DNA of 64,000 nt from Chrysemys picta bellii (Eukaryota > Chordata > Testudines > Emydidae). The position numbers were made by a program, and so were the translations under genes. Positions 1 through 64,000 of the stretch are shown here, in pieces. The notes under the pieces are model-generated. The model did not search any database, had not been told where the DNA came from, and was given only the letters and a program-made list of their open reading frames with translations. How positions within the stretch are numbered: position 1 is the stretch's first letter; each line of letters opens with the position of its first letter. Location: contig NC_088805.1 of NCBI RefSeq assembly GCF_011386835.1, positions 13,760,836-13,824,835 of the forward strand. Direction: 5' to 3'.

Positions 1-150
1 AGATTAATACATTCAGCATCCTACAAGTGTTTCATACTACATGTTCCATTCTACTCATCTGATGAAGTGGGCTGTAGCCTACGAAAGCTTATGCTCAGAT
101 AAATTTGTTAGTCTCTAAGGTGCAACAAGTACTCCTGTTCTTTTTATAAA
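1..150 (+). mobile_element. 3' end of a Penelope-like repeat with a hammerhead-like motif
   Basis: The sequence carries CTGATGA at 59-65, a six-pair stem-loop at 67-82, GAAA at 83-86, a two-pair mini-stem (87-88 with 93-94) and TC at 95-96. This is the order of a minimal type I hammerhead ribozyme as reported in Penelope-like retroelements. The downstream part (97-150) is repeated on the other strand near 44.1 kb, so this is an interspersed repeat. Stem I pairing is poor, so activity is doubtful. The Penelope assignment is inferred from the motif layout; other repeat classes are possible. Confidence 0.5.
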
Positions 151-229
151 GACTAAAAACATTCTTATAAACTTAACATCTATTTTAACAATACTAATAC
201 ACAGGTGAGCCACACTGATTTCCAGCTAT

Positions 230-1400
230 GTATTGGTCAGTGTTCAGCTGAGGTCTCGGGGCCTTGGTAAGATCTGTTTAAAGAGCTGGAAAAAGTTGTT
301 TGAACTGCCAATCATTCCTCCTGATATGACTGACCCTTAAGGAGCCAGTTGTCAATGTAGGGAAAAGATTTATTCTTAGACAACCTAGGTAGGCAGCTAT
401 GACCACCATGATTTTTTAGAACAACCTTGGGGTGGATGACAGACCGAAGGGTAAGACCTGGTCCTGGTAATGATTGTGATTGAAAGTGAAATGAAGAAAT
501 CTTTTGTGAGAAGGATGAATTGCTACATGGGAGTAGTCTTCTTTGAGGTCAAGGGTTGCAAACCAGTCCCTTAATTCCAGGGAGGGAACTGTAGCTGCCA
601 GGGATGCCATTCTGAATTTTAGATATCTGACATGCTTGTTCAATTGTCTGAGATCTAATATTAGCCTCCAACCCTCATTTTCCCTGGGTCTGAGAACATA
701 TCTTGAATATAACTCTTCCCCCCTGTCCTGAAGTGGGACTGGCTCTAGGGCTCCTAGACTTAGGAGTGATGAGATCTCCTATGTTAGCAACTGCTCATAA
801 GAATGGTCCCTAAGGAGTGACAGGGAAGGAGGTTGGAAGGGCAGAGTGGAAGGAAATTGGATTTTATATCCTGAAGTAACAGCCTCCACTACCCATTTTT
901 CTGATGTTATAGTCTCCCAGGCTTGATGAAAGAGAGAGGCAGTGTCCAAATTGAGGAATGGGGGTTGTCTTGTGCAGCTGATAAAACCTGGTCATTGGGT
1001 AGTCTGGATTCTCAACCAAACCATCAAAACTGGCATTTGGACAATGTTGCAGACTTGTATGAAGCAGTTGAGGTGGTTGCAGACTTTTTCTTTGCAAACC
1101 TTGACCTCTTAGCCAGTGGCTCCGGTAGCCTACGGAAGGTAGAAAATTGAGCCAGGTTGGAGCTTTGTGCCAATTGAAACCAGCTATATTTCCATTTATT
1201 TGGAGACATCTCTATCCCTAACGACCTAAGTGTTGCCCTACAGTTCTTTAGGGTATGAAGAGAGTTGTCTGACCATTGAAAGGTAAATCTTCCACAGTTG
1301 TTTGCACTGCCTGTGGAAATCTGAACAACTGAAGCCAGGAAGCTCACCTCATCGCTACTGTTGAGGAAGTAGACACAGCTGCAGTGTCTGCTGCACTAAG
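230..1400 (-). pseudogene. Old DIRS-type retrotransposon relic (gag end and RT start)
   Basis: Read on the minus strand, 864-1347 contains a Gag C-terminal stretch including RSLGIEM, which matches RSLGMHV in the near-intact DIRS element at 32.9-39.1 kb. From 643 down to 416 there is a clear reverse transcriptase segment with the catalytic-aspartate block ATLDLKEDY and the LPFGLSSTP block. Below 416 the frame shifts and continues through a decayed YLDD box that now reads YIDN. The relic is many substitutions and indels away from the 33-39 kb copy and has lost one catalytic aspartate, so it is dead and much older. The limits are approximate. Confidence 0.75.
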
Positions 1401-1877
1401 TGAAGATTGAGTAAAGAAATACAAGGAAATGACAACAGAAGGGATCCAATGTTTGAAAAATAGGAGGACAACAAGCTTGAAACAAAGAAGTTCTATAGTT
1501 TAGTCCAAGGATAGACGAGCTAAAGGCTGGCAATAGATCTCAAAATGGTACATCTAGTCTCACTCCCCAAAAGACAGTATTTCCATCCCTATGGAATAGC
1601 AGCAGAACAATGCACAAAATGGGAAAGAAAAAGAAAAATATAAGACAGATGTGTTCAAAAGGATGTGGAGAATGATACAATCTATGGAATATCCAACTGG
1701 GCCAAGATAGGCAGCCATTTTAGGCAAAAAAAAGGGAATAATTGTTTTGCAAAAAAAATCAGCTAATGTTCAGGTCGATTTGATCAGAGCAATTAATAGA
1801 AAATGCTTGATTAATTTATGCATTAATATATTAATTATAATTAACAGCAATGATCATTTATAATGTGTTAATGATAA
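1400..1877. other. Unassigned AT-rich spacer
   Basis: I see no coding frame or recognisable repeat between the DIRS relic and the transposon that starts at 1878. It could be further decayed DIRS gag sequence. Confidence 0.4.
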
Positions 1878-4424
1878 CACTGCTGTACAGCCAAAATGCT
1901 TCTGAAATAAATGTAGTCAAACTTTACTAATTCTGGGTCAATGAGAATGAAAATGATTCTTAAAATTGTTGATTGGCTCTAGTTTTCAAGATATGCTATT
2001 GGGTCAGTATATACGACCCTTGACTTGGGAATGGCGGAGGATAAGTGAGTTATAAAGGGAAGGGATCTCAATTTAAACCAGAAATGACTAAAATACATCT
2101 TTGACTGGATCTATGAATAAATCTATGACTGGGTTTGGACAGTACTTGCTTTTTAGGCAAAACAATGAATGATGCAATCTGAAGCTGGTATTGCGTCATA
2201 CATGATATGAATTGCATCATGTTATTCCTAGAAGTCATGGATGATGCAATCATAACGAAGCTTACATCACTCTGCTGAACAAATTGCCCTATATCAGCTC
2301 TAGAAATCATACAGTGTCGTGCTCTCTTATTTGTCAGTGTTTGATTTTGCAAAGGGACACATTTCTGTTTAGCCAAAGTGAGCAGAGATGCCTCGTACGT
2401 GTGTGAACAGTGCAGATAACTTCTGCTATGTTTGTGGTGAAGTGACTTTTGCATCACAAAAGCGCAGTATAACCACTATGGTTAAGAAAGCCTATCACCT
2501 TTATTTTGGCTGCAAAATTGGAGATCAGGACAAGAGGTGGGCCCCACACATATGCTGCAACACTTGTGCAACAAATCTTCGCCAGTGGTTGAACAGGAAA
2601 AGGAAATCTATGCCTTTTGCAGTGCCAATGATTTGGAGAGAGCCAACAGATCATACCAGCAATTGTTACTTCTGCATGGTGCCTCCAGTTGGGAAAGGTG
2701 TGCCAAAGAAGAAAAAAGTGGACTGTGCATTATCTAAACATTCCATCAGCTATACGCCCAGTACCCCACGGAGAAGGACTGCCTGTTCCTGATGCACCAG
2801 AATCATCACTCTGACTCACTTGAGTCAGACGAGGAAGAGGATGAAACTTCTGGTCCTGAACCATCAATGTCACAGGACCCACATTTTCTCCCATCCTCCT
2901 CTTCTGAACCACACCTCATAACACAAGGTGAACTGAATGACCTTGTCAGGGATTTGGAACTACCCATGAGTAAGGCAGAGCTGTTGGGCTCCAGACTACA
3001 GCAGTGGAATCTCCTGGCAGGTGATGTTAGGGTTTCCATGTTCCGTGACCGTCAAAAGGATCTTATCCCATTCTTCTTCATGGAAGGTGATCTTGTAGCC
3101 TGCAACAACATCGATGGTGTGATGGCAGCCCTCAACATCGTTCACGATCCAGATGAGTGGAGACTATTCATTGATTCATCGAAGACGAGTCTTAAAGCTG
3201 TTTTACTGCATAATAGCAATGTTTTGCCATCAATTCCAGTTGGTCATGCAATCCATATGAAGGAAACCTATGACAACATGAAACAACTTTTGAGGTGCAT
3301 AAACTATGACCAACATCAGTGGCAGCTTTGTGGCGATTTGAAGGTTGTTGCTCTCTTGCTTGGTCTGCAGACTGGATACACAAAGTACTGCTGTTTTCTC
3401 TGTGAATGGGATAGTCGTGCAAGAGATTCCCACTACATCAAGAAAGATTGGCCACTCCGACAGTCATTGGAGCCTGGGAGGAAAAGTGTTCAGCATCCAC
3501 CACTTGTTGAATCAAGGAAGATTTTGTTACCACCCTTACACATCAAGCTGGGTCTGATGAAGAACTTTGTCAAGGCCATTAACAAAACACAAGCAGCTTT
3601 CAAGTATCTCCGTGGAAAATTTCCAAGGTTAAGTGAAGCTAAGATAAAGGAAGGTGTCTTTGTTGGTCCTCAGATTTGTGAACTTCTTCGAGATGATGCA
3701 TTTGACCATGCACTGCGTGGCAAAGAAAAGACGGCATGGAAAGCCTTCCAGTTAGTGGCAATAAATTTTCTCAGAAACAACAAGGCAGACAACTACAGGT
3801 TGTTGGTGGAAAACCTCCTCAAGGCATACAAAAGCCTTGGTTGCAACATGTCACTAAAGATACATTTTTTGCACTCTCATCTAGATTTTTTTTCCACCAA
3901 ATTGTGGAGCAGTGAGCGATGAGCACGGCGAGCGATTTCACGAGGACATTGCAACAATGGAGAAACGCTATCAGGGCAAATGGAGCCCATCAATGCTTGC
4001 AGACTATTGCTGGACAGTGACAAGAGATGCTCCATTTAATGAATACAAGAGACAAGCCAAGAAGCGCCGAGTAGACACTGAATAGGACTAAACTATGTAC
4101 ATAATAGTTTTTTGCCTTTTGTTTCATAATAAATTTTATTTATATAACCCTTTTGCTGATTTTTAAAGTGTTACATAAACAGGACAGGTGAAATATTATC
4201 ATGTAAAGCAACCATAAACACATGAAAAGACCTAGGTTTACAATTTATGATTAAAACTCTATCTACACAATGTACATAGACATAAAATGTAAAAACTTAA
4301 ATATCTTAGAAACAGTAGCCAATCAGTTGTTTTAATTGTCATATTTGAATTCAGCACAAAATACATAATAAATAGCACATTTTATCTCTGAAGCAGACGA
4401 CTTCTCAAAAATTGTAGACCAGTG
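1878..4424 (+). mobile_element. DNA transposon with long imperfect inverted ends and an unclassified transposase-like gene
   Basis: The reverse complement of roughly 1878-1994 aligns with 4301-4424. The best block is around the ATATCTT...GCCAATCA segment (1971-1994 against 4301-4325), and the outer ends read CACTG (1878-1882) and CAGTG (4420-4424). The two arms are about 120 bp and diverged. One gene-like region (2388-4085) lies between them. I found no convincing target duplication, so the superfamily stays open. An AATAAA signal at 4128-4133 follows the gene. The copy is not functional because the gene is frameshifted. Confidence 0.65.
2388..4085 (+). pseudogene. Transposase-like protein with N-terminal zinc-binding cysteines, frameshifted
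   Basis: This is an approximately 565-codon reading frame broken into pieces. Residues 1-110 from the ATG at 2388 carry paired cysteines (CYVCGE, HICCNTC, CYFC) that look like a zinc-binding module. An acidic serine-rich linker follows, then a globular part (from 2792) with GDLKVVALLLG, a YCCFLCEW cysteine pair and LPPLHIKLGLMKNFV. The last 60 residues include DEHGERFHEDI, EKRYQGKW and DYCW, and end at TAG 4083-4085. Continuity needs three frame changes: near 2720-2737, near 2795-2815, and in the T-run near 3893. I recall similar proteins as multi-copy uncharacterised genes in insects and other animals. I do not know a named superfamily and see no proven DDE triad. The inverted ends support a transposase role, which is inferred. 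Confidence 0.65.
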
Positions 4425-5467
4425 TAATAAATATATTAATAATATAGTAACAGATCAATATATTTATTTATTTGTTATAAATTTAGCTTTATACCAGGTG
4501 CCTATCACCATCATATCTAGACATATTTCACTGATTCACTGAAACCATCCAGTCTTGCTGCTATTATACTACAGGTAAAAGAAGAATTTATCAGCATGAA
4601 GAACAGTGTTATTCATTGAGAGCTAATGTGACTTTTTAATTTGAACCTTTGAATGACACAAAACCCCTCATCCTCGAACATTACAATGTAAGTATCGCAC
4701 TATTAGGGGGTACCTCTTCCTATTATAATGGTCAATCTAGCAAACCAGAAAGCGTTCCTTCACATGCGATTTGAAGAAACTGTCAAATGCATATTTTATT
4801 ACCTTGAATATGAGTTTTTGACATGCTATTTAAGCTACTTAATATAGTACACAGGCTGTAACAGAGAAAATTTCACCAGTGAAATGACTAAGAAATTCCT
4901 GTGTACTGGGCTGCCAGAATGCCTAGAAGAGTCACCTTTTACGGAAGCATTCCAGGTAGGGTTTTTGGTTTTGGGATGCCATTTTCACACCCCTCCCCTC
5001 TGATCAAACAAAATGTTCAATCTAAGGTGAATGCTCTTCCCCCATCTGCCAATATCCTGAATCCCTACATTGGAGCCTGTATGGCCGGGCCTGCTTTGAA
5101 CCTCTCAATTTACAGAACATCCTCCGCATAACTGTGAGCACTCCAAGCCACAAAGTTAAAGAGGTGCAAGATTAAGAGTGTCAGAGAAAACAAAGAAAGC
5201 ATTTCAGGTGATGTTACAGAATTCGTTATCCCAGCTGAGAGAAGAACTTTTCATCTGTTCTGTATGCTTGTATAAACATATCACCAAATTGGGCTCCGAT
5301 CCCATCAGATATACAAGCCAAATAGGGTTGGGTCAAGTCAGTACTTATACGGGAGGCCTCAGAGGAAAACTCATGTACTGTAGAAAGCAATAATCATTCA
5401 GTCACTGATGCTTGAATCAGTTCTAAAGGAATGCCACAGCAACAGATTATGACATAGCACTGGAGAA
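4425..5467. other. No recognisable gene
   Basis: AT-rich unique-looking sequence. The short open frames here have no features that support coding. Confidence 0.5.
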
Positions 5468-5538
5468 GGTCTCACCCCCTTGGATAAAACACAAAATAGA
5501 GGTCTCACCCCCTTGGATAAAACACAAAATAGAGGTCC
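5468..5538. repeat. 33-bp tandem duplication
   Basis: A 33-bp unit beginning GGTCTCACCCCC is repeated exactly at 5468-5500 and 5501-5533, followed by five bases of a third copy. Perfect identity suggests a recent local duplication. It lies outside any identified repeat or gene. Confidence 0.9.
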
Positions 5539-7372
5539 AGACCACTTGTGGTTAGCTTCTATGGCAGTTTTCATGAAAGAAAAACATTTATACGGCATCC
5601 TCCACAACAATGTCAGAGAGCACCTTATAACTAAACTCAAATTATCAGCACTTTGAAACAGTTACAAACTGCACAGGTGCTGGTGTTCTGGCTTAATTCC
5701 AACCTAACATTTTGCCTGCATAAAAACATCTCTCCCTGTAATTGAAGTTTAACCCTTTGGCTGCTCTTATTTCCCAGGGTTTGCAGTGCTCTTGTAGAGC
5801 TGTTGCCCTCTGATTTTAGAAAATTGGACAGGGAGCATCTTTTTGGGGCTCTTTCCTCCTCACTCACTCCAATCATTGTGGGCATGCAGTTTCTCTTGAC
5901 CGAGAGGGCAGGCATGAAAAAATAGTCTCTTGACAAAGCTTGGCCCTGGTGCAGCATGGACAGTTAGATCCTGTCTATGCTACAACTTCTAACATGGTAA
6001 CTGGGTCAGGAGACAGCCATGTTGCAACCAGCTTTGACCCTGGTAAATAGCTATAGCATTGACAGGTCCCGAACAAAACTAATCATTTCAGCAGGTTACC
6101 ATCAGAGTACTTAATAAGGAAGTCACCCAGACAGTAGCATGTGAACACCCCAGCCTCCAAAACCATAAGACAGGAGTTATTTCTGCAGTTCACTGCTAAA
6201 TTTGGTAGCAGGTTGGGCCCTTGGAGCATGCCAAATAGATTTCACCAAAGAAATTGTGATATGATTTACAAACACAGAGGATTCTTTTGGGGGGGGGGTG
6301 CGAACTGGCATCAGGGTTATTATTATTATTATTATTTTTTGGAATTTAATTTTTTTTTAAATAAAATAAAAATGAATGCATTTATTATTTAGCAGGACCA
6401 CAAACTATGAAGTGTTATTAATAACAAGCAATATGTAACAAATCAAAACGTAGCTATCCACTATTAGAGCCACCGATTTTTGCCATTGGGGTTTCTGGAA
6501 GGAAATGAGGAGGACCTATCCCCTGGCCAGTGTATAGGGTATATGCAGGTTTGCAGGGGGGATATAGTGGAATATGAATCCCTTTCATCAGTGTAGTCTG
6601 AACAGAATTATTTGACAACTGAATTGATAGTAAATTATAAATAAATTTCCTCCTATTCTTGTGTTTCAACAGAAGGGAAAATGAGGGCAGAGGTTAGTGG
6701 AAAAGCCTTTTAATCTTGAGACAGAATCTTTGTCAGGAGGCTGTGACTAGGGCTTTCTATTCCTCTTCTTTATTGCCAAATTATTAAAGATGCACATTTG
6801 TTCACAGATGAGTTTATTCATATTTGAAGGTCAGAGTTCTGTCTGAGGTTTCAAAATATGGTAGAAGATTGATGGTGATGTGCATCCTGGATTATAAACT
6901 GTTAGCAGGAATAGGCAGGAGGAAGAAGAGGCTTATACAAGATAGATAATGAGAAACAAATACCTACACATTAGCGATTAGGAATAAGAAACACACACAC
7001 AAGGGTAACCACTGTTAGAGAGGAGTTAAGTCTACACAGAAGCATAATCCCCTCCAATAGCTAAAAATCTCTACAGAAGTTTGTACATTCCAACCTCGCC
7101 AAATGTACTTTTCAGAAGGGGTAGGAGGCTATTAAATCATTTCTTTTACCTCCTTCTCCATTCCCTACTGAAATGTCTATAGAACATTTCTCTTTCCTGT
7201 CAAGCAAGTCAAGGCTCCAAACAGAAATCTTGACTACTACACAAAGCAAGCAATGTTGCTTCTATTAATGGCTATGCATCCCATCACTAACCTGGAAATA
7301 TTTTTTTCTTTGACTCTGCTGCAATTACTGCAGTAGACAACAAAGAGTTCTCTACAAGAGAGTTATTTATTG
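5539..7372. other. No recognisable gene; short microsatellites
   Basis: Contains a G-run near 6290 and an ATT/TTA microsatellite at about 6318-6342. Otherwise no coding or repeat signal that I can name. Confidence 0.5.
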
Positions 7373-7380
7373 TGCTAGTC

Positions 7381-7684
7381 CAGGGATAGGCAACCTATGG
7401 CACGCCTGCCAAAGGTGGCACGCGAGCTGATTTTCAGTGGAACTCTCACAGCCCGGATCCTGGCCACCGTTCCGGGGGGCTCTGCATTTTAATTTAATTT
7501 AAAATGAAGCTTCTTAAACATTTTAAAAACCTTATTTACATACAACAATAGTTTAGTTATATATTAGACTTATAGAAAGAGACCTTCTAAAAACATTAAA
7601 ATGTATTACTGGCATGTGAAACCTTAAATTAGAGTGAATAAATGAAGACTCAGGACACCACTTCTGAAAGGTTGCTGACCCCTG
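7381..7684. mobile_element. hAT-type MITE with perfect 8-bp target duplication
   Basis: The element begins CAGGGATAGGCAACCT and ends AGGTTGCTGACCCCTG, giving inverted termini of about 16 bp with a few mismatches. It is flanked by TGCTAGTC at 7373-7380 and 7685-7692, an exact 8-bp duplication. Non-autonomous: no coding capacity in 304 bp. Confidence 0.9.
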
Positions 7685-7844
7685 TGCTAGTCCCTCCATT
7701 TTTCAGCTACTTTATCAGACCTACTAAAAATCAAAGAAAAATCATGTCCTGACACTGTTCCCATTTATTTGGTTTTCCAGGGCTTTGTCCATAACTAGGC
7801 GTTAACAAAAGGCTTTTTATCCAATTAGGGGATTTGGTGAAAAT

Positions 7845-8775
7845 CATAGAATCATAGAATCTCTGGGTTGGAAGGGACCTCAGGAGGTCGTCTAGTCCAA
7901 CCCCTTGCTCAAGGCAGGGCCAATTCCCAACTAAATCATCCCAGCCAGGGCTTTGTCAAGCCTGACCTTAAAACCTCTAAGGAAGGAGATTCCACCACCT
8001 CCTTAAGTAACCCATTCCAGTGCTTCACCTCCCTCCTAGTGAAAAAGCTTTTCCTAATATCCAACCTAAACCTCCCCCACTGCAACTTGAGACCATTACT
8101 CCTTATTCTGTCATCTGCTACCACTGAGAACAGTCCACATCCATCCTCTTTGGAACCCCCTTTCGGGTAGTTGAAAGCAGCTATCAAATCCCCCCTCATT
8201 CTTCTCTTCTGCAGACTAAATAATCCCAGTTCCCTCAGCCTCTCCTCATAAATCATGTGCTCCAGACCCCTAATCATTTTTGTTGCCCTCTGCTGGAATC
8301 TTTCCAATTTTTCCACATCCTTCTTGTAGTGTGGGGCCCAAAACTGGGCACAGTACTCCAGATGAGGCCTCACCAATGCCAAATAGAGGGGAATGATCAC
8401 GTCCCTCGATCTGCTGGCAAGGCTCCTACTTATACAGACCAAAATGCCATTAGCCTTCTTGGCAACAAGGGCACATTGTTGACTCATATCCAGCTTCTTG
8501 TTCACTGTAACCCCTAGGTCCTTTTCTGCAGAACTGCTACCTAGCAATCGGTCCCTAGTCTGTAGCAGTGCATGGGATTCTTCCGTTCTAAGTGCAGGAC
8601 TCTGTACTTGTCCTTGTTGAACCTCATCAAATTTCTTTTGGTCCAATCCTCTAATTTGTCTAGATCCCTCTGTATCCTATCCCTACCCTACCCTACCTAC
8701 CACTCCTCCCAGTTTAGTATCATCTGCAAACTTGCTGAGGGTGCAATCCATGCCATCCTCCAGATCATTAATGCC
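7845..8775 (-). mobile_element. 5'-truncated CR1 LINE (C-terminal ORF2 and 3' end)
   Basis: Read on the minus strand, 8646-7936 encodes the C-terminal end of a CR1 ORF2 ([33 protein letters not shown]). It ends in the typical CR1 3' tail, whose plus-strand form at 7845-7862 is a repeated ATCATAGA octamer. Upstream the copy stops just before the RT catalytic region (the trace of FADDTKL lies near 8710). Truncation at the 5' end is normal for CR1. The open 236-residue frame suggests moderate age. No function is expected. Confidence 0.9.
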
Positions 8776-8959
8776 CAACTCATGTAAACAATGAGGACTG
8801 CCTAGCAATTTAGCTAAAGTTAACCACTGTTTGGTAATACTGGAGAGAAAGGTAATGCAAAGTAGTTATGCTTGAATTATCCTAATTACAATAATGCAAT
8901 GCACAGTATACACAGGGGATTTTCAAAATTCAACCAGCAGCGATTTTACAATGGCTTCA

Positions 8960-9100
8960 TCTGGCACAGGGCAGGACAGTGACTCAGTTGGCTAAGCGGG
9001 AGAGAGCATTGTCTGCTGCGGTTTGATTTCTGGGATACTGTCAGATGGGAACAGTATGCATGTCAACTGACAGAATACTTATAAATGTGTGGGGGAGTGC
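8960..9100 (+). repeat. Possible tRNA-derived SINE head
   Basis: A stretch reading AGTGACTCAGTTGGCTAAG and, about 35 bp later, GGTTTGATTTC resembles degraded pol III A and B boxes. No tail is recognisable. Weak assignment. Confidence 0.35.
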
Positions 9101-10320
9101 TCAACTCGCACAGTATTTTATGTCCCTTGGAAAAGGTAAAAACAAACCCACAACTGATGATTCCTAATTGGAACATGCTGTTGAGGCTAACTAAAACAGT
9201 TCAGGATGTCAGCTTCAATATGCCCCCAATAAAAGAGGTACATCTTCCAGACTCCAGGGTGATAAAGATGTTCGGAAACAGATGCTCTAATTTAGGGATC
9301 TGCTTTAAGTTAAATATCCACAGCAGATACACACCTTGCAGTACCAATAAGCAAACACACCACACACACTATCAAAAAATTAGCAACATGAAGATGTTGA
9401 AGCCAGTGCCACAATTAGCAGGTGGCACTTGCTTCATTTACATTAGAATTTATTGCAATTAAGACATACAAAAGAAAGCTCAAAAATTGTAAACATATGA
9501 CCAGACAAAGCTGACTGATTTTAGCTAATTGCTAATTAAACTGGAATCCTCTTATCCTCTTTCCTTTCAGATGACTGAAACTGTGACTGCTACAGTTCAG
9601 TACTTTGTGCAAAACAGATGCCGAATGACAGTGTTAGGTCACTGTTAAAAAGGGGGAATCTCCAATGTGAGCATGACAGTCACAGTCAAAACAGCAGAGT
9701 GCACACTAGAGATCACAGCTGGGTTGCTCTGTGCCAGACGTTGTTTTACAGGGCATACTGCGTCTCCTCTTCTTCCAGACGTGAAAACTCCCATTCTAAG
9801 CTCCAGGTCTGAATTGAAAATGATGGTGCTAAATAATTCATCCTACTCAGAAAAAAACAAAAACAAACCACTCCCCACCCAAACTTAATTCTTGATTTCC
9901 CACCCTCCCATCCCTTTGTAGATTTCTCTGTATAGCAAGCAAGACTCTGCTAAAGCCTTTAATAGAACATAAACTGAACTACTGAAATAAGTGCTTCCCA
10001 GCCACCACAACAAATGTCATCAGAGCACTCCCTGCCTCTTTATGCAGCTAACTGACTGCACATAGCACTGTGGAGAAATCTTCGGGGCACACACAGATCT
10101 CCCTTCCCCCATCCTCTCTCCCAGCTTTTTAAGGGGAGGGATTCCCCGCCATATCCACAGGTAATGAATAGCTAGAAGAGGGAAGGTATTACTAACCAGA
10201 GGCAACTAGAACAAAGATGGGTTAAGAAACCTGAAGTGTAAATAAGCTAGTAGTTATTTACATTAGAGGGTCATAAAGAGATGGAAAAGACGTTAGCAAA
10301 GCATAAAATCTCTTCCTCTG
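9100..10320. other. No recognisable gene
   Basis: No repeat family or exon that I can support. Small open frames are unremarkable. Confidence 0.45.
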
Positions 10321-10379
10321 CTACTGCAGGTTATAGGCTCCCATGAGAGGGCATACCAGACACTAAATTTCTCTTCTCA

Positions 10380-11480
10380 TATCATTTTCTTACCAAACAT
10401 TCCAAATGTCTCTCTCTGTTCTGAACAGCAGTTTCCCACGTCTCCTTCTGTCTCTAACACAGGCGTACGTAAATAGCAAAACATTCAGGCTAAAACCAGA
10501 AGCACAAACATATTCTCTCGCTGCTGAACAGGACATATTTTTCCCTTCTGCCTTAAACATACTCGCAGCGGCACATAAACACCATCTCGATACAATGACT
10601 CTGCCTGGCTCTCAGCCTCTCTTCCCCTCCCCCTCGTGGGTAAGTTTCGCTCCAGCCTCTTCGTTGTCACCTTCACAACAAGTTCAGGCGAAGGAACACA
10701 ACAATCGGGGAAAGGAAAAGCCCCAGCGGCGGCTCTCCTGCCCTAATGAATTGCGGCCATACAAAGGCTTCGCTCCATTTCCCCTCCCCCGTAATCAGTG
10801 CTATTTATAGCCTTCAAAATAAAGGCACTCCAGCAGCAGGGCAGCCCAGCAAAAGCCCTGCGTCTGGGCAGGTAACTCACCATTACAAAGGGAAAGGGCA
10901 CCTCCAGAGCTGGGTTTTACTTCACCCGCATGTACAGCCAGCCATAGTGCAATTAAAAAGTTCATTAAAATCCCCCAGGCCCGCCGAGGGGGCTTGCCAG
11001 GCGCTGTGTTTGCAGGGAGAGGCGCTGTGGCTGAGAAGCGGCGGCGCCCCCAGGGGCTAGGAGAGACAGCATGCCTCTGCCAGACACTCCGCTTTCTCTT
11101 TCCGAGCCCTCCATCGCACACCCACGCACCCCTGCGCTCGCTCGCTCTCTTCCCCCCCGACCCCGGGCTCCTCCAGCTTTCGTTAGTGTGTGTGAGTCGC
11201 CGTGTGTTTCTCTCGGTGGCTTTTTTTTTTTTAAGGCAGCCCTGAGGTTGAAGGCGGCCAATCACGTGGGACTTTAAATCCACCCACTCATCCACCCACA
11301 CAAAATGCACTAAACAAATCCAACCCACCTGACTGCACAAGCAGAGCGTACAACTGGAACTCGGAGTGGTCCAAAACAACACAACAAAAAAGAAACTATA
11401 CTGACAAACACAGCCTCGTACCCACGGTGTTAACCGCCCGTCTCTTTCCTGTACTCCCCCTCCCCTACTTCTCACATACT
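10380..11480 (-). promoter_or_regulatory. CpG-rich promoter-like segment with CCAAT and E-box
   Basis: Base composition rises sharply and CpG dinucleotides cluster, mainly at 10960-11190, in an AT-rich neighbourhood with no matching repeat. CCAATCACGTG at 11258-11268 joins a CCAAT box to a CACGTG E-box, beside TTTAAAT. CTATTTATAG at 10801-10810 fits the MEF2 consensus. On the minus strand a strong donor (AATG then GTGAGT, exon edge at 10881) would close a first exon starting somewhere near 11250. On the plus strand a weaker donor, GGCAG then GTAACT, lies at 10870. The direction is therefore a guess. Known CpG-island promoters have this composition; the gene it serves is not visible. Confidence 0.5.
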
Positions 11481-11819
11481 TCCTCTCTACATGGGAGTAG
11501 ATCAGCCTCTGGAAACCACATACCTTAGATTTCCTGCTGCATGTTTTTTTGCAACGTTTGTTTTAAGGTGGCCGGAGAAAGTATGTGCAATGCGCACTAG
11601 CTGTAGACCTGCTTGCTTTAATATTAGGGAGCATGTTTATGCTTGGCAGAGGATATTAGACCAGAATCTTACTCAGGGCCAGCTCCAAGGGGTCTGCTGC
11701 CCTATAGCAAATGAGTAAGCATTCACCCCCACAGATATGCCCACACTGATACTTAACAGCTATCTGTCCCCCATCCCTCCCAAAATATCCCTTGACCCAG
11801 CCTCACCCTCTAAGAGTGA

Positions 11820-13530
11820 TCTATCTCTCTTCACCGCTAAATGTATTGAAAGACCCAATTAAAGCCATTGCCAGATTTTTTTCAACTGCATCCCTGATGC
11901 CCTCCAATCTGGTTTTCTCTCCCCTCACTCTATAGTAACTACTCTCACCAACGAGATGAGAATCATCAAATTGCAGGTCTATAGTCCCGCCCCATCCTTC
12001 TGGTTTTGACAGTGTCAGTCACCCCCTCCTTTATCAATCCAGGGCTTTTGCGATACTGTAATAGCCTGGTCCTCTACCTCTGTCCATTCCTTTAGCATCT
12101 TGTTCAGTGAGTCCTCCTTTTCTTCTCTCCCACTGCCTGTGCAGGAAACAAAGGGCTCCCCCTCATCCTTACATCTTACCGTGAGTGACGGCATCAATTA
12201 CCATATTTATACTGATAACTCACAAATCTACTTGTTCACTCATGACTTTTTCCTCCATCGATCCAATCCTGCATCTCAGACTCCCTCATCTCCACCTGGG
12301 TGTCTCACTCACAGCTCGTGTTTAACACAGCCAAAACCAAACTCTTCATCTTCTCTCCAGTGCCTCTCTACTCCCATCAGTCTGTCACTGCCACCAACAT
12401 CACCATCTTCCCCTCACTCAAGCCTGTAACCTGTTTTTATCTTTGGCTTCTCCTGCTGCCTTGCTCCAGATATTCAAGCTGTGCTGAAGTTCTCCTTCTT
12501 TCTCTACATCACTATGTCTAAACTAGAGAGCTTACAGCGGCACAGCCATATTGATGCAGCTGCACCACTGTAAGATCTCTCGGGCAGCCGCTCTATGCCC
12601 AAGGAAGAGAGCTCTCCTGTCGACATAATTAAACCACCCCCAATGAGCAGTGGTAGCTATGTTGACGGGAGACGCTGTCTACACTGGCGCTTCTGTCGAT
12701 ATAAACTAATTTTGCTCTGGGGGGTGTATTTTCACACCCGAGAGACATAAGTTTTGCCGACATAAGTGGTAGTGTAGACAGCTTAGAACTATCAGTTTCT
12801 TTCTCTATATAGTTAAACCTCTTGGTTCAGGCACTCAAAATTCATCTTGCCTACTGAAACATCATGTTTACTTGCTGCTTGATGCCCATATTGCCCCCTG
12901 CTGTACCTACAAAATTCAACAGATAAGATCATCCTCCTTCCAGTCATTTTAACCACATTCCAGTTCCCCTCATTTTTGAATCCCTCCACTAGCCTCCCAT
13001 TTCCCACGGTTATGTTTTTTGTCATGTTAGAAACCCTGCATATGTCTGCCCCTCCTTACTTATCCATCCTTATCTTCGTTTGTGTTGCCCCTTCAGTTCT
13101 GCCAAGGATGCTAGCCTTGTCTGCCCATTTATCAACTTTTAAGATATATCTGTGCCTTCTTCTATGTTAATCTCTATGCACTGTACTGAATACCCCTCCT
13201 GATGTGATCTCCAAGGTCATTACCCTCTCCACACTTGGAATCTATTCCTGACATGATACCTACATGAAACTAACCAGCTGATAATGGCACATTTGAAGAA
13301 TAGCAGGGACTTGTTTATATACTTTAATATTTTTAAAAAGTTAGCTTCTTTACATGTTGTATCCCTACCTAATTGTCCTCTGTCTCTCTTTAGATTGTGA
13401 ACTCCTTGGGGCAGGAACCATTCCTTCCTTTTTTGGTTAGAAAGTTCATAGCAGTCTGCCATAAATAAACAACACACATTTTGTTGCCTCCAATATCTTG
13501 CTATACTGGAGACAATTGCCCATTCTGCAC
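11820..13530 (+). pseudogene. Decayed L2-type LINE (RT and 3' end), split by a MITE
   Basis: Plus-strand frames preserve a degraded RT core: IYTDNSQIYL stands where an L2-type YADDTQIY box is expected (about 12200-12235), followed by FNTAKTKLFIFS. The 3' part ends in the L2/MIR-like string GTGAACTCCTTGGGGCAGGAACC (about 13397). A 270-bp MITE interrupts it at about 12513-12783. Many stops and indels mark it as ancient. The exact LINE clade (L2, Rex1 or similar) is uncertain. Confidence 0.6.
12513..12783. mobile_element. MITE inserted in the L2 relic
   Basis: The ends read TGTCTAAACTA and TAGTGTAGACA, inverted with one mismatch, and subterminal CpG-rich sequence is partly palindromic. The target duplication is unclear, so the superfamily is not assigned. 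Confidence 0.55.
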
Positions 13531-14050
13531 TTATGACAGAGCAACTCTGGCAGTCCACCCCAAATATCTGTTAACTTTTAATCTTTAGACTGCTAAGCAT
13601 AGGTATGTGTTTTACATACAGATCCAAAATATGTATTTACTCTCTATGTATTTAATGTACTTGAGCATCTTTCTGACTGCAGTTTTTAATCTACTGGTTT
13701 ATTCACAGTTAACTGTAGAGCCTCTGTTCTCTCTGTTGCACTGGAATTTGTTCCTACTGCGTTGTCATTTATTTATGCAAATTAAATGGTTGCTGTACCT
13801 GGAGTTAAATACACCTTAAAACATTTAAAAATTAATAGCCTGGGGACTGGGTGCTCAAGAGACTGGAAATTATGTCATATAGAAGTGCTGCAGAGCTAAA
13901 TGCCTTTTGCCTTTATATTGTAGGCTTGGAGGTGCAATTTTTTTTTTCTAATGAATACATTTTACGTATTGTGATGAACAGTTATGGTGCCATAAAAACA
14001 ACATATGTGACTTTAAGTGTTGGTAATAAGTAAATATGAATGATTATCAC
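13530..14050. other. No recognisable gene
   Basis: AT-rich sequence with no repeat that I can name. Confidence 0.4.
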
Positions 14051-14059
14051 TACTAAGAC

Positions 14060-14160
14060 TAATATAATAATACCCTCACACTTACATAGCACTTTTCTTC
14101 TGTAGGTCTCGAAGAGCTTTACAACAGAGGCATTATCCCCATTTCACAGATGGAGAAACT
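14060..14160 (-). repeat. Ancient MIR/L3-like tail
   Basis: The string from CATAGCACTTTTC through ATTATCCCCATTTCACAGATGGAGAAACT matches the widespread amniote MIR/L3-type core seen in reverse orientation. The same core recurs, split by insertions, at about 27.36 and 31.67 kb. Confidence 0.5.
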
Positions 14161-14335
14161 TACATATACATTTGTTTTTTACATATACTCCAAGAGTTTG
14201 ATTTCCTATCTTATTCACTGGGATACTTACTATACACCAATGATTTTTTTTTTTAAACAGGAGAAGTATTTTTGGCAAAGGTCATTCACCCACTCAAATT
14301 ATACAAGGCAAACACTATCTGCCTAAAGTTTAACA

Positions 14336-14843
14336 TAGGGTTGCCATACGTCCGGATTTTCCCGGACATGTCCGGCTTTTTGGTCCTCAAATCCCCATCC
14401 GGGAGGAATTTCCAAAAAGCCAAACATGTCCGGAAAAATAGGGAGGCATGGTAAGGGGACTCCGAGTGCGAGTGGCTGCAGCAAAACGTACAACTCCCGC
14501 GATCTGCCGGGGCACAGAGGCAGTGGGCGGCATTCGAGCACGCAGCCGCCTCCTCCCCGGGCTCCAACTTTCCCGGCTCCCACTGCTCTCCACTGCGGCG
14601 GGGGCCGAAGCAACTTCCCCAGTGCAGCAGCAGCCGGAGCCCAGGGGGCGGGAGGGAGGAGGGGGAATGCGGGGTGCTCAGGGGAGGGCGAGGAGTTGGG
14701 ACAGGGGTTTTGGGGAAGGGGTTGGAATGGGGGCGGGGAGGGGACAGAGTTGGGGCAGGGCCGGGGAAGGGGTGGAGATGGGGCAGGGCCGGGGTCCCCG
14801 TGGAGTGTCCTCTTTTTTCAGTGTTGAAATATGGTAACCCTAT
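14336..14843. mobile_element. Non-autonomous element with foldback 5' part and G-rich interior
   Basis: The termini TAGGGTTGCCATA and TATGGTAACCCTA are inverted, with one internal mismatch. Flanks GTTTAACA (14328-14335) and TTTTAACA (14844-14851) look like an 8-bp duplication with one change, which suggests hAT. Inside, a 27-base arm at about 14357-14383 is nearly complementary to 14410-14437, giving a long hairpin. 14560-14800 is G-rich and degenerate-tandem. Overlapping open frames on both strands reflect composition only. Confidence 0.7.
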
Positions 14844-14948
14844 TTTTAACAGAATGAAGTTTTCCTCACAAATGAACCTCCCATTGATCTAGTACCAAAA
14901 GCCTCCCAGTTTTTTTTCTCAATTCATAATGAAATTTCCCTTCATTGC

Positions 14949-16260
14949 TTGTTGTGATGCTTTCCAGGGTTGTGTGGAACCTTGCTACCACCTGCCCTTA
15001 GAGTGAGCGTGCCCTGTCTGTACCTGCCAAGGATTAGTTGCCAGACAACCTTGGCCACAGGCGCAGGCAGCACAATTAGCCCTCTCAGCCCCTGTAGGTT
15101 CACCAACCCCCAAACTCTCCGAGTGTCCCTCTGGAATGCCCAGCTCATGTTCCACTGAGCAGTCACAGAACTCAGATTCTACTCCCAAAGGAACAGTACA
15201 CAGCCTCTTACTCGTTTTAACTGAGGATCATCGCTCTACTTAACACACGGCCCTTAAAAATGTATATACACACACACACACACACACACACCCAGAAAGA
15301 GAGAGAGAGGTGTGACCAGGGGAGGGGCAGGGTGGGGCGCAGACAACATGCAGAGTCACAGTGCCCCCTTCCTGGGGACCCAGCCTGGAGAGGCAGAGCT
15401 GCAGGAGGGTCTGCTGCTTTAACTGTCCTGGGAGAAGCAGAGGCAAATCTGGGAGCTGCATTGAGGGGCTGCTGCTTTCTGGGAGGATAGGGGCTGCCAG
15501 GGATAGGTGTGTGTGCCTTGGGCTGTTCTTTCTGGGGTTGTGCCCCCCCGGTCAGGAGGCACAGGTCGTCTATGTATGAAAACAAGAATAAGTTTATCAT
15601 CAAAGAATAGAGATTCAAGTGACAGAAAGTAAGAGTACTGGAAACAAATAGTTACATATAAAACAAAATCATAAATATGTTTTCTAAAGCCTAAATTTAA
15701 CTCACAAGGCTTTTGTCTATCTCCTACCAGATAGCTTACCCTTTTCCCAGTGTTTTCAACCAGTTTGGCTGAGCAACTTCCCCCTTTCACAAGATCAATC
15801 CCCCTGGTGACTTGACCTCACAGACTGAAGGATATATCTGGGGGCTCGTATACACCCCAGATATAGTTCCAAAAGTTCATTGTCTCACTCCTAAACTGGA
15901 TATCCCCAGCTGGTTTTATTTTTTCCTGCATCCCCTGCAATCTCTTGATTAGCATTTTGTTCAGACTGTAAATGGGCCTCCATTGGGAACCATACAATAC
16001 TCGATTTGCATATGACCACCCAGAGAGAGAGAAAAAGAGAGAGAGAGAGACAGACAGACATCTCTTCCCTCCTGCCTGACAAGAGTATAGGGATCACTTT
16101 TTGAGGACCTGCCTGAACACTCACACACACACACACACACACCTCCCCACATACATCTCATAATGATTATGATGACTGTTGTGGCACAGGCTTTCATTAG
16201 AGACCTGACATGATATTCTTTGGAAGACTAGTATGTAGGTATCAGACCTATGGGATCACT
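14949..16260 (-). repeat. Possible LTR-derived sequence, with microsatellites
   Basis: Read on the minus strand, ATAAACTTATTCTTGTTTTCATA near 15575-15600 resembles the polyadenylation region of the solo LTR at 21.5-22.6 kb. I could not define ends or a duplication. CA microsatellites lie at 15268-15291 and about 16122-16142, and an AG tract near 16021-16062. Confidence 0.3.
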
Positions 16261-16299
16261 GTAACCATTATGTAACTCTGTGCCCTCTACCACTCGGCA

Positions 16300-17285
16300 T
16301 GAAGAGGTCCTAGGGTTATACTTGAGTTACGTCCATGTGTGTTGCACCATTGGAACTCCAAACAAAATCCAACTGACTGAGACAGGGTCATGCAAACTAA
16401 ATTAGTCTTCTATTACTGCCTTTGTAGCTGGTCAGAATTTCTGGTGTCATTGACCATGATATCATATCATAAAATACAGAAGCTTCAGTGATGTGCAAAT
16501 GGCAGCCACTATGCCTGTGGGGACAGGCATTGGTATTGTTACCGGGGATGCACCGACTCAACACATCTCCTGACTGACTTTGCTCCCTCTCCAACTGGCT
16601 CCATGATCCCTGCTGAAACAGGCTGTGGATGGCTTGCACCACTGTACCTCTAATCTAAACTTTCCACCACTGGGACCTGCAGCATGAGCCTATGTAGTAC
16701 TTGAGGCCTTTATACTGATTCCCACCTAATACCGCATTTGGGGCGCCTTTCCTTACTCTTCTAGCAGGCTGGGAAGGAAAGAGATCCCTTTTGTTATTTT
16801 TTAATTTTTAATTACTTGGGAGGTGCTCAGATATTACAGAGATGGGAGCCAATTAAACAGCTTAGATAGACAGAGAGCTGCAATATAGAGCACCAAAGTG
16901 CAATATAGAGCAACTGCAATATAGAAAGACAAAAGTGTGGGGGAAATGATGGGGGGAAAAACAAGATAATTACAAAGAACTTGAAACACTCCCAGGGTCA
17001 CCAATAGGGCCCTAACTACAGCTGGCTTAAAATCAAAAATTTAAAGTAAACACCCTCAATCCAACAAACACGTTTCTGAACTGAAAGAATAGTGCAACTG
17101 TTAATACCTGCATACGACACAAGAAACTTGTAATTCCTCAAATGCCATTCTTCTCTCACATCCCACTCATGCTTTTTTGGATACTGCTTTCTTTAAAATC
17201 ATCTCTTATTCAATTAGCTCTCTTTTTTGGTTTTAGCATTCTGTATCCTTTAGATCAATAGCCATATAAGAAAGATTATGGAATG
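16300..17285. other. No recognisable gene
   Basis: Unique-looking sequence. A short imperfect tandem of GCAATATAGAG(C/A) occurs at about 16880-16925. Confidence 0.4.
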
Positions 17286-17532
17286 TCTTGGGCTGGTCTA
17301 CACTGGGGGGGAGGGGGATCGGGATTGAATTACCTGGGGTCCACACGGCGCAGGATCAACGGCCACGGCTCCCCCGTCGACTGCGCTACCGCCGCTTGCT
17401 CTGGTGGAGTTCTGGAGTCGACAGTGAGCGCGTTCGGGGATCGATATATCGCGTCTTAACAAGACGCAATATATTAATCCCGGATAAATCGATTGCTACC
17501 CGCCGTATCGGCGGGTAGTCAAGACATACCCT
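17286..17532. mobile_element. CpG-rich palindromic MITE
   Basis: The ends GGGCTGGTCTACACT and AGTCAAGACATACCC are partly inverted. The interior holds a near-perfect hairpin at about 17442-17474 (ATATATCGCGTCTT against AAGACGCAATATAT). The high CpG content contrasts with flanking DNA. The superfamily is unassigned. Confidence 0.55.
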
Positions 17533-18030
17533 TAGTGAGCCAGAATCGCCTGCTAAGATTTGAACTCTAGCCCTAAATCTCCAGTACTACAATAGCAGGA
17601 CCCAGAGCAAACCGATTTTAGATTCTTAGCACTTTTAACCCTTATGCATTGGGATTTCATGATGAAATCTGATGGATTAAAATATGAAAGTTCATAAAGA
17701 TGAGATCTCCACATCTCTCTGCACTAGGGAGATAAGGAGACCGACTTTATACACATAAGCAGAACATGTCCATGTGTTATGGAATAGCTTATAAAAGTCA
17801 TGGATATGATAAATTCTCCTACTTTCAATGGAATTTCTTCAGGTCAGTGGACATTCACTACAGGTACTAGCATGAACTCTTCTTCCATTAAAAAGACTCG
17901 ATCTGATCTTTTGTTTTAAAGTAGTAAGAGGTTCTTGTTTTCTTTTAGAGATAAAGCTAATCAAATCTAAAGATTCAGGGGAATACCTGATGACCAGGAG
18001 GAGTTCAAAAAAATTCGCCCTCCTATCCCC
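17533..18030. other. No recognisable gene
   Basis: No supported feature. Confidence 0.4.
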
Positions 18031-18145
18031 ACAGCACAGCTGGCTAGGTTTATTAAGGGGCTTTTTCGCCTTCCTTCTGAAGCGTCAGGTGTTGGTTACT
18101 GCCAGAGGCCAATGCTCTGATCCAGCATGGCAAATTTTAAATTCT
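18030..18145 (+). repeat. CR1 3' tail relic
   Basis: The strings CTTCTGAAGCGTCAGGTGTTGG and CTGATCCAGCATGGCAAAT match the CR1 3' end type that finishes in GACCCAGTATGGC rather than the ATTCTATGA octamer. Confidence 0.5.
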
Positions 18146-19620
18146 GATAGAAGTAACTTCCAGCCCAATTTCTCCCTTTATCAGTATTGAGACACACTAC
18201 GAGTTCAGTCCTGCTGAGCAGTACACCTTGCAGGATTGGATACTAGAAGTACGGAGGGTTTGAGTCCTACTAAAATAAGTTGAGCAGGTTGGGGACAGCT
18301 GTAGAAATGACTCAAGAAAGTAATGTGCTTGGCTCACAGAGAGAAAGGGTTGCAAAGAACAGAGGATATAGTTAAAGAGGGGGTGGAGGAAGAAACAGCT
18401 CAGAAAACAACAAATGCAATTCTTAGTTAAGTCTGCACTGATTTTGAGCTTTGAGGAAATGGCTGCCCTTTTTATTCAGTCTGCACTCTAATACCTTAAG
18501 TTCATCTAAAAGTTTGTATTCTTTGCTGGTCAAATGAGTCATCAAGATATGCAGCTCCAGAAGTTCTCTGTTTCCATTATGTCCCTTTGGGTCTCAAGGA
18601 TGAAGATGTAACAGCAGAGCCAGCAAAAGCCAGATTTGGGCCTGTAGTGGAGAGGTAACCTTTTAACACCTGGCCCTGTTATTGGAATGACCATTCAATA
18701 CTGGTGATAATTTAATTTCTTATGGCAACTGGTGTTTAGAATTTGGAAACTACAACTTCTGCATCAAAGCGATTATTATTTCAGCCAGTTCAACATTGTT
18801 TTACAACATTATTTGATAAACGCCATGAAACGATCACAGAATCTTGTTAAAAAGCAGCTATTTCTAAGGATGAAGTCACTATTTTGGTAATTGCACATGC
18901 TCAGTGTGCTGTCTCTTTTACTGATAGAACCTCCAATATTCAGGTGCCTGATTATTTGTCTATATACTACATTTAAAACATGCTCATTAAAGGACAAAGG
19001 GAACAAGAAAAAGGAGCCAATGGCAAATGGGAAAATAAGCAGAGGAATATGGTCAAAAGGTAGAGACAGGAATAAAGAGAAGATAAAAGTAGATTCAGAA
19101 GAGAAATCTGTAGCATATCACCATGCCACCTTCACCTTGCTGCCTGCATATTTAAAGAACCTCAGATTCAGACTAGTCTCCTGGTGGGTCTTTCATTCTG
19201 TCAGCTTCAGGCAGCCATTGGAGGCAGGTTTCAGATGGAAGTTTTCAGGAAAAAAGACATTTCCCTTCTCCACTGCTTTAGCTTATCAATTTTAGAACAC
19301 ACAGAGAGTCAGGAAATTTTATTCCAACTCTATTATTCACAAAAAAACATTCAGCAACCTGCCAGAGTTAGAAGGGAGAAGAGTGACACATTGAAAGGAT
19401 CGTACCAAAACAACCCCCAAAAAATAAGACTACATGTAAATGGTGTTTCTACTTAGACTGTCACAGCAATGCTGTGCCCAGAATATGCTGCCTGTGAGCA
19501 CTAGCAAGGATTACTGAAAGGGGGACACTACTGAGACCACTGTAGTTACGAATTTACCAAACATGTCTGTACTGTTATTTTCTCCTCCCTCTTTTATTAG
19601 TTTATTTGCCAATTGAGTAT
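18146..19620. other. No recognisable gene
   Basis: No supported coding or repeat feature. Confidence 0.4.
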
Positions 19621-19624
19621 TGTC

Positions 19625-19745
19625 TAAATCCTAGATTGTGAGCTCTCTGGGAATTGCGTGTTATTTTTCTGTACAGTTTGTAATATAATGGGGTTCTGAT
19701 CCCCAACTGGGGTCTTTAATGTCACTGCAATAGTAATACATTATA
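19625..19745 (+). repeat. L2/L3-type LINE 3' tail
   Basis: AGATTGTGAGCTCTCTGGG followed by TAATATAATGGGGTTCTGATCCCCAACTGGGG is the common sauropsid LINE tail form. Short and decayed. Confidence 0.5.
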
Positions 19746-20459
19746 ATCATAATTGGTCAGATATTCAGAATTTCCTGCTTTTTCTAGACTTCCTGCACTT
19801 TGATCATCATTAAAATGCCAACATCGTTAACAATTTCAGTGCTGATCACTAGGCTTCCAAGTTGACATCACTAGGATGAATGGAGCAATTCATGTTTCTC
19901 AGAACTATTACAGTAGGTTGCCTGCAAACTTCACAGTTTATACTCAATTCACATTTTGAAGATCTAGAGGATCTAGAAGATTAAATTTCTTTTATCTGGA
20001 AACAGATTCTGGAGCACAGCTGCCACCCTCCAGTTGCCATGAGACAGCTCAATTCAACAACAGATGGCAATATAGAGTGCAAGAAGTCTTCCTCCCACAC
20101 TGTGCACTCCAGGCAATGGCCAGGTACAACCATGGGCGAATTGTCCTGAAAGGGGTAGGGAGGGAGATAAGTAGGGATTAGCCCTGTCCCTACCCCTCCA
20201 ATGGGCCCACAGAGATGGATGGGTAAATGGGGGAATGCAGGCTACACTATTCTGAAAGATGGCGTTAGATGCACATTCCCCGGGCATGTTAGAGAGTTGG
20301 GGGAGGGATTTTGTCTCCTGGCTGGCAAACACCTGGATCTGCACCCTGTGTATGGAAATACTGGGAATCCCATAGCCAAGTTTTAACCATCAACAGGACA
20401 GCCCATGCCTGCCCCTGTCTGGAATCCTGGTGACCCACAGTGCCTCTAATAGGTTAGTT

Positions 20460-20760
20460 CTTTCTAATAACAAAAGTTTTAAATTCAGGTACATTAGGAC
20501 AATATATTCTCCAACTATGTGAAGAGGTTAGTCTGTGACTATGGATCTGCTGTGACCACACAACCATCAGCAAACCCGACTTACAACTAATTTTTTCCTC
20601 TTGAAAGTGGGTCTCATAGCAGATCCTCACTGAGAATAAACATCTCATGGAAATTTTTATGGATGGTGGGGGTGCATCTAAGCTGCCAGATGTATATTAA
20701 ATTTCTTATAGGAGAGTACACTATCAGTGCAGAGCATGAGCTATCTCCAGTTTTTTTTTT
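20460..20760 (+). pseudogene. DIRS RT relic, plus orientation
   Basis: About 100 bp at 20645-20742 is roughly 90 percent identical to the reverse complement of 23800-23893. That partner encodes part of a DIRS reverse transcriptase between the catalytic block and the LPFGLSS-like block. This copy therefore runs in the opposite direction to the other DIRS sequences here. Its limits are uncertain. Confidence 0.6.
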
Positions 20761-21072
20761 TAACAAGAAACGAATACAGAATACTGCAACTGTAGGATGA
20801 CGGAACATCAGGCTCCCGAAAAGAAAAACATACAACATATCACTTGAGTGATAAGGTACTCCAAAATAGAAACAAACACAGTAATATAAAAAAGCACAGA
20901 CAAATCACTAAACCAATAAAATAATTGGAACAGATTCTGTAACAATAAGTCAATCCTGGAAACACAACACAGTACAGAGAGTCTACACAATGATGCCTTG
21001 GAAAATTCCATGTGGCTACTCTGTAAGTCTGTCTGGGAACTGATCTGAAGCTGGCTATGTATGACCCTAAGA

Positions 21073-21384
21073 CAGTAGTCCTCAAACTGTGGGGTGCGCC
21101 GTCCCCCTAGAGGGATGTGGAGGAACATTTGGGATGTGTGGCAGGCCTGGGCAGGGAGGAAGCACCACCCAGCCTTGCTCCGCCTCCAGATCTGCTCCAA
21201 CCCCACCCCCTAGCCCCGGCCATAGCTCCAGCCCCAGCCTCGGTCCCTGGCTCCATTCTCGACCCCAGCCTGAGACCTGGCCCCAGCTGCGACCCCCTTA
21301 CCTCTGTCTGCATCACGCCCCGCTCCCGGCCCAGGCTCCCGGGTGGAGGGGGGGCCGTGACCCTGAAAAGTTTGGGGACCACTT
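21073..21384. mobile_element. hAT-type MITE with perfect 8-bp target duplication
   Basis: It begins CAGTAGTCCTCAAACT and ends AGTTTGGGGACCACTT. CCCTAAGA flanks it exactly at 21065-21072 and 21385-21392. The interior is C-rich and CpG-rich and gives chance open frames on both strands. Confidence 0.9.
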
Positions 21385-21480
21385 CCCTAAGAGCACCCCA
21401 GTGCCAGAGGGCAAGAGGTTCCCTGGTATCTCTCAGTGAGTCTCAGCTAGCCTGACCAGCTGTGTACCCCAACTCATTGT

Positions 21481-22558
21481 TGTCATAAACTATCTAAAAG
21501 GTGTCATGTAAGGTAACATATGCAAACTGGTAATACTCTGGGCATTAATATTATTGCATGGTGTGTGTACAGGTGATATATGAAAATTTATAAACATGTA
21601 CTGGAAATATGTTCCTAAAATGTGTTGGTCGTCAGGTAGGGCTAAAGGTATACCACCCTAAACAGAAGAATGTGGTCCTGCCTGCTTGAATTGGTCTCCA
21701 ATGTAAACTGAGCATAAAGAGATGATGGAAGTAAACAAAATCATCAAACTACATAGTAGGGGAAATATCAACTTAACTATCTTGATGGGGGTGCGGGGGG
21801 AGAGGAAGGAGACTGCAAAAATTAACATGGCATCAGCTCCCTAGTGAATACAGCAAGGCAGACCCCCCCATGAGGGCTTCCTGACTTTGAAAACAAAGAT
21901 AAACTTTGAAGATGCAAGCAGAAAGAGAAAGCCACTTTGGCATCCTTCACATGAAGAGACAAAGAAACCAAGTGCTTTGAGTTCTGTGTCGGATCTTGTG
22001 AAGAACTGACCAGCGATGCTGGAGGAACAACTGTGGTGAGTAAACTACTTTGAACAAAAGGCTCATTTGTTAAGTTAGATTTTAGTCTTAGAAATGTATT
22101 TTTAGTTTTGTTTTTTGTAACTATTTCTATCTCAATTCCGTCTACTCGTTATCACTTAAATACCTGTTCTTTGTCAATAAACTTAATCTTGTTTTATTAC
22201 AAAACCATCTCAGAGCAGTGTTTCAAACTGAAGAGTAAAATCCTTAGCCAAAATAACAGGCTGGAACTGTGTACTGCCACTTTTAAAAAAGCAGCGATCT
22301 TGGAAAGGTTTTGTGGGCAAGAGGGGCTGAGCGCTGCAGGGGAGATGGTTCTGGGTAGATGTGGGTCTGGAGGGGCTGTTGGTGTTATTCTGCAAGGAGT
22401 CATCAGGCTGGTGGAAGCCGGGGTGAGGTCACTGTACTCTGAGCAAGCTGCTGTTGTCAGGGCTGTGAGCCAAAGATGAATAGCACAGAAGCACCCAGGG
22501 TTACAGGGCAGGCAGTGACACACACCCTGACTTGTCTGGGTGATCCCCCAAAGTGCCA
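21481..22558 (+). repeat. Solo LTR of an endogenous retrovirus-like element
   Basis: The segment begins TGTCATAAAC and ends GTGCCA, with flanks CATTGT (21475-21480) and CATTGG (22559-22564) as a likely 6-bp duplication with one change. AATAAA at 22177-22182 is followed by a T-rich stretch, as expected for an LTR polyadenylation region. No gag, pol or env frame adjoins it, so it is probably a solo LTR left by recombination. The assignment rests on ends and layout, not on coding homology. Confidence 0.55.
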
Positions 22559-22789
22559 CATTGGTGTAATCGAACAGAATTTACACAGAGCTTGCTATTT
22601 AACTGAGGTTTATACTTCAAGCATTGGTAAAATAGTTTTAAGTGATTCTCAAGTGAAAAGGCTGGGAACAGTTTTAAAGAGAGGTTACAGATTTATTATT
22701 TTCTGTTTATTCTGAGTGAGGAAATAGAACAAAGGAAGTTTAAAATGAGCAACAGTGAAGCAACCCCCGAAGTGTCACACTATGATACT

Positions 22790-24950
22790 TGACATTCCAC
22801 AGACTGAATGTGACCTAACTTGACCCTGACATTGGAGGTCTGCTTCAGAAACAGAGATGCAGCCAGACTACCTTTTTGTTACGGTTTAATGCAGAATGAC
22901 CTATTGATCCAGTGTCAAAGAAATGAAAAGCTGATGGATGTTCCAAGGGCTTTATAATTTACCACAGGCAGTAGTAACTGAAGGAACTTTTCATATCATA
23001 GATTTGCCAAGCACCAGAGTGAAATTAATAAGACTCTGGTGGTCAGTTTCTTTGCTCTTTTTCTGAACCCTATAGGCAGCAGCAAAACTGTCAGAAATCA
23101 TATCCACTTCACGCTGTTGATGCTTCAAAAAGCTCTGAGACGTTGCAGAGGCAAGCACTGGAGTTATTCATGAAGATGGAGGACCCCAAAAATGGTGACT
23201 GAGGAAGAGGCAGAGTAATGGGGGCCTCTCCTCAGACACATATAGCCAGAGGGGGCAGAGCATCAAATTGATCAAATCCCTAATATCCAGAAACTGGTAA
23301 GAATGGAATCCACAAGCAACGTCTAGGTAACAGCTCCCTGAAACAAATCTTAACATTTTCTCCCTTCTAAGCAGCTGGGAGAGGTAAGTGGACTGTTTAC
23401 CAGTATGCTAACCGTGGACTTTAAGGGTGGGGGTCCTCCACCAACAAATATGTCATATCTACCTCTGGATATTAGATATAGTCCTTTGGCTACTAGGTGT
23501 CAAGTAATTTTCAAGCACCTCACTAAGACTCATGGATTATTTCCAGAAGAGGGAAGGCTTTGAGGCAAGTTGTGTCCAATAAGGTTCCTACATATTCCAA
23601 TTGTCTTTAGAGAACAAAATGAGATTTTGGGGAGTTTAAGATGAAACTTAATGACTCTGCAGCAATGTCACATTCCCTTCTGAAGTACTGTTTTGCTCCA
23701 GCCAATCATCCAGATATGGTGCAATGAACTCCATTTCTTTCTAGAAATGCTACAGCTACAAAAACGTGTTGTAAACACATGCCATGCTGATACTAGCTCA
23801 AAAGGCTATGCTCTGCACTGATAGTGCACTCTCCTATAAGAAATTTAATTTACATCTGGCAGCTTAGATGTACCCCCACCATCCAGAAAAATTTCCTTGG
23901 GGGCCAGAGTGCACATCCCATTATCATCTAGATGAGAAGATTGTTTCAAGAGATATCATTTACAGTATTTCTTCTATCAGACAGTAATTGAGTTTTCCGA
24001 GATTCAGACTGGACCTCGGGCCTCCTACAGTTGTGGGCACTTGGAAGTACCCAGAATAAAAACCCCTTCCTTCTATTGCTGGGTGGCATGGATTCATTCA
24101 CATGTTTTTGCCACACAGTATTTGAGGTTTCTGAGTTGCAGGCTTTGACTGAATTCCCTAAAGTTTCTCAACCTAATACTGAAGGTCTCAAGAGCATTCA
24201 TGAAAGAGTCAGTCTGAAGGAATTTTTTTACATCAAACTCCATAGCCCCGCTTCACAACATTGATAACCAATGTGTCTGAGGCAAGCAAAGGCCCTTAGC
24301 TTTTCTCCAGTTGGAACATCTGCACCCTTCTTCCTTTGCTGGTAGTGAGGTCTGGTGACCTAACTCTGGGAATACTGGATGCCCCTTGAAGCCATAGCTA
24401 AAATATAGATTCTTTTCTGGGTAAGTGCCTTTCCTTTTCCTCCTTTGTGTTGGGAAATGGCTGAGGATTGAACAATGGAGCCAAAGGAATGAAGTGTGAC
24501 CTATTCTTTTTAGCTTTTGTAAACCTATCTTCCAACTTCCTTCTAAAGAAATTCATTTTGTCCTAACACAGGACCCAAGTTTTTCTGAACTTCCTATGGA
24601 GAATTCCTTCACCATCAGTGGTTAGAAAGGAACAAAATGTCTTAGGTTGCTTTATAGTGCTCGTCACAGTAATAATATCAAAGGAACCGTTAAAGGCACA
24701 CTACGATTTCAAGAAGGGGCAGGAGCACATCATCCTGTTATTGTCTTCTGCCGAGACTTAGTTATGGAAGTCCAGACAGTCACATGAAAGAGCACATATA
24801 TAAGAATTAGGATCAGCTATGACACCCACTTCTAGAGAAATCCACATACAATATATAGTTTATACAAAGAATCATTTGTAATAATCCTATTGGAGTTTGA
24901 ACCTCTTAACTCCGTACCATACTTCTTCAGGATTTCTCTAGCTAACTACC
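22790..24950 (-). pseudogene. DIRS-type retrotransposon relic (RT region), antisense
   Basis: On the minus strand, the plus-strand segment near 24030-24060 reads as RGFYSGYFQVP-like, matching RGFYSRYFLIP of the near-intact element. Near 23800-23880 there is a VHYQ and LPF-like block. At about 23697-23730 the YLDDWL box is preserved in one frame. Further downstream, a stretch reading EYVGTLLD matches EFIGAVLD. Stops and frame changes are frequent. Sequence upstream to about 24950 may be decayed gag, and sequence down to about 22790 may be RNase H or recombinase, but those limits are guesses. Confidence 0.65.
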
Positions 24951-24958
24951 AGCTAGGG

Positions 24959-25744
24959 CAGAGATGGTCAAACTACAGCCCGCAGGGCACATGCAGCCCA
25001 TGGGACCCTCCTGCCCGGCCCCTGAGCTCCTGACCCAGAAGGCTAGGCCCCAGCCCCCCCCGCTGTTCCACCTCCCCTGCAGCCTCAGCTCACTGTGCTG
25101 CCAGCGCAATGCTCTGGGTGGCGGGGCTGCAAGCTCTTGCCGAGCAGCAGAGCTGTAGAGCCGTGGCCTGACCCGGTCCTTTGTGCTGCGTGGTGGCATG
25201 GTGGGCTCCAACCGGGCGGCGCGGCTGCCTGTCCTGGTGCTCTGGGCGGTGCAGCTGTAGTGCTGCTGGCCACCAGTGCTCCAGGCAGCGCAGTAAGGGA
25301 GCAAGGAGCAGGGGGGGTTGGATAGAGGGCAGGGGAGTTCAGGGTGGTGGTCAGGGGGCAGGGGCGTGGATAGGGGTCGGGGCAGTCAGAGGGCAGGGAA
25401 CAGTGGGGTTGAATGGGGCCAGGGGTCCCGGGAGGGGGCAGTCAGGAATGAGAGGACAGGTTGGACAGGGCGGCGGGGGGCAGTCAGGGGACAGAGAGCG
25501 GGATGTGTGTGGATGGGGCAGGAGTCCCGGGGGGGGCCCCCATCAGGGGACAGGGGAGGCTGGATGGGGCAGGAGTCCCGGGGGGGGTCCATCAGGGGGC
25601 AAGAAGCGTGTGGGGGGGTCGGATAGGGGACGGGGGCTTGGCGACGCCTGGCTCTTTGGGGAGGCACAGGCACCCCTAACCGGACCTCCATACAATTTTG
25701 GAAACCCAATGTGGCCCTCAGGCCAAAAAGTTTGCCCGCTCCTG
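24959..25744. mobile_element. hAT-type MITE, 786 bp, with G-rich tandem interior
   Basis: It begins CAGAGATGGTCAAACTACAG and ends AAAAAGTTTGCCCGCTCCTG. Perfect 8-bp duplications AGCTAGGG lie at 24951-24958 and 25745-25752. The interior at 25290-25640 is a degenerate array built on GGGGCAG/AGTCAGGG units, which creates long spurious frames. It is the same family as 40065-40708. Confidence 0.92.
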
Positions 25745-25752
25745 AGCTAGGG

Positions 25753-27355
25753 GTTACATATTTCCTTTTCTATTAAAATTCAAACTTTTTCTGACATCTT
25801 TATCTTAGAAGAAGTGTCTTCTCCACTCCCTTCCCCAAACTTTAATTAGAGGACTCTTCCATGCTCTCTACTGATGGACACATACTTTCACATTTTCCTT
25901 AAAGGTGAGGGTAAATCTGAGCTAGTCTCCTGCATAGCTTCTCCTTTCATCTCTGCAGGAGAAGAACTCACAGCCTGGAAAAACCTGTCTGATGTGGATA
26001 CCAAGGCAATAAGGATATATTTTTCTATCATTTTTTAATTGGAGAAAGTGATGTTTTCTCCCTGGGATATGGAACCATTGTGCTCAAGGGCTGCAGAGCT
26101 GCTACAGGACTTTGAAAAATTTCTAGGATCCCTCTGTGCTATTGTTATTAGGGGTGGCTGTTGCAAGAGTAAGATGGAAACAGCTTCACACAACAACTGC
26201 AAAAGCACCCGCAGGAAGCAGACAAAGTTTAAAATGTAACCCATCATGTACTTGCATTGGCTGGTGAATTTCATTTTGTAAAAGTGAATATAAAAACTAA
26301 AATCCAAAGCAGCAAACATACACCACTCTAAAAATGGCAGAGGAGATCCCTTTTCAAGCAAGAAAAGGTAGGGACTATGAATCTGGAACTAATGGTTAGA
26401 GCACACTGATTCCTATTTTCTAGCCCTAGTACTGTTAGTTTTATCATCTTATAAAATATTTGTCATTCTTGGTTTCTGTGGGGAGGAGTGTGAAATCAAA
26501 AGAAAAATGTTCAGAATTAAAATGTTCTGTTAGCTAAGGAAATTTTAACACAGCCATCCATTAGCATAGGGTTGTCAGGTTAAGGCAAACACCCTCCCCC
26601 CCCCCAGCAGAACAACCAAAAAAGCAACCAAACGATTCTCTCTTAAGCCTGTTAGAACAGCAACTGCATTACAGGTGGGAAAACCTCAGTTTTTAGCCTT
26701 GTTAGAAAGAAACTGTCATTTTTAATTTTATTCCCTTGCCAGTACTTCAGTTAATGAGGTATTCAGAGCATTCTTGCTTTAATGTTTGTGTCTACGAAAC
26801 AGTTCCAATTACTAGTTTTTTTATCTTGTACTGAAGAGAAAGTGTTTTCTCAGACAAGTTCTTCTAAGGGGGTTCTGCTGGGAACCACTGGATTTTACAG
26901 TCTAGTAAACAGCAGGATATTTTATCTCAAAGCTCTTACACAGCACTCACATTAAAACCTTTGAACATTGAAGGAGATAAATGGTAAGGGTATATGTTTT
27001 TGTGCATGTCATGTATAACCACACAAAAAAACCTCTACATTAAAAGAGCATTAAGGATCCAAAGTCAAGCACTCAAAAATTCAGAAATGCCACGACTGAA
27101 GTGCAACTTTATTCAGCTCCCTTGTGTGTATGCACTATGACGACAGTCTTAATTTACATGATCACGTGCTATTTTTTCCTACAGGACCCCTACCCGATTC
27201 AGGATGGACAGAGCTCAACTAACGAACAACTATCCAATATTTTGTTTTCTTCTTGTTCAGAGTGTGGTTCCATGTCTCATTTACTTACACTATCCAAAAC
27301 CTATTCTGAAGCCAGAATTACTAATTTCCTCATAAGCTTTTCTATGGTGTGCTCG
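25753..27355. other. No recognisable gene
   Basis: AT-rich; a C-run lies near 26588. No supported exon. Confidence 0.4.
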
Positions 27356-27427
27356 TAACTGTAGTATCAGGGTGCTTCACAAACATGAACGAATTTATTT
27401 TCACAGTATCCCTGTGAGAGAAGGGGG
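27356..27427 (+). repeat. Left part of an old MIR/L3-like tail
   Basis: GTGCTTCACAAACATGAACG...CCCTGTGAGAG matches the left half of the MIR/L3-type core. The right half (TTATTATTCATATTTTACAGATGG) appears at about 31675, after the hAT insertion. Confidence 0.5.
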
Positions 27428-27679
27428 TAGGGATGTAAAATGTTAACTGGTTAATCGGTAAGCATCAGTCTTACCAGTAATGTATTCAGTTAATGTTTAA
27501 ATACCTAACGTGCACATTAAAAATACCGCAGCAATACCATTTCATAGAGTATGTGGAACTAGGTTCCACGTTGTTAGGACCATTGCTATGGAACTGATGT
27601 CACACTTTGGTACCGTTAAACCTTCAAACAATATCATGTAGGTTATCGCGATTTTTGGTAACTAATGTTCCATAGTGAA

Positions 27680-28720
27680 GATGGAGCGATTGAAAAGGAC
27701 TAATGCCTGAAATCATTTCACAAAAATAACAGAAGATACCGTTAAATGTAAACTGTGTAATACACAGCTAAGGTATGCAAACAGTACCGGCGTAAGGCTG
27801 AATCATTTGAAGCTGAAACATCATTCTGTTTCATGTGAAAAAGAAGGCAAAAATCAAACAACGTTTGTTTCAGCAGTTCAAGAAAATAGCACACACAATG
27901 TGACAAAAAACTAGGAGTTGTTGTGCACCATGATCACTACAGATATGCTGCCTGTAAGTGTCGTTGAAGGTACAGGTTTTTGTGCATTGATGAGTTTTGT
28001 AGAACCTGAATACTGTGTGCCTGTGAGAGAGACTATAACCTCGCAACTAGAAGTGCTATGAAGACAGTGTGAAGTCTGTCTAGGGAAAAATTGGAAAACG
28101 CCGTTAAAGTAGCTTTCATCCCTAACTGCTGGACAGCATTAACTACAGAAAATACATGACTGCCACTTGCCATTATAATGAAAATTGGGAGCTTCGATCT
28201 GCAGTTCTATAAACCAAAAGTATGGCAGAACCACATACAGTGGAAATCCTTGCTGAAAAATTAAACACCACTGTGGGAAAATAGGGTCTGTTAGGCCGTG
28301 TCTTGGCGTGCGTACACGATAATGCAAGCAACATTGTGCTCGCCAACACACCAAGGTATGTTACATGGGAATCTGTCAGTTGTTTTGCCCATACTTTGCA
28401 GCTAGCCATAAATGATGGGTTTTTCTTCAAGTAGTGTGGATCGTGTTGTTGCAGCTGCAAGTAGACTACTTGCACACTTCCACCACAGCACTGTGGCTGC
28501 AAAAGCACTCGAAAGAAAACAAACACAGCTTCAGGTTCAGCGACACCATCTGATCCAGTCGTGTGAAACTCGCTGGAATTCGGTATGACATGTTCAAAAG
28601 ACTCAGTGAGCAAAGGTGGGCTATAACAGTTGTGCTTTCAGATAGCTCTGTAACAAAACAATTTGATGCCCAAACACTTCAGCTGCAAGATGAGCACTGG
28701 CATTTAATAAAGGATAAAAT
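27680..28720 (+). pseudogene. hAT transposase, N-terminal part (BED zinc finger), degraded
   Basis: A BED-type zinc finger is readable at about 27730-27830: KCKLCNTQL, then NHLKLKHH, which fits the C-x2-C...H-x4-H spacing of hAT and ZBED proteins. Downstream frames keep DMLPVSVVEGTGF, CVHDNASNIVLAN and CFAHTLQLAINDG, which are standard landmarks of the hAT RNase H-like catalytic domain. Stops and frame changes separate them. It is a dead transposase. Confidence 0.75.
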
Positions 28721-30717
28721 GTAATAAGAAAAGCCAAAAAGGAGTTTGAAGAATAGATAGCCAAAAACTCAAAAGGTAATAACAAAATGTTTTTTAAGTA
28801 CATCAGAAGCAGGAAGCCTGCTAAACAACCAGTGGGGCCCTGGACGATCGAGATACAAAAGGATCACTTAAAGACGATAAAGTCATTGTGGAGAAACTAA
28901 ATGAATTCTTTGCTTCAGTCTTCACGGCTGAGGATGCTAGGGAGATTCCCAAAACTGAGACGTCCTTTGTAGGTGAAAAATCTGAGGAATTGCCACAGAT
29001 TGAAGTGTCACTACAGGAGGTTTTGGAATTAATTGATAAACTGAACAGTAACAAGTCACTGGGACCAGATGACATTCACCCAAGAGTTCTGAAAGAACTC
29101 AAATGTGAAATTGCAGAACTACTCACTATGGTTTGTAACCTGGCCTTTAAATCAGCTTCTGTACCCAATGACTGGAAGATAGCTAATGTAACGCCAATAT
29201 TTAAAAAGGGCTCTAGAGGTGATCCCAGCAATTACAGACCGGTAAGTCTAACGTCAGTACCGGGCAAATTAGTTGAAACAATAGTAAAGAATAAAATTGT
29301 CAGACACATAGAAGAACATAAATTGTTGGGCAAAAGACAACATGGTTTCTGTAAAGGGAAATCATGTCTTACTAATCTATTAGAGTTCTTTGAAGGAGTA
29401 AACAAACAAGTGGACAAAGGGGATCCAGTGGACATGGTGTACTTAGATTTCCAGAAAGCCTTTGACAAGGTCCCTCACCAAAGGCTCTTACATAAATTGT
29501 CATGGGATAAGAGAGAAGATCCTTTCATGGACTGAGAACGGGTAAAAAGACAAGGAACAAAGGGTAGGAATAGATGGTAAATTTTCAGAATGGAGAGGGG
29601 TAACTAGTGGTGTTCCCCCCAAGGGTCAATCCTAGGACCAATCCTATTCAACTTATTCATAAATGATCTGGAGAAAGGGGTAAACAGTGAGGTGGCAAAG
29701 TTTGCAGATGATACTAAACTGCTCAAGATAGTTAAGACCAAAGGAGACTGTGAAGAACTTCAAAAAGATCTCACAAAACTAAGTGATTGGGCAACAAAAT
29801 GGCAAATGAAATTTAATGTGGATAAATGTAAAGTAATGCACATTGGAAAAAATAACCCCAACTATACATACAATATGATGGGGGCTAATTTATCTACAAC
29901 TAATCAAGAAAGAGATCTTGAAATCATCATGGATAGTTCTCTGAAGACGTCCATGCAGTGTGCAGCGGCAGTCAAAAAAGCAAACAGGATGTTAGGAATC
30001 ATTAAAAAAGGGATAGAGAATAAGACGGAGAATATCTTCTTGCCCTTATATAAATCCATGGTATGCCCACATCTTGAATACTGTGTACAGATGTGGTCTC
30101 CTCATCTCAAAAAAGATATACTGGCATTAGAAAAGGCTCAGAGAAGGGCAACTAAAATGATTAGGGGTTTGGAACGGGTCCCATACGAGGAGAGATTAAA
30201 GAGGCTAGGACTTTTCAGCTTGGAAAAGAGGAGACTAAGGGGGAATATGATAGAGGTATCTAAAATCATGAGTGGTGTGGAGAAAGTGAATAAGGAAAAG
30301 TTATTTACTTGTTCCCAATAATATAAGAACTAGGAGCAACCAAATTAAATTAATGGGCAGCAGGTTTAAAACAAATAAAAGAAAGTTATTCTTCACACAG
30401 CGCACAGTCAACCTGTGGAACTCCTTGTCTGAGGAGGTTATGAAGGCTAGGACTATAACAGGGTTTAAAAGAGAACTAGATAAATTCCTGGAGGTTAAGT
30501 CCATTAATGGCTGTTAGCCAGGATGGGTAAGGAATGGTGTCCCTAGCCTCTGTTTGTCAGAGGGTGGAGATGGATGGCAGGAGAGAGATCACTTGATCAT
30601 TACCTGTCACGTTCACTCACTCTGGGACACCTGGCATTGATCACTGTCGGTGGACAGGATACTGGGCTGGAGGGACCTTTGGTCTGACCCAGTACGGCCG
30701 TTCTTATATCTTACCAC
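28720..30717 (+). mobile_element. CR1 LINE, moderately young, inserted in the hAT element
   Basis: ORF2 begins within the RT region. 28888-29535 carries FFASVFTAED, KSLGPDDIHPRVLKEL, PIFKKGSRGDPSNYRPVSLT and YLDFQKAFDKVPH. After a frame break near 29535-29690, 29692-30321 carries the catalytic box FADDTKL and the C-terminal HLEYCVQMWSPH and [11 protein letters not shown] last segment to about 30517 (SRFKTNKRKLFFTQR) is in another frame. The 3' end reads GACCCAGTACGGCCGTTCTTATAT, the non-octamer CR1 tail. Few frame breaks over 2 kb imply a younger insertion than the host hAT. The start is a 5' truncation. Confidence 0.92.
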
Positions 30718-31560
30718 TACTTTCCACTTTAAAATGCACAACAACTGCCATGTCTGCTGAACAGTCAGTTTCAATTTCAAATATTTATCCAATTTGCAAC
30801 AGTCTTCTCCAAACTCACCTCAGAAGCGAAGCTCCAGTCAAAAATGGAAAAGTCACTGATTTCAAGGCTGCTGTTCGTTGATCTCTGGAGCATCGCATGA
30901 AACCCAATGATCCTGCCATAACTGCCAAACCTGCACTTATTGCCTCCATGTTAGATCCATGCCATAAACACATGTGGTTTCTTTTGCCTGTTGCCCAGAT
31001 CACTGCTAAATCAAAGCTTCTGCAACTTGCATTGCTGTTAGAAATAGAAGAACCTCCAAGTGCTAGGGCTGAACCGAGAAGTGCTGAAATGGATGAACTG
31101 ATAGAGCCAGCACCAAAAAAAAGTATGAAACTGAGAAGAGTGCTATAATGATGCTTTCAGGTGAAGATTATACCAAAAAGGAGAATGCAGTAGAAAATGA
31201 ACTGGAAAATTATTTCAAGGAGCCTTGACCTTCATTGGAATGCAGTCCATTGGGAGTGGTGGAAGGTCAATGCACAGCGTTTTCTAAGGCGTGGAAAACT
31301 GGCAAAGAGTTACCTGTGCATTCCAGGATCATCTATGCCTGCAGAAAGTGTGTTTTCCCAACACTGGCCTTCCTGTTAATCGGCTGCGCACAAGACTGAC
31401 ATCAGAGCATGTAAACATGTTAATTTTTCTTAACAAAAAAATCATCAGCAGAGTTGAAATTCTAATCGGACCTTTTGTGTTTTTGGACGGCTCAGGGATA
31501 TTATGTAAAAGGTTAAACAAAAAAGTGGGTTTTACACATAAGACTGTCTATTTTTATTGT
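30718..31560 (+). pseudogene. hAT transposase, C-terminal part, degraded
   Basis: Continues the transposase after the CR1. Readable pieces include ALIASMLDPCHKH, KLAKSYLCIPGSSMPAE and RLRTRLTSEHVNMLIFLNK, which correspond to the hAT C-terminal dimerisation region. The frame changes several times. Confidence 0.75.
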
Positions 31561-31660
31561 TAGTAAAAGGCACTTGACAAAGATAATATATGTATGTGGG
31601 GTAGATTCATTGTGAACTCGTTAACAGTTAAATTGTTAACCGACAGAGTTTAAAAAAGGA

Positions 31661-31745
31661 CCTCCATAGAAAGTGGTACTTATTATTCATATTTTACAGA
31701 TGGCAAACTAAGGCACAGCAAGATTAGGTTAAAAAAATCCAATAG
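31661..31745 (+). repeat. Right part of the split MIR/L3-like tail
   Basis: CTTATTATTCATATTTTACAGATGG and AAGGCACAGCAAG continue the core that breaks off at about 27427. Confidence 0.5.
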
Positions 31746-31864
31746 TTTTGGGTGTCCAGTTAGAGACACGTAGGACCTGATTTTTTGGAAAATTTAACAT
31801 AATATAGCACTTTATATGTTCAAAGCACAGCTCCCATGTAATTCAATTGCAGCTGAATATTATA

Positions 31865-32430
31865 CCACACATGGATATCACAGAAATGCAGGGCTGGAAA
31901 ATACCTCAATGGATCATTTCAGTCTATCCCCCTTTGCTGAGGCAGGATTAGGTCTAACTAGACCATCCCTGACAGGTGTTTGTCTAACCTGTTCTTAAAA
32001 ACCTCTAATAATGGGGTTTCCTGTCCTACCTAGGTAACCTGTTCTAGTGCTTACCTATAAGGGATAGTTAGTTTTTCCTAACATGTGACTTAAATCTTGC
32101 TTGCTGCAAACTAAGCCAATTACTTCTTCTCCTACCCTCAGTGAACATGGAGGTCAGTTGCGCACCATACTCTTTATGAAAACCTTTTACATATTTAAAG
32201 ACTTATGTCCCCCCTCAGTCTTCTCATCTCTGGACTAAACATGCCCAATTCTTTCAACCTTTTCTTACAGGTCATGTTTTCTAAGCCTCTTATTTTTGTT
32301 GTTCTCCTCTGGATTCTATCTGATTTGTTCATAATTTTCTTAAAGGTGTGGTGCCCAAAGCTGGACAAGTATTCCAGCTGATGCCTCACCAGTGTCAAGT
32401 ACAGTACAGCAACACACTCAAACAAAACTT
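31865..32430 (-). mobile_element. Antisense CR1 3' fragment, old
   Basis: The minus-strand frames contain LTLVRHQLEY, RTTKIRGLENM and KRLKELGMFS, the conserved CR1 ORF2 C-terminus. The 3' end at about 31880 reads as a degraded ATGCAGGGCTGG tail. Indels are frequent. Confidence 0.75.
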
Positions 32431-32853
32431 AACACACTTCTAGGGAAAAGTAGAAATTAGGGGAAATACAACCTAGATGGAGGGAAATACAGCCAGGGAA
32501 ATACTACCTAGCTGGAGCTACTATAAAGTAGGTGCATAACTAGTTGGAAAATCATTCCCAGAGAGTAGTTATCAGTGGTTCACAGTCAAGCTGGAAGGGC
32601 ATATCAAGTGGGGCCCCTGCAGGGATCAGTTCTGGGTCTTGTTCTGTTCAATTTCATCAGTGATTTAGATAATGGCATAGAGAGTACAGTACAGTTATAA
32701 AGTTTGCGGATGATACCAAGCTGGGAAGGTTGCAAGTGCTTTGGAAGACAGGATTAAAATTCAAAGTTATCTGGACAAACTGGAGAAATGGTCTGAAGTA
32801 AACAGGATGAAATTCAATAAGGGCAAATGCAAAGTACTCCACTTAGGAAGGAA

Positions 32854-33062
32854 AAGACGGTTACTCACCGTTGTAACTGTTGTTCTTCGAGATGTGTTGC
32901 TCATATCCATTCCATTAGGGTGTGTGCGCGCCGCGTGCACGATCGTCGGAAGATTTTTACCCTAGCAACACCGGCGGGTCGGCTGTGGAGCCCCCTAGAG
33001 TGGCGCCTTCATGGCGCTGAATATATACCCCAGCCGACCCGGCGCCCCCTCAGTTCCTTCTT
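32854..33062. repeat. DIRS left terminal repeat (3' end of the element)
   Basis: 32899-33062 is an exact reverse complement of 38923-39086. The outer 45 bases (32854-32898), beginning AAGACGGTTACTCACC, are not matched at the right end; such unequal ends are usual in DIRS1-like elements. They are matched instead by the internal complementary region. Confidence 0.95.
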
Positions 33063-33098
33063 GCCGGCTACTCCGACAGTGGGGACGGGGGGCGGGTT

Positions 33099-33197
33099 TG
33101 GAATGGATATGAGCAACACATCTCGAAGAACAACAGTTACAACGGTGAGTAACCGTCTTTTCTTCTTCGAGTGCTTGCTCATATCCATTCCATTAGG
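33099..33197. repeat. DIRS internal complementary region
   Basis: 33099-33159 is the exact reverse complement of the left end 32854-32914. 33160-33197 is the exact reverse complement of the right end 39066-39103. Together they spell the junction expected if the two ends were joined in a circle. In DIRS1 this region is proposed to template completion and circularisation of the cDNA. Confidence 0.95.
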
Positions 33198-33214
33198 TGA
33201 CTCCCAAGCCCAAC

Positions 33215-34354
33215 TTAGGTGGTGGGGTCGGAGTGAGACATTGCTGTGTGCAAAACCGCTGATCCGAAGGCAGCATCGTCCCTGGACTGCTGCACTAGTG
33301 CATAGTGAGCTGTAAACGTGTGGACTGATGACCAAACCGCCGCTCTACAGATGTCCTGGATCGGAACTTGCGCCAGGAAAGCAGTCGAGGAAGCTTGGGC
33401 CCTCGTGGAGTGAGCGGTGAGGTGCGGTGCTGAGACACCTGCCAGGTCATAGCAAGTCCGGATGCAAGACGTAATCCAGGAGGATAGGCGTTGTGAGGAG
33501 ACCGGTGAGCCTTTCATTCGGTCGGCCACTGCAACGAAGAGTTGCGTCGTCTTTCTAAAGTGCCTTGTGCGGTAAATATAGAAGGCCAGGGCCCTGCGTA
33601 CGTCCAGAGAATGCAAACGTTGATCCTGGCGAGTAGCATGTGGTTTAGGATGAAAGACCGGGAGAAATATATCCTGGTTGATATGAAAAGGAGAAACCAC
33701 CTTAGGGAGAAAGGCAGGATGTGGACGAAGCTGCACTTTATCCTTGTGGAAAACCGTGTAAGGGGGCTCGGATGTAAGCGCCCTGAGTTCAGAAACGCGC
33801 CTTGCTGAGGTGATGGCTACGAGGAAGGCTGTCTTCCAGGATAGGTACAGAAGTGAACAGGTGGCCAGTGGCTCGAATGGAGGACCTGTGAGCTTGGAGA
33901 GAACCAGGTTGAGGTCCCACGTCTGAACGGGCTGACGTTGTTGTGGGTACGTCCGGTCTAAGCCCTTGAGGAATCTAACGACCATCGGGTTAGAGAATAC
34001 CGAGGATGCGAGTTCCCCTGGGTGAAAGGCCGATATAGCGGCCAGGTGAACTCTAATTGAAGATATCGCCAACCCTTGCTGTTTTAGGGAGAGGAGATAT
34101 TCCAAAATGAGAGGAATAGGTGCCTGCAACGGGGACGTGGCTCGTTGTTCGCACCAACAGGAGAACCGCTTCCACTTGGCCAAGTATGTGGTCCGTGTTG
34201 AGGGCTTCCTACTGCTCAGCAGAATCTGTTGGACAGAGTGCGAGCACTGCTGCTCTGCCTGGGTGAACCATGGAGCAGCCACGCCGTGAGGTGGAGTGAT
34301 TGCAGGTCGGGGTGACGCAGGCGGCCGTGGTCCTGAGAGATGAGGTCCGGGCAT
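33215..34354 (-). CDS. DIRS tyrosine recombinase
   Basis: The proposed start, ATG at 34354, gives 379 residues. It overlaps the end of the RT frame by about 139 bases, as is usual in DIRS elements. An N-terminal core-binding region spans about residues 30-140. The catalytic domain keeps the expected residues: Arg in TSARRVSEL (185/186), His-x-x-Arg in AHSTR (315 and 318), Trp341 and Tyr351 in TAHYALV. The enzyme would join the circular cDNA intermediate to the target by strand exchange, explaining the missing target duplication. The open frame continues far upstream of 34354, but that part is mostly a shadow of the RT frame. The true start could differ by tens of residues. The frame appears intact. 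Confidence 0.9.
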   Translation of the reverse strand: MPGPHLSGPRPPASPRPAITPPHGVAAPWFTQAEQQCSHSVQQILLSSRKPSTRTTYLAKWKRFSCWCEQRATSPLQAPIPLILEYLLSLKQQGLAISSIRVHLAAISAFHPGELASSVFSNPMVVRFLKGLDRTYPQQRQPVQTWDLNLVLSKLTGPPFEPLATCSLLYLSWKTAFLVAITSARRVSELRALTSEPPYTVFHKDKVQLRPHPAFLPKVVSPFHINQDIFLPVFHPKPHATRQDQRLHSLDVRRALAFYIYRTRHFRKTTQLFVAVADRMKGSPVSSQRLSSWITSCIRTCYDLAGVSAPHLTAHSTRAQASSTAFLAQVPIQDICRAAVWSSVHTFTAHYALVQQSRDDAAFGSAVLHTAMSHSDPTT

Positions 34355-36190
34355 AATGGAAGCGGGATCGGTGTCTGAACCGAGAGCTCCAACAGCGTGG
34401 TGTACCAATGTTGTCTCGGCCACGCTGGGGCGATCAGAATCACCTGTGCCTGGTCTCTGCGCAATTTGAGCAGTACCTTGTGGACCAGAGGAAACGGAGG
34501 GAAGGCATAAAACAGGTGGTCCTTCCAGGGAAGGAGAAACGCGTCCGAGAGGGAGCCCGGAGCTCGACCTTGCAGGGAGCAGAACACGTGGCACTTCCTG
34601 TTGTCTCGAGATGCAAACAGGTCTATCTGGGGAAACCCCCACTTCTGGAAAACGGAATGTATGATGTCCGGACGGATAGACCACTCGTGTGTTTGAAAAG
34701 ACCTGCTGAGTCGGTCCGCCAGAGTGTTCTGGACTCCAGGGAGGAACGATGCCGTGAGATGGATTGAGTGGGCGATGCAGAAGTCCCACAGGCGAATGGC
34801 CTCTTGGCATAGCATTGACGAACGTGCTCCTCCTTGCTTGTTGATGTAAAACATGGCGGTGGTGTTGTCGATGAGAACTAACACACAGCGGCCACGTAGG
34901 AGATTGAGAAATGCCTGGCACGCCAGGCGCACCGCCATCAGTTCCCGAACATTGATGTGCAGGGCTATCTGGGGTGCAGTCCACAGGCCCTGGGTATGGT
35001 GTTCGTTGAGATGGGCGCCCCAACCCAGGGATGAAGCGTCTGTGACCAGGTGCAGAGAGGGTTGTGGGGCGTGAAACGGCATCCCCTCGCAAACCACCTT
35101 GTGGTCTAGCCACCATGTGAGGGAGGTCAGGACCGAGTTCGGGACCGTGACCACCATGTTCAGGCTGTCCCGATGTGGGCGGTATCTTGATGACACCCAG
35201 GTCTGGAGTGGGCGAAGCCGAAGTCTGGCATGCCTGGTTACGTACGTGCAGGAAGCCATGTGACCCAGCAGGGTGAGGCACGACCTCACCGTGGTAGTTG
35301 GGAAGGCCTTGAGTCCTTGAATGAGGCTCGTGATGGTGCAAAAGCGATTGTCTGGCAGGATGGCTTGTGCACGTCTGGAGTCTAGAACCGCGCCGATGAA
35401 TTCTATTCTCTGGGTAGGTTCTAGAGTGGATTTGTCCTTGTTGAGTAGGATACCCAACTTGTTGAATGTGTGCACTATTATGTGGACGTGATCTCGAACT
35501 TGTTCTTTGGTGCGACCGCGTACCAGCCAGTCGTCTAGGTACGGGAACACCTGTATCCCTTGCCGACGAAGGTACGCTGCCACGACAGCCATACATTTCG
35601 TGAACACCCTTGGGGCCGAGGATAGGCCGAAGGGAAGGACTGCAAATTGGTAGTGCACCTTGCTTACCACGAACCGCAGGAAGCGTCTGTGAGGCGGGTA
35701 AATTGCTATGTGAAAGTATGCATCTTTCATGTCGAGGGCGGCGAACCAGTCTCCAGGATCGAGGGAAGGGATAATGGCCCCCAAAGAGACCATGCGGAAC
35801 TTCAACTTTACTACGAATTTGTTGAGTCCGCGCAAGTCCAAGATGGGTCGCAGACCTCCTTTGGACTTGGGAATGAGGAAGTAACGGGAATAGAATCCCC
35901 TGCCCCTTAACTCCACTGGAACCTCCTCTATGGCCCCCATAGCAAGGAGCGTGGAAACTTCCTGTATAAGAAGTTGCTCGTGAGAAGGGTCCCTGAAGAG
36001 GGACGGGGAAGGGGGGGGAGGAGGGGGGGATTGAAGAAAACTGGATAGCATATCCCCTGTCCACCGTGCGAAGGACCCAACGGTCCGAAGTTATAAGGGA
36101 CCAGGTCCGGTGGAAATGGGAAAGGCGATCCCGAAAGGATGGGGCTGGATCCTGTGGGATGACTGGGGCGCCGTCCTCGACCGCACCTTC
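34216..36190 (-). pseudogene. DIRS reverse transcriptase / RNase H (one frameshift near the N-terminus)
   Basis: From the ATG at 36051 the frame runs 611 residues. RT motifs: ALDMKDAY (catalytic Asp107), LPFGLSSAP (139-147) and YLDD (171-174). RNase H motifs: TDASS (Asp338), VREL (Glu370), IDNTTA (Asp395) and ADRLS (Asp446). Residues 470-550 (IDLFAS, AFPPFP, IAPAWPR) correspond to the methyltransferase-like region described in DIRS1-group elements. The conserved N-terminal part (FRDRL, TSDRWVL, GYAI) lies in another frame at about 36190-36030. The two join across the G-rich tract 36004-36030, so a single-base slip there has probably broken the gene. The core catalytic region itself is uninterrupted. 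Confidence 0.88.
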
Positions 36191-38707
36191 AAAAGTTCTG
36201 CCTGGGGCCTGAAGGTGGTCTAGGTGGCCCCTGGTTCTGACCAGGTTGAGGGCCGGTCCACCTTCTTCTACCACCTCGCCCTCGCCTCCGGGTCGAGTCC
36301 TGTCTCTGACGAGGCGGGGGGGGGTAGAAGCGCTGAGGCTGCGGTCTAAATGGCCTGCGCTGAGGGTCCACAACATGCATCCCCAAGGACCGCATGATCG
36401 TCCTGGAGTCCTTGAGGCTCTGCAGGCGAGAGTCCGTCTTTTCGGAAAACAGCCCTTGTCCTTTGAAGGGCAGATCCTGCAGGGTTTGCTGCAGTTCCTG
36501 AGGCAGACCCGAAACCTGGAGCCAGGAGATCCTCCGCATAGCGATACCTGAGGCCAGGGTTCTCGCAGCAGAGTCCGCTATGTCTAAGGAGGCCTGTAAG
36601 GAGGTCCGAGCCACCTTCTTACCCTCCTCCACCAGGGCTCCAAACTCCTCCCTGGACTCTTGGGGAACCAACTCCTTGAACTTCCCCATAGAGTTCCAGG
36701 AGTTAAAGCTATAGCGGCTCAAGAGCGCCTGTTGATTAGCCGCTCTAAGTTGCAACCCTCCGGCTGAGTAAACTTTACGGCCGAATAAATCGAGGCGCTT
36801 AGCCTCCTTCGATTTGGGCGCTGCGGCCTGCTGACCGTGGCGCTCCCTTGCGTTCACTGATGCCACCACCAGTGAACACGGCTGGGGGTGGGTATACAAG
36901 TACCCGTAGTCTTTAGACGGAACAAAGTATTTCCTTTCCACCCCTCTCGCTGTGGGTGGGATAGAGGCAGGAGTCTGCCATATCGTAGATACATTGGCTT
37001 GTATCGTGCGGATCAGGGGTAACGCCACCCTCGATGGGGCATCCGCTCCGAGGATATTCACGATGGGGTCGTGCACCTCCACTATCTCCTCCGCCTGCAG
37101 GTCCATATTACGGGCCATCCGACGCAGAAGATCTTGGTGAGCCCGAAGATCTATTGGAGGTGGACCTGTGCACGATGTGCCCGCCACTGCCTCATCCGGA
37201 GAGGAAGAGGAAGATGCCTCCGGTGGGACAGGATCCAAGGGAGGGTCCTGGGCTCCCTGCTCCTGGGCCGGAGCATCACCTGCGCTTGAGTCCAGGGCGT
37301 CAGGTGGTGCGGACACGGAAGCCTCCATGCCCCCTGGCGGAGGCCGAGAGATGGTGGACTCCGGGGCCCTTCTAACAGAGTAACCGGAGCGAGAGGTCGA
37401 AGCAACTGGAGCCCCTTGCACCTGATGGTACGCCCACGGGGTCCAAAACGACCAGTGAGAAGGGCCATGAGATGGTCCTCTGTTATGTTCTGCCAATGGC
37501 CCAAGCCCTGTTCCTCGGCTTGCCCTTGAGGGGGGTATGCCGATCTCGAGAGGTCCTCCGAGGAGCGAGACCCCGATCTCGATGGCCATGGCGGTGCCGA
37601 GAGCGTCGAGACGATTCCCGTGGGCTGCGGTGCCGCACGGTGCCGGTCTGGAGATGATCTATCTCCACGCGGTGCCGGCGATCGGTGCCGGGACCGCGAC
37701 CGGTGCCGATGACCTCGTCGGTACCGGGAGTCGGATCTGGACCTCGACGAGGACCTGGAGTATGCCCGGTACCGGGAGCGGCCTCTCGACGTCGAGCGGC
37801 GACCGTAGCGGTGCCGAGAACTACGTCTCGACGTTGATCGGTGCCGACGATCATAGCGGTGCCGAGACGTAGAGCGGTGCCGCGAAGAAGATCTTGGCCG
37901 CGAGTACGACCGGTGCCGAGGTGATATTCGGTGCCGGGACTGCGAGCGGCGTGGGGACCTGCTTCGGGACCTGGATCGGTGCCGAGGTTCCAGCCCTTGC
38001 GATGGAGGGCGCATCAAGGCAGGTTTCCCCCTCGACTGGACCGGGCGAGGCAACGGTGCCGTCGGTGCCGGTGGTTGAGGCGGTGCCGGCTCCGTGAGAG
38101 CTATTAAGTCTCTCGCCGCCGCGAAGGTCTCTGGCGTCGACGGGAGGCACTGTATCACCGCCTGCCTCGGTGGAGACGCCGTCTGCACCGGACTCAACGG
38201 CCTCGGCGCCGGAGTCGACGGTGCTGGAGGCACCTGTTTCCGGTGCTCCACCGGCGTACGCGGCTCTACCCCCGGCACTGGGGGAGCCAGCGTCTTCGGC
38301 ACGGAGGTCCCCGTCTTATGGGCTTTCTTATGCCCTGGGGATAATGACCGGCGCCGAGGCACTTGCTGTGCTTTCGGTGCCGACGAGGTCCGGTGCCGGG
38401 AAGGCTCATCTGACGCCACTCGCGTGGTCGTCATGGCCGGTGCCGCCGGGGCACTGCGCACCGAGGCGCTAGGTGCCGGGGCCTGACTTGTAGATGGAGC
38501 GTCCGGACTAAGTGCCGCCTCCATCAGGAGTTGCCGGAGCCGAAAGTCCCGCTCCTTCTTGGTCCTTGGTCTGAAGGCCTTACAGATCTTGCACTTATCT
38601 GTTTGATGGGACTCTCCCAGGCACTTCAGACAGGAATCGTGCGGGTCGCTCGTGGGCATAGGCTTAGCGCAGGAGGCGCACAGCTTGAAGCCGGGAGCGT
38701 TGGGCAT
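36189..38707 (-). pseudogene. DIRS Gag, approximately 839 residues, one frameshift
   Basis: Start ATG at 38707 (MPNAPGFKLC); the same start is kept in the older copy at 49933. The N-terminus has three Cys-x2-Cys pairs (CASC, CLKC, CKIC), a likely zinc-binding module. Residues 70-240 are Pro/Ala/Ser-rich. A long RS/RH-rich tract follows (about 37560-37980). After WQNITEDHLMALL the frame must shift by one base near 37438-37444 to continue into AYHQVQGAPV. The C-terminal half (about 36189-37440) is ordered, with FVPSKDYGYLY and YSFNSW, and ends in an Arg/Pro-rich tail. Gag would package the RNA. The break is a single-base indel or, less likely, programmed. Confidence 0.88.
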
Positions 38708-38922
38708 GAGCCCGGCCCCGCGGCCGGGGGAGAAAGGGCGAGACGACCCCCTTAATCCCCTGAACTATTATAACAACTAGACAACTATTAAAACTATTGA
38801 ACTATTTAACTATAAACACTAGGACTATAACTATAACTATAACTGCGAATAACGAACTAAGCTAGGGAGAGTGGAGAACAGCTAAGCAGCGCTCCACAGT
38901 TCCAACGACCGTCAGGGGCGGT
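38708..38922 (-). promoter_or_regulatory. DIRS 5' leader
   Basis: Lies between the right terminal repeat and gag. It contains an iterated ACTATA/AACTAT tract at 38762-38850. No open frame. Confidence 0.6.
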
Positions 38923-39103
38923 AAGAAGGAACTGAGGGGGCGCCGGGTCGGCTGGGGTATATATTCAGCGCCATGAAGGCGCCACTCTAGGGGGCTCCAC
39001 AGCCGACCCGCCGGTGTTGCTAGGGTAAAAATCTTCCGACGATCGTGCACGCGGCGCGCACACACCCTAATGGAATGGATATGAGCAAGCACTCGAAGAA
39101 GAA
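38923..39103 (-). repeat. DIRS right terminal repeat (5' end of the element, probable promoter)
   Basis: 38923-39086 is identical to the inverted left repeat. A TATATATTC/GAATATATA box at about 38960 could act as a TATA element for leftward transcription. The outermost bases end GCACTCGAAGAAGAA. Confidence 0.85.
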
Positions 39104-39174
39104 CAATCAGTTGCATACATACAAAATGGGAAATGACTGCCTAAAATGGAGTACTGCAGAAAGAGATCCAGGGG

Positions 39175-39572
39175 CATAGGCGCCAACTCCATGCATGCTT
39201 GAGCCCTGAAGCACCCACAGAAAAAAGAATTAGTAGGTGCTTAGCACCCACCAGCAGCCAGCTCCCTCCTTCCCCCCAGCACCTCCCGTCTGCCAGTGGC
39301 CCTGCCGATCAACTCCTCCCCCTCCCTCTGAGTGCCTCCCGCAATCAGCTGTTCCACGGCATGCAGAAGGCAGTAGGGGAAATGGGAGGAGCGGGGATGG
39401 GACACGTTTGGGGGAGGGGTCATAAATGGGCGTGAAGAGGTGGGGCAGGGGCGGAGTGAAGGCATGAAGAGGCGGGGCGGGAATCTTGGGGGATGGAGTT
39501 GGATGGGGGCAGGGCCTGCGGCAGAGCAGGGGGTTGAGCACTCCTGGGGCTCAGAGGAAGCCGGTAACTGTG
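39175..39572. mobile_element. hAT-like MITE inside the CR1
   Basis: Begins CATAGGCGCCAACTCC and ends GGAAGCCGGTAACTGTG. Flanks TCCAGGGG (39167-39174) and TCTGGGGG (39573-39580) fit a diverged 8-bp duplication, and CR1 sequence is continuous across it. Interior sequence resembles the core of the 54804-55221 element. Confidence 0.75.
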
Positions 39573-40064
39573 TCTGGGGGTCATAGTGGATCACAAGCTA
39601 AATATGAATGAAAAGTAATAGCACTGTTTCAAAAAAAGCACACATCATTCTGGTATGTTTTAGCAGAAATACTATAAGCAAGACACAAGAAGTAATTCTT
39701 CTGCTCTACTCCACACTGATTAGGCCTCAACTGGAGTATTATGTCCAGTTCTGGGCGCCCTATTTCAGGAAAGATGTAGACAAATTGGAGAAAGTCCAGA
39801 GAAGAGCAACAAAAATGATTAAAGGTCTAGAAAACATGACCTATTATGGAAGATTTAAAAAACTGGGCTTGTTTAGTCTGGAAAAGAGAAGACTGAGAGG
39901 GGACATGATAAGTTTTTGAGTACATAAAAGGTTGTTACAAGGAGGAGGGAGGAAAATGGTTATCCTTAACCTCTGAGGATAGGACAAGAAGCAATGGGCT
40001 TCAATTGCAGCAAGGGCAGTTTAGGTTGGACATTAGGAAAAACTTCATGTCAGAGTGGTTAAGC

Positions 40065-40708
40065 CAGAGGTGGGCAAACTACAGCCCGCGGCACCATCCT
40101 GCCCGGCCCTCGAGCTCCCAGATGGGGAGGCTAGCCCCTGGCCCCTCCCCTGCTACCCCCCCTCCCCCTCAGCCACAACGCTGTGCGGTAAGCGCTCTAG
40201 GCAGCAGGGTTGCGTGCTCCAGCTGAGCAGCGCAGTGGTGTGGCTGGCTCCGGCTGTGCGGCGTGGCTCCCAGACATGCTGCTCTGAGCAGCATGGTAAG
40301 GGGGCCGGGGCTGGGGGGGTTGGATAAGGGGCGAGGGGTTCTGGGGGGCAGTCAGGGGACAGGGAGCGGTTGGATGGGACAATCAGGGGATGGGGAACGG
40401 GGAGAGTTGGATAGGTGTGGGATCCCAGGGGGGCCTGTCAAGGGGCGGGGGTGTGGATAGGGGTCAGAGCAGTCAGGGGACTGGGAGCAGGAGGGTTGGA
40501 TAGGGGGCGGGTCCTGGGAGGGGGCGGTCAGGGGACAAGGAGAAGGTTGGGGGTTCTGAGGGGGGCAGTCAGGGGGCAGGAAGTGGGACAGGGTGGATAG
40601 GGGCGGGGACCAAGCTGTTTGGGGGAGGCACAGCCTTCGCTACCCGGCCCTCCATACAGTTTTGCAACCCCAAAATGGCCCTCGGGCCAAAAAGTTTGCC
40701 CACCCCTG
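40065..40708. mobile_element. hAT-type MITE, 644 bp, perfect 8-bp duplication
   Basis: Begins CAGAGGTGGGCAAACTACAG and ends AAAAAGTTTGCCCACCCCTG. GGTTAAGC flanks it exactly at 40057-40064 and 40709-40716. The interior contains a degenerate GGGGGCAGTCAGGGGAC-type array at about 40310-40600. Same family as 24959-25744. Confidence 0.93.
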
Positions 40709-40895
40709 GGTTAAGCACTGGAATAAATTGCCTAGGGAGGTTATGGCATCTCCATCGTTGGAGATTTTTAAGAGCAGGTTAGAGAAACACCTGTTAGGGA
40801 TGGTCTAAATAATATTTAGTCCTGCCATGAGTGCAGGGGACTGGACTAGAAGACCTCTCAAGGTCCCTTCCTGTCCTACGATTTTATGATTTCAC

Positions 40896-41188
40896 TGCAC
40901 ACTTTTTGGTACATTCTGTCAGAAGGAACACACTGTGTATGTGTAAGCAGGATCCATTTTAGCCACTATCCATGCTCATTCTGATCGCAAAGAATGAATA
41001 CATAAGAAAAATAGACAATTGTGAATAAGCATTCCCCTAAACCATATTTCTGCAGTAGTTAGATTAGTAAATCTGACAGATTCCGCTATGCAAAGCAGCA
41101 AGTCACTAATGCAAGCGATGAAGCAACTCCGAAGTCACATATCAATCCAAACAATCTGAATACAATCCAGGCTCTTTCAGAGCAGATG
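40896..41188. other. No recognisable gene
   Basis: No supported feature in this short spacer. Confidence 0.4.
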
Positions 41189-41196
41189 GTTTACAC

Positions 41197-41441
41197 CAGG
41201 GGTCGGCAACGTTCGGCACGCGGCTCGCCAGGGTAAGAACCCTGGCAGGCCAGGCCAGTTTTATTTACCTGCTGACGCGGCAGGTTCGGCCGATCACGGT
41301 CCCCACTGGCCGCGGTTCGCCGTCCCGGGCCAATGGGGGCCGCGATCGGCCGAACCTGCCACGTCAGCAAGTAAATAAAACTGGCCCGGCCCGCCAGTGT
41401 GCTTACCCTGGCGAGCCGCGTGCCAAAAGTTGCCAACCCCG
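41197..41441. mobile_element. Palindromic hAT-type MITE with perfect 8-bp duplication
   Basis: Begins CAGGGGTCGGCAACG and ends TTGCCAACCCCG. GTTTACAC flanks it exactly at 41189-41196 and 41442-41449. Almost the whole 245 bp can fold on itself: the left arm (GGCTCGCCAGGGTAAG, TTTATTTACCTGCTGACG, CAGGTTCGGCCGATC) is repeated inverted in the right arm. Confidence 0.92.
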
Positions 41442-41589
41442 GTTTACACTATCTCCTTGTAGACTGTCAGAGTAAATGTTTCAGCAGACCAATGAACCTA
41501 AGAGATGACAGAGTGACAGTTTTGTGTGTAGATTTAGATGTCTCTGTCCATACTCGCTTGTCCAAAGAGGTGTAACTGAAAGCCATTGA

Positions 41590-41760
41590 AAATTTAGGTT
41601 GACTATCAGGAAAAATTGTTTCAGTGAGTTCTATCAGACTGAAATAGTCTTCCCAGGGAATCAGAGAAATTCCCTCAGTTTATTTAAAATTAGACTGGAC
41701 AAAATACTTGAGAGATACTTTGCCTGCACTGGCAAAGATCTCAATAAGATGCCCCAAGAG
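41590..41760 (+). repeat. CR1 3' fragment, degraded
   Basis: The plus-strand frame reads FRLTIRKNCF then IRLDKILERY, resembling the CR1 ORF2 C-terminal tail (FRLDIRKNF...). Confidence 0.5.
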
Positions 41761-43370
41761 GACCTTCCATCTCTAATTTCTATTCTGTGTCAGCAAACCT
41801 CAACAGCAAATAAAAGCAAAATAGCCAACAATCCCAATTCATTCTGAATAACCTGTTAGGAAAGGCTTAACGTAGAAGGAGTTTGTTTTTCTCAGCTTGC
41901 TTCCTTTGAACTACAGAAAAATAAAGCAAATTCACAAAAGCCAAGTTTGTGAAACTGTTTGTTGAAAGGAGGTGTGCGCACACACCTGCTGAGTGGTAGC
42001 ACTGACAGAAGTACTGCAAATTAGTATGGCCATGGAACTCTTGGAAATGAGCCATTTCGCACTCAAGCTGTACTTGGAACTTCCTTGCTGAATGAGAGAA
42101 TGTAACAAATTTAGTGACTCATAGGAGTAAATGTATAATGCTGACCACAAGTGGACTCTTTCTCTGTTCCTCTCTTCCTACACCTTCCCCAATCCCCTTT
42201 CCAAGAGGCTCACAAAGTTCTCTGATTGATTTGTTAACCCTCTGGAGCTCCAACTACTAGTTATCATGCAAGCTGCAAAATGGATGCATATTATGGCAGG
42301 AATTCCCACCTCCTCCTCATGAGCCGAAGAGTATGGAACAATCACACAATACAATTGTCAAATTTTTTATTCTCTTAATTTTGGCAACACTGCCAAAGCC
42401 AGTGCACTACCATTCATGAGGAGTATTTCTGCTTCAATGTTTACATCTGTAACCCTAAGCAGTGCTACTGCATCCACCCATGAAAAGGCTCCCTAACTAC
42501 TTCACAAGAACAAAATATATTCTACTCTGCCACATCTCCTCTTTCCTCCATCTTAATTTTCACCATATGACCAGTCACACCAGCTTAAAGCCATTAAATA
42601 AAAATTCACTCATGTCTAGGCCCTTCACATTATGATACATACACACTCCCAAAGTACTGTACACAGAACAATCCTGTCTTGGATCATTCTGCTCTCTTCT
42701 GCCCACATAGTTTCTCAGGCACCCTCACACTAGACAATATTTCTTTGTGGCAGGTGCTTAAAACCTTCAGCCAAGATCTGGCAGTGCCAGGAATATTTCT
42801 GATGGCATATGCTGCTTTAATAAAGCAAAATACTTTTCATTACAGGTCCTCTTCCCTTTCAAAGGCTGAACATTCCAATAAATGACCGATTTGCCCAGTA
42901 AATTGGGATATAGTCCCAGTTGCAGCCCCAGGTCATGTCAGGATTTCACAGAGGTAATACAATCTGCCCAGTAGTGGCTGGTTTTTGCATCTACTTGCTA
43001 AGGATCAGCTCCTTTAGCCCCCAAAATAGAATCAGTTCTTACAGGAACAAGGTGCAAGGTTGAAAAATCTTGCTGATAAATCCTGAGCACAAAATAAATG
43101 AATACTAAACTGGCTGTGGCTTTGCAGTTCCCTTCAATGCAAGCTCAGACAGAAGCTCAAGCCTGCCTCAAAAGCATTCTCGCAGTTACGATATACACAG
43201 AATGGGTAGTGGAAATGACATTGAATTACATTGATTACTATCTTAGAATCCTCTTAAAACCAACATATAGCTAGTGAAAACATCTCAACCTAAATTCACA
43301 AAGTGAAAAAAGTACTTCCGTTTAGAAATGGACTGAAGAAAATTGCTTTGCAGTGAACAGTCCTTTGATA
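41761..43370. other. No recognisable gene
   Basis: No supported coding or repeat feature. Confidence 0.4.
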
Positions 43371-43605
43371 AGTTCATGGAGGAAAGGTGCATGAATGGGC
43401 AAAGGCAAAAGTGGCAGGGATGCCACCCCACGTTCCCTAAGCCAAAAACTGGCACTAGATGACATGGGATGAATCGATCAAAATTGTCCTGCGCTGTTTA
43501 TTCCTTCTGAAGCATCTGGTACTGCCCACTCTCAGAAAACAGGATATTAGGCTAGATGAACCATTGGTTTGGCCCAGTATGACCATTCTTATGTTGTTAG
43601 AATCT
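43370..43605 (+). repeat. CR1 3' tail of the GTTCTTATG type
   Basis: Contains TTCTGAAGCATCTGGTACTG, AGGCTAGATGAACCATTGG and GCCCAGTATGACCATTCTTATGTTG, the second CR1 3' end type seen in this window. Confidence 0.65.
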
Positions 43606-44045
43606 GACTGTACATCCATTAAATTCCCTTTCCACAAGGAATACTGCTATCACCCTCATAAAAAGGAGTTAAAAAAAAGTCAAGCATATTTAAAGTCAAT
43701 GAAGTTTCACCTAGCAAAGTTACTCACTTCCTCTCCATTCATACACAGCCACATGCCTGCCTGCACTCACATCTGATGCTACTGAATTTAACAAATGAGT
43801 AACTCTTGTGTCAGGGGTTTTAGACAAAAGCTAGAAGAGTTTATAGGGGAAAGAAGAATGCTGATGCCAGCTACTTAAAAAAAAAGAAAAGTTAAAACTT
43901 GCTTGTTTTTTCTTAATTCTCTTTTTAAAAACACTCTAATAAAAGCTTAATATACGCTATTTCTGGCAAATGTTAATTGAAAGATATGGAAAGATTAATG
44001 TGGCTCTTTTTATTGTTTTCTTTGCTTATGCACCAGTACCACTGA

Positions 44046-44172
44046 TTTCAGAGTAGCAGCCGTGTTAGTCTGTATCCGCAAAAAGAACAGGAGTACTTGT
44101 GGCACCTTAGAGACTAACAAATTTATTTGAGCATAAGCTTTCGTGGGCTACAGCCCACTTCATCGAATGGCA
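44046..44172 (-). mobile_element. Penelope-like 3' end, second copy
   Basis: On the minus strand it carries the same stem-loop, GAAA and mini-stem as 1-150, but the first core box reads TCGATGA instead of CTGATGA. It extends further downstream to CAGACTAACACGGCTGCTAC. Confidence 0.5.
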
Positions 44173-44480
44173 TACAAATCTAATATTAAAATAGAAGTAT
44201 ATATATTTTAAAAGACCAAGACGTATTACACATCATCATCTTCAAAATTCTAGTCACAGTGAAACTACCATTTTTCAGAATTTGAAGGTGTCCCATTAGG
44301 TTAGATTTTTAAAGGAGGTAACTTGAAGTAGTTTAAACGTAAACGGCTCAACAGTTTCTCCTTAAGGTGACAGTCTCCATACCATTTAATTTCTTTTCCT
44401 TTTACTGATATCCTCTGTTCACAGCTGGCAAAGACAAACTATGGAATTTATTCACTGTACATTTGTAAAATGACACATCA
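44173..44480. other. No recognisable gene
   Basis: No supported feature. Confidence 0.4.
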
Positions 44481-45545
44481 TTACAGGTATTAGTAATGGG
44501 GGATTTGATCATCAGAAACATAGATAGCTGGGTTTGCAATGACCGGGAGAACCACACGGTGACTTGCCTGTCCTGTGCAAAAGTTGCGGATCTCTCAAGA
44601 CATCTAGATAGATGTATGAGTAGTGCTGGGGAGGAGCCAGTGGTCGTGGTACATGTAGGTACTAATGACATCGGGAAGGATAGGAGAGAGATCCTGGAAG
44701 CCAAATTTAGGCTGCGAGGTAAGAGATTAAAGTCCAGGACCTCCATGGTAGCATTCTCTGAAATGCTTCCAGTTCCACATGCAGAGCCAGTCAGACAGGC
44801 AGAACAGCAGGGTCTCAATGCGTGGATGAGATGATGGTGTAGGGAGGAGGGGTTTCGATTTATTAGGAACTGGGGAAACTTTTGGGAAAGGGGGAGCATA
44901 TACAGGAAGAATGGGCTCCACCTAAACCAAAATGGAACCAGATTGCTGGCCCTTAAAATTGAGAAGGTCGTAGAGCAGTTTTTAAACCAAGGACTGGTGG
45001 AAAGCAGACAGGTGCAGGAGCACATGATTTAGACAGAGACATTCCTTAGGGGAGGATCTATTAATGGAGATTCTCTATGTCCTAGTAGGGAGGAGAGGAT
45101 GGAAGATGATAAAACATGGGAAGGATCTGATGAGAAACAGTCAAATGAAAAAGAGTCCCATTCAATTACATCATGTAATGGCAGACATCTAAAAAGTGAC
45201 AAGTTTTTAAAATGCTTACATACAAATGCTAGAAGTCAAAATAATAAGATGGGTGAACTAGAGTGCCTCGTATTAAATGAGGATATTGATATAATAAACA
45301 TCACAGAAACTTGGTGGAATGAGGATAATCAATGGGACTTAGTAATACCAGGGTACAAAATATATCAGAAGGACAAAACAGGTCGTGTTGGTGGGGGAGT
45401 GGCACTATATATGAAAGAAAGCATAGAATCAAATGAAGTAAAAATCTTAAATGATATATTTATTAAAGTCAGATTCTCCAGCTTTCATTTTAAAAGAAAG
45501 TTAATTTCTAGACTGTATGGCTGCAGAGATAACCTTTTAAATATG
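44480..45545 (+). mobile_element. CR1 LINE 5' portion (ORF1 esterase end and ORF2 endonuclease start)
   Basis: 44496-44834 carries VMGDLIIRN and VVVVHVGTNDIGK, the blocks I and III style motifs of the SGNH/GDSL esterase domain found in CR1 ORF1. After a frame change come NGLHLNQNG-like remains (about 44910). 45099-45551 begins ORF2: CLHTNARSQNNKMGELE, then INITETWWNE (endonuclease catalytic Glu region) and GRVGGGVALYMKE. The copy stops near 45480-45545, within the endonuclease, so it is 3'-truncated, which is unusual for a LINE insertion and suggests a later deletion or rearrangement. Confidence 0.85.
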
Positions 45546-46705
45546 AACTGAGTGAGTGATGTAGATATCTGCCTGAGTCTGCAGACAGTGAAATGATGAC
45601 TGTGATGTGAACTCTCCTGTCACCTATTAATCTGAAAGGAATATCAACTTTGAATGACACTTGGGTCAATATTAACTATTTAGTTGCCAGTATAACGGGG
45701 AAGAGGCTGAGAATGGAGCATTCTGGGATGGGAATTGGGAGTTGTCGTAGGGAAAGAAATGCAGAGAAAAGAACAGCAAGGAGCTGCCGGAGCCTTTCCC
45801 TGCTGCAGGGAAAGACTCCTGGCAACAGGGAGTTGCCGGCGCCCAAGTTCCTTGTTGCAGGAGTTTTCCCTATGGCAGGGAAAGGCTCCAGTAGCAGGGA
45901 GCTGCCAGAATCTTTCCCCGTGTCAGATACTTTTCTGCAGTGGGGAGACTCCAGAAGCAGGGAGACAGAAGGACATTACACTGCTAAAAATAGCACTGTA
46001 GCGGAGGCCGCAATGCTTGGGCGAGTAGAGAGCCCTGTTGTGTACACACCCACAGGGTTCAGAAGTGTCTTTAGTGTACTTGCCCAAACAGTGCCTCACC
46101 GTCTACACTGCTATTTATACCTTGGGGGTGGGGGTGCGGGGGGTGGGGTGGCTTGTCATGTTTGTATTCTACTTGCCGCCGAAAGGAGTGTGCAGTGTGA
46201 TGTACACTCAGACAAAAGTGTGGATACCTTCTGAATCACCAACACTCTTTCCTGCAGCACCTGATTTTCCTTGGAGGTCCCCTCAGACAAATATTTTGCA
46301 GCCCTGCCTCTACTTAGCTATGAACTCTGACAAGTGCACAGTTGGTGGTGGTGAAGCTGTAAGGGATTCCATTCACTGTTCCACTGGACTGCACTTCTCC
46401 AGAATAGCGCCTATTCACTGCATCATAACAACTATGGAAGGGGAGCTAGTTACAACAAAGCTGTCTCCTGTGAAGGTTAATCACAGTTCTGTCTTCTAGG
46501 GTAGATGAAACGTAACCATACTTTAATCACATCTCTGAGCCTTGCTACAGCCTTAAACAGAACAGACATGTTGAGGCTGGTTTAATATGTATTTTTGTTA
46601 TGCTCTTTATTGATTATTTTATTGTGCCCACAAGTGTGCTAGACACTTCAAGCTGAGGGTTAATGCTGTAGGTTGCAAGTTATTTATTTCAGCCCCCTCG
46701 TAGTG
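45546..46705. other. No recognisable gene; imperfect repeats
   Basis: 45775-45965 has several loosely repeated units around CAGGGA(A)AG...GAGCTGCCGG. A G-rich run lies at 46122-46152. The 194- and 153-residue open frames here show no conserved features. Confidence 0.4.
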
Positions 46706-46711
46706 GGACAT

Positions 46712-46990
46712 TTACTTATTGTTGCCAATTCATGTAATTTTATTGTGAATCTCATGATATTTGTTTCTGTTAAAGCCACAGCTGCTGGAATCAAGAGACT
46801 GCACGAGAACCTTAGATTTCATTTAAAAAGAAACGTTTCTAGCCTCCTTGGTTGCAGAGAAAAAGCACCCTAAAGCCTTAGGGACCAGAAGGCAAATACC
46901 CCCCCCCCCATATATATTATTAAAAAAAAACCACCTCACAATTTTGGGGGCCTGACTCATGAGTTTGGGCGTTTACGGTTGGCAATATTG
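46712..46990. mobile_element. Old MITE-like repeat
   Basis: The ends TTATTGTTGCCAATTCATG and CATGAG...ACGGTTGGCAATATTG are inverted. The interior (CTCATGATATTTG, GAACCTTAGATTTCATTTAAAAA) resembles a repeat that I recall from several amniotes but cannot name. Confidence 0.45.
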
Positions 46991-49020
46991 CTTACCAATT
47001 TTCAGAATAAGTGTGAGAATTGCTTGAAGGGCCACAACCTCCTTGGCAAAGGGTGGCAGCCAAGCATGAACACGTCCCCATCCAACCATAAACCAACGTA
47101 CAGCCATAATGTATGTCATTAAATACACTCAGAAGCAGAATCCCTCTGAGGCAGAATCCCAACCCACACACCACATTACCCTCTTCCCCCTCCCCAAGAA
47201 AGCTTTTCCCCGTATTCTTTCCCTTCTTTTTCATGCTGGTGCTGCGCCTCCCAGAATTTTAGACTTCACTGCAGCAGCTGCCTAGGATCTGGAGTTCCAG
47301 AAACTGCTGCCAATCTGGAAGAGCTACCAGCTAGGAGAGAGATGGAGAAAGTGTCCCTAACCCATTACCAGCCAAGAGAAAGAAGAGAAGGGTAGCAGAC
47401 ACTATAATAAAGCGGCACAAGAAGAAGGGGGACTTGAGTCCATCAGAAGCCTAAAGGAGCACCCCTTGCCAGATCTCTTGGGCTTCTCCAGGGCAGCAGC
47501 AGTAGCTGGCTCAGGCTGGCCTGAGAAAGAGCCCAGTACGGCTCAGGCAACTCTGCTGGATCTCCTGCTTCCCTCCTCCCTCAGCTGTTATGTGTGAGGT
47601 CATGTCTATCACATTACAGGGCTACTAGGGACACCATGTAGCATATTCTGCACGTGGTTTGGATCTCTGAGTACAGGTCATGTGAGTCAATAATGCTTTG
47701 GGAACATTGTGGAATCCCGGTGGGAATAGGGCTGGCTTCCCTGCTGCCCAACCATATAAACAACAATCAGAATGCCATCAGCTCAAATTCATGTGCCCAA
47801 CTCTGGCTGCTCAAAATTCCAGTCCAAAGTCACATGGTTCCTAACTAGATCCCCTCGTCAGAACCAACTGCTTCCTTACAGAACTGTAAGAGCAGGCAGG
47901 ACCAATAGCAGGGCCAGAGAAAGCCCACTACTGGCAGAGCAACAGAGGAGGGCCTACGTTGACTAATTCTGCCCCCATGAGCATCCTGTACACATAGAGC
48001 ACCAACATATAAGAGAACCTTATTCTTTGACTGCACAGCAGCCAGAACTCTCAATCCTGCAGGGCCCATTCACAGTGTACCAAAGCCCAATCAGACTTAG
48101 TGTGAACAGTCCCAAAGCAATGAAAAAATCACTCTAATCTGAGCCATCACCTGCTCCCTCTCAGAATGCTGGAATGATCTGACAGCTGCTGCCCTATGAA
48201 GGCTGATGCCTATGCTTGGCTCTGCTTTGCCAGAGTATGGAAGGAAGAATGGGAAACCTTGGAGACACAAAGCCCAGTCAAATTTTTGTGCCACTTTTAG
48301 AGGTAGAAAGAGTGCTGAAGTCCTTGGCAGCCTCCATCCCCGCATGACTTGGTACACCCGTCTCCTTATGCATAGTATGTTGTACGTGTGTATACATTGC
48401 TTTATTCCTGTCTTTTCCTCCCTAGTAAAAATGGTCAAAGATGGCTATCAGGGTTCTTAAATTCTGAATATAAAAAAAAAAACCCACAATATTTTGAACT
48501 AGACATTTGTAAGCCAATATGTAAAGATATTTTGGGCTAATGAATTTTATTGTGAAATTCAGACTTGTGAAAAACAGCATGAAATAACTTTTGTAAAATG
48601 TTATGAGCATTTACCTTGAACATCTAAAAGCCTTTTCATCCCCTAAACTTATTAATGCTGTGAGGGATATACAACGAAACCGCAAATCCTGGACATCAGA
48701 CTGCATGGTATAGGCAGCTGCTGATGCAACAGAGCTCAACCCCTCACAATGCTCCTTTCCATTCAGTCTCAAGAAACGTAGTTACCAGCCACCCATGTAT
48801 TGGTGAACCCTATCTTCTGTGCACTGAGCTTAATTTTTTTATTATTATTATTAATAGTGGCATAGAATCTGAACTGAAAAAGCTGCTTACTATATAAAGA
48901 AAATGCTCCTCCTCTCCTCCCTGTGGATTAATCTCTGATTTAGTTACTATAGAAACCTTTCTGTAGACATTATAAGTAAAATAATATAATATATATTTAT
49001 TAAAGGCAAATATACAAAAT
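46991..49020. other. No recognisable gene
   Basis: No supported exon or repeat. Confidence 0.4.
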
Positions 49021-49029
49021 TAACTAAAC

Positions 49030-50235
49030 AAAGTAGAAGTGGTACCATCAGTAGTGGGCACACCAGTGGGAATGAAGTCAACCCCGAAGTCAGGAATAGT
49101 ATCGACATGTCCGACGGCAGTGAGAAGTGCGATAGCAACATTTGCATTGCCAACTGTGGCGGTGCAGAGGTGTCTCATACCGATCCCAATGCCCGCCCCA
49201 ATTTCACGACTTGCAGGAAGGGAACATTACGATATGGTGCTGACAGACTCGGTGGTTCAGCAACCCAATCAGCACACTGGTCTACAAATGATGTAGTCCT
49301 GGCAAAGTCCTGGATCAAAGGAGAGGTCGGGACTAAAGGCAGAGATCTATAGCCACCTGACATGCCACCAACGAGGGAACAGTCCTTCATGGGTACCAGA
49401 CTCAATGCACACCCAGAAGCCAGAACCAGAGTCAATGGTACAGGGTTTCTAACCTCCCCAATCAGTACTGGGGCAGTGTTACAGGTACCTGTGCCATCCT
49501 GCGTGTCGGCACTCACCCGGTGCCAATCCATGCTCCTTCTGGGGGAGGTGGGAGTGTCCCCACAGGACCTGGGACCGTCCTGATTAGTCTTATGCAACCT
49601 CTTCCTCGGCGCACTTGATGGGGAATGATGGGGAATGACTCCACTGCACGTGCTCCAGAACGTGAAGCCAGAGCACTCTCGGAACCCGAGGGTGACCTCC
49701 GACCAGACGAGGGCCTCGGCACCGAAGCAAGCCACATGGGCTGCTCAAATAGATGCTGCTTTAAAGGGAGGTCTCCAGCCACTTGAGTCTGCTTTTTTAA
49801 ATAACTTGCAGATTGCACAGCACACTCTAACATGGGCCTCACCAAGACACAGTAAGCACCACATGTGGGGATCCCTGTTGGGAATTGCTCCCCCACATGA
49901 AGGACAATGTTTAAACCCTGGTGCAGACATCACTGGGAAAACTTTGCTAATAAAACACTAAGGCACTACTAACTATGTACAACAACTATAAAACAGGAAA
50001 CACTAGCTGAGAGAGATGTGGGATTAAACCACACAGAGCTCTGACTCCAGCCACGGGTGGTAAGAAGGAACTGACAGAGGGTCGGGGCAGCGGCACCTAA
50101 TATAGTCAGGGGAGGGGCTACAGCATGAGAGCTGCCCCTCTACAGGTACTGCTAGGCAAAATGTTCCCGCTCCAGTGCACGGGATGTGCTCTCACTTAAG
50201 TGGAATACACATCTGCATCAACTCAAAGAAGCATA
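49030..50235 (-). pseudogene. DIRS 5' end relic (terminal repeat, leader, gag start)
   Basis: From 49933 the minus strand reads MMSAPGFKHC, then CPSC, CLLC and CAIC, aligning with the Gag start of the near-intact element. The frame breaks near 49745 and continues at 49735-49175. To the right, GGTAAGAAGGAACTGA at about 50066 and a GCTAGGCAAAATGTT stretch match the leader and right terminal repeat in the same order as at 38921-39030. The element edge is about 50235. The remainder of the element is missing below 49030. Divergence is substantial, so it is older than the 33-39 kb copy. Confidence 0.8.
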
Positions 50236-50800
50236 TTTCCTTCGAATTTAGAATACTGAATTTTAAGTACCTTGAAGCTCAGTTTAATGTCAGTGAGGTG
50301 GCATCAAGGCTAAGCAAACAAGCCTTACTTGCTGTTCCTCAAGGCAGCAGAGCATAGTACAAAAAGATCTCACTCACAGCTGCTCAAGGGCTAACGAATT
50401 AGATAACAGAACAGGACATCCTGAGATTCAGACCTGTAGTCCTGCAGTAAAATTTAACAGGAGACAGCACTACCCTGTTTATTCCTTTTCATATACTGCT
50501 CTCACTCATTTCATAAATAATTCCACCAGGAATATGCATGATTTATAAAATGTCTGGAAGAGCAGGTTGGCAAGGTCCCTACTAAAATCTTTGAGCTGCT
50601 AGCTCTCATTCTCACACGATGGTTGTTTGTATATGTAAAATTAAATCAGCTACAATTTCAGCAGCTATGAGTCTTCCATAGAAAAACAGCAGGACTATTC
50701 ACTTTGGAAGGAAATGGTATCTAAACAGTGAATCATATGGAGAAAGCCACTCAGGCATTCATTTTAACCTTTCCTATGATGAGAACAAAAGAGCACTCTA
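50236..50800. other. No recognisable gene
   Basis: No supported feature. Confidence 0.4.
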
Positions 50801-50989
50801 TGTCAAGGGCATACACTTTAAGTGGATACAAGTAAATACTTTAAGCAACACTGTTAACCTGTGGAAATCACTGCTGCAGGATATTGAGTTTAGTAAGATT
50901 AAAAATATTTGACATATGAATAAGATTAGTGTGAGAGACGCTTTGGACAATTGCCTATTTTTATGGGATTCTGCAAAATTCTATTTTGT

Positions 50990-51690
50990 TACCACCTTGT
51001 CCTATTCAACATACATGTGATGCTATTAAGGAGGATAGTGGGCTGTAAAGATATCAGTACGTAGCAGATGGCATGCAGCTCTGTATTTCCTTTTTGCCAG
51101 ACCCAGATGATGCAGCACATTTGCTTTCCTAGTGCTTGGTCAAGGTAGAGACTTGGCTGAGGGTAAACTGGCTGAAGCTTAACCCAAACAAGATGGATGT
51201 TGGCTTTTCAGGGTATGGTGGGAGGGGTGATTCTTATTCCAATTATGGAGGGAGTTTTTCAAATGATTCACAATTTGGAGGTTCTTTGAACATTATTCGC
51301 TCTTGGAATCTCAGGTGGCACCGGTGGCTTTTTTCATCTATATCAAAGTAACTATAACCATTTCTCTTGGATCTGGATCTTGCCACTGTGGTCCATGCTT
51401 GCATGTCTTCTATGCTGGACTACTACAATTTGCTCTACATGGTAATCCCCCTGAAGAGGACTAGAAAGATACAGATGGTGCAGAATGCCACTGTCAGCCT
51501 GTTATGCTGAGTTAGCCTCAAGATTAATATTATGCCTGTTGAATAATAGTACTAACTTTTTATTTGCGTGTTGGTGTTAGGGTGTTAGCGTCGATCTATA
51601 AACCCCTAAATGGCTTACATTATAGCTCTCTAAGACACTCCCCACCCTAGCGTGCCATCATGGCAGTTGAGAAACGCTGGGGCACTTGAG
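50990..51690 (+). pseudogene. L2-type LINE RT relic
   Basis: Plus-strand frames read VADGMQLCISFLPD (in place of YADDTQLYLSL), then VETWLRVNWLKLNPNK, then LDLATVVHACMSSMLDYYN and MVQNATVSLL. This is the order of L2-clade ORF2 downstream of the catalytic box. One catalytic Asp is lost. Ancient. Confidence 0.65.
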
Positions 51691-51999
51691 TTAAGAGTCC
51701 CTAGATTTAAATAGCTCATGGCTGAAGACAGCATCCTAAATGAGGCCTCTTAACTGGCATAGGCACACCAACAGCAGAAGCAAGGATCATCTTTTTTCTA
51801 ATGCTACTTTTTGAGGGTTGTGTTGAGTTGGCGCATAGCTTCCTTTTGGAGACTATATTTTTATTTTTCTTATTATAACATTTAAGTTGTTAATAATGTA
51901 TGAACATCCTAAACTGTGGGAATTTATTCAATTTTGTAATTTAAAATTTTTACTGAATATGCAAATGTATAGTATCTAGGATAAAATTAACAAGGCATA

Positions 52000-52135
52000 A
52001 ACGGATCATCATCTGGGGTCAGGAAGAAATTTCCCTCACATGGCACAGCACCATACAATTAGGGACATTATGGGGGTTTATACCTTCCTTTGAAGTATCT
52101 CACACTAGCATTCAAAAACTAGATACTAAATTAGG
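52000..52135 (+). repeat. CR1-like 3' tail
   Basis: ATCATCTGGGGTCAGGAAGAAATTTCCC and TTATGGGGGTTTATACCTTCCTTTGAAG resemble a sauropsid CR1 3' untranslated end. Confidence 0.45.
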
Positions 52136-52384
52136 TGGACCACTCACCTCTTTTTAAACAGTAAATCCCTGTTTTTGAGTAGAAATCAATTCTCACACAA
52201 ATTGCACAGTTCCCTCCTGACTGGCTCTTCCAGTCTGTTTAGTGCAGCCATTGGGATTTGATCCTTCAAGGTGCTGAATGCTCTGCTCCCGATCCACCAG
52301 TGCACATGGTTAACTTTAAGCATGTGAACAGTCCAACTGACTTCTTTAGGAACACTCATGTGATTAAAGCTAAGCATGAGGCAA

Positions 52385-53740
52385 GAAGAATGAAATATTT
52401 AATGCCTCTTTTGCTTCAGTCTTCACTAAAGAGTTAATTATGACCAGATATTTAGCACAAGTAACATTAACAAAAGGAGGAAGGAACACAAACCAGAACA
52501 GGGAAGAACAGATTAAAAAATATTTAATAAAATTTGATGCATTTAAGTCAGGAAGGGCTGATGAAATTAATCTTCGGGTACTTAAGGAACTAGCTGAAGC
52601 AAACGTAGAACCCTAAGCGATTATCTCTGAGATCTCATGGAGCAGGAGTGATGTCCCAGAAGTCTGGAGAAGGGCAAACATAGTACATATCTTTAAAAAG
52701 GGGAACAAAGAGGACCTGGGGAATTACAGACAAGTTAGCCTAACTTCGATAACTGGAAAGATAATGAAACCAATTATTAAGCAATCAGTTTGTAAGGACC
52801 TAGAGGATAGTAAGGTAATAAAGTAATAGCCACCATGGATTTGTCAAGAACAAATCGTGCCAAACCAACCTAATTTCCTTCTTTGACAGGGTTAGTGGCC
52901 TAGTGGATGGAGGAAAGCTATAAATATGATACATCTTGATTTTAGTAAGGCTTTTGACATAGTCCCAATGACATTTTGATAAGCAAAGTAGAGAAATATG
53001 GTCTAATTGAAATTATTGTAAGATGGGTGCATAACTATTCTTTTAAGTACAGTTTTTCAACTAGTTATCTATGTTTTGCTGCCAAACTGGGAGTATGTAT
53101 CTAGTGGGGTCCCATAGGAGTCGATCTTGGGTTTGGTACTATTCAATATTTTAATTAATGAATTAGATAACGGAGTGTTGTATGTAAAACATGGGAGGTA
53201 ATTGTCCTGCTCTACTCAGCCCTGGTAAGGCCTCCGCAGAAGTTCTGTGTCCAATTCTGGGCACCACACTTTAAGAACGATGTGGACAAACTGGAGAGAA
53301 TCCCGATGAGAATTACAAAAATGATAAAAGGTTTAGAAAACCTGACCTATAAATAAGGACAGCTTAAAACACTGGGCATGTTTAATCTTGAGAAAGGAAG
53401 ACTGAGGAGGGACCTGATAAAAGTCTTTAAATGTGTTTAAGGCCGTTATAAAGAGGACTGGATTTAGAACACAAAATGATCAGCTTCATCTGAAGAAAGG
53501 GAGATTTAGATCGGGTATTAGGAAAAACTTTCTAATTAGAAGGCTAGTTAACCACTGGAATAGGCTTCCAAGGGAGGCTGTGGAAACCCAGTCTTTGTCT
53601 AACCTGTTTTTAAAAACCTCCAAACACCTGTCAGGGATAGTCTAAGTATACTTGGTCCTGCCTCAGTGCAGGCAGATGGACTAAATGACCTCTTGAGGTC
53701 CCTTCCAGTCCTATATTTCTATGATTCTATATGCTTAACC
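52385..53740 (+). pseudogene. CR1 LINE relic with internal deletion
   Basis: Begins with the ORF2 segment NASFASVFTKE. RT fragments include KKGNKEDLGNYR and a degraded FSKAFDI. A deletion near 53165-53190 removes the catalytic box region and joins to a CPTLLRRSSVSNSG-like stretch. 53260-53640 carries RMRITKMIKGLEN-type and FRSGIRKNF motifs. The 3' end is TTTCTATGATTCTATAT (about 53716-53732), the octamer-type CR1 tail. Confidence 0.8.
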
Positions 53741-54067
53741 ACTTTGCTAGATCAGAGCCAGTGTGTTCAATAGTTTGCAGGATTAAGCATTTACAGAACA
53801 AGATTTTTGTAGGAAAAGCAGGCAGGCACTGCAGGAGAATAGCATGACACACAGGCACCTCCTCAACAACTACATCACAACTGCTAAGTCTATACCCTCC
53901 CAGACATGGCAGTCTTTATAACAAAAACCTCTCTTCAGGAGCAGAGAGGGAGATGGAATTTAAGATTGGTCCATGATACAGTTTTGAAACACTTGAAATT
54001 TCATTTTTCTTCCAGTAGATTACAGTCGGAGAAGGGCACATACTATACATCAAAAGAAACTTCTGCA
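53741..54067. other. No recognisable gene
   Basis: No supported feature. Confidence 0.4.
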
Positions 54068-54250
54068 GGAGGGAGGGATAGCTCAGTGGTTTGAGCACTG
54101 GCCTGCTAAACCCAGGGCTGTGAGTTCAATCCCTGAAGGGGCCATTTAGGGATCTGGGGCAAAAATCTGTCTGGGCATTGGTCCTGCTTTGAACAGGGGG
54201 TTGGACTAGATGACCTCCTGAGGTCCCTTCCACCCCTGATTTTCTATGAG
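54068..54250 (+). mobile_element. tRNA-derived SINE with CR1-like tail (turtle Cry/polIII type)
   Basis: Pol III A box TAGCTCAGTGG (54080-54090) and B box GAGTTCAATCC (54122-54132) are followed by GGGTTGGACTAGATGACC, GAGGTCCCTTCCACCC and TTTCTATGA. That tail matches the CR1 3' end at 53660-53732. Turtle tRNA-derived SINEs with CR1-like tails are known and are mobilised by the CR1 machinery. The head is too altered to be a working tRNA. Confidence 0.88.
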
Positions 54251-54795
54251 GACTACTGAGAACAGAATGCACAAAACAGCAAATGGTCTTCAGAAGAGGG
54301 CTTTTTGTTTGTTTTAAATAGATGCAAAGCAAAAATCAATTCTTATGAGAAAACTGTTTTGTACAGGAAACCATAGTATTAAACAGTGAAGCAAACATTG
54401 AGCATTGTAATGACCTGAAAGACACCTTGGCTACATATGTATAGACAGCTAGTTTGCCGTACAGTGAGACTCTGCTAGAGACTGGGCTTCATGAGATTAC
54501 CTAGAACTCCTGTTCTTGCTGACAAAGTAGCTCATGTTTAGATACAGGACTTCAATACTCTCCCCCAACCTCAACAATTCTTTGAACAAATGGCACTATT
54601 TTTGGTTGTTCCAAAAAGTGCAAAAGGACTTACCCAAGTGAGAGAGACAGAGCGCATGCACACGCAGAGATGAACAGAATTAGAATTTTAAACAGTTTTC
54701 ATCCCAGCAGCATTTAGTGACCATCACATGATGGCAAGCCACTGATTCTCCCGCCCCCATTCATGTTAATACTGTAAGATGATCGCTTCTCAAGC
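54251..54795. other. No recognisable gene
   Basis: No supported feature. Confidence 0.4.
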
Positions 54796-54803
54796 TTATA
54801 AGG

Positions 54804-55221
54804 TAGAGGTGAGCCTGAGGAGCCGCCAGAATTTACCAATGTACATTGCCAAAGAGCCACAGTATTATGTCAGCAGCCCCTATCAGCTCCCCCACCCCAC
54901 TCCCAGTGCCTCCCACCCACCGGCAGCCTCACCAATCAGCGCCTCCCGCTCCCTCCCTGCACTTCCCGATCAGCTGTTTCGTGGCGTGCAGGAGGCTGGG
55001 GGGGGCGGGGAGGGGGGAAACGAGGGCACTACAGCCTCAGGGGAGGGGGTGGGAAGGGAGGAGTGGGGGCAGGGCCTGTGTCAGAGCAGCGAGTACCCCG
55101 CAGCACACTGAAAAGTTGGTGCCTGTAGCTCCAGCCTTGTAGTCGGTGCCTATACAAGGAGCCGCATATTAACTTCTGAAGAGCCGCATGTGACTCTGGA
55201 GCCACAGGTTGGCCACCCCTG
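54804..55221. mobile_element. Composite hAT-type MITE with perfect 8-bp duplication
   Basis: TTATAAGG flanks it exactly at 54796-54803 and 55222-55229. The outer ends are TAGAGGTGAGCCTGAGGAGCCG and GAGCCACAGGTTGGCCACCCCTG. The interior from about 54868 to 55160 matches the family of 39175-39572 (GCGCCTCCCGCTCCCTCCC, GATCAGCTGTTTCG), so one MITE appears to lie within another. Confidence 0.9.
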
Positions 55222-55279
55222 TTATAAGGAATAAGCACTATGCATACATCTTCTTAGATGGGACAACACTGGTAAATTT

Positions 55280-55375
55280 TGCTGTAGTACAAATCCAACT
55301 TCTCCTTTGCCCTCCTCTGTGCTATAGCCCCTCCTTTGCTGTAGTACAAATCCAACTTCTCCTTGTTGCCCCTTC
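55280..55375. repeat. Approximately 55-bp tandem duplication
   Basis: The string TTTGCTGTAGTACAAATCCAACTTCTCCTT occurs at 55278-55307 and again at 55333-55362. Confidence 0.8.
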
Positions 55376-55486
55376 AACCCTCTCTTGTTAAATTCTCCCA
55401 TCATTCTCTCGCAACAAACCTTCCATATGAGAAGCAGGTGTTAAAATGTCCAAGTAGTGGTATGTTTGTCAACAATATTAACTTAC

Positions 55487-55600
55487 ATTGAAGAAATTAG
55501 TCTTGTTCCTCTCACAGAAGAGACCCTGTGCTGGCATGTGCTTCAGTTGCTGCCATGGGATACTGCTGCCTAGCAACACATCTCGGGCCCACTGGAGGTT
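55487..55600 (-). CDS. Probable internal coding exon of an unidentified host gene
   Basis: On the minus strand, a polypyrimidine tract ending TTGCTTCTGTAG precedes the exon and GTAAGTTAAT follows it, both close to consensus splice sites. The 114-base interval is open in only one of three frames. It encodes 38 residues starting [11 protein letters not shown] and ending [10 protein letters not shown], with phase 0 at both edges and an NKT glycosylation sequon. No repeat matches it. I do not recognise the protein. It is the best evidence in the window for a host gene, transcribed right to left. Confidence 0.7.
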
Positions 55601-56395
55601 CTACAGAAGCAAGCAAGAAAGAAAATGAGTAGGAGACAGAGGAACGGTTTGTTAATGCAGGTAAAAGTACAAAACATCCTCTTGCTTTTATTTATACATT
55701 ACCAGCTATAATTTTTCCAGAGAGATCTGTCTAATGGCAGCCAGACTTAGTTCAGCTAATATTTGTGCATTTTGGGCACTAATGTAATTCAGAGGTTAGA
55801 TTATCCCATCTCCCTCAAAAAAACTCTTACACAGAAAACACGATGGTTTAACAGCACAAGCCCTAAGACTGACTGGCCCTGGCACTAGGCAGCGAATTAC
55901 TCAATCCCCCATTACTTTCAAATTCAGTCTCAGACCCTCATATTTTGCGCTGACTTAGAGTCTTTTTTGTGCTTCCTCAATGCCACTGAAGTCTGTTTCC
56001 ATTTCCTGTCACTTAGAGCACCTCAGTTGCACACATATTTTCTACCTGTTTTTAAAAAAAATTGACTATATGGATTTTTTAATGGAATAATTGTCATAAT
56101 TTCATTAACCAATGTAAAAGGATTAGATAGCAACCAAACTCAGAACAAAAAGTCACTAATTTCTAATACCAATTTCTTGTCCACAAATACTAAACAGCTA
56201 GCCAGATCCCTTGAATATTTAGCAGTTTCCCTGCCAGCACTTTTTTTGGTTGCCTAGGATGTGTGTCTGTGTGCCTAATCACCATACTTCAATGTACCAT
56301 ACTTGCAAACCCTGTCAGCCCTAAAAATGAGAAACCAAGTCAGAAAATGAAATGTTCATATTTCAGATGGCAAGAAAGCTCACCATTGCTCTGTC
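55601..56395. other. Probable intron, nothing else recognised
   Basis: AT-rich sequence upstream (gene sense) of the 55487-55600 exon. No second exon seen. Confidence 0.4.
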
Positions 56396-56399
56396 AACT

Positions 56400-56700
56400 A
56401 AAGCCTGGTCTACAGATAGATTTTTTTTTTAAACTGTTACTATTATTTTGGTTAGTTTGGTTTTTTTAAACTGAAATAATTATACCAGTACAACCAGTAG
56501 TGTGGATACATTCATACCAGTATAAAGGTGCCTTAAATGAATGTAGCTTATTCCCCCTTTTTCCTTAGGGGAATAAGCTATACGACTATACGCAACTTTA
56601 TACTGGTATAACTGTGCCCACACTAGGTATGTTGTAACACCTTAGCTATACCAGTATAGTTAAAGGAGTACACTTTGTGTGTGTAGATAAGCCATACTTT
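56400..56700. mobile_element. MITE-like repeat with internal hairpin
   Basis: The ends AAAGCCTGGTCTACA and TGTAGATAAGCCATACTTT are partly inverted. ATACCAGTATAAAGG and CTTTATACTGGTAT, plus TAGCTTATTCCCC and GGGGAATAAGCTA, pair internally. The superfamily is unassigned. Confidence 0.6.
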
Positions 56701-58140
56701 GGCTTTATAAGTTAAGAAATTAGGGCCTGGTCTGGCAAGCACCCCATTTGCATCCTGATTTACACACAAACATTTAACATGCGAGAATAAGAAATATTCC
56801 TGAGAGTAAGATCTTGCAGGATCAGTCTCCTAAGGAAGAAAAAATTATGATTCAATAGAACTCAATGTCTGACATGAACATATGAATATGAAAACTTGTA
56901 TAAAGCCTTTATTTGGTCAGAAGAACAGCAGCTGTTGGCCCTGGGCAAAACATGCCACCCAGGAGTACTAACAGAAGGGACAATTATTAATTGTAAAGTT
57001 TCACTGACAAGCTAAATCTTTGGTTTACTTCTACTTTTTCTTCAATCATTCCATGATTTCCTTAGCAGTTAAGCACTGGGTTGTTTTTTCCCCAGAGCAC
57101 TAGAGCTGTAGAGCAAACAAAAGGCAGAGAACAAGGAAGAGAATGCAGTGATAGCTCTTGAGAGGCATGTGACAATGCTATAACCTGCCTGTGGTGTTCT
57201 TTCTATGGACCTTGGAGCTGCATAAATAAACCATAAATCTGATTAACCCAGGTATATCCTGCAACTGTATTCTGGTTATACCACCTTAATCTTTTTCCTC
57301 TTGATGTATCTTCTGTGGACATTATTGATTTTTTCTAGACTGATTTTTACCTTATTTCTCTGCTGATTTTCCTTTCCATCCTGCGAGTGTTCGTTGAAAT
57401 ATGCACAACTCATGTATAAACCCTATCTAGTTGCAAACTCTTTCAGTCCTTTAGTTATAATAATCATGCAGAAACGCGCCGTGTCTTTTCAGAATTGGAG
57501 ACTCACCCCTGGACAGGTTACTGTTTCTAGAATCAAGTGTAACAAAGCATAATGTTGGAAATGTCAATCAGCTGCTGCTAAGGGTCAAAAGCACTTTCAG
57601 ATAAACTAGAAAGATTGTTAGAAATTAGGGAGAAACAGATATCGGGCATCTGTAATTACAGCATCTGACACTGGACAGAATTTGGAGAGCTTACCTTGAG
57701 TATGAGACAAATGCACATTACTTTACAAATACCATTAGGCATTTTCTGGCTTTTATGAGGACCAGTACATATATTTATTACCACAGAGACATATGAATAA
57801 TAAAAGGTTTACTGGTGTTATGACTGGAAAATAAAATGCTTTAACCTCACCATGTTCTCTCTCCATAGCACTGTTTTCTGCAATTTACACCATAACCATG
57901 CACTGACTTTTATGATACAAATCTGTAAAGCCTTTTAAGTTACAGACAGTAGAAAACCAAAGATATAAAAGAAGCTATGCAAAAAAGGGCCTGCTCCTGC
58001 TTTTATTGAAAAAAATGGCAAAACACTCATTGATTTCAGCATGCTGAAGGATTGGTCCTAAAGTTGCATTGCTATCAGAAAATTTATAAAAGTGCAGCAA
58101 TTTATTATCATGGACTAGGCTGATTGTCATATTGAGGTGG
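56701..58140. other. No recognisable gene
   Basis: No supported feature; presumed intron of the minus-strand gene. Confidence 0.35.
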
Positions 58141-58145
58141 ATATA

Positions 58146-58343
58146 CACCACTACCTTGATATAACGCGACCTGATATAACACGAATTCAGATATAACGCG
58201 GTAAAGCAGTGCTCCGGGGGGGACGGTGGGGGGCGGGCTGCGCATTCTGGTGGCTCAAAGCAAGTTCAATATAACGCGGTTTCACCTATAACGCGGTAAG
58301 ATATTTTGGCTCCCTAGGACAGCGTTATATCGAGGTAAAGGTG
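58146..58343 (-). mobile_element. TA-flanked mariner-like MITE, copy 1
   Basis: Begins CACCACTACCTTGATATAACGC and ends GCGTTATATCGAGGTAAAGGTG, inverted ends of about 22 bp, with TA at 58144-58145 and 58344-58345. Same family as 60143-60330 but in the opposite orientation. TA flanks suggest the Tc1/mariner type. Confidence 0.8.
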
Positions 58344-58345
58344 TA

Positions 58346-60140
58346 TCATAATTACATTTAGAATATGATCAGAGAGAAGGTAACTTTTCTTTTAAAGTCT
58401 CTCCGTTGCCCATTTCATCTGAAGGTTTCTATAATATATCATTTACACAGCAATGCTATTATCTGACCACGGTGTCTGATGTTTCAGTAGACACTAATTT
58501 TTAAGGTGTTGCGATCGTGTGAATCTTGTCTTAAAATTTACTCTTGTAGAACCTAAAATAATTGATGGCAACATCTCTCACAATACATGCTTTACAGAAC
58601 ACCTCCTGGCTTTCCAATGAGCTGTGAAAGACACATTTCTTGCCAGATTCTGCCCTGCATTAAGATTGCTTTGCACTGCTATGGTGGTGCAAAACAATAC
58701 TAAAGTCAACTTAACTGGTCACTTGAGAATTCTCCCAATTTAGGAGATTCTGGGCTGGCACCGAGCCACCATACTGGCTCCTAGGTCACCTTCTATCTCT
58801 CTCCCACATCTCCTGATAGAGGAATCATGGCTAGAAAAAAGGAGCTGGGGATAAGGTTGCTTTATGCCCTGGCAATCGCCAGGCGACAACTGCCTCTGGG
58901 GCTACTGGCAGAAGTCTTAAGTGGCTCTGATTTATGCCAGGGACTTCCTAGCACCCACATGCCCCCAAAATCAGGGGCTGGGGGCCTCATAGAGGGCCCC
59001 TTGCATTATTCTCCTCCTTAGCCACACCATATTGAGATCTAGCCCACAATATGGAAATTCCAAAAAGAACAGTTCATTTACTGCTTTTGGTAGTGAACAG
59101 AGAAGCCACGTGAACAATAACTAAACCCAGTTTATTTTGTGTGATGTTTGTGGCCATTCTGTTCTGAATGAAGTCAGCAGACAGCACAAGTGATAATTAT
59201 TACAATCAGCTCTTCACATCTTTCAAGAAGCAGGCACATGAATACTTTTTACGCTGTTCTCACACATCAAATGCAACCCCCCCCCCCCCCCCAAAAAAAA
59301 AGCTGTGAATGGAGCCGGGAAACAACAAACCTAGTGTTTCTTGTCCACTTCAACTCTGGGCTTTCCCTTTCAGATATATCTGCCTGTTTTTCTATCTATG
59401 GTATTTGACAGTACCAGCCACCATAGTAAAGTAGGTGCTTTCAAGTCTGATCTTAAACTCCACTTCTACTTACTCTAAATGCTGGAAACGCCCATCATAG
59501 ATTTTATTTTCCCTAATAGGTCAGTCTACACCCTCCAAACCCAAACTGCCACTTCTGCAATGTCAGCTCTCTACTGATTTATGCACTGAAACTACACTGG
59601 GTTGCAGTCACATCAAAAGACTGGCTTCCTCTTAAGAACAAGACATCAGCATTTGGCTACCTAGCAGAGAATGTAAGAAGACTGCTGTATTATTTTACAC
59701 TTCAAAAATATTCTGGCAGCGAAAAGGCTCTCTCATAAATGGCTGAGTCTGTAAAAGCAGTGAACCAGAATTGCCAGCCTAACAACAGAACAATGGGGCA
59801 GCCCATGTTTCAGTGATTAGTGCTTCACATTGCTCCTGGAAAGACACAGAGTTCAAGGCTAAATAAGGCCAAAAAAAGCCAAAGTGTTTAATTATTGTAC
59901 TTTCTGCGTTGCTTGCATGCATCTATTTCAATTCAATCTGTGATGATCTGAGGTGTATGAAAGTGACATGCAATCTCTGGGCATCTCAACGCACACGGCC
60001 GTGCGGATTTTTACTTACAGTCAAAAAAACCCTCAATCAAATATTTTTAACAAACAAAAACAGAAAAGCTATCATCACAAGGCTATAACCTTATATATAA
60101 AATCCCAGGCCTGAATGACTCTTTAGAGGTGGCTTATAGA
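58346..60140. other. No recognisable gene; homopolymer
   Basis: A C-run followed by an A-run lies at about 59277-59301. Otherwise no supported feature. Confidence 0.4.
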
Positions 60141-60142
60141 TA

Positions 60143-60330
60143 CACCTCTACCCCGATATAACGCTGTCCTCGGGAGCCAAAAAATCTTACCGTGTTATAG
60201 GTGAAACCGCGTTATATCGAACTTGCTTTGATCCACCGGAGTGTGCAGCCCTGCCCTCCCGGAGCACTGCTTTACCGTGTTCTATCCGAATTCGTGTTAT
60301 ATCGGGTCGCGTTATATTGGGGTAGAGGTG
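60143..60330 (+). mobile_element. TA-flanked mariner-like MITE, copy 2
   Basis: Begins CACCTCTACCCCGATATAACGC and ends CGCGTTATATTGGGGTAGAGGTG, with TA at 60141-60142 and 60331-60332. The interior matches copy 1 when inverted (GGAGCACTGCTTTACCG). Confidence 0.88.
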
Positions 60331-60332
60331 TA

Positions 60333-61678
60333 TATTCTTGAAACTAGGATTTACACCAGATAGTTTGACAGATCTGTAACTGTAGTGGCATGCTCTTGTG
60401 CTGCTCAAGTTGTGTATGATATATGTACACTGAATATATTATTCGTAGGGAAATCCACATATTTTGCAAAATGATGATGATGATCTAGCCAAAAGCAAAA
60501 AAGGTCATCCAGACAAATAATGCAATTTTTCAGTAATCTTCATACAACTCTATGTAATGGGAGTAAAGGGTGTAGCTAAGGATGTTCCACTGTCCTTATC
60601 CTTAAATCAGGATAATCAGGAATACCCAGTAAACACACCTGAGTGGGGGTCTCAACTCACAGGTTTCAAAGACTCTGCTCTGCTTACTTTTTTAAATTGA
60701 TGGAGTCATTAGAAGCGAAGAAGGGATCCAGGACAAAGCAAAAGGGATTTATTCTTACCAGTCTGAAGCACTGGATTTAACTGTGACTCAGAGCAATTAT
60801 AAAGAACTGTTTCCAGTTCAACAACCACCTCCCACTCCCTCACCACTCCAAGATTCAAAGGCAGGCTAACTGACAGGGTACAGTCCCTTGCAGAACTGTT
60901 TTCCTGTATTACTAAGATGGACAAGGAGACTACCATAAAGATCATCGTGCTAGAAATCTGAGTCACCTCACAAATGTATACCTCTTAACGCCAACGTGTC
61001 AAAGGCGACCTTTCAACAACTCGGGAACCACAGGAAGGGTGGCTGTGAATTGCATAAAATGATCCGCTACTTCCTACCCCTCCCAATTATTTTAAAATGT
61101 CTGTTTCACTGCCAATGCTTGTAATTATGATAATCATGCAAAAATATCATGCAAAAATATCACTTTTACTAATTACAAGAACCAGTACTACTCAAACCCA
61201 AGCCCTCAACTCCTCATTTCAGCATATGGCCAGGAGAAGAGCTAGAAAGCTCTCACTGAGGACACTGCAGGGTTAGCATCAATCTAGAAGCTCTAACAAA
61301 ACTTTCAAATGTTGCTCTTCTTGGTAATTGTAGAAAACATATTTTCAAGTTTGAGTTTGTTAAGGAAGCCTGGAGTTGCCCCTCCTCCACTATGGGAGAA
61401 CATGCGGCCATGCTCATGATCTTAAAGCAGCGTTTGTGCAGTTGCATTCCAATGCTTCCCAGAGCCATACACTGCACTGACCCACAAATGATGTACAGAT
61501 ATGAAAACATTCTTACTGTAGTTAAATTTTTTATTTAAATACCAGGCTTTTAGGAGCGCAAGACAGCCACTTTTCACATTTGAAATTTGCCATAAATTAA
61601 TATCCAAATAATGCAACAAATTAAGACTAAGGATTATAGCCTATTCCTTTTTATATATTTTTAACTTAAGTGGCATAT
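60333..61678. other. No recognisable gene
   Basis: No supported exon. An open minus frame at 61253-61510 lacks splice context and conserved features. Confidence 0.4.
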
Positions 61679-61686
61679 AAACAAAC

Positions 61687-62021
61687 TAGGGCGGTCGATC
61701 AATCGCAGTTAACTCACGCAATTAACTCAAAAAATTAATTGCGATTAAAAAAATTAATCGTGATTAATCGCAGTTTTAATCACACTGTTAAACAATAGAA
61801 TACCAATTAAAATTTATTAAATATTTTGGATGTTTTTCAACTCTTTCATATATATTGTATTCTGTGTTGTAATTGAAATCAATATATTTGAAAACGTAGA
61901 AAAACATCCAAAAATATTTAAACAGTAATTCATTATTGTTTAACAGTGCGATTAATCGAGGTCAATTTTTTTAATCACGCGATTAATCAAGATTAATTTT
62001 TTTAATCCCTTGACAGCCCTA
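61687..62021. mobile_element. hAT-type AT-rich MITE with perfect 8-bp duplication
   Basis: Begins TAGGGCGGTCGATCAATCGC and ends TTGACAGCCCTA. AAACAAAC flanks it exactly at 61679-61686 and 62022-62029. Repeated GATTAATC units sit near both ends, and AAATATTTTGGATGTTTTTC pairs with GAAAAACATCCAAAAATATTT to form a central hairpin. Confidence 0.92.
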
Positions 62022-62029
62022 AAACAAAC

Positions 62030-64000
62030 TGTTTCGCTCTTCAAGATATTTTTTGATGTGGAATGGTATCACGTGTATATATGTGGTGGCAGGTAACAGA
62101 CTGTTGCGTAGTCTGAAGGTTCTTTAGAACTTTTGAATGTACTCAGAATAGAAGGCATATTTAATGGGAAAATTCTAGTTCCCTCAAGTGAACAACAACA
62201 TTTCACTTTGCATCAAAGCTATGTACTTTACAAGACCTCATCTCCAATGCACCTTGCTATTTTAAAAACATAATTACCTTTTTTTGGTCTATAAACATTT
62301 CCTCCTTATTGGTCATTTGTTTGTGAAAGTTTCCACTATGTATTTCATGCAGTAGGTTGATGTGTTCTGTGGGGTTGTTTTGGGGTTTTTTTGGAAAGAG
62401 AAATTGGGAGAAAACCATGGGAAGCACCACTATAACCTATCTGATGGATTTTATTGGATCCCTAGTACTGTTGACATGGGCTGAGATCTGCCAATATGTC
62501 AGGCTTGGAAAGTGCCATTATATTAGGAAAAGTGTTGTTACATTGTGTGACCTAAACCCATAGGCCATACAACAGACATTTTAAAATTAGCTTCCATTGC
62601 TAACGGTGATACAAGCTCTGAACAGGTAAGAGAACAATTTGCTGTTTGCAAACAGGTGGCAGTCCAGTTTGTCATCTTTATGAATAACCTCTGGATAGCT
62701 CCATTTTATTTAGCAGCTCTTTTCTTACCAAGGACTAAAGCTGCAGCATAGATGTAAAAGATGCAGGGGGATAGAGTAGAAGTGAAAGATCCTGGAGGGA
62801 GACATTTTGAACTAACATATGATCAAGCAGCAAATATACATGATTATTACTAACGAGGTACTAACAATTTCTCTGAGCTGTACTGTTTGTGTTGGAAAGA
62901 GTTTTAAAGAACAGCACTGATCAGAGAAACTGTTAGCAACAACATATTAACACATTTCTGCCAAAACAATTGGGGTACTAATGTAGACCAGTCCATGCAA
63001 CATCTGCTCCAAAGTGAGGAACGTGGTTATTAGATTTCAAAGTGGAATGGGAATCAACTGTAACCTTGAACTACACAAGTTTACATTGTCAGAATTTGTT
63101 CCTATTGTTTGATGTATATCCTTTATAGACACTTTTTGACTGAATTCCAAGGCAACTAGCTCAAAGTGCCTTTTTGATTCCACAGCTGTGATGTCATCTT
63201 GCAGCAGGAATGTAGCAAAGAACAGTCCCTGAAGCTGATAGAAAGCTAGACCCAGAGCAGCTGTAATATTGGTGTATTACTGGATTTGTACTACAAAGTT
63301 CCTGAAAATTGTCAAAACTTCCTACTTCCACAAACTAATTGGACTGTTAAGTACAAAGTTAGTGATGATGAACAACTCAGGTAGTGGATCACTTTATCAA
63401 AGATTCTGGCTTTAAATTACCACTCATGCATTTTATACCATGTCCTGTGGCCTCCTGATGTAACTACGGCTCATATTACATTCTCCTAATGGCAAACAGG
63501 TGTTAAAAATTGTTAAGGGTTCTGTTAAGGATAGATAATGCATGAGCATTAATAAATTAAAAAACCTAAGGACAGGAAAAAAGCATCTCCTGGGAAAGAC
63601 ATTATAAGAAAGTTATGCCTAAAACTTGCATTAGGAGGAACATTTTATATATACAATTTTTTTATATACTTCCTGACTGCCTATGAGTAGGAGAATATTT
63701 TACCCCTGCCTGGACTGACCCCCCCAACAAAAGAGAACTATTCACTTTCTTTTAGGTAGTATTTTCTAGTCGTATTTGTGAACAAAGCCTTGATTTTTTC
63801 CCTGCCCATCTTGTCCTTCCTATTTTATATCCTAGATATAAGTCATAAAGATCAAATTGTGGCATTGCATTCATTTTTGTGGTAAAAGATGGAAGTCACA
63901 AAGAAAGGATTAGGACAGAGAAGCAGCTTTAGTGGGGGAATAAAACTGGCAGTCAAGTTTGTAGTGAAATAATAGCTTTTGAAAATTCACTTTTATATTC
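62030..64000. other. No recognisable gene
   Basis: AT-rich sequence, presumed intron or intergenic. One possible 12-base exon at 62729-62740 on the minus strand is discussed as a finding. Confidence 0.35.

Follow-up and report, generated by a model that had tools for sequence, protein, structure and literature searches.

The current model of DIRS replication and integration rests largely on Dictyostelium DIRS-1. This element has inverted terminal repeats (ITRs), an internal complementary region (ICR) and a recombinase, as does the turtle element described here, and a circle has been reported for it; in the extracts of PMC5633606 consulted, DIRS-1 circles are said to be verified and the replication model not fully proven. 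DIRS-1 is said to target its own copies without apparent sequence preference (same extracts of PMC5633606), whereas the turtle insertions have differing flanks and an AA-based target motif. The Anolis elements AcDIRS1 and AcDIRS2 are about 6 kb in length (5938 and 5997; Table 3 of PMC3266345), and DIRS1-like elements are listed in Gopherus agassizii in an extract of the same paper. For the painted turtle, a Chrysemys DIRS entry of Repbase was used in PMC9210276, and 792 regions were studied in PMC4495291, which derives LAP2alpha from DIRS gag. According to extracts of these two papers, the entry and the DIRS1-like regions share species, superfamily and a LAP2alpha-related gag with the present element. 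DIRS is the third painted turtle repeat, behind CR1 and hAT, and repeats in the gonadal transcriptome have been plotted for this species (extract of PMC5438563). The original prediction, made from the sequence of this locus, considered recent DIRS activity in a turtle lineage notable; since earlier work had described DIRS in both Gopherus agassizii (PMC3266345) and Chrysemys (PMC9210276 and PMC4495291), its presence in a turtle is in itself not notable. Titles and abstract openings in the open literature yielded nothing on the age or target motif of the painted-turtle family, and the extracts of PMC9210276 and PMC4495291 contained no account of age, empty sites or target motif. The AA-based target motif and the two-arm ITR variation reported below may not have appeared in print before.

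The window analysed here is a stretch of 64,000 nucleotides of the genome of Chrysemys picta bellii, a member of the Emydidae (GCF_011386835.1, contig NC_088805.1, positions 13,760,836 to 13,824,835). It contains a DIRS element with the following structural features, given in window positions.

32854..39103, minus strand: whole DIRS1-like element, 6250 bp, defined by its ends, its ICR and 20 whole near-identical copies
32851..32853, no strand: GAA at the left junction, flank side; other copies usually have NAA here (flanks of 21 copies)
39101..39103, no strand: GAA at the right junction, element side; other right ends are the same, except L053, L093 and L102
32854..32896, minus strand: coding-right extension plus divergent end, with a full-length match in the ICR alone and an inner part that partly resembles the other end
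32897..33062, minus strand: coding-right ITR arm of 166 nt, the same in sequence as the coding-left arm
38923..39088, minus strand: coding-left ITR arm of 166 nt, the same in sequence as the coding-right arm
33099..33197, minus strand: ICR, equal to the reverse complement of the two joined ends
32607..32853, plus strand: interrupted CR1-type repeat, left flank, unbroken in matches to the joined flanks
39104..39174, plus strand: the same CR1-type repeat resuming, right flank, unbroken in matches to the joined flanks

We take the interrupted flanking repeat to be CR1. As originally predicted, the ICR is exactly the reverse complement of the joined ends: 33099-33197 agrees at 99/99 bases with the reverse complement of 39066-39103 followed by 32854-32914, that is, the last 38 bases of the element joined to the first 61. 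This agreement is far above chance, because it comprises exact matches of 64 and 38 nt in the required order and is exact in 38 of 39 copies. The argument that this junction sequence fixes both edges therefore holds, with the qualification that GAA is present at both junctions, so that each edge is certain only within a 3-base overlap. The ITR arms are identical, as claimed, over a length of 166 nt rather than 164 nt; when the arms are stretched to 170 nt (32897-33066 and 38919-39088), they contain one mismatch. The 43-nt stretch outside the left arm has a full-length match in the ICR alone. CpG dinucleotides are undecayed in the element (observed/expected ratio 0.82; the remainder of the window has 0.26 and 0.28), again in line with the prediction.

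The assignment to DIRS stands, with ITRs, ICR, reverse transcriptase (RT) and tyrosine recombinase all present. The ends are inverted repeats, so the split direct repeats that mark Ngaro and PAT elements are absent. Cryptons are defined as lacking a reverse transcriptase, and a Crypton, with recombinase only, is ruled out by the RT. The window element is thus very well supported as a full-length DIRS1-like tyrosine-recombinase retrotransposon of the ordinary kind. Following the terms used for extension and end parts in PMC3266345 (extract), it has a right extension only, as have AcDIRS1 and AcDIRS2, which are also of similar size. Its ICR parts of 38 and 61 compare with 40-58 and 39-60 in the AcDIRS elements, and its long conserved ITR of 166 with 140 and 136 (PMC3266345, extract). 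In the AcDIRS elements and the turtle element alike, the start trinucleotide equals the junction and the end differs (CTT/CAT and TTT/TGT in AcDIRS; same extract). The junction of the turtle element is TTC on the coding strand (GAA), unlike that of AcDIRS, with which it is likened here by the published description (PMC3266345, extract).

Four coding features were located on the minus strand.

37151..38764, minus strand: gag, N-terminal open frame, 537 aa, apart from the C-terminal frame in the window copy
36189..37658, minus strand: gag, C-terminal open frame, 489 aa, with a weak LAP2alpha match
34216..36090, minus strand: reverse transcriptase frame, 624 aa (PF00078, E 1.2e-21), with weak RNase H and Dam-type methyltransferase matches
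33215..34255, minus strand: tyrosine recombinase, 346 aa segment within an open frame extending to 36577

In the window copy, gag is split and the RT frame is shortened; the RT frame is longer in 17 of 21 copies. The window copy may have moved with proteins of other copies, as these two defects suggest, or it may have changed during or after insertion. The RNase H (PF17917, E 0.0052) and methyltransferase (PF05869, E 0.0084) matches are both under the curated cut-off. A scan of viral contigs with the RT frame found no relative. Pfam assigned no family to the long recombinase frame, and PF00589 matched 20 of 34 aligned recombinases at E <= 0.1, the window member at E 0.0027, which is under the curated cut-off. 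The recombinase alignment has conserved R, K, H, R, W and Y columns. A PDB sequence search with the recombinase gave weak Cre-family matches only (E 0.016 and above), so the fold was predicted instead. The recombinase is predicted to have a Cre-like fold, resembling the solved structures of Cre and the Tn1549 integrase at an identity of about 15%. These two are phage or bacterial enzymes that work without reverse transcription, unlike the turtle element; Tn1549 recombines through a circle junction. The C-terminal gag frame matches the LAP2alpha family at E 0.0015, under the Pfam cut-off, which agrees with the published derivation of LAP2alpha from DIRS gag (PMC4495291, extract).

Close copies of the element are numerous. 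A 601-base query gave 1413 first-look candidates, and the best 40 of these, the window copy included, were all 99-100% identical; at least 39 others, at 99% over 601 bp, thus exceed the 98 percent identity sought. The refuting outcome named with the prediction, a lack of other close copies, therefore did not occur. Twenty of the 39 were taken whole and 18 by their ends (C2612 was left out), and a second search supplied 20 further copies, of which the ends of 19 were read (C2722 was left out). The 20 whole copies are 6151-6250 bp long, their main aligned pieces agree with the window copy at 98.6-99.7% identity, and substitution between pairs among the 21 copies averages 0.70% (range 0.08% to 1.19%). 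In a tree of the copies, three groups are well supported and some tips have zero length, while 10 of 18 inner branches are poorly supported. An unusually clean, young group of copies surrounds the window element. The sampled copies were picked by their likeness to it and probably represent the youngest section of the family, so that the youth of the whole family is overstated by this sample.

Variants among the 21 copies indicate purifying selection in three of the four coding stretches tested. Amino-acid-changing variants number 25 of 65 in the recombinase (expected 45.0), 30 of 65 in the RT (expected 44.7) and 16 of 45 in the C-terminal gag (expected 31.5); the N-terminal gag gave no constraint (26 of 39, expected 26.4). 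Because changing variants are too few, some element proteins would have been under selection while the sampled copies arose, and recent activity of the family is very likely. The recombinase frame is open across much of the RT region (window 34300-36000) in most of the 21 copies. Coding use of the entire long frame through the RT overlap was rejected, since no constraint was found there (51 of 65 changing variants, expected 45.8), and the overlap appears to be unused in the recombinase frame.

The insertion sites were examined in 55 left and 53 right flanks, counted without L034 (whose flanks equal those of L033), L035 and L046 (odd structure) and, on the right, also without L074 and L083, whose right end was either not located or damaged. 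No two left flanks share the same last 20 bases. A derivation of the close copies from a few insertions, by segmental duplication or as assembly artefacts, would suit the same flanks of L033 and L034, which lie on small contigs, and the odd flank of L046; with all 55 kept left flanks different and the copies spread over many long contigs, we give this reading hardly any probability. The flanking repeat was said to break at the left edge and resume at the right, and the joined flanks of the window copy indeed run unbroken in other copies of the interrupted repeat, which supply the empty sites sought: three fetched repeat copies read through the junction, and the best 40 of 3362 candidates all cross it (query base 146). 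When 19 further insertions were searched together, exact empty sites were found for at least two, L011 and L020, among the matches listed. The L011 target has at least 31 empty places identical at 90/90 bases, and that of L020 has one 100% match and four at 98-99% (among the matches listed). The L011 target is therefore itself a repeat. At both sites the joined flanks match with AA counted once, the AA of L011 lying within a run of A. The empty sites of all three insertions (window copy, L011 and L020) have neither target loss nor target-site duplication.

AA directly precedes the element in 54 of 55 left flanks, the remaining one having AT; G stands before these two bases in 27 of 55, and GAA is present in 26 of 55. 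Right flanks have C at +1 in 33 of 53 cases (p 2.7e-10) and T at +8 and T at +9 in 35 of 53 each (p 2.3e-9 for either position); at +11, 45 of 53 have a pyrimidine. In the left end of the element itself, +8 and +9 are likewise T and +11 is a pyrimidine, a likeness to the target which suggests that the recombinase likely reads a half-site similar to the element end. According to the published rule, elements integrate where three genomic bases are the same as those of the junction (PMC3266345, extract). With GAA in 26/55 and NAA in 54/55 flanks, two of the three bases nearly always agree, and the AA-based target motif would relax this rule. Integration by end joining or target-primed reverse transcription, with the AA incidental, would account for the truncated L035/L053 copy with its aberrant end. 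It would not be expected to give exact ends in 38 of 39 copies, empty sites with neither loss nor duplication, or a sharp sequence preference out to +9, and we regard it as extremely improbable. Insertion by the recombinase remains our preferred reading.

The ITRs vary in a manner that fits a circle/template model. Within a copy, the arms are identical in 37 of 38 copies. A non-modal ITR form is present in 10 of the 38: four copies have one 166-nt form, four a 164-nt form, one a 167-nt form and one another 166-nt form, and one of the four 164-nt copies has a one-arm substitution. Shared inheritance likely accounts for several of these forms, which leaves about four independent changes. The length variants occur in both arms, as expected if both are made from a single template; conversion from one arm to the other would likewise give the same length change in both. 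In addition, only 1 of 241 substituted columns falls in the ITR/ICR zone (8.5% of the length), in which length variants do occur. Such a scarcity of substitutions would follow if changed ends fail to transpose. It could also speak for an old family whose copies and two ITR arms have been kept alike by gene conversion and not by recent transposition, as could the variants shared by several copies, which are CpG-enriched (26 of 77, vs 13.8% of sites at CpG) as chromosomal decay would give. Against such a history, the last 20 bases differ among all 55 left flanks, exact empty copies of one target exist, and the tree has zero-length tips; the CpG ratio of 0.82 and the 31 of 162 singletons at CpG (a tenfold CpG rate predicts about 61%) argue against an old family. 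We therefore consider an old, converted family very unlikely.

The idea that identical arms show youth was rejected because of the length variants in both arms: the arms are apparently made from one template in each cycle and would be alike at birth at any age of the element. Sequences duplicated within a copy differ at 1 in 18,734 sites over 38 copies, a set that includes L034 and L046 (5.3e-5, interval 1.4e-6 to 3.0e-4). At an assumed rate of 1e-9 per site per year, this corresponds to about 53 thousand years, an age that arm-to-arm gene conversion would bias downwards. At the same assumed rate, the closest pair, with 5 substitutions in 6,248 bases, gives about 0.4 My, and the 10 substitutions of the window copy that are absent from the 20 other whole copies allow an age of up to about 1.6 My. 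A mean mutation rate of 1.17e-8 per generation is given for reptiles in an extract of PMC9995274. The three estimates disagree, likely because some variants only seem private when 21 copies are compared out of over a thousand first-look candidates; the 21 copies have 162 singletons, a mean of about 8 per copy. The insertion does look recent, as predicted, given its near-identical copies, and the case is strong when the sampled copies are taken together and looser for the window copy with its private substitutions.

Relatives elsewhere bear on how the family arose. Among 120 RT relatives listed of 1683, the sole one above 90% identity comes from Chrysemys itself (95%), and the top-ranked recombinase relative is 76% identical. 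Both observations would be expected after recent horizontal transfer into the painted-turtle lineage followed by expansion. However, several other turtles have relatives at 51-83% identity with varying coverage (among the matches listed), as long vertical descent would give, and annotation of such genes is patchy, so that absence elsewhere is weak evidence. A horizontal origin is therefore unlikely.

We are highly confident that the window contains a full-length DIRS1-like element of a family that likely spread via RNA and a DNA circle. Judging from the footprints left in the copies, the element would likely multiply through RNA and then a DNA circle; the ICR is the predicted template for the end-to-end junction, and the encoded recombinase would insert the circle by strand exchange at an AA dinucleotide. 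The sampled insertions would then date to roughly the last million years or so. A bolder proposal, to which we give slightly less than an even chance, is that transposition of the family continues in present-day painted turtles, with insertions polymorphic among individuals; that its recombinase dispenses with a 3-base match and reads an asymmetric half-site like its own end (AA core, C at +1, TT at +8/+9 and a pyrimidine at +11); and that the two-arm ITR variants are a footprint of the circle and template. Painted turtle populations are accordingly a place to seek live DIRS insertions. In a vertebrate family whose near-identical copies number in the dozens, whose empty sites are exact and whose ITR variants can be read, the DIRS model becomes countable in the target bases needed, in whether both arms come from one template, and in the exactness of the junction.

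A few copies have unusual structures. In L053 (with L035 and L065), the coding-left end bears the terminus of the other end (GAA, then AAGACGG), and the opposite side of the L035/L053 copy is truncated at element position 1327. The right end of L102 deviates at its last three bases. In L046 and L064, the left flank is DIRS gag sequence and the right flank resembles L033; this copy is a nested insertion, a rearrangement or an assembly error. L033 and L034 are two small contigs with the same insertion and identical adjoining flanks, representing either a duplicate or an alternative haplotype.
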